The notes below the pieces were generated by a model. The model was not told the origin of the DNA, did no database searches, and saw only the letters and a list, made by a program, of their open reading frames with translations. DNA of 42,813 nucleotides from Lyngbya sp. HA4199-MV5 (GTDB lineage Bacteria > Cyanobacteriota > Cyanobacteriia > Leptolyngbyales > Leptolyngbyaceae): assembly GCA_019359375.1 (NCBI GenBank), contig JAHHHL010000053.1, positions 1 through 42,813 of the forward strand. The letters are read 5' to 3'. Shown here piece by piece: positions 1-42,813 of this stretch. Within the stretch, counting starts at the first letter, position 1. Each line of letters begins with the position of its first letter. A program made the translations under genes and the position numbers.

Positions 1-154
1 AACTGTCTGCCCCTGCCAGCACTGCAAACAAGGCGATAGCGATAATATCAAGCAATTGATGAGCGCGAGTGCGTTCGACTCTAGGATCAGCAATCGCACC
101 AAAGTATTGTTCTAAACAGGCAGAGAGAGTGTCTCGACTGACAATCGGAGGCAT
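1..154 (-). CDS. ISAs1-family transposase, N-terminal part (runs off the window)
   Basis: Reading the minus strand from an ATG at 154 gives an open frame to the window edge. It begins MPPIVSRDTLSACLEQYFGA and continues with DPRVERTRAHQLLDIIAIALFAVLAGADS. The D-P-R...H-x-L-L-D-I-I-x-I-A-L-F-A-V-L-x-G-A-D pattern is that of the DDE_Tnp_1-associated N-terminal domain of ISAs1-family transposases. Only about 51 residues are visible, so activity cannot be judged. Just outside the start lies CAGGGG-aaag-CCCCTG (161-176), which may be part of the inverted repeat; the exact element end is not fixed. Confidence 0.75.
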   Translation of the reverse strand, partial: MPPIVSRDTLSACLEQYFGAIADPRVERTRAHQLLDIIAIALFAVLAGADS

Positions 155-160
155 TACAAC

Positions 161-176
161 CAGGGGAAAGCCCCTG
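161..176. repeat. Palindrome at the presumed end of the ISAs1-like element
   Basis: CAGGGG and CCCCTG are perfect 6-bp inverted arms around a 4-base loop, 6 bases upstream of the transposase start codon. This is where an IS terminal repeat would be expected. The other end is outside the window, so neither the inverted repeat nor a target duplication can be confirmed. Confidence 0.4.
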
Positions 177-209
177 ACCTTACACCCTGAGCCGCTCCCT
201 TTTAGATGC

Positions 210-566
210 GTTTACCCTGGTGTTCGCTACCAAGCGGATGCTGATTTGAATCAGGCAATTGTAATGGGGGTTCTACGACGAGAGCCTACAGTTGATTTCC
301 AAACTGCGGTTGCTGCTAAGTTGGAAGGTGTTAAAAATCCAGAAGTATTGGCGATCGCAGCACAACAGAAACGAATTCTCGTTAGCCACGCTCGGAGAAC
401 GATGCCATCAGAGTTTGCTAAGTTCATCATTAACCATCAAAGCTCAGGACTTCTTATCGTTTCCAGGATGTTACCCGTTGAGATTGTTATTGAGGAACTG
501 TTGCTGATTTGGGCAGCATCCACTGCTGAAGAATGGGTGGATCGCATTGCAAAGCTACCTCTTTGA
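210..566 (+). CDS. DUF5615 PIN-like protein (toxin type), start codon not evident
   Basis: The recognisable domain begins at RYQADADLNQ and runs through VDFQTA, VLAIAAQQKRILVSHARRTMP, FAKFII, GLLIVS, IEELLLIWAAS and AEEWVDRIAKLPL. This matches the RYQADADLN...DFQTA...ILVTHDRxTMP pattern of DUF5615 (Mut7-C/PIN-like) proteins, the usual toxin-like partner of DUF433. In the family the start lies one or two residues before R-Y-Q. Here those codons are GGT GTT, and no ATG, GTG or TTG is in frame nearby; an out-of-frame ATG is at 206. In SHARRTMP the usual D of ILVTHD is A. The ISAs1 element lies about 35 bp upstream and has replaced the expected DUF433 partner. The gene may be broken at its 5' end. 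Confidence 0.6.
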   Translation, partial: VYPGVRYQADADLNQAIVMGVLRREPTVDFQTAVAAKLEGVKNPEVLAIAAQQKRILVSHARRTMPSEFAKFIINHQSSGLLIVSRMLPVEIVIEELLLIWAASTAEEWVDRIAKLPL

Positions 567-611
567 CGCAGTTAGGCAGCTTTAGAATTGTAGGCTCGTT
601 ACTAAAAGTTT

Positions 612-650
612 AGTTCTCCCTCCTAACAACCAAAAACCAACTACTAACAA
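612..650. repeat. AAC-rich short repeat tract
   Basis: The tract has irregular units of the CCTAACAACCAAAAACCAAC type. It resembles the CAACAACTAACAACC arrays near 23.2 kb and 26.0 kb. It lies between convergent genes. Confidence 0.5.
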
Positions 651-1331
651 CTATCCGATCGCCTCCAAAAGCGCTTTAGAATCTGCCACGGCACCAAACA
701 CGCCGCCTTGCATTTTGACCATGTGGAGAGCGGCTAAATGGTTGTTGTGGTCAGTGGCGGCGGTGCAGTCGGAGAGAAGGAGGCATTCGTAGCCGCGATC
801 GTTGGCATCGCGCATGGTGGTGTGAACGCACACATCCGTGGTGATGCCTGCCAGCAGGATATTCTGGATGCCCAGACGCTTCAAGATCAGATCTAAATCG
901 GTGGCGTAGAAGGAGCCTTTACCGGGTTTATCGATGATGGGTTCGCCGGGTAAGGGAGCCAGTTCGGGAATGATGTCCCAGCCAGCTTCACCGCGTACCA
1001 GCACCTTTCCGCACGGTCCCGGATCACCAATGCCTGCTCCAATCTGGCGCGATCGCCACTGCTTATTCGCTGGCAGATCTGTGAGATCAGGACGATGCCC
1101 TTCGCGAGTGTGCATGATGTGGAAGCCTTTTGCCCGCATGACCTCTAGCACTGCTTTGATGGGTGCGATCGGTGCCCGTGTGAGCGACAGATCGTAGCCC
1201 ATTTGATCGACATAGCCACCAATGCCGCAGAAGTCGGTTTGCATGTCAATAATCAGCAACACCGTATTCTCTGGACGCAGATCGCCATTGAATGGGTAGG
1301 GATAAGGTTCAGCTTTTACAAAAAGTGGCAT
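651..1331 (-). CDS. Isochorismatase-family cysteine hydrolase, biuret amidohydrolase-like
   Basis: This 226-aa protein spans the whole isochorismatase-like fold. D29 in [11 protein letters not shown]135 in DKPGKGSF and C168 in [11 protein letters not shown] form the Asp-Lys-Cys triad. The spacing (106 residues D to K, 33 K to C) equals what I recall for biuret hydrolase BiuH. By family, biuret hydrolases release ammonia and allophanate from biuret; other members act on nicotinamide, peroxyureidoacrylate or isochorismate. It lies downstream of a formamidase on the same strand with a 125-bp gap holding a strong stem-loop, so co-transcription with differential expression is possible. Both enzymes cleave C-N amide bonds and would supply ammonium. 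Substrate assignment is inference. Confidence 0.8.
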
Positions 1332-1399
1332 ACCTAACGATGAGTTAATGACAAAGATCCAGGCTCATAAGGGCTGTACGGGTCTCTAATGAAAGTTGG

Positions 1400-1442
1400 C
1401 TGCTCAGATTCCTACTTTTCAAGCAAGCCGGAATCTGAGCAG
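1400..1442 (-). terminator. 13-bp stem-loop between formamidase and cysteine hydrolase genes
   Basis: CTGCTCAGATTCC (1400-1412) and GGAATCTGAGCAG (1430-1442) are perfectly complementary around a 17-base loop. It lies just after the formamidase stop on the minus strand and before the hydrolase gene. There is no clear U-tract, so an intercistronic attenuator or mRNA-stabilising hairpin is as likely as a terminator. Confidence 0.6.
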
Positions 1443-1456
1443 GACGAACCCATTAA

Positions 1457-2506
1457 CTAGCCTTCTGTGCGATCGATCGCTAACAGCTTCTCCGGGACGG
1501 TTCCTGTCAAAGGTGGACTGTCGTAGGTTCGAGTTGGAGGAGCGAAGCCGCAGGAGGTGCCATCGGTGTGAACGACCTCATCTTCCCAGGGGAGGCGATA
1601 GGCGTGATTGACCAGATCCTGCATGTAGGTATAGGGGCAATCCTGGGCACCCCCTTTCACGGCAACGTAGCCTCGATGCCCAAACTGATAGATATTGTTT
1701 TCCACCGACCAGTGACGACGTGCTTCCTGAAGCAGTTTGGGACGTACTTCTCCCGTAATAATTTCATTCGGGCGACCAGTTCCAGTTACGAGCGGTACAC
1801 CATCGTAGTTGACGATCATGCCTTCGCCCATTGAGTCGAAGGAGCCGTCTGAGCCGCACATGCAAACCGATGCAGTGTAGATCAGGTTGCAGAAGGCGTT
1901 TGCCTGGTTAGTAATCTGCCAGGAGTGGCGAATGGGTGCGGTGTAGCCTGCGGTTCGCAGCATGATATCAGCACCTTTGTAGGCACATTCCCGCGCCATT
2001 TCAGGGAACATGCCATCGTGGCAGATGATGAGCGCCAGGGTGCTGCCGTTGGGACCTTCGCAGACTGGAATGCCTAAATTGCCAGGTTCCCACGGTTCGA
2101 CTGGCACCCAGGGATGGAGTTTGCGGTAGTAGAGCTTGAGTTCGCCTTTGTCGTCAAGAATAATACCGCTGTTGTAGGGGTTGCCGTGGGGGTTGTATTC
2201 CATGATGGAGAAACAGCCCCAGATTTTATGTTCTCGGCAGGCAGCGCTGAATGCCTGTACTTCGGGTCCATCCAGGCGGCACATAATCTCTGGATTGGTG
2301 TCCATTGAGAGACCGTGCAGGGCGTATTCTGGGAAAACCACCAGATCCATGGTAGGCATGTTGCGCCGTGCCTTGCCCACCATGTCCACAAGGCGTTGCG
2401 TCTGGGCTGACAGGTCATCGGGCGTGACGACATTGGGCAGTTGCAATTGCACCAACCCCAGTACCACCCCATCGGGTGACTTATTCAAACCGCCAAGTCC
2501 ACTCAT
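1457..2506 (-). CDS. amiF: Formamidase, nitrilase superfamily (AmiF type)
   Basis: The 349-aa product matches formamidase length and layout. The nitrilase Glu-Lys-Cys triad is visible: E60 in LVVFPEYALHG, K129 in YYRKLHPW and C162 in LIICHDGMFPE. Other family blocks include RTAGYTAPIRHSWQ, GSDGSFDSMGEGM and HWSVENNIYQFGHRGY. The family hydrolyses formamide to formate and ammonia in the cytoplasm. The ATG at 2506 is preceded by a strong ribosome site on the minus strand (GTAGGAGGGTTAC). It is the first gene of a probable two-gene unit with the downstream biuret-hydrolase-like gene. Aliphatic amidase AmiE is the nearest alternative, but the N-terminal MSGLGGLNKSPDGVVLGLVQ pattern favours AmiF. 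Confidence 0.88.
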   Translation of the reverse strand: MSGLGGLNKSPDGVVLGLVQLQLPNVVTPDDLSAQTQRLVDMVGKARRNMPTMDLVVFPEYALHGLSMDTNPEIMCRLDGPEVQAFSAACREHKIWGCFSIMEYNPHGNPYNSGIILDDKGELKLYYRKLHPWVPVEPWEPGNLGIPVCEGPNGSTLALIICHDGMFPEMARECAYKGADIMLRTAGYTAPIRHSWQITNQANAFCNLIYTASVCMCGSDGSFDSMGEGMIVNYDGVPLVTGTGRPNEIITGEVRPKLLQEARRHWSVENNIYQFGHRGYVAVKGGAQDCPYTYMQDLVNHAYRLPWEDEVVHTDGTSCGFAPPTRTYDSPPLTGTVPEKLLAIDRTEG

Positions 2507-2728
2507 GTAACCCTCCTACTGGTTGCGTCCTACTAGTTGCTGAAGCGCGATCGCATCATACCCTCTGACGTTTAGACCTGAGGTTTGTTGATCTAACCAT
2601 CAGTATATGGCTCCGCTCCCAATAAGGATTTACAGAATCATGGACACGCAATGAGTATCAAACGGCACTTTTTAAGCGCTTTATGGTACCCAGTCTGCCG
2701 CGATCGATGCCCGCTCTGCTGGCTCAGC

Positions 2729-3193
2729 CTAAGGTGCAGACTTTTGCAACTTCAGGAGTTCGCTTTGAATTTGCTGCTGGAGTGCCGGATCGCCTTCTTT
2801 GCGGCGGGTCAGCTCGTTGAATTGAGTAATGGTTAAGCCACTATCTTTGATAATCTCGGCAGAACGCTTCAGAAAGCGACCGCAGATATCGTGAACCGCT
2901 GACGGAATGTTTTGCTGTCGGCACACATCTTCCGGGACATTCCCACCCATGATTTTTTTGGCTTCAGCGTAGTCTTGCTGACGCTGCTGCTCAATGTAAA
3001 ACGCCGCACGAGCATACTGACTCACTTGCGGGGATGTCGATTGGGCATAGGCAACCCCTATCGAGGGAGACTGCTGGGTTAACAGCGGAGTATAGCTGGC
3101 AAGCAAGCCGATCGCAGAAAGAGCGCTAACCACAAAAAACTGTGTAGCAGCATGGAAAGAGGGTCGCAAAAGGCTGACAGAACGTTGCATCAT
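2729..3193 (-). CDS. Secreted DUF4168 protein
   Basis: The mature part contains QYARAAFYIEQQRQQDYAEAKKI, two cysteines spaced as in DUF4168, SAEIIKDSGLTITQFNELTRR and DPALQQQIQSELLKLQ. These are the blocks of DUF4168, a small helical periplasmic domain common in cyanobacteria with no fixed function. I chose ATG 3193 because it opens a normal signal peptide (basic MMQRSVSLLRPSFH, hydrophobic stretch, likely cleavage after AYA). A GTG at 3223 would add ten residues. It is monocistronic; the upstream DNA holds two stem-loops and a broken ORF. Confidence 0.8.
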   Translation of the reverse strand: MMQRSVSLLRPSFHAATQFFVVSALSAIGLLASYTPLLTQQSPSIGVAYAQSTSPQVSQYARAAFYIEQQRQQDYAEAKKIMGGNVPEDVCRQQNIPSAVHDICGRFLKRSAEIIKDSGLTITQFNELTRRKEGDPALQQQIQSELLKLQKSAP

Positions 3194-3310
3194 AGTTATG
3201 TGTGACACTGCAAAAACTAGCACACTAGAGGTTTCAATAAGCTTTGAATTGTTTTATACGCGATAAGTTCCAGCAATCTGTAAGGATTTAGAAACTTAGC
3301 GGCTTGAGGT

Positions 3311-3394
3311 CAGGCAAAAAGCAAGGCGATCGCGGGTTTTGCCTGCTAACGGCTGTAACCTTCAGCAAGGTTGAGCGGGATGCCCGTCTTGCTG
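3311..3394. other. Two adjacent stem-loops in a gene-free stretch
   Basis: CAGGCAAAA (3311-3319) pairs with TTTTGCCTG (3337-3345). CAGCAAG...CGGG (3363-3379) pairs with CCCG...CTTGCTG (3383-3394). No coding frame fits here. The stretch 3224-3563 is otherwise without a recognisable gene. It could be a 5' leader of the DUF4168 gene, a small RNA, or chance structure. Confidence 0.35.
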
Positions 3395-3563
3395 GCTGCT
3401 GGCTTTCAACACGCTGCACCTTCTCTTCTGCCTGCACAGGTTTGTGGTGTAATCTTTAATCGCCTAAGCGAACAAACAGTACGGTTGACGAAGGTCACCC
3501 AATCCCATTGCAGCTTATCTTAACGGCAGAACGCTGTCTTAGTCGTACTGACGTAGATAAATT

Positions 3564-3985
3564 TTGCAAGTGCCCATTCCCAAAGACGCGATCGCCTTGG
3601 GTCTACATCCCGCCTATAAACACCCCGACACGAGTGGAGCAAACGCATACGTATCTTACTGCTCAAGGTGTTGTCTCAGTCCGCTAGGGCGCGTCATCAA
3701 TTAGCTCCAAAACCTTGCGGTATCAGCCTGATCGCGCCCGCCTCAACACACCAGGCTAGGGGCTGGAACCCTTGCTAGGAGTCATGTGTAGTTGTAATTG
3801 ATGACAGCCCCTAGTCCAGCCTCTAAAAGATGAAGAAACGTGTGCATTTGCCCTATCCGAACGGCTGATTCGCATTGATACCGCTGTCCGCTACACCAAA
3901 AAGGAAGGATGGATCGGCAACCGCTTCCAAGAGCGAGAAGTCGCCAGAGTGCTTTGGGAAGAGGCAGCGATAAGATGGGGTTAGT
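3564..3985 (+). pseudogene. Small ORF interrupted by a MITE-like element
   Basis: A frame opens after a TAA at 3558 (possible TTG 3564 or GTG 3570) and reads QVPIPKDAIALGLHPAYKHP, then DTSGANAYVSYCSRCCLSP up to CTAG at 3684-3687. A second piece starts at CTAG 3811-3814 and reads LVQPLKDEETCAFALSERLI, RIDTAVRYTKKEGWIGNRFQ, EREVARVLWEEAAIRWG, ending at TAG 3983-3985. Removing 3688-3814, which is the element plus one CTAG, joins the pieces in frame into about 97 codons. I do not recognise the protein. The product is probably not made now, and the piece runs up to 22 bp before the chosen dusB start. Confidence 0.5.
3688..3810. mobile_element. MITE-like element with CTAG target duplication
   Basis: The ends are GGCGCGTCATCAATTA (3688-3703) and TAATTGATGACAGCCC (3795-3810). 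They are inverted repeats matching at 13 of 16 positions. CTAG flanks both sides (3684-3687 and 3811-3814). At 123 bp with no ORF, this is a non-autonomous element. CTAG duplications are known for some IS5-family groups, so an IS5-type transposase is the likely mobiliser; that assignment is inference. Confidence 0.65.
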
Positions 3986-4007
3986 GATCTATGGATGCGT
4001 TGGTTCG

Positions 4008-5054
4008 ATGCTTTTCCTTTCTCCTCCCCTTAAAGAACGACTTGCCACACCTCTGCAAATTGGTCACTTTGAGGTGAATAGCCGCGTGTTGCAGTCGCCG
4101 CTATCGGGTGTGACCGATCTCGTGTTTCGGCGGTTGGTGCGCCGTCATGCGCCAGAGTCGATGATGTATACCGAGATGGTGAACGCGACGGGGCTGCATT
4201 ATGTGAAGGAACTGCCCATCATCATGGAGGTAGACCCCAACGAACGCCCCATCAGCATTCAACTGTTTGATTGTCGTCCTGACTTTTTGGCAGAAGCGGC
4301 ACAGATGGCAGTGGCAGAAGGAGCCGACACGGTAGACATCAACATGGGGTGTCCGGTCAACAAGATCACCAAAAATGGAGGTGGTTCTTCGCTGTTGCGC
4401 GATCCAGAAACGGCAGAGGCGATCGTGCGTTCTGTCACCCAAGCCGTTGATGTACCCGTCACCGTCAAAACTCGTATTGGCTGGACAGATAAGGAAATTA
4501 CCATTCTGGATTTTGCTAAACGAATGGAAGATGCAGGCGCACAGATGATTACGGTGCATGGACGAACGCGATCGCAGGGCTATAACGGCAACGCGAAGTG
4601 GGAATGGATTGCGAAGGTGAAAGAAATCCTGTCCATTCCTGTGATTGCGAATGGCGATATTTTCTCAGTGGAAGCAGCGGTGAATTGCCTGGAGCAAACG
4701 GGTGCCGATGGTGTGATGTGTTCACGCGGGACGATGGGCTACCCGTTTCTCGTGGGTGAAGTCGATCATTTTCTCAAAACCGGAAGCTTGAAGCCAATCC
4801 CAACATCGGTTGAACGCCTCCAATGCGCCCGTGAGCATCTGTATATGCTGTGGGAATACAAGGGCGATCGTGGGGTACGTCAGGCGCGCAAACACATGAC
4901 CTGGTATGCCAAAGGGTTTAATGGTGCGGCAGATCTGCGGGGACAACTGAGCACGATCGAGAACGTGCAGCAAGGCTTGGATTTGATCGATCGGGCGATC
5001 GATCGACTCATGCAAGACGTTGAAGTAGAACAAGTGGAGTTGGCGATCGCTTAA
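4008..5054 (+). CDS. dusB: tRNA-dihydrouridine synthase, DusB type
   Basis: The enzyme reduces uridine to dihydrouridine in tRNA D-loops using FMN and NADPH. Visible features are SRVLQSPLSGVTDLVFRRL at the start of the TIM barrel, catalytic cysteine in DINMGCPVNKITKNGGGSSL, VPVTVKTRIGW, MITVHGRTRSQGYNG for FMN/RNA contact, and PVIANGDI followed by a cysteine-containing GVMCSRGTMGYPF. The C-terminal helical tRNA-binding region follows. I start at ATG 4008 (348 aa) because the first conserved residues follow it directly; an ATG at 3909 would add 33 residues that overlap the broken ORF upstream. It converges on the Uma2 gene, and the two stop codons overlap at 5051-5054. Confidence 0.88.
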   Translation: MLFLSPPLKERLATPLQIGHFEVNSRVLQSPLSGVTDLVFRRLVRRHAPESMMYTEMVNATGLHYVKELPIIMEVDPNERPISIQLFDCRPDFLAEAAQMAVAEGADTVDINMGCPVNKITKNGGGSSLLRDPETAEAIVRSVTQAVDVPVTVKTRIGWTDKEITILDFAKRMEDAGAQMITVHGRTRSQGYNGNAKWEWIAKVKEILSIPVIANGDIFSVEAAVNCLEQTGADGVMCSRGTMGYPFLVGEVDHFLKTGSLKPIPTSVERLQCAREHLYMLWEYKGDRGVRQARKHMTWYAKGFNGAADLRGQLSTIENVQQGLDLIDRAIDRLMQDVEVEQVELAIA

Positions 5055-5878
5055 TCCAGTAGATTGGGGTCAATGCCAAGGGCGTTGAGTTGATCAGGCG
5101 TGAGCGATCGGAGCTTCTCTGTAAGTTGCTGTCGCTTCTGCCGTTCCATTTCTGCCCGTTGCCGCTCCTGTTCTGTGCGCTGTCGTTCTCGTATCACTTC
5201 CTGTTGTTCCAAGTCTGCTCGTTCATCGCCCGTGAGCAATAATTGACCATCGGCATCCCACCAGCGGAGCCAGGGCAATTCGACGTTTTGATAGCGTCCC
5301 TGCCAGATACCGAGTTCAACGCCCAGGGGAGCGATCGGGTAATGTCCGCGATCGTTGGGGGGCATCGGCTGATAGACCGTATCGACGAGATGATAGACTG
5401 CCACCTGCGCTTTTTCGACTTCGTAAATGCCGTAATAGGGTACTCGAATCGCCTGCTCATAAACCCAAAATTTGCCGACTTGCCCTTCAGATGGCGGTGT
5501 GCGATCTCTCTCTTCAGCCCCATTGCCAGACACAAACTCCAGCACAATCAAGGGCGCGACATATTCTTGCCACAGTACATAGGAACGCCGCACTTTGCCA
5601 TTTAGCGTTGGCGGCACGTTGGGGACATAAAACCAATCCGGTGCTTCGGCTCCTCGTTCCGGTGGGTCAGTTAAACGCCAGTAAATGCCAGAGTCTTGCC
5701 CGATCGCGTATTGCCCATCTGGATGATGTCGATCGAGCACAGGTTGAATGGAGTCAGTCAGTAAAAGGCTCTGAGGATGCTCCTGAAAATTTTTCACAAA
5801 CGTACCGTCTGACTCTGGCAATTGCGTATGGTCAGGTAAGGTGAGGGCTGATCCAGTGGCGCTAGGTGAAGCGGTCAT
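5051..5878 (-). CDS. Uma2-family (DUF820) restriction-endonuclease-fold protein
   Basis: This 275-aa protein carries the cyanobacterial Uma2 layout: APDWFYVPNVPP, then VAPLIVLEFVSGNGAEERD, GKFWVYEQAIRVPYYGIYE and VYHLVDTVYQPMPPNDRGHY, followed by LGIWQGRYQNVELPWLRWWD. A charged coiled-coil tail of about 45 residues rich in E, R and Q ends in LGIDPNLLD. Uma2 domains have a PD-(D/E)XK fold and are massively amplified in cyanobacteria; their role is unresolved. The ATG at 5878 is unambiguous, since the upstream frame closes quickly. Confidence 0.85.
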   Translation of the reverse strand: MTASPSATGSALTLPDHTQLPESDGTFVKNFQEHPQSLLLTDSIQPVLDRHHPDGQYAIGQDSGIYWRLTDPPERGAEAPDWFYVPNVPPTLNGKVRRSYVLWQEYVAPLIVLEFVSGNGAEERDRTPPSEGQVGKFWVYEQAIRVPYYGIYEVEKAQVAVYHLVDTVYQPMPPNDRGHYPIAPLGVELGIWQGRYQNVELPWLRWWDADGQLLLTGDERADLEQQEVIRERQRTEQERQRAEMERQKRQQLTEKLRSLTPDQLNALGIDPNLLD

Positions 5879-5972
5879 CGGCTCAAAGGTTGGAATAGCT
5901 TTATTGTATGGCAGTTGTCATGCGGTTGAAGCGCTTTGTGAACTGAACTGGGTAGGGCAAACACCCGTTTCT

Positions 5973-6272
5973 TCATCCTTTAGCAACCGAATTGTCAGGA
6001 TTGCCCTCTTTCTCATTGATGAGACGCTTAAACAGTTCAAATTGCTGCTTCTCTTCCTGGGTTTGAGGAGGATGAAACCAGCGGTGAAGTCTGCTAAAAA
6101 CTAACTGGTGTTACTTCTCCAGCATCGTTGATTTGGACAACTGCTCCAACACTCGAATTTCGTTCCTGGGAAAGCATGATTTTGGCGATCGCCTCTAGAA
6201 CCTGAATGGCTTGAGTTTGCAGGTAAGGAAAGTCGTCGATCAATTCAGTAAGACCTTCTTCGACCCTCTAAT
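5973..6272 (-). pseudogene. Degenerate coding remnant in two frames
   Basis: On the minus strand one frame reads VEEGLTELIDDFPYLQTQAI, QVLEAIAKIMLSQERNSSVG, AVVQINDAGEVTPVSF and stops at 6094-6096. It has no ATG before the internal MLSQE and an in-frame TAG just upstream of it. The next frame then reads SRLHRWFHPPQTQEEKQQFE, LFKRLINEKEGNPDNSVAKG and stops at 5973-5975. Both have normal amino-acid composition, so they look like one gene broken by a frameshift, or two overlapping small genes without starts. Family unknown. The stretch 5879-5972 holds nothing I recognise. Confidence 0.4.
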
Positions 6273-6284
6273 CTGATTCTGGCA

Positions 6285-6407
6285 CGATCGCCCCTCCCTC
6301 ACCGACCTACCCGACGCACCCTCAAACCACTCCTACCGCTTGATCTGCTTGAGCACCTCATCGCGTGCCTCGATCGCCCATTTCAAGCTGGAGTCAAGGG
6401 CGATCGC
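6285..6407 (-). repeat. Copy 1 of the AAA/TPR gene 3' end
   Basis: The minus strand reads [23 protein letters not shown]-stop followed by about 50 bp of the same downstream sequence as the real gene end at 7817-7940. It starts at a GCGATCGC (6400-6407) and ends at CGATCG (6285-6290). It is a non-coding duplicate between the remnant ORF and the YgiT gene. Confidence 0.85.
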
Positions 6408-6446
6408 TGAATATCTGAAGCGGCTTGAGACTTGGCAACTAATGCT

Positions 6447-6668
6447 CTACAAACTGATGACTTCAACGTCTAGCCGTTGTTTAACCGTGTGTTCTGTTCT
6501 AAGCAAGCGATCGATCGCATCAAGGGTTGTGGCGTGAAAGTAACGTTCGCCGCATTCTACGCAAACTTCGGCATCGACATTTTCTACGATGTAGAGTTTC
6601 CCTTCGAGCCAGTGCTGTCGTCTAACTTTTTTGGGAACGGTCTGTCCATCACAAAATTCACAAATCAT
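6447..6668 (-). CDS. YgiT-type zinc-finger antitoxin
   Basis: The product begins MICEFCDGQTVPKKVRRQHW and has two CxxC pairs (CEFC and CVEC), the zinc ribbon typical of YgiT/MqsA antitoxin N-termini, followed by FHATTLDAIDRLLRTE. At 73 aa it lacks an obvious helix-turn-helix, like other short YgiT proteins paired with DUF4258. ATG 6668 is chosen because GGAGGAC precedes it and because it overlaps the upstream stop as ATGA. A longer frame to 6731 lies inside the upstream gene. Together with DUF4258 it forms a type II toxin-antitoxin pair in which the toxin comes first. Confidence 0.85.
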   Translation of the reverse strand: MICEFCDGQTVPKKVRRQHWLEGKLYIVENVDAEVCVECGERYFHATTLDAIDRLLRTEHTVKQRLDVEVISL

Positions 6669-6949
6669 TTGTCCTCCGTCAGGGCGTAGACCGTGATGAT
6701 GATTAAGCTGCCTTCGCCACGAAAGCGACAAACCACATGAATCAATCTGCCATCCATTGTAGACCCCTCGATTCGGTAGCGAGTGCCCCGGCGATCGTGG
6801 GTCATGGTTGTCTCAATATGACCGTAAAGGATGGCGTGTTCAACGTCCTGTCGTTCCAGGTAGTCATCAACCATCTCGTCTTCAGCGTGGGAAGACAGGT
6901 AGTAGTCTCGATCGTGGATTTTTTGCCGGATCTGGTTAATGGTCGCCAT
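6665..6949 (-). CDS. DUF4258 toxin (RelE/MqsR-like fold)
   Basis: The 94-aa protein has the DUF4258 pattern: YLSSHAEDEMVDDYLERQDV, then EHAILYGHIETTMTHDRRGT, RYRIEGSTMDGRLIHVVCRF and SLIIITVY. The family is thought to be a ribosome-dependent or free RNase of the RelE superfamily; no catalytic assignment can be made by eye. It overlaps the YgiT gene by 4 bp, so translation is coupled. It sits between two copies of the TPR-gene 3' end. Confidence 0.83.
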   Translation of the reverse strand: MATINQIRQKIHDRDYYLSSHAEDEMVDDYLERQDVEHAILYGHIETTMTHDRRGTRYRIEGSTMDGRLIHVVCRFRGEGSLIIITVYALTEDK

Positions 6950-7007
6950 GCAAGCAGGATATAAGCAGTAACGCCAGACGCATCATGATCGATTTTGTGA
7001 TCATCTC

Positions 7008-7132
7008 ATGATCGCCCCTGCCTCACTGACCCGCTCGATCGCGCACTCAAAACACCCCTACCGTTTGATCTGCTTGAGCACCTCATCGCGTGCCTCGATC
7101 GCCCCTTTCAAGCTGAGGTCAAGGGCGATCGC
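7008..7132 (-). repeat. Copy 2 of the AAA/TPR gene 3' end
   Basis: The minus strand reads [23 protein letters not shown]-stop plus the same trailing sequence as the gene at 7817-7940. It again begins at GCGATCGC (7125-7132). It separates the DUF4258/YgiT pair from the MazF pair. Confidence 0.87.
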
Positions 7133-7176
7133 TGGAAATTTTGAAGCAGGGAATTGGAGAAGCGAGAGATTAGATT

Positions 7177-7515
7177 TTAGATTGCAAGCACGATCGCCAA
7201 GGCTTCGGCGATCGCTACCATTGTTGTGTCATCTAGTTTTCCCAACTGCTTCACGAGGCGAGTTTCGGAAACAGAGCGCACTTGAAAGGTATCTGCACCC
7301 GATAATTTACTCAACCCATTGCTAACATTCGGTTCTAGGCGAACCATCCAGGGTCTTGCGGCAAACGGTTCTTTCCAATCAGTTACTGGCACAATCACTT
7401 TGAGCGGTAGGATGCCAATAGCATTGTCGTTAACGATGATGGCTGGGCGGGTTTTGCTAATCTCAGTGCCAAGAGTGGGGTCAAGTTTGACCAGCCAAAT
7501 TTCACCTCTAAGCAT
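7177..7515 (-). CDS. mazF: MazF/PemK-type mRNA interferase toxin
   Basis: From ATG 7515 the product begins MLRGEIWLVKLDPTLGTEIS and continues KTRPAIIVND, VIVPVTDW, WMVRLEP, LSKLSGADTFQVRSVSETRL and KQLGKLD. This is the full PemK/MazF fold with the G-E-I-W and R-P-A-I-I-V motifs. Such toxins cut single-stranded mRNA. The 112-aa length is normal. A start at 7554 would lie deep in the antitoxin gene and is less likely. The gene overlaps the antitoxin by 8 bp, so the two are coupled. Confidence 0.87.
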   Translation of the reverse strand: MLRGEIWLVKLDPTLGTEISKTRPAIIVNDNAIGILPLKVIVPVTDWKEPFAARPWMVRLEPNVSNGLSKLSGADTFQVRSVSETRLVKQLGKLDDTTMVAIAEALAIVLAI

Positions 7516-7762
7516 CGGCTTGTTCAGCGGCAGGACTGTCGTGGAAGTCTTCACCGTCTAGAAGGGTGAAGGTGGTTAATTCACTGCCCGGAGCGTAATC
7601 GTCGATCGCAGACATGGCAGCGATCGCTAACTGCTCTCGGCGTTGGTCTTTGGTCAAACCATTTTGTTCCTGTTGCACGAGTTGAAAGGCAACTTCAGCG
7701 ACTTTCAAGCGATCGCGGACGGTGAGGTGAGGCAGTGCTTGCAAGATGTCTGCGGTTTCCAT
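7508..7762 (-). CDS. Antitoxin partner of MazF
   Basis: An 84-aa acidic protein lies directly upstream of and overlaps mazF. It starts METADILQALPHLTVRDRLK and ends in an acidic tail rich in D and E. The N-terminal half resembles the helical region of cyanobacterial small antitoxins (LT.RDRLKVAE.A..L). The DNA-binding fold cannot be settled by eye. Function follows mainly from position. Confidence 0.7.
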   Translation of the reverse strand: METADILQALPHLTVRDRLKVAEVAFQLVQQEQNGLTKDQRREQLAIAAMSAIDDYAPGSELTTFTLLDGEDFHDSPAAEQADA

Positions 7763-7816
7763 AACGGTAATTGACAGGATTATTTTTATTATCTCTGAGT
7801 CAGGCTAACAGTGGAG

Positions 7817-7940
7817 CGATCGCCCCTCCCTCACCGACCCACTCGATCGCACCCTCAAAGCAGCCCTACCGTTTGATCTGCTTGAGTACCTCGTCGCGTG
7901 CTTCGATCGCCCCTTTCAAGCTGGGGTTAAGGGCAATCGC
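7817..7940 (-). repeat. Copy 3: the 3' end of the intact AAA/TPR gene
   Basis: The last 25 codons ([23 protein letters not shown]) and about 50 bp after the stop form the parent of the copies at 6285 and 7008. In the parent the HIP1 site is altered (GCAATCGC at 7933-7940), whereas both copies carry GCGATCGC. Confidence 0.85.
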
Positions 7941-10900
7941 CTGATTCAAATCAGTTAACGCTTCCTGATAGCGCTGTAAGGCATAGTAAGTTTTGCCTCG
8001 GTTTGCATAAGACAAAGCAAATTTGGCATCTAGCTCAATTGCTTTACTGTAAAACTTGATTGCCTCATCTAAGTTTCCTTTAGCAACCTGCATATCACCC
8101 ATACTGTCTGAAAAATTCGGATTTTTAGGAGCAAGCTCAATTGCTTGATTTATTGCTACAACTGCCTCGTCTAACTTTCCTTTATCTCTCAATGCATACC
8201 CTAAACTGTTATATGCGGCAGTAAATTTAGGATCGAGGGTTATCGCTGTTCTGTAATTAATGATAGACTCATCCAGTTTCTTCTGGGCTCTCAGTACATT
8301 GCCTAGATTTTTGTAGGCAAGGGCATATTTGGGGTCGAGAGTAATCGCTTTTTGGTAGTTCACAACTGCCTCATCCAGCTTATTTTGGGCAGATAGCGCA
8401 GTACCTAGCGCGTTGTAAGCATAGGCAAAGTTGGAATCAAGGGCGATCGCTTTTTTGTAGTAGGTGATTGCCTCATTTAGTTTGCCTTGGGCAGACAGGG
8501 TGTTAGCGAGACCACTGTAAGCCAAAGTATGGGCACTAACGGGTGAACCATCTCGATCAGATGAGCTTAGAGCTTTTTTGTAGTAGGTAATTGCCTCATC
8601 CAGCTTATTTTGGGCAGATAGCGCAGTACCTATGCCATTGTAAGCATAGGCAAAGTTGGAATCAAGGGCGATCGCTTTTTTGTAGTAGGTGATTGCCTCA
8701 TCAAATTTTTCCTGTTCAGCCAGCATATTGCCCAAACAGTTATATGCCTCCGTGAATTTTTGGTCGAGATCAATTGCTGTTTTGCAGTAGGTGATTGCCT
8801 CATCAAATTTCTTATTAGCTTTCAGTGCAAGGCTCAAATTATAGTAAGTAATGGCAAACTTGGGCTCAAGAGAAATAGCCTTTTTGTAGTAGGTGATTGC
8901 CTCATCAAATTTTTCCTGGTTAAACAGCGCACTACCTATATTGTTGTAAGCAAGCACATTATCAGAGTCGAGTTTGATGACTTTTCTAAACTCTGCTTCG
9001 GCATCTTGATAGCGTTTCTGGTCTCTATAAATAAAGCCTCGACTAAGATAGGCAAAGCGATTGCTGGGATTTTTTGCCAGAATTCGATTCAAAATCTCTA
9101 GTGCTTCCTGCGTTTTGCCTTGTCCTCGCTTTGCTTCACCCTCTGTAAATGCCCAGACATCCTTCAGTTCCGCCTGGATGGGTGCCAGCTTTGCTTCAGC
9201 CTGACGCACCTTTTTCTCGGCTTCTCGTTGGTCGGCTTCGGCTTTTACCACTTTTTGCTCGGCAGTCTTCACTTTTTCAGCCTGTACATTTGCTTGCTGC
9301 TTGACATTTAGCAGGTCTCGCTGGGCTGTAGTAACGTTCTGGCTTGCCTGCTGCAAATCTTGTTTTTTGGTTGTCAGCTCTGTTTGGGCAGCTCGAAAGC
9401 GACGGTTTTCTGCTTGAAAATCGGCTCTGATATCCTTTACCTGATCTTTTGCCGTCTTCGTCTCACTGATTGCTTTTTGCCTATCCTCTTGCACTTGCGT
9501 CAGATTTTTGGTTGCGTCTGCTTCCCGTTTCGTTGCTGCGTCTGCATTCCTGGTTGCATTGCTTGCCATCATTCCCGCTACGATCGCAATGGGCACTGTC
9601 AGCCCCAACAAGATACCTGCGATCGTTAAGCGTCGGGTAGCTTTGCGTTTAGCATTATCGAGGGTTTGGTTTGCCTCTGCCAGAATGCGGTTTGCTTCCT
9701 CCATGTCCTGACGTTCCAGGCGATCGCTGGCACGAAGAAAGCGATTGTCTGGTTCACTCAGGTTTTTGCCTTCTGCCCAGGCTTGCGCTTCTTTCAGGGC
9801 ATTGCCGCGCAGCAGTCGAGAGTCGTCCTTGCGTTCCGATGCTTCCCAGGCGGTAAAGGCAGCAGCGTAGGGGCGTAACTGCGCCAGAATCGTGTCTACC
9901 CAGGTCTGGTTAAAGACTGACTGATAGATCCGGTTATAGGACACCAGCTTGCCCTGGTGCTCTACGACCAGTCCCGACAGGCGGAGGTCGATTTGCTCCT
10001 GGCTGGCATCGGCGGGGATGTCTCCAGCCTGGAGGATTTGCTGGTAGAGTCCCAGGAGTTGCCCTTTGCGCTGCTCGTTGCGGATGAGCCGATCGCGAAT
10101 GGTTCGCAGATGTACGGGATCATCATGAGATTCCCAGTTGTCGATGAGGCGCGATCGTACCAATGCTTCGATCGCCGTTGCTTCGTTACCTGGTGCGATC
10201 GTGCCTTCAGTCTGCACTAAGTTACACAGCTTCTGGGTAAGAAACGGCTGTCCGCCCGTCCAACTCAGAATCTCTCGCAGCACTGCTTGCGGATCGGTTG
10301 CTTTGGTTGCCAGTCCTGGAGTCAGGGGTTCAACAGCTTCCGAGAACTGAAGCCCCGTGAGGGCGATCGCGCGTCCCACATTAAACGGCGTACTGCGCTC
10401 GTTGCGGATCAAGTCGGAGGGGGTGGCGACACCGAGGAGGGCAAAGGTGAGGCGGCGGTAGGCGGGTTTGTCGGCGCGTTCGTTGTAGCAGTCGCGGATG
10501 AGGGCAAAAAAGTCGTCGATCGAGAACTTCAGGCTGAGAACGCTGTCGATCTCGTCGATGAAGATGACGATCGATTGGGCGATCGACTCCAGCAAGACGG
10601 TTTCGATGAACTCATTGAGTCGCTGGACAGAGGAGAGATGGTCGCGATCGCGCCACCACGATCGAAGATTGATGGTATCTGCCAGGTTGAAGCTGCTGAT
10701 GAGACTGCGGGCAATGCCGACATACCACTGGTCGGGCGTAATGTTGTCGCTGCCAATCTGTGTCAGGTCAATGACCGCACAGGCAACCCCGTCTGCCTGC
10801 AACTGCTGCATCACCCGCACCCGTAAGCTCGACTTACCCATCTGCCGCGAGTTCAGCACATAGCAAAACTCTCCGGCTTTCAAGCCCTCGTACAGGTCTG

Positions 10901-10973
10901 TATCCGCCTGTCGGACAACGTAGGTCGGCGCATCGGCGGGGAGGCTGCCGCCAACCTGGTAGGAGTAGCTCAT
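7866..10973 (-). CDS. AAA-like ATPase with transmembrane segment, coiled coil and TPR array
   Basis: The 1035-aa protein starts [20 protein letters not shown], the signature of cyanobacterial AAA-like (AAA_35) proteins. Walker A is [10 protein letters not shown] with K47, Walker B is IVIFIDEID (D140, E141), and [10 protein letters not shown] is a family block. A transmembrane helix spans about 450-470, followed by a coiled coil to about 615 and roughly a dozen tetratricopeptide repeats to the C-terminus (AIxLDPKxAxAYxxLGxxL). Such STAND-like proteins probably couple an ATPase switch to a TPR sensor or adaptor at the membrane. No enzymatic effector is visible. Several TPR units are almost identical in DNA, pointing to recent expansion. 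The ATG abuts a C-rich repeat, so there is no Shine-Dalgarno site. Its 3' end is copied three times elsewhere. Confidence 0.85.
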
Positions 10974-10976
10974 GGC

Positions 10977-11014
10977 AGATGGGGTGTGGGGTGTGGGGTG
11001 TAGGGTGTGGGGTG
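10977..11014. repeat. GGGTGTG heptamer STRR
   Basis: GGGGTGT-type heptamers repeat about five times directly upstream of the AAA/TPR start codon. On the gene's strand the tract is C/A-rich. Confidence 0.9.
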
Positions 11015-11100
11015 AGAAAAACCGGGCTTATGCGTAGGCTGTTAATCTCTGAGCCTGGTTGACTGATAGAACTCTTGAAAGGCTAATCGCTTCGTTGCTG

Positions 11101-11221
11101 ACCCGCCCGTGATTAAAATCCGGGCTAACAGCATCAAACCCGTTAAAACGGGTTGCAAGCCCCTTGCAGTCCTCTTTAGAGGACTTACTACTATTAGCCC
11201 GCAATTCATTGCAGGGCGGGT
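11101..11221. repeat. Four-stem palindromic element (cloverleaf-like)
   Basis: The outer arms ACCCGCCC (11101-11108) and GGGCGGGT (11214-11221) pair perfectly. Inside are two perfect hairpins, AACCCGTT-aa-AACGGGTT (11137-11154) and AGTCCTCT-tt-AGAGGACT (11168-11185), and a third with one bulge, GCCCGCAAT-tc-ATTGCaGGGC (11197-11217). The last overlaps the outer arm, so the two would compete. Similar multi-hairpin blocks are dispersed in cyanobacterial genomes as I recall. No ORF fits. Confidence 0.7.
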
Positions 11222-11285
11222 AATAGCGCTTGCAGACAAATTGGTCAGCCAACTTCTGAGCATCATCGTTGTAGCCTGCTTCTCC

Positions 11286-11625
11286 GTAAGAGTATGTTTG
11301 AGCTTCGTCATTGAACCTTTGAGCTTCGTCATTGAATAGTTAAGCTTCGCGCATGAACGGTTAAGCTTCATCGTTGAGTCTTTGAACCTCATCATTGAGT
11401 CTTTGATACTCGTCATTGAGTCTTTGAACTTCGTGCGTGAGCCTCTGAACCTCGTCGTTGAGTCTTTTATACCCGTGCGCGAGTCTTTGAGCCTCGTCAG
11501 TGAATCTTTGAACCTTGCTAGTGAGTCTCTGAACCTCGTCATTGAGTCTTTGAACCTCGTGCGCGAGTCTTGAACACTCGTCGCTGAGCCTCTGAACCTC
11601 ATCGCTGAATCTTTGAGCTTCAAAC
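11286..11625. repeat. Degenerate 21-bp tandem array, open on both strands
   Basis: Units of the type GAGTCTTTGAACCTCGTCATT repeat about sixteen times. Since 21 bp is seven codons, both strands stay open and give heptapeptides: ESLNLVI-like on plus and KDSMTRF-like on minus. No upstream domain, start context or homology supports translation. The array fills the gap between the TIR-AAA stop and the AAA/TPR start. Confidence 0.85.
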
Positions 11626-11649
11626 GCATCCCTCCTAACCTCAAAGGCG

Positions 11650-11790
11650 CATATTCAATTGCCACCTTCGCCGTTTCATCATTCGATCGCCTCACCTCCC
11701 AACCCTTCACCCGTCCTACGCCCTCCTGTCTCCTGCCTTCTGCCCTCTGCCCTCTGCCTTCACCTTTCATCCCTCCTCCCTTCTCCCTTC
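11650..11790. repeat. Pyrimidine-rich STRR tract after the TIR-AAA gene
   Basis: CTGCCTTCTGCCCTCTGCCC-like heptamers and CCTCCCTTCTCC units are packed together. On the strand of the TIR-AAA gene this is a purine-rich run directly after its stop codon. Confidence 0.85.
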
Positions 11791-11792
11791 TC

Positions 11793-13448
11793 CTACCCAA
11801 GCCGATCGCCAAAATACCGCCGATACAGCTCACACCGAAACGTCACGTCATTGTCCTGCAAGTTCACCAGCCCCATACTGTGAAGTTGAAATGCCTGCAC
11901 CGACTGCAACCGGACGGGATTCGACGTTTGTACGACTCGTTTCACAGCCATTGCCATCTCTGGGCGCTGTTCCAGGTTCCACAGGTGCCGTCGCAGGTGG
12001 TCGCCGTAGAGTCCCGCTTCGGTGGGAGCCGTTTGCAGCAGTCGGTTCAAGGTGGTTTCCTGACGTGCCACATGATAGAGCGCGACTCTCACGAGATAGG
12101 GATGCCCACCCACCATTGCCATCAGTGGCTCGATCTCGGTAGCTGCCCACCGCAACCCGTGGCGTGCGGCGAGATTCTGTACTTGCTCAGCGGTGAATTC
12201 TGGGAGTTCGATCGGCAGTCCCACATTAAACGGCGACTGGTTGATATTCATGGGAATGTACACCTCGGTGGAATGCACCACAACGAGGCGGAGCTTCTTC
12301 CAGAGATCGCTGTTCTTCGCCGCTTCGTGCCATGCCCGCAGCAAGCCAAAAAAGTCCGATGCCACGTTGGGATGGTTAAACACCATGTCCACTTCATCCA
12401 GGCAAAGCGTCAGCGGACTGGTGATGGTTGCCAGCAGGTAGTCCTCAAAGTACGCGGTGCAGTTATCCTTGCTGCCAAAGATGTCATCCCAGTAATCAGC
12501 CAGCTTGTTGGGCAGTCGCAGTCGTCGCCCGACGCTGGCACAAAACCACTTCAAGAACTTATCCAGGTCGTTGAAGATCGCGGCATCGGCAATCTGAAAG
12601 CTCAGCGGCACGGTGAGATGGTGCTGGTCTCCTGCATGGCGCAAAATCCGTGCCATCAAGGAGGTCTTACCCATCTGCCGGGGCGCTTTAATGCGGATCA
12701 ATGCACCCGGTCTGACGATCGCCTCATAGCACTGAGCTTCGATCGTGGTGCGCGCACTGCCCTCTCTGGGAACGCGATCGACGTAAAAGGCAGAGGCAAG
12801 ATCGACCTGTCCTTCGGGGAGTTCGGGTTCGGCGATGGGGAGTGGGGGAGAGTGGGAGGCAGGGGGTGTGGGGACAGGGGAGTAGGGAGAGGGGAGTAGG
12901 GCGGAGGGAGCGGAGGAAGCAGGGGAGCGATCGCTATCCGCGACATCTCTTACCCAGGCACGGGACTCTTGACTGCCGCTCACCAGGCTCAGGACTTCCT
13001 GCAAAATGATGGGAGTATCGGCATCGGTTGTCCATTCTCGCTGCTGGATGCGTTGCAGGTAGCCCCGCAGATCGTAGTTGAGCGGTGACGTGAACGGAAA
13101 ATTGACCCGAATGGGTAGAATGCCGGGGCGATGATCGTCACGGGTATCGCGCAACTGTTTTGCTCGCCGCACTTCTTCTGTCACCATCTCGCTTACGGCA
13201 GACTGGGGCGAGAGCAACAGCAAAAAGAAATCACACGCCTCTAACGCCTCATCTACTCGCTGCGACCAGTTATCGCCCAGGCGAATACTCTCACCTGCCA
13301 GAAAGACAGGATGCCCAGCCGCCTGCAACGACTCGTAAAACTGCTGAGCCAGACCGATATCTGGCTCCTTACTGCGGTAGCTGATAAACACTCTGGCAGC
13401 GGTTGGGGAAAACTCACCACCAGCGAAGCGCGTTTCATGACCAGGCAT
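11793..13448 (-). CDS. TIR domain - AAA-like ATPase fusion
   Basis: Residues 18-115 form a TIR domain: ARVFISYRSKEPD, HPVFLAGESIRLGDNW, ACDFFLLLLSPQSAVSEMV and TEEVRRAKQL. E91/E92 occupy the place of the catalytic Glu of NAD-cleaving TIRs. A proline/serine linker (about 172-208) is encoded by an STRR. Residues 215-551 are an AAA-like (AAA_35) ATPase with YVDRVPREG, Walker A IKAPRQMGKTSL (K261), Walker B LTLCLDEVD (D351, E352) and SPFNVGLPIELPEF. TIR-NTPase fusions act in bacterial immunity or signalling by degrading NAD+ or making cyclic ADP-ribose. That this one does so is inference. The 3' neighbour on the same strand is an AAA/TPR protein with the same ATPase type. Confidence 0.87.
   Translation of the reverse strand: MPGHETRFAGGEFSPTAARVFISYRSKEPDIGLAQQFYESLQAAGHPVFLAGESIRLGDNWSQRVDEALEACDFFLLLLSPQSAVSEMVTEEVRRAKQLRDTRDDHRPGILPIRVNFPFTSPLNYDLRGYLQRIQQREWTTDADTPIILQEVLSLVSGSQESRAWVRDVADSDRSPASSAPSALLPSPYSPVPTPPASHSPPLPIAEPELPEGQVDLASAFYVDRVPREGSARTTIEAQCYEAIVRPGALIRIKAPRQMGKTSLMARILRHAGDQHHLTVPLSFQIADAAIFNDLDKFLKWFCASVGRRLRLPNKLADYWDDIFGSKDNCTAYFEDYLLATITSPLTLCLDEVDMVFNHPNVASDFFGLLRAWHEAAKNSDLWKKLRLVVVHSTEVYIPMNINQSPFNVGLPIELPEFTAEQVQNLAARHGLRWAATEIEPLMAMVGGHPYLVRVALYHVARQETTLNRLLQTAPTEAGLYGDHLRRHLWNLEQRPEMAMAVKRVVQTSNPVRLQSVQAFQLHSMGLVNLQDNDVTFRCELYRRYFGDRLG
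12838..12925. repeat. In-frame STRR encoding the TIR-AAA linker
   Basis: GGGGAGT, GGGAGGCAGGGGGTGTGGGG and GGGAGAGGGGAGTAGGGCGG units lie inside the coding sequence. Read on the minus strand they give a P/S/A-rich linker between the TIR and ATPase domains without breaking frame. Confidence 0.85.
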
Positions 13449-13529
13449 ACGAAAATCTACGGAGGCGATCGTCCGATCATCTTAACCCGGTTTATTTTGT
13501 GAAGGTTCTAAATTAAGCTTTTCGTTTGC

Positions 13530-13666
13530 AAAGGGAGAAGAAGGCTAAAGCATGAGGGATGAGGGATGAAGGCTAAAGGATGAAAGATTGGTTTCGCCTT
13601 GCTCCCCTTGCCTCCCCTTCTGCCTCCTGCCCTCTGCCTCCTGCCTCCTGCCCTCCCTTTCTGCCT
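13530..13666. repeat. STRR composite between divergent TIR-AAA and GH116 genes
   Basis: A purine-rich half (AAGGCTAAAGCATGAGGGAT, GAGGGATGAAGG) is followed by a pyrimidine-rich half (CTCCCCTTGCCTCCCC, TGCCTCCTGCCCTCTG). It fills most of the 230-bp divergent gap, so any promoters of both genes must lie within or beside it. Confidence 0.85.
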
Positions 13667-13678
13667 TAAAATCAGGAC

Positions 13679-16615
13679 ATGAAAAACCCGCGATCGCCTG
13701 TTGAAATTCCCACCTGTGCTTGGAGCCGTCCTATTGGTTTAGGCTGGGAAAAGCCGTATACCGTCCGTTATGTCAGCAATCTCGACGATGGTCCCTGGCA
13801 TGGGATGCCGTTGGGTGGCTTTGGGGCAGGCTGCATTGGGCGATCGCACCGGGGCGACTTCAACCTCTGGCACATCGACGGTGGCGAACACCTCTTCAAA
13901 ACCATGCCTGCCTGTCAGTTCAGCGTGTTTGAGCAGGTGGGCGAAGAGGCTCAGGCGTATGCGTTGTGTACAGAACCGCCTGAGGGTGGAGCGTTGGGGG
14001 CTTGGGAATGGTATCCCGCGAGTCGGGAGGCAGAAGGCAGGAGGCAGGAGGCAGAAGGGGAAGCAGAGGAAGCAGGGGAAGCAGAAGAAGTAACTCAAAA
14101 CTTCCCTTCATCCCTCATCCCACCGCAAAGCGGAAGCAAGCTACATCCCTCACCCCTCATCCTCACACCCCACACCCCACACCCCACACCCTCCACAGGC
14201 ACCTATCACGCTCTCTATCCTCGCAGTTGGTTTGTCTACGAGAACGTTTTTCAGGCAGACCTCACCTGTGAGCAGTTTTCACCCATCTGGGCGCATAACT
14301 ATCAGGAGAGCAGCTATCCCACGGCGGTTTTTCGCTGGACGGCGCATAATCCTACCGACAAGCCCATCACACTGAGCATCATGCTGACGTGGCAGAACAT
14401 GGTGGGCTGGTTTACCAATGCGTTGAAGTCGCCCGAAGTGCAGTTGCGGGATGATGGCAGCCCGTTTTATGAGTATCAGCCTCGGTTGGGAGAAAGTACT
14501 GGAAATTTCAATCGGTTGACGGGCGATGAGCAGCGGATCGGGGTAGTGATGGGAAGGGAGGCAGGAGGCAGGAGGCAGGAGGCAGAAGGAGCGTGGGAAG
14601 CGGAGGAGGCAGGGGAAGAAGCGCAAAGCTCCTCGATTATTGACACCCCATACCCCACACCCTACACCCCACACCCTGCCGAAGGCTCCAGTCAATGGTC
14701 GATCGCCACCTACCTTGACCCCAATCTTTACGAGGTCTTCTACCACACGCGCTGGAATCCTTCTGGGAATGGTGCTGATCTGTGGGATACCTTTGCTCAA
14801 GATGGATCGCTGGCGGATTTTGATGATGATACGCCCGCAGCGACGGGGGAACAGATCGGGGCGGCGATCGCAGTACGCTTTACTCTACGACCGGGGCAAA
14901 CACGTCACATTCCCTTTGTATTGACGTGGGACGTTCCTGTAACGGAATTTGCACAGGGTGTTGAGTATTTTCGACGCTACACCGACTTTTTTGGACGCAA
15001 TGGGCAGAATGCGTGGGCGATCGCCCGGACAGCCCTGAAGCATCATCAAACCTGGCGCGAGAAAATTCAGGAGTGGCAGCAGCCGATCGTCGAGCGAGAG
15101 GATCTGCCCGACTGGTTCAAGATGGCGCTGTTTAATGAACTGTACAACTTGACTGATGGTGGAACGCTCTGGAGTGCGGCAGATGAGCGCGATCCGGTCG
15201 GGCAATTTGCCGTGCTGGAATGCATCGACTATCGCTGGTATGAAAGCCTGGATGTCCGGCTCTACGGCTCCTTTGCGCTGTTGATGCTGTTTCCCAAGCT
15301 GGAGAAGTCGGTGATGCGTGCCTTTGCTAGAGCTATTCCAACCAGTGACGATCGCACGCGGGTCATCGGCTACTACACGACGATCGGTTCCGAAAGTCCC
15401 GCCGCCATTCGCAAAGTCGCAGGCGCAACCCCTCACGACCTCGGCGCACCGAATGAACACGTCTGGGAGCAAACCAATTACACCAGCTATCAAGACTGCA
15501 ACCTGTGGAAAGACCTGCCCAGCGATTTTGTCCTCCAGGTTTACCGGGATTATTTGCTCACAGGCGCAACCGATGTCGAGTTCCTTGCCGAATGCTGGGA
15601 GGCGATCGTTCAAACCCTCACCTACCTCAAAACCTTCGATCTGGATGGTGACGGCATTCCCGAAAACTCAGGTGCCCCTGATCAGACATTCGATGATTGG
15701 AAGCTGCAAGGCGTGAGTGCCTATTGCGGGGGCTTGTGGATTGCGGCATTGGAGGCGGCGATCGCGATCGGGAGAATTTTGGAGGAGGCAGAAGGCAGAG
15801 GGCAGAGGGCAGAAGGGGTGCAGGGGAGGCAAGGGGAGCAGGAGGAGGTTAATCTTTCATCCTTTAGCCTTCATCCTTTATCCTTTATCCTTTCATGTCA
15901 GTCCTGGCTCGACCAAGCCCGATCGGTTTATCAGAAAAAACTCTGGAACGGTCAGTATTACAGCATCGACAGCAGCAGCGGCTCGGATGTCGTGATGGCT
16001 GACCAACTCTGCGGTCAATTCTACGCTCGACTGTTGGGCTTGCCTGATGTGGTGCCAGATGAGTGTGCCAGAACAGCCTTGCAAACGGTCTACGATGCCT
16101 GTTTTGTCAAGTTCAATCAATATCTGGCATCGGGTGCATTGAGTGCCCAGACGTTTACTTCGGTGCAGGAAGCAAGAGCGGCTGAAGAAGGGAGAGGAGA
16201 GAGGAGAGAGGAGAGAGGGGAGAGAGAACAAACTCAACACTCCTCCCCCACACCCCACACCCCACACCCCACACCCCACACCCCGATCGGCGCTGCCAAC
16301 GGTGTTCGTCCCAACGGTGCTCCCGAAAACCCGAATGCAACTCATCCTCTGGAAGTTTGGACAGGCATCAATTTTGGGCTGGCAGCGTTTCTTGTACAAA
16401 TGGGCATGACAGAGGAAGCGATGCAAATTACGGAAGCAGTGGTGCAGCAAATCTACGAGAATGGGCTGCAATTCCGTACACCAGAAGCGATTACGGCTAG
16501 CGGAACGTTTCGCGCCTGTCACTACCTACGAGCAACCGCTATTTGGGCAATCTACAGAGAACTGGCGATCGCCAACCCACCTGTAACCTCTGCAAATAGA
16601 AGGAGCGTGAATTAA
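13679..16615 (+). CDS. GH116 beta-glucosidase / glucosylceramidase-like enzyme with four repeat insertions
   Basis: The N-terminal DUF608/GBA2_N part has MPLGGFGAGCIGRSHRGDFN. The catalytic part has FAVLECIDYRWYESLDVRLY with E514 at the nucleophile position, DLDGDGIPENSGAPDQTFDD with the acid/base aspartate in the DQTFDDW block (668-674), and SAYCGGLWIAALEAA. Family GH116 includes human GBA2 and archaeal/bacterial beta-glucosidases acting on glucosides or glucosylceramide. The protein has 978 residues, but four in-frame STRR stretches (about 116-172, 291-334, 701-739, 836-869) account for about 170; the remainder matches a normal GH116 length near 800. The inserts break no recognisable motif. 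There is no signal peptide. ATG 13679 follows a pyrimidine-rich repeat and AAAATCAGGAC, a weak ribosome site. Confidence 0.87.
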   Translation: MKNPRSPVEIPTCAWSRPIGLGWEKPYTVRYVSNLDDGPWHGMPLGGFGAGCIGRSHRGDFNLWHIDGGEHLFKTMPACQFSVFEQVGEEAQAYALCTEPPEGGALGAWEWYPASREAEGRRQEAEGEAEEAGEAEEVTQNFPSSLIPPQSGSKLHPSPLILTPHTPHPTPSTGTYHALYPRSWFVYENVFQADLTCEQFSPIWAHNYQESSYPTAVFRWTAHNPTDKPITLSIMLTWQNMVGWFTNALKSPEVQLRDDGSPFYEYQPRLGESTGNFNRLTGDEQRIGVVMGREAGGRRQEAEGAWEAEEAGEEAQSSSIIDTPYPTPYTPHPAEGSSQWSIATYLDPNLYEVFYHTRWNPSGNGADLWDTFAQDGSLADFDDDTPAATGEQIGAAIAVRFTLRPGQTRHIPFVLTWDVPVTEFAQGVEYFRRYTDFFGRNGQNAWAIARTALKHHQTWREKIQEWQQPIVEREDLPDWFKMALFNELYNLTDGGTLWSAADERDPVGQFAVLECIDYRWYESLDVRLYGSFALLMLFPKLEKSVMRAFARAIPTSDDRTRVIGYYTTIGSESPAAIRKVAGATPHDLGAPNEHVWEQTNYTSYQDCNLWKDLPSDFVLQVYRDYLLTGATDVEFLAECWEAIVQTLTYLKTFDLDGDGIPENSGAPDQTFDDWKLQGVSAYCGGLWIAALEAAIAIGRILEEAEGRGQRAEGVQGRQGEQEEVNLSSFSLHPLSFILSCQSWLDQARSVYQKKLWNGQYYSIDSSSGSDVVMADQLCGQFYARLLGLPDVVPDECARTALQTVYDACFVKFNQYLASGALSAQTFTSVQEARAAEEGRGERREERGEREQTQHSSPTPHTPHPTPHTPIGAANGVRPNGAPENPNATHPLEVWTGINFGLAAFLVQMGMTEEAMQITEAVVQQIYENGLQFRTPEAITASGTFRACHYLRATAIWAIYRELAIANPPVTSANRRSVN
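14024..14195. repeat. STRR insertion 1 inside the GH116 gene
   Basis: GGAGGCAGAAGGCAGGAGGC heptamers are followed by CTTCATCCCTCATCCC and then CACACCC heptamers. The frame is kept; the encoded stretch is E/G/R-rich and then P/H/T-rich. Confidence 0.9.
14552..14679. repeat. STRR insertion 2 inside the GH116 gene
   Basis: GGAGGCAGGAGGCAGGAGGC heptamers are followed by ACACCCCATACCCCACACCC. It has the same purine-to-pyrimidine order as insertion 1 and is in frame. Confidence 0.9.
15781..15896. repeat. STRR insertion 3 inside the GH116 gene
   Basis: GGCAGAGGGCAGAGGGCAGA and GGGAGGCAAGGGGAGC are followed by TTTCATCCTTTAGCCTTCAT-type units. It lies between SAYCGGLWIAALEAAIAIGR and the next helix (SWLDQARSVYQKKLW) and is in frame. 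Confidence 0.9.
16185..16284. repeat. STRR insertion 4 inside the GH116 gene
   Basis: GAGAGGAGAGAGGAGAGAGG is followed by CACCCCACACCCCACACCCC. It lies just before GAANGVRPNGAPENPNATHP and is in frame. Confidence 0.9.
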
Positions 16616-16630
16616 AAAGTTCGAGCTTTG

Positions 16631-16720
16631 GTAGGGGCGAAGCATACCCTACGGGAAGCAAGCTACGGGCAAAAGCTTTGTAACTCAGTCAGAGTTAACT
16701 GCCGAATGCTTCGCCCGTAC
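16631..16720. repeat. Dispersed palindromic repeat with GTAGGGGCGAAGCAT ends
   Basis: GTAGGGGCGAAGCAT (16631-16645) and ATGCTTCGCCCGTAC (16706-16720) are inverted with one mismatch. An inner hairpin TAACTC-agtca-GAGTTA lies between them. It resembles common cyanobacterial intergenic palindromes and holds no gene. Confidence 0.6.
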
Positions 16721-16771
16721 TTGTGGCGGTTCAATTCTGGTTCGGTGCTTTGGTGGCGCTCTTACCCCCAC

Positions 16772-16828
16772 AGCTTAAAATGGGCGATCGAGGCACGCGA
16801 CACGGTACTCAAGCCGATCAAACGGTAG
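16772..16828 (+). repeat. Copy 4 (partial) of the AAA/TPR gene 3' end
   Basis: The plus strand reads SLKWAIEARDTVLKPIKR-stop, the terminal 18 residues of the AAA/TPR protein with two changes. It lies on the opposite strand from the parent and about 9 kb away. The flanking DNA to 16935 shows no gene. Confidence 0.8.
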
Positions 16829-16935
16829 GCTGCGTTGAGGTGCTTGCTGCCTGCACAGAGAAGCACGATCGCCAGTTATGTAGCCTCAAACCATAACCAG
16901 GTAACTGAACGCGCTGATAGTGGGTTTGGTTGTCA

Positions 16936-19200
16936 CTAAAACGGCAGTCCTAATGCTTTGGTGATTAGCGGCAGCAGTTTGGTGCAGGCTTCGGCAAGTT
17001 TGGCAGTATCAGGGAGAAAGGAGGCAGCATTTTTGAAAAACGTAATCGCCTGACTCCCCAAGCCTTTCTTTTCGGGTTGTTCAGGATCTTGGGCAACTTC
17101 TGCCAGCACTTTGACCTGTTCCAGCGCGGACGCTTTGCCTTTTTCGGGCAGGTCAGCATCGCTTTCAATGGCGGCTTGCAGTTCGATCAACAGTTCCTTG
17201 ATGCCAGGTTGAGCAGGGTCAGGCGCACTGGACAGTTGGTTGACCACGTTGGAGACACTACCGCTGATTTCGCCCAGATTGATGGTCGATCCGGTGACAT
17301 TGCCACCAATATTCACACTCTGGCTTTTGTCTGTACTGTCACTCATAGCTTTACTCTCGGCGCTGGCGTTTACTTCAACGGTAACGGGTCGGTTGGCAAG
17401 CAGACGCAGAATCTCTGTCATGTCGGCGCTTTTTTCGCGGTAGATGGTGATCTGCTCGTCCTTTGCCTTCAGTTCAGCGTGATATTTCGCTTCCAGCGCT
17501 TTGAGTGCCCGATCGTAGTTTTGATTGAACTCGCTGTGAATCTTCGCTTTGTCGGCTGCCTCTGGAACGCTGACTCTGACAACCACCACACCATCGCCCT
17601 TATTTTCAATGCTCTGAATCGTTAGTTCAGTACCATCATTGTTGACCTGCACCGTTTTGAAGGCAGAGACGAATGCTTTCCAGTCCACGCCGTTGCGGAA
17701 GATGAGGTCAACGGTGTTGAGCACTTCCTGGAACAGTTTGGTGAACTCACCGGGAGCGAAGTCACCGCTGCTGGGGCGACGTTCTTGCTGGTCGCGGAGG
17801 AGATAGACGTACTGACAATCGACACCCTCTAACCTGGTGTTGCTGTCAATGTTCCAGGCTTCTAGGCAGGCTCCCGTGAGAGTGGCTCCAGTAAAATCGG
17901 TATCCAGCGCCATCGCTTCGAGCAGCTTGGCATCCTTCAGTTTAGCGTGTTGCAAGTGAGAACAGCTTAAGTCTGCCCAGGTCAAATCTGCACCTTCCAG
18001 GTTGACCCCATTTAGGTCTGCGTTGCGGAGTTTGGCATCGACGTAAGACTTTTTGTAGCCATTGCGGGTGACAAGCAAATCGCGCACAGCAGGATCCGCC
18101 AGAATAGACTTGCCAACTCTGGCACGCTCTAGCTTTTTGGCATCATGCCAACAGACCAACTCCAGAATGGTTTCACTTTCTTGACGTTTTCCCCGGTCGT
18201 CCTTTTTCCATGTGTTAGTAAAGTTGGAGCTTTTGAGGAGTGCTTTAGTGAAATTTGCTCCAGTTAAATCTGCACCGCAGAAGGTTGTGCCGCCAATCGC
18301 AGCAAGTGCAATGCCAAAGCTGCGAGTGAGGGAAAACTTCTCATCCCCTTTAAATGTACGCCAAGCAACGTAGCTATTCAGCATAGCGCCACTGCCAACG
18401 CTAGCAACGTTAGCTACAGCGCTAACATCAGTACTAACCGTAGAGACAGCGATAGCGGTAGCACAAGTGCCAACACCAGCAACGCCAATAACACCAGCAA
18501 TGCCAGCAATACCAGCAGCAACAGCAGCGACTATAGCAGTGGCTATAGAAGCAGTAACCGCAACGGCAATAGAACCAGCGCCAGCAAAAACGCTAAGTCC
18601 AGCAGCTAGACCGGAAACAATAATGCCAATAGCAGCGTTAGTTCCACCTCCAGGAGAGTAGGTACCTTCGATAGTAATGTTGTCATAGGGACCAACAGCA
18701 GAGCCAACACCAGTAAAAGCACCAGCAATAGAAACAGCAGCAGCAATAGAAATGGCTAAGCTAATAGTTGCAGCGGTTTTGGTGGTGAAACCTTGACCCA
18801 TGATTGCAAAAGAAGTTGCCGCGATCCCAATGAAGAAAGCAATTGAGTCGGCAGCGCGATTCGCAAAAGAAGTCGTGATATTGATAGTATTCCACCACGA
18901 AGAGGGGGAGAAGTTAAAGAAGAAGTACGCCAAAATTCCTTGGAGAATTCCTGTTAAAACTACGAGCACAAATGTGAGCAGCAATTGGCTCGCCAACCAC
19001 TGCTTCTGAATACCCGTGGTTGCTCCAATAAAGTTGACTCCCTTTAGAACGGCGTTGGTGAAGTTTGCTCCACAAATGTCGGCTTCGGTGAAGTCTGCCC
19101 CAGAGAGATCTTGCCCTTTGAAGGATTGCCCCCGGAGATTGGCGCGGCGGAAGTCTCGTTCTCCGTTGGCGTAGCGGTTGAGGACTTCGGTGGCTTTCAT
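16936..19200 (-). CDS. Pentapeptide-repeat membrane protein with glycine/alanine-rich hydrophobic core
   Basis: In the 754-aa product residues 10-60 are pentapeptide repeats (ANLRGQSFKGQDLSGADFTE). Then come two transmembrane helices (QLLLTFVLVVLTGILQGILA and a second after NTINITT) and a very Ala/Gly/Val-rich hydrophobic stretch to about 310. A second pentapeptide block follows (GADLTGANFTKALLKSSNFT), then a linker, a third block (LRNADLNGVNLEGADLTWAD), a globular region, a coiled coil, the motif VNIGGNVTGSTINLGEISGS and a helical C-terminal domain ending LLPLITKALGLPF. No catalytic motif is seen. It lies next to vapBC on the same strand. The start abuts a C-rich STRR and lacks a ribosome site. 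It may be a membrane-anchored sensor or scaffold; function unknown. Confidence 0.8.
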   Translation of the reverse strand: MKATEVLNRYANGERDFRRANLRGQSFKGQDLSGADFTEADICGANFTNAVLKGVNFIGATTGIQKQWLASQLLLTFVLVVLTGILQGILAYFFFNFSPSSWWNTINITTSFANRAADSIAFFIGIAATSFAIMGQGFTTKTAATISLAISIAAAVSIAGAFTGVGSAVGPYDNITIEGTYSPGGGTNAAIGIIVSGLAAGLSVFAGAGSIAVAVTASIATAIVAAVAAGIAGIAGVIGVAGVGTCATAIAVSTVSTDVSAVANVASVGSGAMLNSYVAWRTFKGDEKFSLTRSFGIALAAIGGTTFCGADLTGANFTKALLKSSNFTNTWKKDDRGKRQESETILELVCWHDAKKLERARVGKSILADPAVRDLLVTRNGYKKSYVDAKLRNADLNGVNLEGADLTWADLSCSHLQHAKLKDAKLLEAMALDTDFTGATLTGACLEAWNIDSNTRLEGVDCQYVYLLRDQQERRPSSGDFAPGEFTKLFQEVLNTVDLIFRNGVDWKAFVSAFKTVQVNNDGTELTIQSIENKGDGVVVVRVSVPEAADKAKIHSEFNQNYDRALKALEAKYHAELKAKDEQITIYREKSADMTEILRLLANRPVTVEVNASAESKAMSDSTDKSQSVNIGGNVTGSTINLGEISGSVSNVVNQLSSAPDPAQPGIKELLIELQAAIESDADLPEKGKASALEQVKVLAEVAQDPEQPEKKGLGSQAITFFKNAASFLPDTAKLAEACTKLLPLITKALGLPF

Positions 19201-19243
19201 GGGGGCAAGGGGGAGTGGGGAGTAGGGAGTAGGGAGTGGGGTA
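19201..19243. repeat. GGGAGTA heptamer STRR between vapC and the pentapeptide gene
   Basis: GGGGAGTAGGGAGTAGGGAG units fill the whole gap. On the coding strand this is CTACTCC-rich right up to the start codon. Confidence 0.9.
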
Positions 19244-19244
19244 A

Positions 19245-19670
19245 TTAGGTTGGTAGAAAAACTCGATCGAAGGGGCAGGTTCGGTAGCGGCGATAAATAT
19301 CAAAATCACGATCTAACGTGACGATGGAGGCAATATTCAGCCGTTCAGAAACAGCAACCAACGATAAATCGGCAAAATCAGCGGGAAGGTCGGCATAGCG
19401 GGTGTTCAGTTCAGAAATACGGCTAAAATCTCCAGGAGGCAACGGTTCGAGAATGTACAACTCTTTGGCAAGATCAGCTAAAAATTCGTTTTGGGTATGC
19501 CAGTCGGAACTTAATAGCCACATCACTTCAGTGGCGCAACCCAACGTTGTGATCAATTGACTGGTACACTGCTCAAAAAATCTACGCGCTGGCTGGTGAT
19601 GGTAATCGTTTGCGTTGTAATAGGCAACAAGAACGCCGCTATCAATCAGAATCACGGGAGGATAGCTCAT
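19245..19670 (-). CDS. vapC: PIN-domain ribonuclease toxin (VapC type)
   Basis: The 141-aa PIN domain has its acidic residues in place: D10 in ILIDSGVLVAYY, E48 in ATEVMWLL, D101 in PADFADLSLVAV and D120 in IVTLDRDFDIY. VapC toxins cut tRNA or rRNA. The start overlaps the upstream antitoxin stop by 4 bp (ATGA). The gene looks intact. Confidence 0.88.
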   Translation of the reverse strand: MSYPPVILIDSGVLVAYYNANDYHHQPARRFFEQCTSQLITTLGCATEVMWLLSSDWHTQNEFLADLAKELYILEPLPPGDFSRISELNTRYADLPADFADLSLVAVSERLNIASIVTLDRDFDIYRRYRTCPFDRVFLPT

Positions 19671-19936
19671 GGAGGGGATTGCTCTGGATGGCGTTTCATC
19701 AGGTATTCTGCGATCGCCCGTTTCCGATGGTCGCGTTCTGACAGGTTAGGCGAAGCATCCTGGAGAAGATGTTCAGGATGTCCGCCCCGGCGTTCAACGA
19801 TCGTCTTAGGGGGATGCAACCTTTGCCAATGCTGATGAATCAAGGACTTTAACAATACTTCAGGAGTTGTTTTTTCCCGCTCGGCTATGTCCAGCAGATA
19901 AGCTTCTGTTTCAGGATCGAGTCTGACATCTAGCAT
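19667..19936 (-). CDS. Antitoxin partner of VapC
   Basis: The 89-aa protein begins MLDVRLDPETEAYLLDIAER, a ribbon-helix-helix-like start with an initial beta strand and two helices (TPEVLLKSLIHQHWQRL). The C-terminal half is charged and probably wraps the toxin. It is translationally coupled to vapC. The family call rests on this pattern and the position. Confidence 0.75.
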   Translation of the reverse strand: MLDVRLDPETEAYLLDIAEREKTTPEVLLKSLIHQHWQRLHPPKTIVERRGGHPEHLLQDASPNLSERDHRKRAIAEYLMKRHPEQSPP

Positions 19937-19982
19937 GATTGTTTCTTCTCAACTCATCAAGATTGTAGCCCTGTACTTTACT

Positions 19983-20246
19983 TCAACAAAAGCAAACTTC
20001 CTCTGTTGCCGAAAGGCGATCGCACTCTACTGCTTCTTCTGCCAAATACGCTTCGATCTCTTGCTGATTAGCGTGATAGTAAGCCAGCGCTGCATAAACC
20101 TGCGCCAGGTTGAGGAACTCATATTCCTTGACGATCGCCTCTGCACTGAATCCTTGCTGATGCAGCACCGCCACTTGTTGCACAGAGAATCTTGTGGCTG
20201 CAATGCGAGGACGACCGCCGCAGATGTCTGATGTGCGAACAATCAT
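19983..20246 (-). CDS. DUF433 protein without its own DUF5615 partner
   Basis: The 87-aa product begins MIVRTSDICGGRPRIAATRF and continues SVQQVAVLHQQGFSAEAIVK, YEFLNLAQVYAALAYYHANQQEIE. This is a full DUF433, a winged-helix antitoxin-like domain normally followed by a DUF5615 gene. No such gene follows: the next gene downstream is the vapB-like antitoxin. A truncated DUF5615 and another DUF433 lie directly upstream, so two modules were probably fused by deletion. Confidence 0.83.
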   Translation of the reverse strand: MIVRTSDICGGRPRIAATRFSVQQVAVLHQQGFSAEAIVKEYEFLNLAQVYAALAYYHANQQEIEAYLAEEAVECDRLSATEEVCFC

Positions 20247-20302
20247 CAGTAATCGTCTGCGTAGGTTGGCTCACAAGTGAAATAATTAGGGATAGCGTTT
20301 GT

Positions 20303-20410
20303 TCAAATAGCATCAGCAACTGTTACCACATCGCAACCTTTATTACAGAAAGCGGTAACTAGAGATTTCTCAAAGCTATCCTCATCCAAGTAAAGGCAAA
20401 TTTGGCTCAC
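20303..20410 (-). pseudogene. Truncated DUF5615 toxin-like gene
   Basis: It starts with GTG overlapping the DUF433 stop (GTGA). It reads SQICLYLDEDSFEKSLVTAF, CNKGCDVVTVADAI and then stops. This is the N-terminal strand-helix-strand of a DUF5615 PIN-like protein (xLYLDEDS...L...G.DVVT..DA), which normally continues for another 80 residues. The rest has been lost. Confidence 0.8.
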
Positions 20411-20697
20411 GGCATCGTTGCTCTGTACTCAGCTTCCAAACGGTCATATGCTTCTCTATCAGCAGCAATCTCCGCATCAATGACCTCTTTATTTGCGAAG
20501 TAGTAGGTCAATGCGGCATAAATCTTCGCTAACGATAGCTGCGGACGCTGTTCCAGGATGTCTTCTGGCTTCATGCTGGCGTTGAAGTCGATCGCAATAT
20601 TGTGCACTGTCAACCGATGCCCAGCGATTCGGGGACGACCACCACAGGTGCCTGGTGTTTTGACAATCAACGTGCCAATGTCAGTAATAGTTTGCAT
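20407..20697 (-). CDS. DUF433 antitoxin-like protein
   Basis: The 96-aa protein has the DUF433 core CGGRPRIAGHRLTVHNIAID, then FNASMKPEDILEQRPQLSLA and KIYAALTYYFANKEVIDAEI. It is translationally coupled by GTGA overlap to a DUF5615 fragment of 35 codons. The module is therefore an antitoxin-like gene with a dead partner. Confidence 0.85.
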   Translation of the reverse strand: MQTITDIGTLIVKTPGTCGGRPRIAGHRLTVHNIAIDFNASMKPEDILEQRPQLSLAKIYAALTYYFANKEVIDAEIAADREAYDRLEAEYRATMP

Positions 20698-20800
20698 ACA
20701 TGATAAGAGGCTTCAACCTCTATCCTAGCCTGCTTTGACTCTAACAGTTGGTGACGATCGAGCAGTGTGAATCGTGTACTCAGTTGTGTCAGAATCTACG

Positions 20801-20985
20801 TTCTTGTTTGAAGTGAGATTGTTTCTACTTGCAACCGCATCGCTTCTGACTCAGACACCATCATTTCCACTTGCAACCGCATCCTTCCTATTTGAAACTG
20901 CATCGTTCTCATTTCAACTGCGATCGTTCTTGTTTCAAACAGCACTATTCCTCTTTGAAGTGACATCATTCCTGTTTTAACCTGC
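20801..20985. repeat. Second 21-bp tandem array, open on both strands
   Basis: Units such as TTCCTATTTGAAACTGCATCG and TTCTTGTTTCAAACAGCACTA repeat about nine times. The plus frame gives F-L-F-E-T-A-S heptapeptides and the minus frame L-Q-V-E-M-R-T-like heptapeptides. I found no evidence of a gene. The rest of 20698-21272 holds nothing recognisable. Confidence 0.8.
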
Positions 20986-21272
20986 AAATGTCGAGGTTTA
21001 GGCTCGGTGTTCCGGGTTCCAAGCTCGAAGCGTGGAGTTTTAAGCTGCAAGCGTGATGTTTTAGGGGTGGTGGGTTGGAGGCACAAGGCGGACGATCGCG
21101 CTAGGAGTTTTAAGCGTGCGCTCATGCGATCGCCACAGGGGATGGTGTATCTTAACGGAGATGTCTGTTAGCCGAAAGGCTGAAGCGTTGGGTGATGTAG
21201 AGTCAACGCGATCAAGGTGACACGGCTTGCAAGAAACGGCGTTGGCATCAGGGAGGGGTTGAAACGATTGGC

Positions 21273-23030
21273 ATGAAGCGGCTCTCTTCACAATTCTGGC
21301 TTGCACTTAGCCTGATGTTTGCCTTTGGCTACAGTTTGATATGGCTGAAGGCGGCATTTGCAGGCAAGTATGTGATGCAATCGGATGCCAGCATGTATGT
21401 GTTCTGGATGCAGCGGTTTGTGGATCCAACCTTGCTGCCCCATGACTTAAACGTTGCCTATCATGAGTCGATTTCACCTGCGGGCTATACGGCGCTTTAC
21501 AAAGGTCTTGCTAGTTTGGGTGTGGCTCCCCTGCTGGCGAACAAGCTGTTGCCGATCGCGCTGACGTTGGCGACAACGGTGTATTGTTTTCGCTTTTGCT
21601 TGCAGCTTTTACCCGTGCCAGCGGTGGCGTTTGTATCCACGCTGCTGTTTAATCAGCATTTGTGGCTGACGGATGATGTGAATTCTGCCACGCCGCGATC
21701 GTTTGTCTATCCCTTCTTTTTTGCGTTTCTCTATTATTTGTGTCGTGGCGCAAATATATGGGCGATCGTGGCACTGGGGCTGATGGGACTGTTTTACCCG
21801 GCGTTGATGTTTGTGGCGGTTGGGGTTCTCGCCGTGCGCCTGATGGGATGGTCAAAGGGTCGTTTGCGGTTATCCACACAGCGGCGTGATTATGTCCTGT
21901 TGGGGGCGGCGATCGTGGTAGCTGGTGTTGTACTCATCCCCTTTGGGTTGCTGGGGAAAGCAGAATTTGGGTCGCTGGTGAGTCTGGTGCAGGCACGAGC
22001 GATGCCGGAGTTTCAGGCACCCTTTGGGCGGATTTCGTTTTTTAACGATCGTGACCCGTGGAATTTCTGGTTTGATGGCATTCACAGCGGGCTGGGTCTG
22101 TCGTTGAATCCGGTGATTGTGAGCGTTGGGTTGTTGCTGCCGTTCTTGTGGTTTTTTCCCCGTCGGTTTCCACTGGTGAAGCAGTGCCGTCCTGATCTGG
22201 TGTTGCTGCCGCAGATGTTGGTATCGGCGATCGCGTTTTTTCTGGCGGCACATGCGGTGCTGTTTCGGCTGTTTCTGCCCAGTCGGTATACGATGCATAC
22301 CTTGAGAATGGTGGTGGCGATCGCGGGAGGTTTGGCGCTCTGTATCCTTATTGATGCGGCGGTGCGTGCCTATCAAAAGCGGTGGCAGGGCAGACAGGCA
22401 CGCTTCATTGGCTGGAGTCTCGCTACATTAGTCGCAATTCCCCTGGTGTTTTATCCGCAAATCTTTTGGCACAAGCATTTCACCAGAGCGGGGTTAGTGA
22501 CCGGGAAGGTGCCCACGCTATATGAGTTTTTCCAACAGCAGCCCAAGGATAGTTTGATTGCCACGCTGTCTGGAGAAGCGGATAATCTGCCCGTTTTTGC
22601 CCAGCGATCGGTGCTGGTATCGGGAAAGTACGCGATTCCCTATCATCCGGCTTACTACAATCAGATCCGGCAGCGGGTGATTGATCTGATTCACGCCCAA
22701 TACAGCCCGGATGCAGCAACGGTGCGGGCATTTGTGCAGCAGTACGGCATCGATTTCTGGCTGCTGGAACGATCGGCGTTTAACCCAGACTATTTAAATA
22801 GTCGCTGGTTGAGCCTGTTTGAACCTGCGACGACGGAGGCGCGATCGCAGCTAGCCACCAGGTCCCCCGTTTTGGCTCAAGCAATGGAGCGGTGTAAGGT
22901 CTTTGAGACTGGAAATTTGGTCGTTTTGCAAGCGGCGTGTGTGGGGAGAGAGAAGGCAGAAGGCAGAGGGCAGAGGGCAGAAGGGTTAGAGATGAGGGAT
23001 GAGGGATGGGGGCTGAAGGCTAAAGGATGA
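21273..23030 (+). CDS. Polytopic membrane protein, glycosyltransferase-C-like topology
   Basis: The 585-aa protein has about ten hydrophobic segments, beginning with FWLALSLMFAFGYSLIWLKA. An early loop YVMQSDASMYVFWMQRF has the Asp-containing first-loop look of GT-C/ArnT-like lipid-linked glycosyltransferases. A soluble C-terminal part follows the last membrane segment (TLYEFFQQQPKDSLIATLSG onwards). The last 25 or so residues (REKAEGRGQRAEGLEMRDEG and on) are encoded by an STRR that also supplies the stop. The next gene downstream is of the DUF2079 type and shares the architecture. Substrate unknown. Confidence 0.65.
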   Translation: MKRLSSQFWLALSLMFAFGYSLIWLKAAFAGKYVMQSDASMYVFWMQRFVDPTLLPHDLNVAYHESISPAGYTALYKGLASLGVAPLLANKLLPIALTLATTVYCFRFCLQLLPVPAVAFVSTLLFNQHLWLTDDVNSATPRSFVYPFFFAFLYYLCRGANIWAIVALGLMGLFYPALMFVAVGVLAVRLMGWSKGRLRLSTQRRDYVLLGAAIVVAGVVLIPFGLLGKAEFGSLVSLVQARAMPEFQAPFGRISFFNDRDPWNFWFDGIHSGLGLSLNPVIVSVGLLLPFLWFFPRRFPLVKQCRPDLVLLPQMLVSAIAFFLAAHAVLFRLFLPSRYTMHTLRMVVAIAGGLALCILIDAAVRAYQKRWQGRQARFIGWSLATLVAIPLVFYPQIFWHKHFTRAGLVTGKVPTLYEFFQQQPKDSLIATLSGEADNLPVFAQRSVLVSGKYAIPYHPAYYNQIRQRVIDLIHAQYSPDAATVRAFVQQYGIDFWLLERSAFNPDYLNSRWLSLFEPATTEARSQLATRSPVLAQAMERCKVFETGNLVVLQAACVGREKAEGRGQRAEGLEMRDEGWGLKAKG

Positions 23031-23056
23031 AGGATGAAGGCTAAAAAGCTGACTCC
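22945..23056. repeat. Purine-rich STRR at the end of the membrane-protein gene
   Basis: GGCAGAAGGCAGAGGGCAGA, GATGAGGGATGAGGGATGGG and AAGGATGAAGGATGAAGG run across the stop codon at 23028-23030. Confidence 0.9.
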
Positions 23057-23126
23057 TGGTTTCAAAACTCAAAGGCAGAGTGCAGAAAGCAAGGAAGTTG
23101 TAAAGCCCTCCGGACATATCAGAAAG

Positions 23127-23230
23127 GTTTTTAGTTTTATAGCCTTTGGGGCATTCAAGAAAAGTTTTTAGAAGGAATCAAGAACGGCTCATGCACCAAC
23201 AACCAACAACTAACAACCAACAACTTCTTA
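23127..23230. repeat. Composite repeat, GTTTTTAG arm and CAACAACTAA arm
   Basis: AGGTTTTTAGTTTTATAG and AAAAGTTTTTAGAAGGAATC precede AAGAACGGCTCATGCACC and then CAACAACCAACAACTAACAA. The same order occurs at 25968-26052 (core GGAACGACTCATACAC). The A/C-rich arm ends a few bases before the DUF2079 start. Confidence 0.8.
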
Positions 23231-23233
23231 GAT

Positions 23234-24868
23234 ATGGCGATGAAGCGATCGAACTGGGTTGATTGCCGGCAACTGACGAAGCAGCCTGTCATCACGGCGG
23301 CGATCGTGTTTGCGGGTGTGTGCTTGCTGCTGCTGTCCTATCGCCATTACAGCCTTTACGATTCCTATGATCAGGGCATTTTCAATCAGATCTTTTGGAA
23401 TAACCTGCACGGCAGATGGTTTGAAAGTTCGCTGTCGTCGGGGCTGTCGTCAGAAGTGATTCATCAGGGCGCGGTGCCGTCGGTGTCGTATCGCCATTTG
23501 GGACAGCATTTTAATCCGATTTTTCTACTGTGGCTGCCGTTTTATGCCTTACTTCCAGCACCCATGACCTTGAGTGTGATTCAGATAGCGCTGGTGGCAG
23601 CGGCAGGACTGGTGCTGTATACGTTGGCGCGGCAAACGTTATCGCCGTTGCTGTCGTTGGCGATCGCGGTGAGCTTCTACGGTGCCAATGCGGTGATTGG
23701 TCCCACGTTGGGGAATTTTCACGACTACAATCCGCTGCCGTTGCTGCTGTTTAGCCTGTTTCTGGCGATCGAAAAGCGCTGGTGGGTTTTGTTTTGGGCG
23801 ATGGCGCTGCTGGTGTTGAGTGTGCGAGAAGATGCCGGGGTGACGCTGCTGAGCGTGGCGGTGTATCTGGTATTGCGTCGTCGGCAGTGGTGGATTGGGT
23901 TGACGCTGTTTGCGACCGCGGCAGGCTATATCCTGCTGTTGACGAATGTGGTGATGCCATCGTTTTCGCCGGACGTGTCGCAACGGCTGATTGTGGAGCG
24001 GTTTGGGCAGTATACGGGTGGCAAGGCGGCGACTCCAGTAGAGGCGATCGGGGCGATTTTGTCGCAGCCCGGTCAGATTTTGGCAGAAATTTTTTCGCGC
24101 TTTCCCAAAAAGTTGTCTTACCTGGTGGATCACTGGCTCCCGCTGGCGTTTGTGCCTGCGATCGCGGTCGATGCGTGGCTGCTGGCATCATTCTCCTTTC
24201 TGCAATTGCTGCTGATGCGAGGGGAGACACCGTTATCGATTAATATTCGCTATGCGACGCTGGCGGTTCCCGGCTTATTTTATGGCGCGATTCTCTGGTG
24301 GTCTAAGCATCCAAATGCCTTACAGCCTAGAATGCGGAGGTTTTGGGGCGTTTGCCTTGCGCTTTCACTGCTGTTCACCGTCACCTCAAATCCCAATCGA
24401 ACGCTGTCGTTTCTGGTGCCGGACTCCATTCGTCCGTGGGTGTATGTGCCGCCGATCGCACAGGTGCAGCACGCATCCCAGGCACGGACTGTTCTGGCGC
24501 AGATTCCTTCCCAGGCAAGTGTGGCGGCAACCACCTATTTGATTCCGCCCTTATCCGATCGGCAGGCGATCGTCCGGTTTCCCAACGCCATGCAGTTTCG
24601 GGATGAGGCACAGCAAACGCAGAATGTAGAGTACATCGTGGCTGACCTGTGGCAAATGCAGCAATACCAGCCCGCCTTCAAGCTAGAACGCAACCTGCTG
24701 CAAGCCAGCATCAAGGCAATTGATCAACTCCTGCAAACGCAAACTTATGGCATCCAGACGTTTCAAGATGGCGTAGTGCTGCTTCAGCGCGATCGTCCCA
24801 CCGCACCAAATATAGCCGGACAGTGGCGTGAGTTTACTAGAAAGCAGGAGAAAGGGAGTAGGGAGTAG
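23234..24868 (+). CDS. DUF2079 polytopic membrane protein
   Basis: The 544-aa product has YDSYDQGIFNQIFWNNLHGR, HLGQHFNPIFLLWLPFYALL and LGNFHDYNPLPLLLFSLFLA, the defining blocks of DUF2079, plus about nine membrane segments and a soluble C-terminus. DUF2079 proteins resemble GT-C glycosyltransferases but are not characterised. The stop TAG lies inside a GGGAGTAGGGAGTAGG repeat, so the last residues (KQEKGSRE) are repeat-encoded. ATG 23234 or the in-frame ATG 23240 could be used; neither has a clear ribosome site. Confidence 0.83.
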   Translation: MAMKRSNWVDCRQLTKQPVITAAIVFAGVCLLLLSYRHYSLYDSYDQGIFNQIFWNNLHGRWFESSLSSGLSSEVIHQGAVPSVSYRHLGQHFNPIFLLWLPFYALLPAPMTLSVIQIALVAAAGLVLYTLARQTLSPLLSLAIAVSFYGANAVIGPTLGNFHDYNPLPLLLFSLFLAIEKRWWVLFWAMALLVLSVREDAGVTLLSVAVYLVLRRRQWWIGLTLFATAAGYILLLTNVVMPSFSPDVSQRLIVERFGQYTGGKAATPVEAIGAILSQPGQILAEIFSRFPKKLSYLVDHWLPLAFVPAIAVDAWLLASFSFLQLLLMRGETPLSINIRYATLAVPGLFYGAILWWSKHPNALQPRMRRFWGVCLALSLLFTVTSNPNRTLSFLVPDSIRPWVYVPPIAQVQHASQARTVLAQIPSQASVAATTYLIPPLSDRQAIVRFPNAMQFRDEAQQTQNVEYIVADLWQMQQYQPAFKLERNLLQASIKAIDQLLQTQTYGIQTFQDGVVLLQRDRPTAPNIAGQWREFTRKQEKGSRE

Positions 24869-25012
24869 GGAGTGGGGAGTAGGAAAGGATAAGGGATAAA
24901 GGCGAAAGGCTAAAAAGCTGACTCCTGACTCCTGACTTCAAAACTCTCCCCCTGCTTCCCCTGTCCCCCTTGCTTCCCCTGCTCCCTTGCTCCCCTGCTT
25001 CCCCTGCTCCTA
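24840..25012. repeat. STRR composite between convergent DUF2079 and SDR genes
   Basis: Purine-rich GGGAGTAGGGAGTGGGGAGT and AAGGATAAGGGATAAAGGC lead to CTGACTCCTGACTCCTGAC and then CTGCTTCCCCTGTCCCCC-type units. The tract covers the complete gap. Confidence 0.9.
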
Positions 25013-25915
25013 TCCCATCTGCTTCTCCTTCCACTCCTTCGCGATCCGATCGATGCCATAAAACCGCTGCCAGAATTTATCCACCATCCAGGTTGGCAAG
25101 ACTCGTCGCATCATAAAGAGTAGGAAATCGCCACCTGTAGCAGCTACATAGCGGGGGCGTGGTTTACGAGCAGTCATTGCCTTGATGATGACGTGGGCAA
25201 CCTGTTCCGATGTCCAGGCGTTGGCGCTGGTTTGCTGCTCTAGCGCTGCCAATTTCTGGATGGCTGGATAGTAGGGCGTTGCCTCTGGGTTGGGAATGGC
25301 GTGCTTCGCTTCGGTGCCCGCCACGCTGATAAATTCGGTGCTGACAGGACCTGGCTCCACCACGCTGACCTTGATGTTGAACGGTTCCAGCTCCATGCGT
25401 AGGGAATCGCTCAGCGATTCGAGGGCGAATTTGGAAGCACTGTAGAGTCCGCCGATCGGAAACGCAAGACGACCACCCAGAGAACTGACGTTAATGATGC
25501 GTCCGCCACCTCGATCGCGCATCTGCGGAATCAACGCCTGCGTGAGTGCCAACGGTCCCAGCAGGTTGACGGCAAACTGCCGCTGACACTGGCTGATGGG
25601 CACTAGCTCCAACGGACCCATTTGACCATAGCCAGCGTTGTTCACCAGAATATCGACCTGCCCGAAGTGCTGGAGTGCTTTCTCGGCAAGGGCGATCGCC
25701 TGCTCTGGCTGCTCCAAATCTGTCACGACATTCAAAACATCAGCACCTGCCTGACGACAATGGGCTGCTACAGTGTCTAGTTTTGCCTCATTGCGTGCCG
25801 CCAGCACTAAGCGAATACCCGGCACGCGATCAGCTAATACTTCTGCCAGTGCTGCACCAATGCCAGCAGAAGCACCTGTGATGAGGACAACTTGGGCGGT
25901 GAGGGGGTGGGACAT
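25010..25915 (-). CDS. Short-chain dehydrogenase/reductase
   Basis: The 301-aa classical SDR has NAD(P)-binding TGASAGIG, the NNAG motif in VDILVNNAGYGQMG, catalytic serine in IINVSSLGG and the YSASK motif in GGLYSASKFALESL. R at the end of beta 2 (LVLAARNEAKL) hints at NADP preference. The 40-residue C-terminal extension (PRYVAATGGDFLLFMMRRVL and on) is like that of DltE/SadH-type SDRs. Substrate cannot be deduced. The start codon follows a C-rich ACACCCC repeat with no ribosome site. Confidence 0.87.
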   Translation of the reverse strand: MSHPLTAQVVLITGASAGIGAALAEVLADRVPGIRLVLAARNEAKLDTVAAHCRQAGADVLNVVTDLEQPEQAIALAEKALQHFGQVDILVNNAGYGQMGPLELVPISQCQRQFAVNLLGPLALTQALIPQMRDRGGGRIINVSSLGGRLAFPIGGLYSASKFALESLSDSLRMELEPFNIKVSVVEPGPVSTEFISVAGTEAKHAIPNPEATPYYPAIQKLAALEQQTSANAWTSEQVAHVIIKAMTARKPRPRYVAATGGDFLLFMMRRVLPTWMVDKFWQRFYGIDRIAKEWKEKQMG

Positions 25916-25920
25916 GAGCG

Positions 25921-26057
25921 GGGTGTGGGGTGTAGGGTGTGGGGTGTGGGGTGTCAGGAGTCAAGAGAGTTGTTAGTTTTTAGTTTTTAGTTTTTAGAAG
26001 GAGTTAGGAACGACTCATACACTAACAACCAACAACTAACAACCAACAACTTCCTCT
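25921..26057. repeat. STRR group: GGGTGTG, GTTTTTA and CAACAACTAA arrays
   Basis: GGTGTGGGGTGTAGGGTGTG comes first, then TTAGTTTTTAGTTTTTAG, a core GGAACGACTCATACAC and AACAACCAACAACTAACAAC. The last part has the same composition as 23127-23230. The whole lies between divergent SDR and sigma-factor genes. Confidence 0.88.
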
Positions 26058-26182
26058 GCCTTCTGCCTCCTTACATATCCATACTTTCTTCCTGGGTCAA
26101 TTTGCCTTTTCTATTGAACCTTTTGGTGGGGCTGGTTGTCTTAACCTGTAGAACGGCAAAATGGAGGCAGTGAGTTTTCCAG

Positions 26183-26761
26183 GTGTCAGCAGTGCCGACC
26201 GTACCGAGCGATCGCCCTCAGGGTGAATCGGATCATCATCTGGTGCAGCGGTGTCTTCAAGGAGACACTCGTTGTTTTCAGCAGCTTTACGGGCGGCATC
26301 AGCAACGGGTGCGATCAATTCTCTACCAATTGTGCGATGCGTCCGCTCTGGATGATCTGGTGCAAGAGGTGTTTTTACGTGCCTGGAGAGGATTGCCTAA
26401 GTTCCGTCAAACGGCTCAGTTCTCGACCTGGCTTTACCGCATTGCCTGGAATGTGGCTTCTGATCAACGAAAAGCAGCAGCGCAAGGGCGATCGCGGCTT
26501 CAGGTGATCAGCAGTCAAACGCAAGCCCAGCATGATGATCCGGGTGTGATGCATCTGCACTATGAGGATCTGGTCAAACGGGGATTAACCAGTCTCAGTT
26601 TCGACCACCGCACCATTCTGGTACTGCACGATCTTGAAGAAGTGCCTCAAAAGGATATTGCAGAAATGCTTGAAATTCCAGTCGGTACGGTCAAATCTCG
26701 TTTGTTTCACGCTCGCGCTGCCATGCGCCAATTTCTCCAGAAGGAAGGAGTCCAGTTATGA
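26183..26761 (+). CDS. ECF-type sigma factor
   Basis: The 192-aa sigma-70 family protein has region 2 (FQQLYGRHQQRVRSILYQLC, LDDLVQEVFLRAWRGLPKFR, FSTWLYRIAWNVASDQRK) and region 4 (LSFDHRTILVLHDLEEVPQK, IAEMLEIPVGTVKSRLFHAR). No region 3 is present, so it is group 4 (ECF), similar in layout to cyanobacterial SigG-like factors. GTG 26183 is the longest start; the first conserved residues (DHHLVQRCLQGD) begin about 16 codons later. It overlaps the anti-sigma gene by 4 bp (ATGA), which couples the two. A Spy-like gene follows. Together they suggest an envelope-stress response. Confidence 0.9.
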   Translation: MSAVPTVPSDRPQGESDHHLVQRCLQGDTRCFQQLYGRHQQRVRSILYQLCDASALDDLVQEVFLRAWRGLPKFRQTAQFSTWLYRIAWNVASDQRKAAAQGRSRLQVISSQTQAQHDDPGVMHLHYEDLVKRGLTSLSFDHRTILVLHDLEEVPQKDIAEMLEIPVGTVKSRLFHARAAMRQFLQKEGVQL

Positions 26762-27138
26762 GCCAAATTCCCCATGATGACCAGGAATTAGTCGCGTTCT
26801 TGAAGCAGCATCGCCCTCAAGCGCCGCCGCCTGATCCTGCTCTGGAGTCGCGGTTGTTTGACGCGATCGATGCCCTGCCACCGCAAGAAAAGCTGGTGCC
26901 CTTTCGGCGATCGCAGCCCCGCGCACGGCGATCGTCGCTGGTATGGTTAGTGCCACCGACCCTCGCCGCTGGGTTGGTCGCCAGCATCATTAGCTACCAG
27001 GCAATGGTGCCAGCCAAGCCGAATGCAACTGAACTGGCGAACCTGCAAGCCTTTGTAGAAAGCAACTGGCAAGGCACCGTGAACAGCAGCAGCACCGATG
27101 AAGAACTGCCTGTATTTAACGAAGGCACGACGAATTGA
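26758..27138 (+). CDS. Membrane-anchored anti-sigma factor
   Basis: The 126-aa protein has a cytoplasmic N-terminal part (DQELVAFLKQHRPQAPPPDP), a basic patch, one transmembrane helix (SLVWLVPPTLAAGLVASIIS) and a short periplasmic tail with an ESNWQGTVNSSS stretch. No HxxxCxxC zinc anti-sigma motif is seen, so it is not a ZAS protein. The role is inferred from position and topology; translation is coupled to the sigma gene. Confidence 0.78.
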   Translation: MSQIPHDDQELVAFLKQHRPQAPPPDPALESRLFDAIDALPPQEKLVPFRRSQPRARRSSLVWLVPPTLAAGLVASIISYQAMVPAKPNATELANLQAFVESNWQGTVNSSSTDEELPVFNEGTTN

Positions 27139-27311
27139 GGTTAGTTGTTAGTTGTTGGTTGTTAGTTGTTGGTTAGGAGTCAGGAGTCAGGAGTCAGCAT
27201 CAACTCAAAACTCTTAGCTCAAAACTCTCCCCCCTTCCCCCTGCTCCCCACGCCCCTCCTCTTTCCCTTTTCATCCCTCATCCCTCTCCCTTCATCCCTC
27301 CCCCCCTTCCC
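27137..27311. repeat. STRR composite between anti-sigma and Spy-like genes
   Basis: GTTAGTTGTTAGTTGTTGGT and GGAGTCAGGAGTCAGGAGTC are followed by CAAAACTC units and a C/T-rich run (CCCTCATCCCTCTCCCTTCA). The C/T run touches the Spy-like start codon. Confidence 0.9.
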
Positions 27312-27830
27312 ATGTCTCCCCGTCATCTTTCGATTCTTGCTGCTACGGTTGTTCTGCTTGGAGGTGCGGTGGCGATCGCCAACCCCATGCTGCGGTTGCA
27401 GCCGATCGCCCAAGCGCCAACGGCATCACCTGATCCAGTGCCGTCCGGTCAAGCAACGTCTGAGCCGATGTCACCAAACCGTCGGGAGCAAGGTTGGTTT
27501 GAGGATCTGAATCTTAGCGCTGACCAGGTGCAGAAAATGCGTGCGATTCGCAATCAGTACCAGGGCAAGATTAGCCAGGGGCGGCAAGCGGTGCGGCAGT
27601 CCCGGCAGGAGTTGCAAGCGTTGATGGCTGGCGACGCGACCGAAGCGCAGATTCGAGAAAAGTACAACCAGGTCAAAACGCTGAAGCAGCAGGTAGGAGA
27701 TGCCCAGTTTGAAAGTATTTTGGCAACGCGCAAGGTGTTGAATCCTGAACAGCGACGCAAGTTTGCCAGCCGGATGCTGAAGCGACAGTCGGGCGATCGA
27801 CCGTATCGTGGCGATCGCGGGCAGCTATAG
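27312..27830 (+). CDS. Spy/CpxP-like periplasmic protein
   Basis: The 172-aa product has an N-terminal signal segment (HLSILAATVVLLGGAVAIAN) and a helical domain with WFEDLNLSADQVQKMRAIRN, QALMAGDATEAQIREKYNQV and VLNPEQRRKFASRMLKR. These are the LTxxQ-type features of Spy/CpxP chaperones and periplasmic heavy-metal sensors. Following a sigma/anti-sigma pair, it is a likely target or modulator of that circuit. ATG 27312 has only pyrimidines upstream. After the gene, 27831-28119 shows nothing I recognise. Confidence 0.8.
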   Translation: MSPRHLSILAATVVLLGGAVAIANPMLRLQPIAQAPTASPDPVPSGQATSEPMSPNRREQGWFEDLNLSADQVQKMRAIRNQYQGKISQGRQAVRQSRQELQALMAGDATEAQIREKYNQVKTLKQQVGDAQFESILATRKVLNPEQRRKFASRMLKRQSGDRPYRGDRGQL

Positions 27831-28119
27831 GAGGACTGACGACCAACGGTGGCATCGGCTCAGTACTAAATGCCCTTTTCCAGAACACAGAATTTTGGCA
27901 GACTCAAGACGACGGTGCCAGGTTCAAGACTCCTTATCTGTCTGTGGTTTCGACGATCCAGACAACGGCTATTCCTGATAGAAAGAATCGATCGCTTTAC
28001 ACAGTTCTGTTGTCATCTCGCCGACTGGGCTTTGCGATCGCGTTCACAGTACCGCAGCGGGCGATCGCAACAAGTTCACTTCACCGTTGGTCACGCTCCT
28101 GTTGGGTAGTCCGGAGCTT

Positions 28120-28443
28120 ATGTACAAATCGTCTGCTCAGATGTCTTTTGAGGAAGCCATGCTTTTAGAACTCACCACTCATGATTTGCGGCTGTTGGAA
28201 CAGTATCGACTGCAACGCTTCCGCTCGTTCTTCTTCAGCGCCCTCCTGTCGTGCTCACTGTGTTTAGATGCCAACAAGACCCTCATTATCCATTGCTTAG
28301 AGCCAGAAGTTGTCGATCAGTTGCTGAGCCAGATTGACCAACTCCGCTGGTATGCGCGAATTGTACTGGGTGTTCACTGCCTCGCCATCCAGTTTGTGCA
28401 AGAAGAAATCTATCGCACAGCCACTAATCTCGCTGACCTCTAA
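28120..28443 (+). CDS. Unrecognised small protein
   Basis: A 107-aa frame reads MSFEEAMLLELTTHDLRLLE, QYRLQRFRSFFFSALLSCSL, CLDANKTLIIHCLEPEVVDQ and LLSQIDQLRWYARIVLGVHC. Composition and periodicity look like a real alpha/beta protein with amphipathic strands. I do not know the family. ATG 28120 (MYKSSAQ) or ATG 28141 (MSFEEAM) are both possible; a TTG at 28087 would add 11 residues. It converges with the PspA-like gene. Confidence 0.55.
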   Translation: MYKSSAQMSFEEAMLLELTTHDLRLLEQYRLQRFRSFFFSALLSCSLCLDANKTLIIHCLEPEVVDQLLSQIDQLRWYARIVLGVHCLAIQFVQEEIYRTATNLADL

Positions 28444-28575
28444 ACGTCCTGTCAAATAGGCGCGCATGGCTTTGTTGGGCTGGCATCTTTTGCAATCCTG
28501 GTGGCGATATCGGTTTATATGCCCTAGCACCCCACAGAGCTAATTGATGAAGCGTGGGATCTTTAGCCTTCCTCT

Positions 28576-29748
28576 TTATAGTTGATCGAGCTTGGTTTTA
28601 AGTGCCTCAAGTTCGTCATTCACAGCCGGATCAGGCGTTGCTGTTGAGGAAGCTTTAACGACTGTTGATTCTGCGGTTGTGGTGCCTGGAAGCTGAACCT
28701 GTTCCTGCGGTGCTGACCCTAAGAGGTACGCTTTCATTGCTGCCAGTTCATCATCCACGCTGTTACCAGATTCCAGAAAGGCAAATTGACTTTCTAGATC
28801 CGCGCCTGCCAGTTCGGCTGCTGCCTGAGAACGTGCTTCCATTTGCAGCACTTTATCTTCCATGCGCTCAAAGGCTGACATTGCCCTACTGGTGCTCAAC
28901 CGACCTACTGTGCTTTGCAGTTGCCCATTTGCTTTAGCAGCAGCAATCTGCGCCTTCAAGCGAGTTCTCATCACTTTTGCTTCAGCAATTTTGGCTTCTA
29001 GAAGGGTTATATTTTGCTTAAGAGTTTTCACTGAAGCTGGTTTTTGGTTAAGCTGATCTTTAACGCTGCTGAGAATGCCAGCGTGCATCTTCTTACGGCT
29101 CAAAGCTTCTCGTGCCAGAAATTCATCGTCTTTTTGCAAAGCAAGTTGTGCCCGCCCTTCCCATTTACTGACTTCCGCTTGTGCCTGTGCATACTGCTGT
29201 TGAAGTCGCTTCTGACTGGCAACTAAAGTGATACTTGCTTGATGGGCGTTTCGCAAGTCTGCCTCCATCTGCTCGATCGCGCTATCCAAAAGCTTTTCTG
29301 GATCGATACCTTGTTGAAGGAGACGATTTAAGCCAACTAAACCCAGTCCAATCACGGCTCCACCTGCTGCCATTGAAGCCATACCAACCCCGATCGCGCC
29401 TCCACCAGCCGCGATACCAACGCCTCCAATCGCTGCTGAAGTTGCTACACCTGCGACGGCTCCAATCGCCGCAGCACTGGTAGAGGAACCATCGCTTTCC
29501 ATGAGCGATCGCAACACTTCATAAAGGGCAGCACCCGTTAACGCACCAGCAGCAGCGAGCGGAACAGCACCCAGGCTATAGCCTGCCCCACCTGCTAAGA
29601 TTCCAACCTTGCCAATAGAAGCACCTGCAACAGCTCCTCCAGCAACCAGAGCAGTTCCTTCGTTCAGGTAATTCTCTTCACAATCACCTTTACTAGAGTT
29701 CAGTTCGGCTCGAACTACGCGGCTCATGCGATCGAATAGCTGTCCCAT
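28576..29748 (-). CDS. PspA/IM30 (Vipp1)-family protein with a glycine-rich hydrophobic insertion
   Basis: Residues 1-17 (MGQLFDRMSRVVRAELN) equal helix alpha-0 of PspA/Vipp1. The rest of the family begins at 148 with DPEKLLDSAIEQMEADLRNA, then QKRLQQQYAQAQAEVSKWEG, AQLALQKDDEFLAREALSRK and long helices up to about 345. Between them, residues 31-146 form a Gly/Ala/Val-rich hydrophobic stretch (VAGGAVAGASIGKVGILAGG, AIGGVGIAAGGGAIGVGMAS) like glycine-zipper or membrane-inserting segments. The C-terminus has two VDDELAAMKAYL / VNDELEALKTKL motifs as in Vipp1 tails, separated by a T/S/P linker. PspA/IM30 proteins form ESCRT-III-like assemblies that protect or remodel membranes. This version could be permanently membrane-anchored; that is inference. 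Confidence 0.85.
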   Translation of the reverse strand: MGQLFDRMSRVVRAELNSSKGDCEENYLNEGTALVAGGAVAGASIGKVGILAGGAGYSLGAVPLAAAGALTGAALYEVLRSLMESDGSSTSAAAIGAVAGVATSAAIGGVGIAAGGGAIGVGMASMAAGGAVIGLGLVGLNRLLQQGIDPEKLLDSAIEQMEADLRNAHQASITLVASQKRLQQQYAQAQAEVSKWEGRAQLALQKDDEFLAREALSRKKMHAGILSSVKDQLNQKPASVKTLKQNITLLEAKIAEAKVMRTRLKAQIAAAKANGQLQSTVGRLSTSRAMSAFERMEDKVLQMEARSQAAAELAGADLESQFAFLESGNSVDDELAAMKAYLLGSAPQEQVQLPGTTTAESTVVKASSTATPDPAVNDELEALKTKLDQL

Positions 29749-30059
29749 AGCGCTCTAATCCCCCTCGTGCTTCTTGGCAGCATCTAACACTCCAAGCTTA
29801 AGCGCAGTTAACTTTGAATGTTTAGTGAGGATTACGCAAATCTATCTCATCTTCAAAAAGTTCTTGTCAATCTAAAGCCTTGTGCTGCACGAAAAATTCA
29901 GCAGTCTAGTGGCGAAGTTTGCTCTGGCAGGCAGCATAAATATTTCCACATAGGGACTTTGTATATCGACGCTAATGTATTGTTGGGTCGCTGGCTGCAA
30001 TAATAGAATCGTCTCTAGCTACAATTAAGGCACTGATAGGATTTGCAAGGTTTAGCCCT
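29749..30059. other. Gene-free stretch
   Basis: A 61-codon frame at 29818-30003 has no recognisable features. I see no hairpin or repeat of note. It separates the divergent PspA-like and antitoxin genes and should hold both promoters. Confidence 0.5.
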
Positions 30060-30305
30060 ATGCCTGATATAACTGTTAGCCTCAGCAACACGTCTCACGC
30101 AACGTTAATCAAATTAGCAGAAACCTCTGGCGAGTCGATGCAGACGGTTTTGGACAAGGCGATCGAGAACTATCGTCGGCATGTTTTTCTCATGCAAGCT
30201 AATCAAGCGTTTGATGCCTTGAGGCAAAATCAAGCCCTTTGGCAGGAAGAACTAGCGGAGAGAGGTTTATGGGATCAGACAATGGCTGATGGAGTCGTGG
30301 AATAG
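30060..30305 (+). CDS. Ribbon-helix-helix-like antitoxin
   Basis: The 81-aa product begins MPDITVSLSNTSHATLIKLA and continues SMQTVLDKAIENYRRHVFLM and ALWQEELAERGLWDQTMADG. The start has the strand-helix-helix pattern of RHH antitoxins; the tail is of the type seen with MazF partners. The expected toxin frame opens at ATG 30289 inside this gene but is only a remnant. Confidence 0.75.
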   Translation: MPDITVSLSNTSHATLIKLAETSGESMQTVLDKAIENYRRHVFLMQANQAFDALRQNQALWQEELAERGLWDQTMADGVVE

Positions 30306-30411
30306 TGGCACAGCAATTTCTGTACAGCGGCTTGAAAAGCGTTGGGGTGTGGTTTCTCCAGAAACACTGGTAGCAGTGGAAGATAGACTGAGAATTTTAA
30401 TGGGGCTGTGA
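30289..30411 (+). pseudogene. Internally deleted MazF-type toxin remnant
   Basis: ATG 30289 opens a 40-codon frame, MESWNSGTAISVQRLEKRWG then VVSPETLVAVEDRLRILMGL. From VQRLEKRWG on it matches the C-terminal helix region of MazF toxins (KWGVVSPETM..IE..L). The central and N-terminal fold of about 75 residues is absent. The position overlapping the antitoxin is what an intact toxin would have, so an internal deletion is likely. Its stop overlaps the GTG of the next gene. Confidence 0.65.
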
Positions 30412-31061
30412 AAAATACGGACGTTAAGGGTTCATTTCATATTTACCTTCATGGGTTTGCATCGAGTCCTCGATCGACCAAAGCGAGAGATCTAAGCGAT
30501 CGCTTTGCTAACCTCAACATTCCTTTAACCATTCCCGATCTGAACCAGAGCGACTTTACCCATCTCACGCTGAGCCGTCAGATTCAACAGGTCGAAGCAC
30601 TCTTTCCACCTGCACCAGAACACGTCACGTTGATCGGCTCCAGCTTTGGAGGATTGACCGCTGCCTGGTTGGGGGAAAAGCATGCACAAGTCGATCGCCT
30701 CGTTTTATTAGCACCTGCCTTTGGTTTTCTAGATCACTGGCTCTCTCGCCTGGGTGACGTGCAGGTGAAGCAGTGGCAAACAGACGGCACGCTTCCGGTT
30801 TACCACTATGGCGAGGCAAAAAAACTTCCGCTCAGCTATGGCTTTGTGACGGATGCGATGCAGTATCGAGAGGAAGAGTTGGCGCGATCGCTTCCCACGC
30901 TGATTCTGCACGGCAAGCATGATGACGTGATTCCTCTACAGGCAAGCATCGACTTTGCCAACAGCCGTCCCTGGGTGCAGTTGGTTGAATTGGACAGCGA
31001 TCACGCCCTCACAGATGTTAGCACCGAGATTTGGCGGGCAATGCAGAACTTTTGTTTTTAG
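30408..31061 (+). CDS. YqiA-like alpha/beta-hydrolase
   Basis: The 217-aa product has the small YqiA/YcfP esterase layout: IYLHGFASSPRSTKA, nucleophile serine in LIGSSFGGLTAAWL, acid aspartate in LILHGKHDDVIP and histidine in ELDSDHALTD. The family comprises esterases acting on acyl-CoA or short acyl substrates; the real substrate is unknown. The GTG start at 30408 overlaps the toxin remnant stop; later starts would cut into the first strand. Confidence 0.83.
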   Translation: MKNTDVKGSFHIYLHGFASSPRSTKARDLSDRFANLNIPLTIPDLNQSDFTHLTLSRQIQQVEALFPPAPEHVTLIGSSFGGLTAAWLGEKHAQVDRLVLLAPAFGFLDHWLSRLGDVQVKQWQTDGTLPVYHYGEAKKLPLSYGFVTDAMQYREEELARSLPTLILHGKHDDVIPLQASIDFANSRPWVQLVELDSDHALTDVSTEIWRAMQNFCF

Positions 31062-31070
31062 ATTTTGTAA

Positions 31071-31090
31071 GGACGTTACATGTAACGTCC
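31071..31090. terminator. 20-bp perfect palindrome between convergent genes
   Basis: GGACGTTACATGTAACGTCC is self-complementary and lies in the 47-bp gap between the hydrolase and DHS-like genes. It resembles widespread GTAGGGACGTTACATGTAAC-type cyanobacterial palindromes and could end transcription from both sides, though it lacks a T-run. Confidence 0.5.
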
Positions 31091-31108
31091 CTACAGAAGA
31101 TGTCGATC

Positions 31109-32305
31109 CTACTTCCGGTGAATCGGGGTGCCGCAAGGGTAGGTAGCCACCAATTCCCGTACTGCTGGTTCCACGATTGAGATAGGCGATGATACCGACT
31201 GGGTTGGATTCTCCTTCGCCGCCAGATAGTCAGCCTGGAGTTTGGCTAAGAGTTCTTCTCGCCGATCGTACAGTCGCTTCAGGGGACGAGCCTCGCATTG
31301 ATCAATCACGTAGGCGGTCATGATGGGCAATGCGATCGTACTGTCGGTGTAGCAGACGATCGTGTTGGGTAACTCATCAGGGTCAACCTTGCCCCAGCTC
31401 ACGGCTTCGCTTGGCGTGGCACCAGACAACCCGCCTGTATCAGGACGTGCATCCGTCACCTGGATAAAGTAGTCGTGTCCCCGTTCTTCCAATCCCAGCA
31501 CTTCATGCAGTTGGGGTTGGGTTTGCAGCAGGAAGTTTTTGGGACTACCACCCCCAATAATCAGCGCTGCACTTTTGCCTTCAATATCAGGACTACCCGT
31601 TTCACGCGCAGCATAGGCGATCGCGGCGGTTTCGTTCACATCCAGCGAGGGATCGAGGACCAGTTGGGAGCCTTCCAGGGCGATCGCGGCAATATTCATG
31701 CCGATCGAGCTATCGCCAGGAGACGAAGTGTAGATGGGTACGCCGCACTCATATGCCGTTGCCAGCAGGCAGGAATTTTTCACCCCCACTTGCTTCTCCA
31801 CTTCGCTCACATACTTGCCCAGCAGATAGTGAAACTCTGCTGTACTCATGCGCTTCTGGAAGGGTTCGGCTTTCAGCAATTCGCGCAGAAAGGCATCGGT
31901 TTCCAGCAGCACGTCGTAGTCAAATACAATGTCGTAAATGCGAATGCGACCTTCCTGACGCAGCTTCACATCATCTAGAAAAGGGCTGCTGGAGTAGAGT
32001 TCCAGTCCTAACCCGTAGTGCATATCGTGGTACAGGTTTGCGCCTGTGCTGATGATCCAATCCACAAAGCCGTGACGCATTAAGGGAGCAAGTACCGATA
32101 CCCCAAAACCAGCGGGGGTCATGGCACCAGAGAGGCTCAAACCAACCGTAACGCCTGGTTGTATCACTTCGCGGCTCAACAGGTGACAGATTTCGCGCAA
32201 ACGGGCAGAGTTATACGCCGTGAAATAACCGTCAATCAGGTCAACGACGCTGATCGAGGCAGGCATGGGGGAGGGTGCGATTTTGTGGCTAAGCAGTTTC
32301 GACAT
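31109..32305 (-). CDS. Deoxyhypusine-synthase-family protein
   Basis: The 398-aa protein carries the DHS fold: [70 protein letters not shown] and [20 protein letters not shown] followed by GK. The lysine K306 in EAVSWGK is at the place of the enzyme-imine lysine of eukaryotic DHS. DHS uses NAD+ to transfer the aminobutyl group of spermidine. Bacteria lack eIF5A, so bacterial homologues are thought to make homospermidine or related polyamines. The actual acceptor here is unknown. It is probably monocistronic. Confidence 0.85.
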
Positions 32306-32970
32306 GATTTGACTCCAACAAGAGTGGACAGCATAAAAGAAGTGAGAGGGTTTACAGACAGCACCTCAAGCTAACCAGCACCCCAACCTCAGCAGGGCGA
32401 TCGCTAGCGCTACAAGACAGGTAAAGCTGCTCAAAAGGCATGACTGGCAAGCACAAGCGATTGCGCCTCAACCAGCTACATTCAGGTTTCCCGTAAAACA
32501 GAACCTGTCTGATATTCGGTTCAAAAAATTCTCCTATAGAGAACATGACCGACCCAGTTCACAAAACAGTAGTCAAGAGAAAGGGTTCATTGAGAACCAT
32601 TCAAGCCAATCTCTACTGATAGTGAACCTTAAGTTACAGGTCGGTCAGCTCATACTGGGCGCTTCACAACGGTCAGCCCAGGATATCGCGGGATCACATT
32701 GCCGCTTCCGCTTTAGTTTCATCTCCAGGTACCAGAGCGGTTTCCAAGGATACCCAGTTAAGGAAGGAAGTTTCAATGCTTTTACACAACCTTCAGACAC
32801 TAGCACCATTAATTTAACACTATTGTTTCCAGGCTTCTTCACCAAACGGATGATTTTTCCCGTCCTTTGTCGGAAACTGTAGCTTAAACAACATCACTTC
32901 TCTCTGCTTTCCATTCGCCTCGCGATCGTCCGCTCTCCTGACTGTTTTACCCACTTCATTAGAACCCACT
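32306..32970. other. 665-bp gene-free stretch upstream of cobO
   Basis: No frame resembles a protein. GGTTC-attga-GAACC near 32587 is a small hairpin. I looked for cobalamin-riboswitch features because cobO follows and saw no convincing conserved core. Promoters for both divergent flanking genes must lie here. Confidence 0.5.
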
Positions 32971-33612
32971 GTGACTTCTCCTTCAACGCCTCCACCCGAT
33001 CGCACCCCTTCTCTCACCGCCGAACAGCATCGCCAGAAAATGGAGCGGCGCAAAATCGTACAAGATCAACGCCTTGCCGACATGACTGAAGCCAAGGGAC
33101 TAATCATCGTAAATACGGGCAACGGCAAGGGCAAAACAACGGCGGCGCTGGGGATGGTGCTGCGATCGCTCGGTCATGGCTACAACGTGGCGATCGTCCA
33201 GTTCATTAAAGGAGCCTGGGAACCAGCGGAGAAAGCCGCCTTCAGCCATTGGTCAGAGCAACTGGAATTTCACGCGATGGGCGAAGGCTTTACCTGGGAA
33301 ACGCAAGACCGCGATCGAGATACCCAAAAAGCCCAAGAAGCCTGGGAAAAGGCACTCACCTTTATCCAAAATCCCGACTTCAAACTCGTTTTGCTGGATG
33401 AGGTCAATATCGCGCTCAAATTGGGCTATCTCACAACTGAGCAAGTGTTAGCAGGATTAGAGCAAAAGCCCGCCGATTCTCATGTGATTTTGACTGGACG
33501 CGGCGCACCGAAAGAGCTGTGCGATCGAGCCGACCTTGTAACCGAAATGACGCTAGTAAAACACCCCTTCCGGGAACAGGGCGTGAAAGCACAGGCAGGT
33601 ATTGAATTTTGA
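32971..33612 (+). CDS. cobO: Cob(I)yrinic acid a,c-diamide adenosyltransferase
   Basis: The 213-aa CobO/BtuR enzyme has the modified P-loop VNTGNGKGKTTAALGMVLRS, VAIVQFIKGAW, LVLLDEVNIALKLGYL and HVILTGRGAPKELCDRADLV. It transfers the adenosyl group of ATP to cobalt in corrinoid synthesis or salvage. The start is GTG 32971; the N-terminal TPPPDRTPSLTAEQHRQKME is the usual variable arm. No other cobalamin gene is nearby. Confidence 0.92.
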   Translation: MTSPSTPPPDRTPSLTAEQHRQKMERRKIVQDQRLADMTEAKGLIIVNTGNGKGKTTAALGMVLRSLGHGYNVAIVQFIKGAWEPAEKAAFSHWSEQLEFHAMGEGFTWETQDRDRDTQKAQEAWEKALTFIQNPDFKLVLLDEVNIALKLGYLTTEQVLAGLEQKPADSHVILTGRGAPKELCDRADLVTEMTLVKHPFREQGVKAQAGIEF

Positions 33613-33826
33613 GGGAGGGGCGATCGCACTGGTGTGCCGACTATACGCAGCGATCGAGGTGTTTTGGGGTGGTAGTTGAGGGGCGATAGCGATCAAAGCA
33701 TAGATGAAGCCATATGAACGGCTCAGGGTTTTCTCGGTGAGGAGAACCACACTCAAAGACTTATGGAAGACTGCGTAGTGAGTCTGTGTCTACAAACACC
33801 AACATGTTTAGGTGCAAGACAACATA

Positions 33827-34542
33827 ATGGATGAGTCTCATCGAGATCATTTCTCATCTTTATCACTAGAACGACTACTTGAAGAACTGGAAAACCTTAT
33901 CGTTCTTGAATTCCAAAGGAGCGGCAAGCCCTGGGTTAGTGTGGTGATATTAACCGAGTTATTTTATGAAAAGTACGGAGCTTCACCTGAAGCGGCTTTG
34001 AAAGCTCAAAGCTGTAGTGACAGTTTGAGAAATTTGCTTAAAAAAGTGGGCGTTTTTCAATCTACCCTACTCAATTACCTCAAGAGTTTTATGTTGCTCT
34101 TATGAAAACCATTCTTCCTAATCGGTCATCGTCTCAGCCAACTTTAATACAGTACACAGTCAAGCGACCTTGGAAGATTGATGGGCGCTTGTTGAGAAGA
34201 TTGAAAGCTGATAACGCTGAGGAAGTCCCCTTGTTTCAAACTAGAGGAACTCGAAAGTATCAATTCAACTTGATTTCCGAGATCAAGTCAGTAAGCGACT
34301 TGGAGGTGGCTCTGACAGAGATTGTCAGGGAGTTGACATTACATAAGCCGAAACAGTTTGTGACGATCGCGGCATTAAGTGAAAAGTTTTGCGCTTATTA
34401 TAAGCAACCAATCAAGGTTGTAATGCGTAATGTATGCCCTGATATGAAGTTGATTGAGCTACTTCAGACAATGCCTGGTCTCTGTGTTCAAAATGTGGAT
34501 AATGATTGGCAGATCAGGTTAGAAGCTGATTCAGTAGAATGA
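33827..34542 (+). CDS. LOTUS/OST-HTH-like two-domain protein, split by a one-base shift
   Basis: The first frame (ATG 33827, or GTG 33812) reads LERLLEELENLIVLEFQRSG, KPWVSVVILTELFYEKYGAS and SCSDSLRNLLKKV, then runs to a stop at 34105. In the -1 frame, directly after the A-run, the sequence reads KSGRFSIYPTQLPQEFYVAL and continues into MKTILPN...LTEIVRELTLHKPKQFVTIA, ALSEKFCAYYKQPIKVVMRN, ending at 34542. A run of six A (34040-34045) is where the frames part. Seven A, or a -1 slip, would give LLKKSGRFSIYPTQLPQ, a coherent winged-helix. The result would be two LOTUS-like RNA-binding domains. Causes could be mutation, sequencing error or slippage. Confidence 0.65.
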
Positions 34543-34561
34543 CATATCAAGCAGCGATGCA

Positions 34562-34882
34562 TCATCCCGCGACATAAACAACTTGAGCCGTTCCTAAAAT
34601 TTCTTGCTGACGCATCCAGTTGTCGCTTTGCTCGATCGACTTCTTAGTGAGTAAATCAACGTCACGTCCAAACAACGTTTTTAGTTCACGTTTCATCCGT
34701 ACCAATTCTAAAATGCCCCAGATCGCATCGTCCTCAAAACTGACTATGATGTCTATGTCGCTGTCCGATCGAAAGTCTTCTCGTAAAACAGAACCGAAAA
34801 AAGACATTTCCTTAATTTTCCAATGCTGGCAAAAATCTGCAAGTGCTTGATGAGGCAGTTGAATGTTTGATTGTTGTCTCAA
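34562..34882 (-). CDS. MNT-domain nucleotidyltransferase (antitoxin type)
   Basis: The 106-aa product has the minimal nucleotidyltransferase motif FFGSVLREDFRSDSDIDIIV (GSx10DxD) and VDLLTKKSIEQ. MNT proteins pair with HEPN toxins and inactivate them by adding AMP. No HEPN gene follows: downstream DNA converges with the LOTUS gene. It is therefore an orphan here. The start codon ATG 34882 is preceded by AGGGAGGAGC on the minus strand, a good ribosome site. Confidence 0.86.
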   Translation of the reverse strand: MRQQSNIQLPHQALADFCQHWKIKEMSFFGSVLREDFRSDSDIDIIVSFEDDAIWGILELVRMKRELKTLFGRDVDLLTKKSIEQSDNWMRQQEILGTAQVVYVAG

Positions 34883-34989
34883 CTTAGCTCCTCCCTTTTA
34901 ATCGCTTGCGATTCAGCTATATATTGTTATACACCCTCCACAGCCCAAGACCTTTAATGCAACGACTGGACAGAGTACGGAGCAAGACT

Positions 34990-35592
34990 ATGACATCGAC
35001 GGTTCAACAACCACTGACATTCGATCGCTTCCTGGAGCAGGATCTTGAAGAAGGGCGTTATGAGCTTGTTAATGGAGAAGTTGTGAGGATATTGGCGACG
35101 AGGCAGCATAAAGATGTAGCAGATTTTGTTGAGGATACGTTGAAAGCTGAGGTTAAGCGGCTCAATCTGAATTACAAAGTCTCAAGCAAAATTGTCATCA
35201 GAACCCTAACGTCGCAAGGACGAGAGCAGGGTCGGCATCCCGATGTTAGTGTCGTTGCTAAAACAATCTGGGAAGCCAATCGAGATGCATACTCTGCCCT
35301 GGGTGAACCCCTTCAGTTAGCGGTTGAGTTCGTCTCTACCAATTGGGAAGACGACTACATCGATAAGCTAGACGAGTATGAGCGGTTGGGCATTCCTGAA
35401 TTCTGGATTGTGGATTATATGGGCTTGGGTAGTCGGGATTATTTGGGCAACCCGAAAGAACCAGCCGTACTTGTTTTCTTGCTGGATGAATTGGGGAAGT
35501 ATCAATACACGCGGTTTAGAAGCGCCGATCGCGTCCTCTCCCAAACTTTTCCAGAACTGGCGTTGACAGTGGCGCAAATCCTGGCAGTGTAA
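34990..35592 (+). CDS. Uma2-family (DUF820) endonuclease-fold protein
   Basis: The 200-aa product begins MTSTVQQPLTFDRFLEQDLE and has EEGRYELVNGEVVRI, GRHPDVSVVAKTIW, PLQLAVEFVSTNWEDDYIDK and DEYERLGIPEFWIVDYMGLG. The acidic and lysine residues of the PD-(D/E)XK core (D of HPDVSVV, E of VEFVS, K of YIDKLDEY) are present. ATG 34990 follows GGAGCAAGACT; upstream in-frame starts (34906, 34957) lack this. Role unknown, as for the family. Confidence 0.87.
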   Translation: MTSTVQQPLTFDRFLEQDLEEGRYELVNGEVVRILATRQHKDVADFVEDTLKAEVKRLNLNYKVSSKIVIRTLTSQGREQGRHPDVSVVAKTIWEANRDAYSALGEPLQLAVEFVSTNWEDDYIDKLDEYERLGIPEFWIVDYMGLGSRDYLGNPKEPAVLVFLLDELGKYQYTRFRSADRVLSQTFPELALTVAQILAV

Positions 35593-35734
35593 AACGGTTA
35601 CGGTAAGCTGCTTAACGGAGATGTTGCTTTTTCTTTTTTAGAATAGCTAGTACAATTGTTCGAGCTTGATTTCTTTTTAGAGAAGCTTGACCAAAGCCGT
35701 TTCGCTTCCTTGCCGCTAACTGAACGCATTACCT

Positions 35735-38497
35735 ATGGAAATTCTCTCGGTTAGCCTTAAGAACTTTAAGTCGCACAGCGATCGCCACTTTACCTTTCAA
35801 CCTGGCACCAACGCGATTTGTGGTGAGAATGGCGCGGGCAAGACGAGTATTCTGGAGGCGATCGCCTGGGCGCTGTTTGACTATGCGGGCGATTACAACA
35901 AAGAGGATTTGATCCGCAATGGGTCTGCGAGTGCTCAGGTGCGGGTTGCCTTTGTCTCCAGCCGCGATGGGCGCACGTATGAAGTTCAGCGCTGCACGAG
36001 CAAAAGCTATACGCTCTACGATCCCCAGTTGGATCAGCGCCTGCCCTACACCCGCATCAAAGAAGAAGTCATGCCCTGGCTGCGTGAGCATTTGGGCGTG
36101 GCACCGGGAACTGATTTGAGCCAGCTTTTTTCCAGCACGATCGGCGTACCGCAGGGCACTTTCGCGATCGATTTTTTACTGACAAAAGAGAAGCGCAAGC
36201 CGATTTTTGACAAGATTTTGAAAGTTGAAGAATACCAACAAAGCTGGAAGAAACTGGGCGAACTAGAGAAATATGCGAAGAGTCAGGTGGAAAGCCTGGA
36301 GCAGGAGATTGCTCACTATGACGATGATCTTCAACAACTGGAACCGTTGCGGCAGCAACAGCAAGCGCAAAGCCAGACGATTGAACAAGTGCAGGCAGAA
36401 CTTCAGCAAGCACAGGCAACGTTGGCTCAATTGCATCTTGAGCAAGAGCACCTCAGCGCTCAAGCCCTTCAAGTACAACAGCTTGACAATCAACTAGAAA
36501 AGCTCACGGCTCATATTCAAACTCAGACTGCTTTAACGGATCGCTTGCGGATTGATTTACAAGAAGCCGAACAGGCTGTTGCTATCTGTACAGCGCATCG
36601 TGAGGCATATCAGACGTTTTCGCAGGCTGAAAAAACGCTCAAAGAACTGGAACAGCAGCAGCGATCGGAACGTAACCTTCAGCAAAAACGCCAGCACAGC
36701 CTGGAGCAGTTGCGCGATCGCCAAACCAACCTGGCAACCCTCACCCACCAACTCGATCGCCTCCAGCAGACCAAAGCAGACCTGGCACAACTGGCACCGC
36801 TAATCGAACAACAGCAGCAGCTTGAGCAATCGTTACAGGCGCTCAGTCAGGAGCTTCAGCACTGTGTGAACTGGCAGCGCACAGCCAAAGAGCAGGAAAA
36901 ACGACTGTCTCAAGTGCAGACTCGCATTACGCAACTGGATCAAGACATCACGCGCCTGCGATCGCTCGAACCATTGGTGCAGCAAATTCCGCTCCTGGAG
37001 CAGCAGCAACAGCGCTATCAACAGCAACTGAGTCGGATTGCAGCAGCAGCTCAGTTTGAAGCTGATTTGAGGCAACTGCTAGAACAATCGCAAGAAGCAG
37101 GTGATCGCTACCTCACCCAATCTGAGCAAGCCCAGGCAACGCTCAAAGACCTCCAGCAAACCGTTCCCCTTTGGAGCGAACCACTGGAGTTGGCGCTGGC
37201 AACGCTTCAAAGCGGTGTGAACTGGCAGCAGCAACTGATGACCGCCCTCCGATCGATTCTTAAAGACCTGGCTGAGCAAACCTCTGAAGCGCGACTGGAA
37301 CAGCAGCTTCAACAACTCCAGGTCGATTTGCAACGCGCACGGCAGCAGCAGCTTGAATCTTCTGGCTTAGAACGCCTCTTGAACGATCGGGCGGAGCGGT
37401 CTGAAGAGGCGATCGCACTGCAAGCAAGCCTGACCGAGTTGCACACCCACTTAACCGCAGAACCATTTTTACAAAAGCAACAGATGCGGTTGGCTCAAGA
37501 CCTGGATGCGTTGGGTGATCCTCGTGGTCGTAGTCGCTTGTGGCAGCAGGAGCTTCAGCAAGAGGCTGAGTTGCAAACAAGAGTCCAGATGTTGCAAACC
37601 TCGCTCGCAACCGAGCAGCAAGCGATCGCAGCGCTCGATCGACAGCTTATGGCGTTTGCGGAGCTAGCCGAAGCCTTACAAACGCAGCAAACCTTACGAG
37701 AACAGCATCGAGCCGCCTATCAGGAATATTTAGAGCATCAAAAACTGGCAAACAGTCGTCGCGAACGGCAGCAGCAGTTGCAGACCGCGATCGCCCAACT
37801 TCAAACGCTTGAGCAAGAGGCAAAGACCATTGGTGACGAGCGCGATCGCCTGAACGCCACCTTTGATGCGGCTCATTTTCAAACCGTGCAAACAACCTAT
37901 CAGCAGACGAAAGAATGCAGCATTGCGTTGAATGCTAGCCTGCCAGACAAGCTTAAATATTTGGATGCGCTCAACCAGCAGTTGACTCGACTGGAACTAA
38001 CACAGAACAAGCGATCGCAGGTACAAACCTCACTAGAACAAAAGCGAAGAACTCAACGCTTCGTCAAATTTGCCCGCGATGCCTATAAGAAAGCGGGTCC
38101 TCGCATTACCGAGCGCTATGTCCAAACTGTTTCCCGCGAAGCCGATCGGCTCTTTCGTGAATTGCTCAATCGTCCCAATGTGGGGTTGGAATGGACGCGA
38201 GAGTACGAAATTCGGGTTCAGGAAGGCGCACACACGCGGCGGTTTATCAACCTCTCTGGGGGTGAGCAAATGTGCGCTGCTTTAGCGGTTCGCTTGGCGT
38301 TGCTCAAGGTGCTGGCAGCGATTGATATCGCGTTTTTTGACGAACCAACGACCAATATGGATAAACCGCGCCGCGATCATCTCGCCGAAGCGATCGCCAA
38401 CATCAAGTCCTTCCGCCAACTCTTCGTCATCAGTCACGACGACACGTTTGAAAAGGTGACTGAAAATATCATCCTGGTTGAGCGTGAGCCTTCGTAA
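35735..38497 (+). CDS. SbcC/Rad50-like SMC ATPase without a zinc hook
   Basis: The 920-aa protein starts MEILSVSLKNFKSHSDRHFT with Walker A GENGAGKTSI (30-39). It ends with the ABC signature LSGGEQMCAALAVRLALLKV (840-859), Walker B IDIAFFDEPTTNMD and H-loop ISHDD. Two long Gln/Glu/Leu-rich coiled-coil arms lie between. Rad50/SbcC proteins use a CxxC hook at the coil apex; I find no CxxC there, only isolated cysteines. No SbcD/Mre11 nuclease gene is adjacent. It is likely to act in DNA end processing or repair. It may be a cyanobacterial AAA_23 SMC-like variant rather than true SbcC. Confidence 0.85.
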   Translation: MEILSVSLKNFKSHSDRHFTFQPGTNAICGENGAGKTSILEAIAWALFDYAGDYNKEDLIRNGSASAQVRVAFVSSRDGRTYEVQRCTSKSYTLYDPQLDQRLPYTRIKEEVMPWLREHLGVAPGTDLSQLFSSTIGVPQGTFAIDFLLTKEKRKPIFDKILKVEEYQQSWKKLGELEKYAKSQVESLEQEIAHYDDDLQQLEPLRQQQQAQSQTIEQVQAELQQAQATLAQLHLEQEHLSAQALQVQQLDNQLEKLTAHIQTQTALTDRLRIDLQEAEQAVAICTAHREAYQTFSQAEKTLKELEQQQRSERNLQQKRQHSLEQLRDRQTNLATLTHQLDRLQQTKADLAQLAPLIEQQQQLEQSLQALSQELQHCVNWQRTAKEQEKRLSQVQTRITQLDQDITRLRSLEPLVQQIPLLEQQQQRYQQQLSRIAAAAQFEADLRQLLEQSQEAGDRYLTQSEQAQATLKDLQQTVPLWSEPLELALATLQSGVNWQQQLMTALRSILKDLAEQTSEARLEQQLQQLQVDLQRARQQQLESSGLERLLNDRAERSEEAIALQASLTELHTHLTAEPFLQKQQMRLAQDLDALGDPRGRSRLWQQELQQEAELQTRVQMLQTSLATEQQAIAALDRQLMAFAELAEALQTQQTLREQHRAAYQEYLEHQKLANSRRERQQQLQTAIAQLQTLEQEAKTIGDERDRLNATFDAAHFQTVQTTYQQTKECSIALNASLPDKLKYLDALNQQLTRLELTQNKRSQVQTSLEQKRRTQRFVKFARDAYKKAGPRITERYVQTVSREADRLFRELLNRPNVGLEWTREYEIRVQEGAHTRRFINLSGGEQMCAALAVRLALLKVLAAIDIAFFDEPTTNMDKPRRDHLAEAIANIKSFRQLFVISHDDTFEKVTENIILVEREPS

Positions 38498-38517
38498 AAC
38501 GGGGAACCATGAATGAT

Positions 38518-38649
38518 TTAAGGAGATTTCCAAGAAAGAATATGCCGTTTCGTAGGGAGCAGGTTTTGCCAGCCTCGTTGCCTCTAACCAATCGCGTTCG
38601 TATTAAACCTGCCCCTACGGGTATTTTGCTTGCTAGAAATCTCCTAAGG
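38518..38649. repeat. Nested palindromic element with GTAGGGGCAGGTTT-type arms
   Basis: Outer arms TTAAGGAGATTTC (38518-38530) and GAAATCTCCTAAG (38636-38648) are near-perfect inverts. Inner arms CGTAGGGAGCAGGTTT and AAACCTGCCCCTACG also pair with small mismatches. It resembles dispersed cyanobacterial MITE-like palindromes. Confidence 0.6.
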
Positions 38650-38656
38650 ATCGTGG

Positions 38657-38759
38657 ATTAAATAACCTGTGTAGGTTGGGTTGAAGCATGAAACCCAACA
38701 TCATAGAGGCGTTGGGTTTCGCAGACTCAACCCAACCTACAAATTCGGTGTTATTTAAT
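38657..38759. repeat. Palindromic element with GTAGGTTGGGTTGA arms
   Basis: GTAGGTTGGGTTGAAGC with GAAACCCAAC pairs with GTTGGGTTTC and ACTCAACCCAACCTAC (38671-38740). It is flanked by ATTAAATAAC and GTTATTTAAT, themselves inverted. I recall this type as a common cyanobacterial dispersed repeat. Confidence 0.7.
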
Positions 38760-38826
38760 TCTCATTCCTAAGACCGCTTCAATGCCTGACCTTCGGATTC
38801 TGACTTCTAGATTCTCTTTGCTCAGA

Positions 38827-39363
38827 TTATCGGGTCGCTTGCTTTTGATTTCCCTGCTTCTGGAAGTCAGCTTTGCAAACGTTCAAGATACGGTGATCAT
38901 TTTCACTCAGCTTGTTGATCCGCTGAAACCCTTCTAAACCAATCTTCTGAAGCGCTGGGTTGCCTTCGGTCGCAACATTAGAAGTCTTTTCTAGCGCGAT
39001 TTCAAAAGGGTTTGTGGTGCGATCGTAGCTGTTCACAACCGTAAGTGCGAGCTGGTCGTTTTGAAACTTACCAGAGGTGCAATCGAAGGACGATCGCGGC
39101 ATGTACAGCGCCCCAACAACGTTTCCTCGCCTAGATTCAAACACGAAGTAACCTTGACCAACCTGGTCGGGCTGTGCCGATTGCCCATAAAGATACACAC
39201 CGTCTGGTAAAACGGGCTTGGGTGCTGCTTCTGCGCGGGCGATCGCAGGCAGTAAGCCCGTACCAAGCAAGCCAACCGTAAGCGATAGCCCTGCCAACAC
39301 ATGACGCGAACGGTTTAGCTGAGAGAACCACGGCGAGATTGCATTGACGAGTAAGTTTCGCAT
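38827..39363 (-). CDS. Secreted protein of unknown function
   Basis: From ATG 39363, behind AAGAGGAGAAACGCG (good ribosome site), the 178-aa product has a signal peptide (HVLAGLSLTVGLLGTGLLPA then IARAEA). The mature part has LPDGVYLYGQSAQPDQVGQG, YFVFESRRGNVVGALYMPRS and SFDCTSGKFQ, with two cysteines likely forming a disulphide. Short cyanobacterial secreted proteins with VYLYGQS...YxVFE...VGAxYMPxSxFDC exist, but I know of no function. Confidence 0.65.
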   Translation of the reverse strand: MRNLLVNAISPWFSQLNRSRHVLAGLSLTVGLLGTGLLPAIARAEAAPKPVLPDGVYLYGQSAQPDQVGQGYFVFESRRGNVVGALYMPRSSFDCTSGKFQNDQLALTVVNSYDRTTNPFEIALEKTSNVATEGNPALQKIGLEGFQRINKLSENDHRILNVCKADFQKQGNQKQATR

Positions 39364-40081
39364 CGCGTTTCTCCTCTTAACTAAAACAATGAACTGGAAA
39401 AAGACTTGTAAACTCCACGCCCTATTCACAGAGACAGCGGAATCGACCTCGGTAGATACACAACCATAAATATCGATTCCGGAGCTTGAGATTAGATTAC
39501 GCTAAACTCAAAGGCTCTACATCATCCCTCTGACTCACCTGTCTGGGTGAGGATGCGTCACTTTTGATAGAGGTCGCTAAAACTCTGACTGGTAGCCTAG
39601 CGACTCTCTTAATGGGCTTACAAAGCTCTATAACTATCAAATCATTAATGACAGGCTTCTACAGTTACATTTAGTGACAACGATTACATTTGGTGACAGC
39701 GCTTAATTGTGTAGTCCTGGCTAGGGGTGGGTATTATGAAAAGAGGGTGAAGTAAAAAAGGGGAAAGCCATCGCTTACAGCCAAGGCTCATTGAGTGCTG
39801 CACAGTTTGTTTGGCAAATGTCCTGGCGATGCCGTCCCGCTCCTGATCTGTGCCTGCTAGCGATGCCAACGCCAAGGCAAGCGGCGATCTGTCGATCGCT
39901 GCTAACCACTTTTAACCGCCTGGGAGTCTTTCGTTAACATCTGTGGAAACTGTGAATCAGGGTCGTTGTTCCTACGGCAGCATATGCGCTCCGAAGGCTA
40001 TTCATTTCGTCACGTTGCTCTACTTCGTCGTGTTGCTCTACCGTTTCGCGTTCTGCCCCAACCCCAATTCTTGTTGGTTAC
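39364..40081. other. Gene-free stretch of 718 bp with direct repeats
   Basis: No convincing ORF was found. It contains the TTACATTTRGTGACA repeats described separately and a tandem 18-mer, TTCGTCACGTTGCTCTAC and TTCGTCGTGTTGCTCTAC (40006-40041), 41 bp before the CHASE2 gene. The rest shows nothing I recognise. Confidence 0.5.
39651..39701. repeat. TTACATTTRGTGACARC direct repeats, possible Tn7-like transposon end
   Basis: TTACATTTAGTGACAAC (39665-39681) and TTACATTTGGTGACAGC (39684-39700) repeat with a 19-bp period, with TTAATGACAGG just upstream. The layout recalls the TGTCA/TGACA-containing binding repeats at ends of cyanobacterial Tn7-like elements. No transposition gene is in the window. 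Confidence 0.35.
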
Positions 40082-42622
40082 ATGACAGATTTTCGCTTTA
40101 ACCCTAGAGGGATGGTCAGAAACGGTCGCCGCTGGTTAACGTGGGTTTTCAAGCATCCTGCGTTACTGTCGGGCATTCTAGCGACTGGTTTGGTGTTGGG
40201 CGTGCGTCAAGCAGGGGGTCTTCAATCTTTAGAGCTATTAGCCTTTGACCAGATGGTGCGATTGCGCCCTGATGCGGGTGCTGATCCCCGTTTGCTGGTC
40301 GTGGCGATTACTGAAGACGATATTCGATCGCAGAACCGCTGGCCCATCTCCGATCAGGTTGTCGCGCAATTATTAGCGAAGTTAAACCAGTATCAACCCA
40401 AAGCGATCGGTCTAGACATTTATCGTGATATACCGCAGGCACCTGGTCATGACGTGCTGCTGAAGGAGTTGCGCTCTAGCAATGTCACGACTGTCATGCT
40501 TCTGGGTGATGCAGACAATGGTAGTGTGCCGCCACCGTCAGGAGTGCCCGACGATCGCGTTAGTTTCAGCGATTTTGTAATTGACCCCGATGCGGTGGTG
40601 CGACGCAATCTCCTGTTTGCCACCTCAAAGCAGGACAAACTCTACTCCTTTTCCCTTCGTCTGAGCCTTCAATATTTAGCAGATAAACAACTGCCCTTTC
40701 GAGTTGACCCAAATGCACTACAAATTGGTAAGGCAGTCTTTCCAGCGCTCGACCCCAGTGCGGGTGGCTACCATGCGCTTGACGCACGCGGCTATCAGGT
40801 GTTGCTGAACTACCGCTCGGTTAAAAACGTGGCACGTCAAGTTACCCTTACGCAGGTCTTGAAAGGTGAGCTTCAGCCAGAATGGGTGAAAGACAAGCTG
40901 GTGTTGGTTGGTACCACAGCCCCCAGCGGCAAAGATTTGTTTTTAACGCCTTACAATTTGTCGGCAGCGCAGCAGAATCCAAAAACGCCAGGTGTCTTGA
41001 TTCACGCTCAAATGGTGAGTCAAATCCTGGGTCATGTGCTAGATGGGCGTGCTTTGCCGTGGTACTGGTCTGAACCCGGTGAAATGCTGTGGTTAGGGCT
41101 ATGGTCTATCATCGGTGGAGTGCTGGCATGGCGATTTCGTCATCCCGGCTCGCTGGTAGGTATGGTTGCCATTGCGGGTGTTGGGTTGGGCGGCATCTGC
41201 TTTGGGTTGCTGCTGCAAGGGGGATGGATACCGGTTGTGCCTGCTGCGATCGCCCTGGTTTTGGCTACGTCAGGGGTTGTGGTCTATCGGCTCCTACACG
41301 ATGCCTTTCACGATGCGCTGACGGGGTTGCCAAACCGAGCGTTGTTGACGAAGCGGCTCCAGTGGGTGATCAAGCAGCAGCCTTTCTCCAAAACGGACAC
41401 CCAATCAGATGCGCCCTCGATCGCCGTTCTCTTTGTGGGCTTAGACAGCTTCAAAGCGATTAACGATAGTTTTGGGCATCGTTTGGGTGATCAGCTTTTG
41501 GTCGCAACCACCGCTCGCCTCAAAGCCTGCCTGCGATCGACCGATCACATGGCGCGGGTCGGGGGCGATGAGTTTGCTATTTTGCGGTACCCCGTTCAAC
41601 ACACTGCCGAGATTACAGAACTTGCCGATCGGCTACAACAGCAAATGACGTTGCCGATTACGCTGAACGGGCAAGAGGTGTTTAGCACTGCCAGTATTGG
41701 GATTGTGCTGGGTCGGTCTGATTCAGATTATGAACCTGAGGACATTCTGCGGGATGCACACACCGCTATGCACCGCGCCAAGGCATCGGGAAAAGCCCGT
41801 CATGAAGTGTTTGTGACAGGTATGCGTGTGCAGGTAATGACGCGGCTTCAGCTTGAAACCGATCTGCGGCGTGCGGTGGAACGGCAAGAATTTCGGCTGC
41901 ATTACCAACCGCTGATTTCACTGCAAACGGGCAAAATTGCTGGGTTTGAAGCTTTGGTGCGCTGGCAGCATCCCGATCGCGGACTGGTGCCGCCCAATGA
42001 CTTCATTCCAGTGGCAGAAGAAACCGATCTGATCATTCCAATGGGGCAGTGGATTACCTATGAAGCCTGCCGCCAACTACGCGTGTGGCAAGAAAAGTTT
42101 CCGAGAGAACAACCTCTATTGGTGAGCGTCAACCTTTCTGGCAAGCAGTTTTCGCAGCCAGATTTGGTGGAGCAGATTGAACGCACGCTGCAAGAAACGG
42201 GGTTGGATGGGCACAGCCTGAAGCTAGAAATAACTGAAAGCATGGCGATGACAGACGTAGCATCAACGATCGCCCTCCTTCAACGTCTAAAAGCCCTTCA
42301 TCTGCAACTCAGCATCGATGACTTTGGCACAGGCTATTCTTCTCTGAGCTACCTGCACCGTTTCCCCACCAATACGATTAAGGTCGATCGTTCCTTCGTG
42401 AGCCGCATGGGTGATGAAAGTGAAGATGCCCAAATCGTCCAGACCATCATCATTTTGGGACACAATTTGAATATGGATATTGTGGCAGAAGGCGTGGAAA
42501 CCGCCGAACAGCTTGCCAGCCTCCGCGACCTGCAATGTGAATATGGGCAGGGATACTTTTTCTCAAAACCACTCGTAGCAGAGGCAGCCGAAGCGCTACT
42601 GCATACCGATCCGCAGTGGTGA
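40082..42622 (+). CDS. CHASE2-GGDEF-EAL membrane cyclic-di-GMP protein
   Basis: The 846-aa product starts with one transmembrane helix (PALLSGILATGLVLGV). A periplasmic CHASE2 domain follows (FDQMVRLRPDAGADPRLLVV, AIGLDIYRDIPQ, LVLVGTTAPSGKDLF), then three further helices (about 340-405). GGDEF has DALTGLPNRALL and the intact signature VGGDEF (494-498). EAL has FEALVRWQHPDRG (E623), DDFGTGYSSLSYLHRFP and EGVETAEQ. Both catalytic signatures appear intact, so it could make and degrade cyclic-di-GMP under control of an external signal. It is monocistronic as far as the window shows. Confidence 0.93.
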   Translation: MTDFRFNPRGMVRNGRRWLTWVFKHPALLSGILATGLVLGVRQAGGLQSLELLAFDQMVRLRPDAGADPRLLVVAITEDDIRSQNRWPISDQVVAQLLAKLNQYQPKAIGLDIYRDIPQAPGHDVLLKELRSSNVTTVMLLGDADNGSVPPPSGVPDDRVSFSDFVIDPDAVVRRNLLFATSKQDKLYSFSLRLSLQYLADKQLPFRVDPNALQIGKAVFPALDPSAGGYHALDARGYQVLLNYRSVKNVARQVTLTQVLKGELQPEWVKDKLVLVGTTAPSGKDLFLTPYNLSAAQQNPKTPGVLIHAQMVSQILGHVLDGRALPWYWSEPGEMLWLGLWSIIGGVLAWRFRHPGSLVGMVAIAGVGLGGICFGLLLQGGWIPVVPAAIALVLATSGVVVYRLLHDAFHDALTGLPNRALLTKRLQWVIKQQPFSKTDTQSDAPSIAVLFVGLDSFKAINDSFGHRLGDQLLVATTARLKACLRSTDHMARVGGDEFAILRYPVQHTAEITELADRLQQQMTLPITLNGQEVFSTASIGIVLGRSDSDYEPEDILRDAHTAMHRAKASGKARHEVFVTGMRVQVMTRLQLETDLRRAVERQEFRLHYQPLISLQTGKIAGFEALVRWQHPDRGLVPPNDFIPVAEETDLIIPMGQWITYEACRQLRVWQEKFPREQPLLVSVNLSGKQFSQPDLVEQIERTLQETGLDGHSLKLEITESMAMTDVASTIALLQRLKALHLQLSIDDFGTGYSSLSYLHRFPTNTIKVDRSFVSRMGDESEDAQIVQTIIILGHNLNMDIVAEGVETAEQLASLRDLQCEYGQGYFFSKPLVAEAAEALLHTDPQW

Positions 42623-42813
42623 GGGAGGAAGGCAGAAGGCGAAGAAGTTTTTGGTTTTTGGTTTTTAGTTTTTAGAAGAAATCAAGCAACTGGAGTTTAG
42701 ACTAACGGCACGTGGGAACGGCTCAACTCCTTGCAAGAAGTGAGTGAGATGGCAGGAACAACGCCATCAGCGATTAAGCAGACTTCTTGTTATCCACTTT
42801 AGGGTTGCGAAAT
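42623..42813. repeat. STRR and composite-repeat remnant at the window end
   Basis: GAGGGAGGAAGGCAGAAGGC is followed by TTTTTGGTTTTTGGTTTTTA and then AGAAGAAATCAAGCAACTGG and GGGAACGGCTCAACTCC. The order resembles the 23.1-kb and 25.97-kb composites without the CAACAACTAA arm. No gene is seen. Confidence 0.6.

Follow-up and report, generated by a model that had tools for sequence, protein, structure and literature searches.

A putative membrane-associated Vipp1 (IM30) paralogue of cyanobacteria with a Gly/Ala-rich module between helices alpha-0 and alpha-1

Vipp1, also called IM30, is a bacterial ESCRT-III and membrane-repair protein. The tip of its helical hairpin and helix alpha-5 are the two halves of a domain-swap contact, the clasp between the subunits of Vipp1 rings. 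In Vipp1 polymers, alpha-0 touches alpha-1 and alpha-4 (PMC13051332), and the alpha1-3 hairpin of IM30 also binds membranes (PMC12636044; PMC13051332). HSP70 and the J protein CDJ2 assemble and disassemble VIPP1 (PMC6882379), and IM30 has been reported to form condensates (PMC13351666). According to the main text of a broad survey, the architecture of more than 98% of PspA homologues varies little and under 2% have repeats or fusions, of which tandem PspA, NlpC/P60, and PspAA are named; adjacent pspA/vipp1 genes occur in cyanobacteria (Ravi et al., 2024, PMC11237479). Most PspA proteins have 200–250 aa, a search of the longer actinobacterial ones detected no additional domain, and PspC-PspA combinations occur in Firmicutes (Popp et al., 2022, PMC9239133). 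A WD40 survey mentions that the neighbours of such genes in cyanobacteria include DnaJ domains (PMC5587647).

The window analysed here is a stretch of 42,813 nucleotides from Lyngbya sp. HA4199-MV5. A preliminary description of it had reported a PspA/IM30 protein with a Gly/Ala-rich insert of about 115 residues between alpha-0 and alpha-1. We found this to be correct, with a somewhat longer insert of about 130 residues (19–148) that contains 23.1% Gly and 22.3% Ala (45% together). The protein, here called Gly-Vipp1, is laid out as follows.

28576..29748, minus strand: Gly-Vipp1 gene, 390 aa, ATG at 29748, stop at 28576-28578 (Lyngbya sp. HA4199-MV5, JAHHHL010000053.1)
29695..29748, minus strand: helix alpha-0, residues 1-18 (MGQLFDRMSRVVRAELNS), from the alignment and the motif MGLFDRxxRV (PMC13051332)
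29659..29694, minus strand: polar variable linker, residues 19-30, from the alignment
29497..29658, minus strand: Gly/Ala module unit 1, residues 31-84, internal repeat with low-confidence helices 26-49 and 63-84
29308..29487, minus strand: Gly/Ala module unit 2, residues 88-147, internal repeat with low-confidence helices 90-103, 124-134, and 137-145
28900..29304, minus strand: DPE motif and alpha1-alpha3 hairpin, residues 149-283, model helices 150-205 and 209-281, common to Gly-Vipp1 of other genera
29089..29160, minus strand: hairpin tip, residues 197-220 (model turn 206-208), conserved with canonical Vipp1
28720..28884, minus strand: alpha4-alpha5, residues 289-343, 91% identity to the Vipp1 of the same genome, mosaic breakpoint near residue 269
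28579..28719, minus strand: tail and Vipp1-type alpha-6, residues 344-390, 77% identity to the genome's own Vipp1

The Pfam family PspA_IM30 (PF04012) covered only residues 140–340 (E 7.8e-44; 150.3 bits against a cut-off of 33.9), which agrees with the earlier observation that the family pattern follows the insert; DPEKLLDSAIEQM, the opening of alpha-1, is where that pattern resumes. Both the alpha1/alpha2-3 hairpin and alpha4-alpha5 were present, the former as helices of an AlphaFold2 model and the latter by identity. In HA4199-MV5, alpha-0 reads MGQLFDRMSRV; it is of the Vipp1 type and one residue longer than MGLFDRxxRV. This motif or a variant occurred in 12 of 13 aligned Gly-Vipp1 rows and was missing from the open frame of Scytonema sp. 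NIES-4073. The DPE motif is kept, but it lies about 130 residues away from alpha-0, and the direct alpha-0/alpha-1 EDPE junction is absent.

The closest solved structures were Vipp1 chains (6zvr, E 1.2e-57 over residues 139–390), and a Vipp1-type alpha-6 aligned through to the C terminus of 6zvr. Gly-Vipp1 thus shares the DPE motif, the alpha1-alpha3 hairpin, alpha4-alpha5, alpha-6, and the alpha-0 motif with cyanobacterial Vipp1/IM30 (PDB 6zvr; 7o3w, sll0617), from which it differs in the module, the diverged hairpin arms, and the extra residue in alpha-0. It also has the PspA_IM30 fold in common with the Synechocystis PspA type (PDB 7abk, 8akq), although that match was much weaker (E 1.5e-16). 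The PDB names 7abk and 8akq “chloroplast membrane-associated 30 kD protein”; we take them to be PspA of Synechocystis. In the hairpin tree, the 13 PspA rows fell on one side of a branch (SH-aLRT 82) and every Vipp1 and Gly-Vipp1 row on the other. By structure match and tree position, Gly-Vipp1 is a Vipp1 (IM30) paralogue rather than a PspA, so the family assignment made earlier as PspA/IM30 holds and can be narrowed to its second half.

No Pfam or NCBIfam family covered the insert; that it might be a known annotated domain had been named earlier as a possible objection. The preliminary description knew of no described version, and the titles and openings of abstracts among the matches listed, with subscription journals mostly outside the search, likewise contained no description of a PspA/Vipp1 with this insert or of the module itself. 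Among the fusions surveyed by Ravi et al. (2024), the module has no counterpart in wording: glycine, WD40, and DnaJ do not appear in the main text (PMC11237479). Gly-Vipp1 is a new Vipp1 variant carrying a module for which no description was found.

The insert proved to be a tandem duplication: unit 1 matched unit 2 with an hhalign probability of 97.4% (E 9.5e-12), and the best of 40 column shuffles reached 6.5%. Over the first 150 residues, the proteins of two other genera showed 83% and 81% identity. The dN/dS of the module was 0.13–0.22 in six inter-genus pairs, indicating purifying selection, and 0.17 and 0.52 in two closely related pairs, where changes are few. Hydropathy was modest and marginal for transmembrane helices (highest listed 19-residue mean 1.76). 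Two AlphaFold2 models gave the module no confident fold, with pLDDT of about 20–42 in one and a mean of 47 in the other. The best match to the module in the PDB was citryl-CoA lyase (E 0.003 with the whole protein, 0.018 with residues 19–150), and this and the weaker matches were taken as an effect of composition.

We predict that the module lies on or in a membrane. The suggestion that it inserts stably or forms a glycine-zipper pore found no support in that form, given the hydropathy and the low confidence of the models. If the low-confidence helices are real and the module forms four of them, arranged as two hairpins, alpha-0 would end up on one side of the membrane together with the Vipp1 hairpin, the arrangement needed for co-assembly. 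It had also been stated that standard members touch membranes only through alpha-0, which does not agree with the reports that the IM30 hairpin binds as well. The hairpin of Gly-Vipp1 had a median net charge of +5, compared with +4 in Vipp1; the idea that the module replaced the positive membrane-binding charge of the hairpin was ruled out, since net charge is kept or slightly higher and the module has not simply taken over hairpin binding.

A profile of the module matched 44 of 386 cyanobacterial genomes. It lay within a Vipp1/PspA protein (276–392 aa) in six of them and in frames of 529–630 aa in 30; in the rest it stood alone (about 130–195 aa), was present only by half, or belonged to frames of 240–299 aa. 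These module-WD40 genomes were counted by frame length, and the sequences of 24 distinct frames of at least 560 aa and one of 529 aa were examined. The larger relatives consist of the module, Vipp1 alpha4-alpha5, WD40 repeats, and a J domain. An alpha4-alpha5 match (i-E <0.05) was present in 21 of the 24 distinct frames of at least 560 aa and an HPD near the C terminus in 23. Pfam found WD40 repeats in both module-WD40 proteins scanned whole, and the DnaJ domain (PF00226) in the C termini of the two scanned (E 6.2e-14 and 5.8e-12). The stretch between module and WD40 repeats corresponded to positions 161–220 of a profile of 30 Vipp1s (hhalign 97.9%, E 3.1e-13; best of 40 column shuffles 3.9%); its alignment used 15 of 16 sequences, one having been missed by the motif. 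Pfam gave no match to two stand-alone modules, and in NCBIfam two of four had none and the other two only E 0.04–0.07, far under the cut-offs.

In Scytonema hyalinum the different forms are clustered: a Gly-Vipp1 gene, a PspA-like gene of 328 aa, a stand-alone module followed by an HNH nuclease gene, and a WD40-J gene. A stand-alone module directly followed by an HNH-type nuclease gene was seen there (Pfam; L080 9032-9810) and in genome G167 (by eye; L067 1255-2023). In genome G216, a Gly-PspA without alpha4-alpha5 adjoins a WD40-J gene that has it. PspA-like coiled-coil genes without a module were located upstream of module-WD40-J genes in two further genomes (L045 2-784, L047 678-1499).

The sharing of the module among proteins of one locus, together with its modest hydropathy, the lack of a confident transmembrane model, and the condensates reported for IM30 itself (PMC13351666), would also suit a soluble, self-associating glycine-rich region, that is, an oligomerisation or condensate scaffold common to partner proteins, with no membrane anchor. 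We consider this distinctly unlikely, because the module has two conserved repeats, each with two predicted helices and long uncharged stretches, and because the stand-alone modules would have nothing else to act on.

Among 58 genomes (HA4199-MV5 and its relatives), the full-length form was found in HA4199-MV5 itself (G000), G008, and G010, and the six other genomes of its genus had none. When one genome per species (84,980 species) was scanned with two short patterns derived from the alignment of the N termini, 10 loci were returned, all cyanobacterial by title: a Thermosynechococcaceae MAG, FACHB-471, a Synechococcales MAG, Elainella saxicola, Leptolyngbya sp. Prado105, Pegethrix, an Oscillatoriales MAG, S. 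hyalinum, Myxacorys, and Scytonema sp. NIES-4073. With HA4199-MV5, G010, G206, G216, and the Nostoc plasmid pNSMS104, the total is 15 loci in several cyanobacterial lineages, some of them closely related; this is a lower bound, as the scan did not return G010, G206, or G216. Genomes G339, G167, and G008 are the same as loci L073, L079, and L081 (the sequences agree) and were counted once each, and the module fragments of G020 and G044 were left out. All parts through alpha-5 were present at 13 of the 15 loci; alpha4-alpha5 is missing from the G216 protein and alpha-0 from the NIES-4073 frame. The 14 further loci ruled out a chimera restricted to one assembly, which had been named as a possible objection. 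A viral or phage origin was rejected as well: no relative was confirmed in viral contigs, and none was found in 50,697 phage records searched with the first 150 residues.

The Nostoc sp. MS1 plasmid pNSMS104, typed as mobilizable, encodes a Gly-Vipp1 (WP_224096111.1, annotated as PspA/IM30 family) with 52% identity over 100% of the query. Other genes on the plasmid (L190) include one of the dynamin family and toxin-antitoxin genes annotated as HicA/HicB and VapC. A sporadic, horizontally moving gene, with one copy in such company and stand-alone relatives next to HNH nuclease genes, could be a mobile conflict or pore-forming factor in which the module is a glycine-zipper pore that the Vipp1 part targets or regulates. 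This seems very unlikely to us: two stand-alone modules had no match in PADLOC and the coiled-coil part of Gly-Vipp1 had only weak ones (E 0.0015–0.005), the phage records gave none, and the interaction surfaces of Vipp1 are retained. A defence system was likewise rejected, the PADLOC results being the weak Gly-Vipp1 matches (best E 0.0015), general HNH matches for the neighbouring nuclease, and one match of a WD40-J protein through its WD40 repeats.

Fourfold sites differed by 0.34 in the module (702/2053) and 0.38 in the hairpin (374/987) among the Gly-Vipp1s of eight genomes, and by 0.62 (709/1152) in the resident Vipp1 hairpins of the same genome pairs; these pooled counts cover 8 of 13 genomes, with the near relatives G429 and G431 left unpaired. 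That the Gly-Vipp1s are closer to each other than the resident Vipp1s of the same pairs indicates horizontal transfer.

In comparisons of protein sequence, the affinities change at alpha-4. For alpha1-alpha3, another Gly-Vipp1 was closer than the genome's own Vipp1 in 11 of 13 genomes (the two Scytonema only via each other). Among the 14 Vipp1s compared, the own one ranked as closest for alpha4-alpha5 in 10 of 13 genomes (ties to two decimals in three) and for the tail in 7 of 12. A 3SEQ-like single-breakpoint permutation test on all nucleotide sites reached its floor (p 5e-5) in 8 of 12 genomes, as the best of up to 11 comparisons; G438 was left out. Breakpoints were at residues 269–294 of the Lyngbya HA4199-MV5 protein in seven of these eight and at 171 in G010. 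G429, G431, and G206 gave no significant result and G436 a weak one (p 0.0025 before correction, 11 comparisons). AU tests, from which the PspA rows and one Vipp1 row were excluded, rejected a single Gly-Vipp1 clade for alpha4-alpha6 (p 3.6e-8 with ten rows, lower with all 13) and did not reject it for the hairpin (p 0.7 and 0.43). Ten of the 13 Gly-Vipp1s clustered together in the hairpin tree, and G206 formed a second group with the two Scytonema; Gly-Vipp1 may therefore have arisen twice. The tree of alpha4-alpha6 grouped the HA4199-MV5 Gly-Vipp1 with the Vipp1s of its own genus (SH-aLRT 91).

At the fourfold sites of alpha4-alpha5, pooled, the own Vipp1 was no closer (90/157, 0.57) than the other Gly-Vipp1s (250/460, 0.54). 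A recent exchange was clear only in Myxacorys, where 5 of 25 of these sites differ (pS 0.73 in the hairpin, 0.20 in alpha4-alpha5). In the HA4199-MV5 gene 14 of 24 differ, so its exchange with the own Vipp1 must be old, and by the same fourfold sites the 3′ exchange must be old in most genomes. Beyond what had been described for this DNA, the profile matches and breakpoints show the module as a mobile domain common to WD40-J proteins with Vipp1 alpha4-alpha5, and the gene as a mosaic with the resident Vipp1.

Conservation was scored in 12 Gly-Vipp1s (the G010 sequence, I_G010, was dropped) at columns conserved to at least 85% in 33 Vipp1s. Of these columns, Gly-Vipp1 retained 17 of the 20 that lie in the hairpin tip and 30 of the 34 in alpha4-alpha5, but half (33 of 66) of those in the arms of the hairpin (Fisher p 0.009 and 1.6e-4, respectively); the first value is optimistic, because the bounds 197–220 were set after the conservation profile had been seen. 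Both regions are well conserved in Vipp1 generally, and alpha4-alpha5 is short. The best preserved parts are therefore the two halves of the domain-swap contact. In residues 161–172 of alpha-1, agreement was 0.96 among Vipp1s and 0.39 between Gly-Vipp1 and Vipp1. With the module placed between alpha-0 and alpha-1, the contact of alpha-0 with alpha-1 and alpha-4 is probably changed, which fits this divergence.

A gene that moves between species with a tail resembling the host's own Vipp1 suggests that the protein joins the Vipp1 polymers of its host. Our preferred reading, to which we give a probability of about 0.48, is that Gly-Vipp1 is a transferred, membrane-associated Vipp1 paralogue that would dock via alpha-5 into the resident Vipp1 polymer and anchor, nucleate, or cap it. 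The two-repeat module would put the protein on or into the membrane; the hairpin tip and alpha-5 would still fit the resident Vipp1, with whose gene the alpha4-alpha6 end is mosaic; and the protein would then enter the resident polymer as an anchored subunit, nucleator, or cap. From the compatible tip and alpha-5 contact and the 3′ mosaic, we infer that joining resident polymers is most likely.

Since every part needed for a homopolymer is present, Gly-Vipp1 could instead be a free-standing, membrane-anchored paralogue that forms its own polymer, for example in envelope stress, with the resident Vipp1 unneeded. The 3′ mosaic would then be neutral gene conversion, which between paralogues requires no function, or old ancestry combined with slow change, in keeping with the age of most exchanges at fourfold sites and the single group formed by alpha1-alpha3 of ten proteins. 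We regard this as unlikely. Breakpoints recur between alpha-3 and alpha-4 (7 of the 8 significant cases) and not anywhere along the gene, the tip residues are retained though the recombination test assigns their stretch to the Gly-Vipp1 side, and the alpha4-alpha5 piece is also kept alone in the WD40-J proteins.

Under the preferred reading of docking into resident polymers, the WD40-J relatives would dock through their alpha-5 peptide as well and bring DnaK to the polymer, for which the action of CDJ2/HSP70B on VIPP1 is a precedent (PMC6882379). The chloroplast CDJ2-HSP70B system resembles them in that a J protein works on the Vipp1 polymer; the cyanobacterial J protein, a putative co-chaperone, differs in having the module, Vipp1 alpha4-alpha5, and WD40 repeats as well. 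A wider and more doubtful proposal is a mobile Vipp1 receptor system, in which a membrane module bears either a whole Vipp1 or an alpha4-alpha5 plug with WD40 repeats and a J domain. Both would plug alpha-5 into resident hairpin tips, Gly-Vipp1 holding or nucleating the polymer at a membrane and WD40-J bringing DnaK for its disassembly; control of remodelling would thereby be tied to a fixed site, and recombination would re-match the plug to the Vipp1 of each new host. How bacterial ESCRT-III polymers are placed on particular membranes and removed from them is a question on which the two proteins would give handles in cyanobacteria, which are harmless, and the mosaic genes point, without a structure, to alpha4-alpha5 as the surface that must match the resident polymer.

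A module-WD40 frame was present in 4 of 6 Gly-Vipp1/PspA genomes and 26 of 380 others (Fisher p 4e-4, kinship ignored). In one of the four, G008 (Myxacorys), the frame of 529 aa contains WD40 repeats, while alpha4-alpha5 and a J match are missing. No such frame was found in 8 of 14 Gly-Vipp1 genomes, HA4199-MV5 included, some of which may be incomplete assemblies. No module-WD40 protein was found in the HA4199-MV5 genome, only a second half-module in a frame of 77 residues, so an obligatory WD40-J partner of Gly-Vipp1 is unsupported. In the NIES-4073 cluster, a transposase-like insertion (by eye) breaks the module-WD40-J gene (L082 8903-11880); with the Gly-Vipp1 frame lacking alpha-0, the system seems to be decaying there.

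A single conserved neighbourhood of Gly-Vipp1 was ruled out, since most genera have different surroundings for it. In HA4199-MV5 its two flanking genes are about 1,970 bases apart; their matches were about 90 and 170 bases apart in the congeners G006 and G003 and about 1,270 in G001, G002, and G004, with another gene between them in G002, and in G005 the small flanking gene had its only match at a different place. In the window, the plus strand at 26183-27830 carries genes for an ECF sigma factor, a possible anti-sigma factor of 126 aa that matches nothing in Pfam, and an LTXXQ (Spy/CpxP-like) protein; one small ORF separates them from Gly-Vipp1. The LTXXQ gene occurs in 5 of 6 congeners, all without Gly-Vipp1, so its link to Gly-Vipp1 may be chance. 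Between Gly-Vipp1 and the next gene, an ORF of 81 aa (30060-30305) is a putative antitoxin remnant by eye.

In G216, G206, and both Scytonema, an FrhB/FdhB-family gene lies near the Gly-Vipp1/PspA gene in opposite orientation; two were recognised by Pfam and two by N-terminal similarity, and this position is perhaps the ancestral site in the G216/G206/Scytonema lineage.

L061 12357-13550: FrhB/FdhB-family gene
L062 12049-13254: FrhB/FdhB-family gene
L080 4626-5819: FrhB/FdhB-family gene
L082 4009-5202: FrhB/FdhB-family gene
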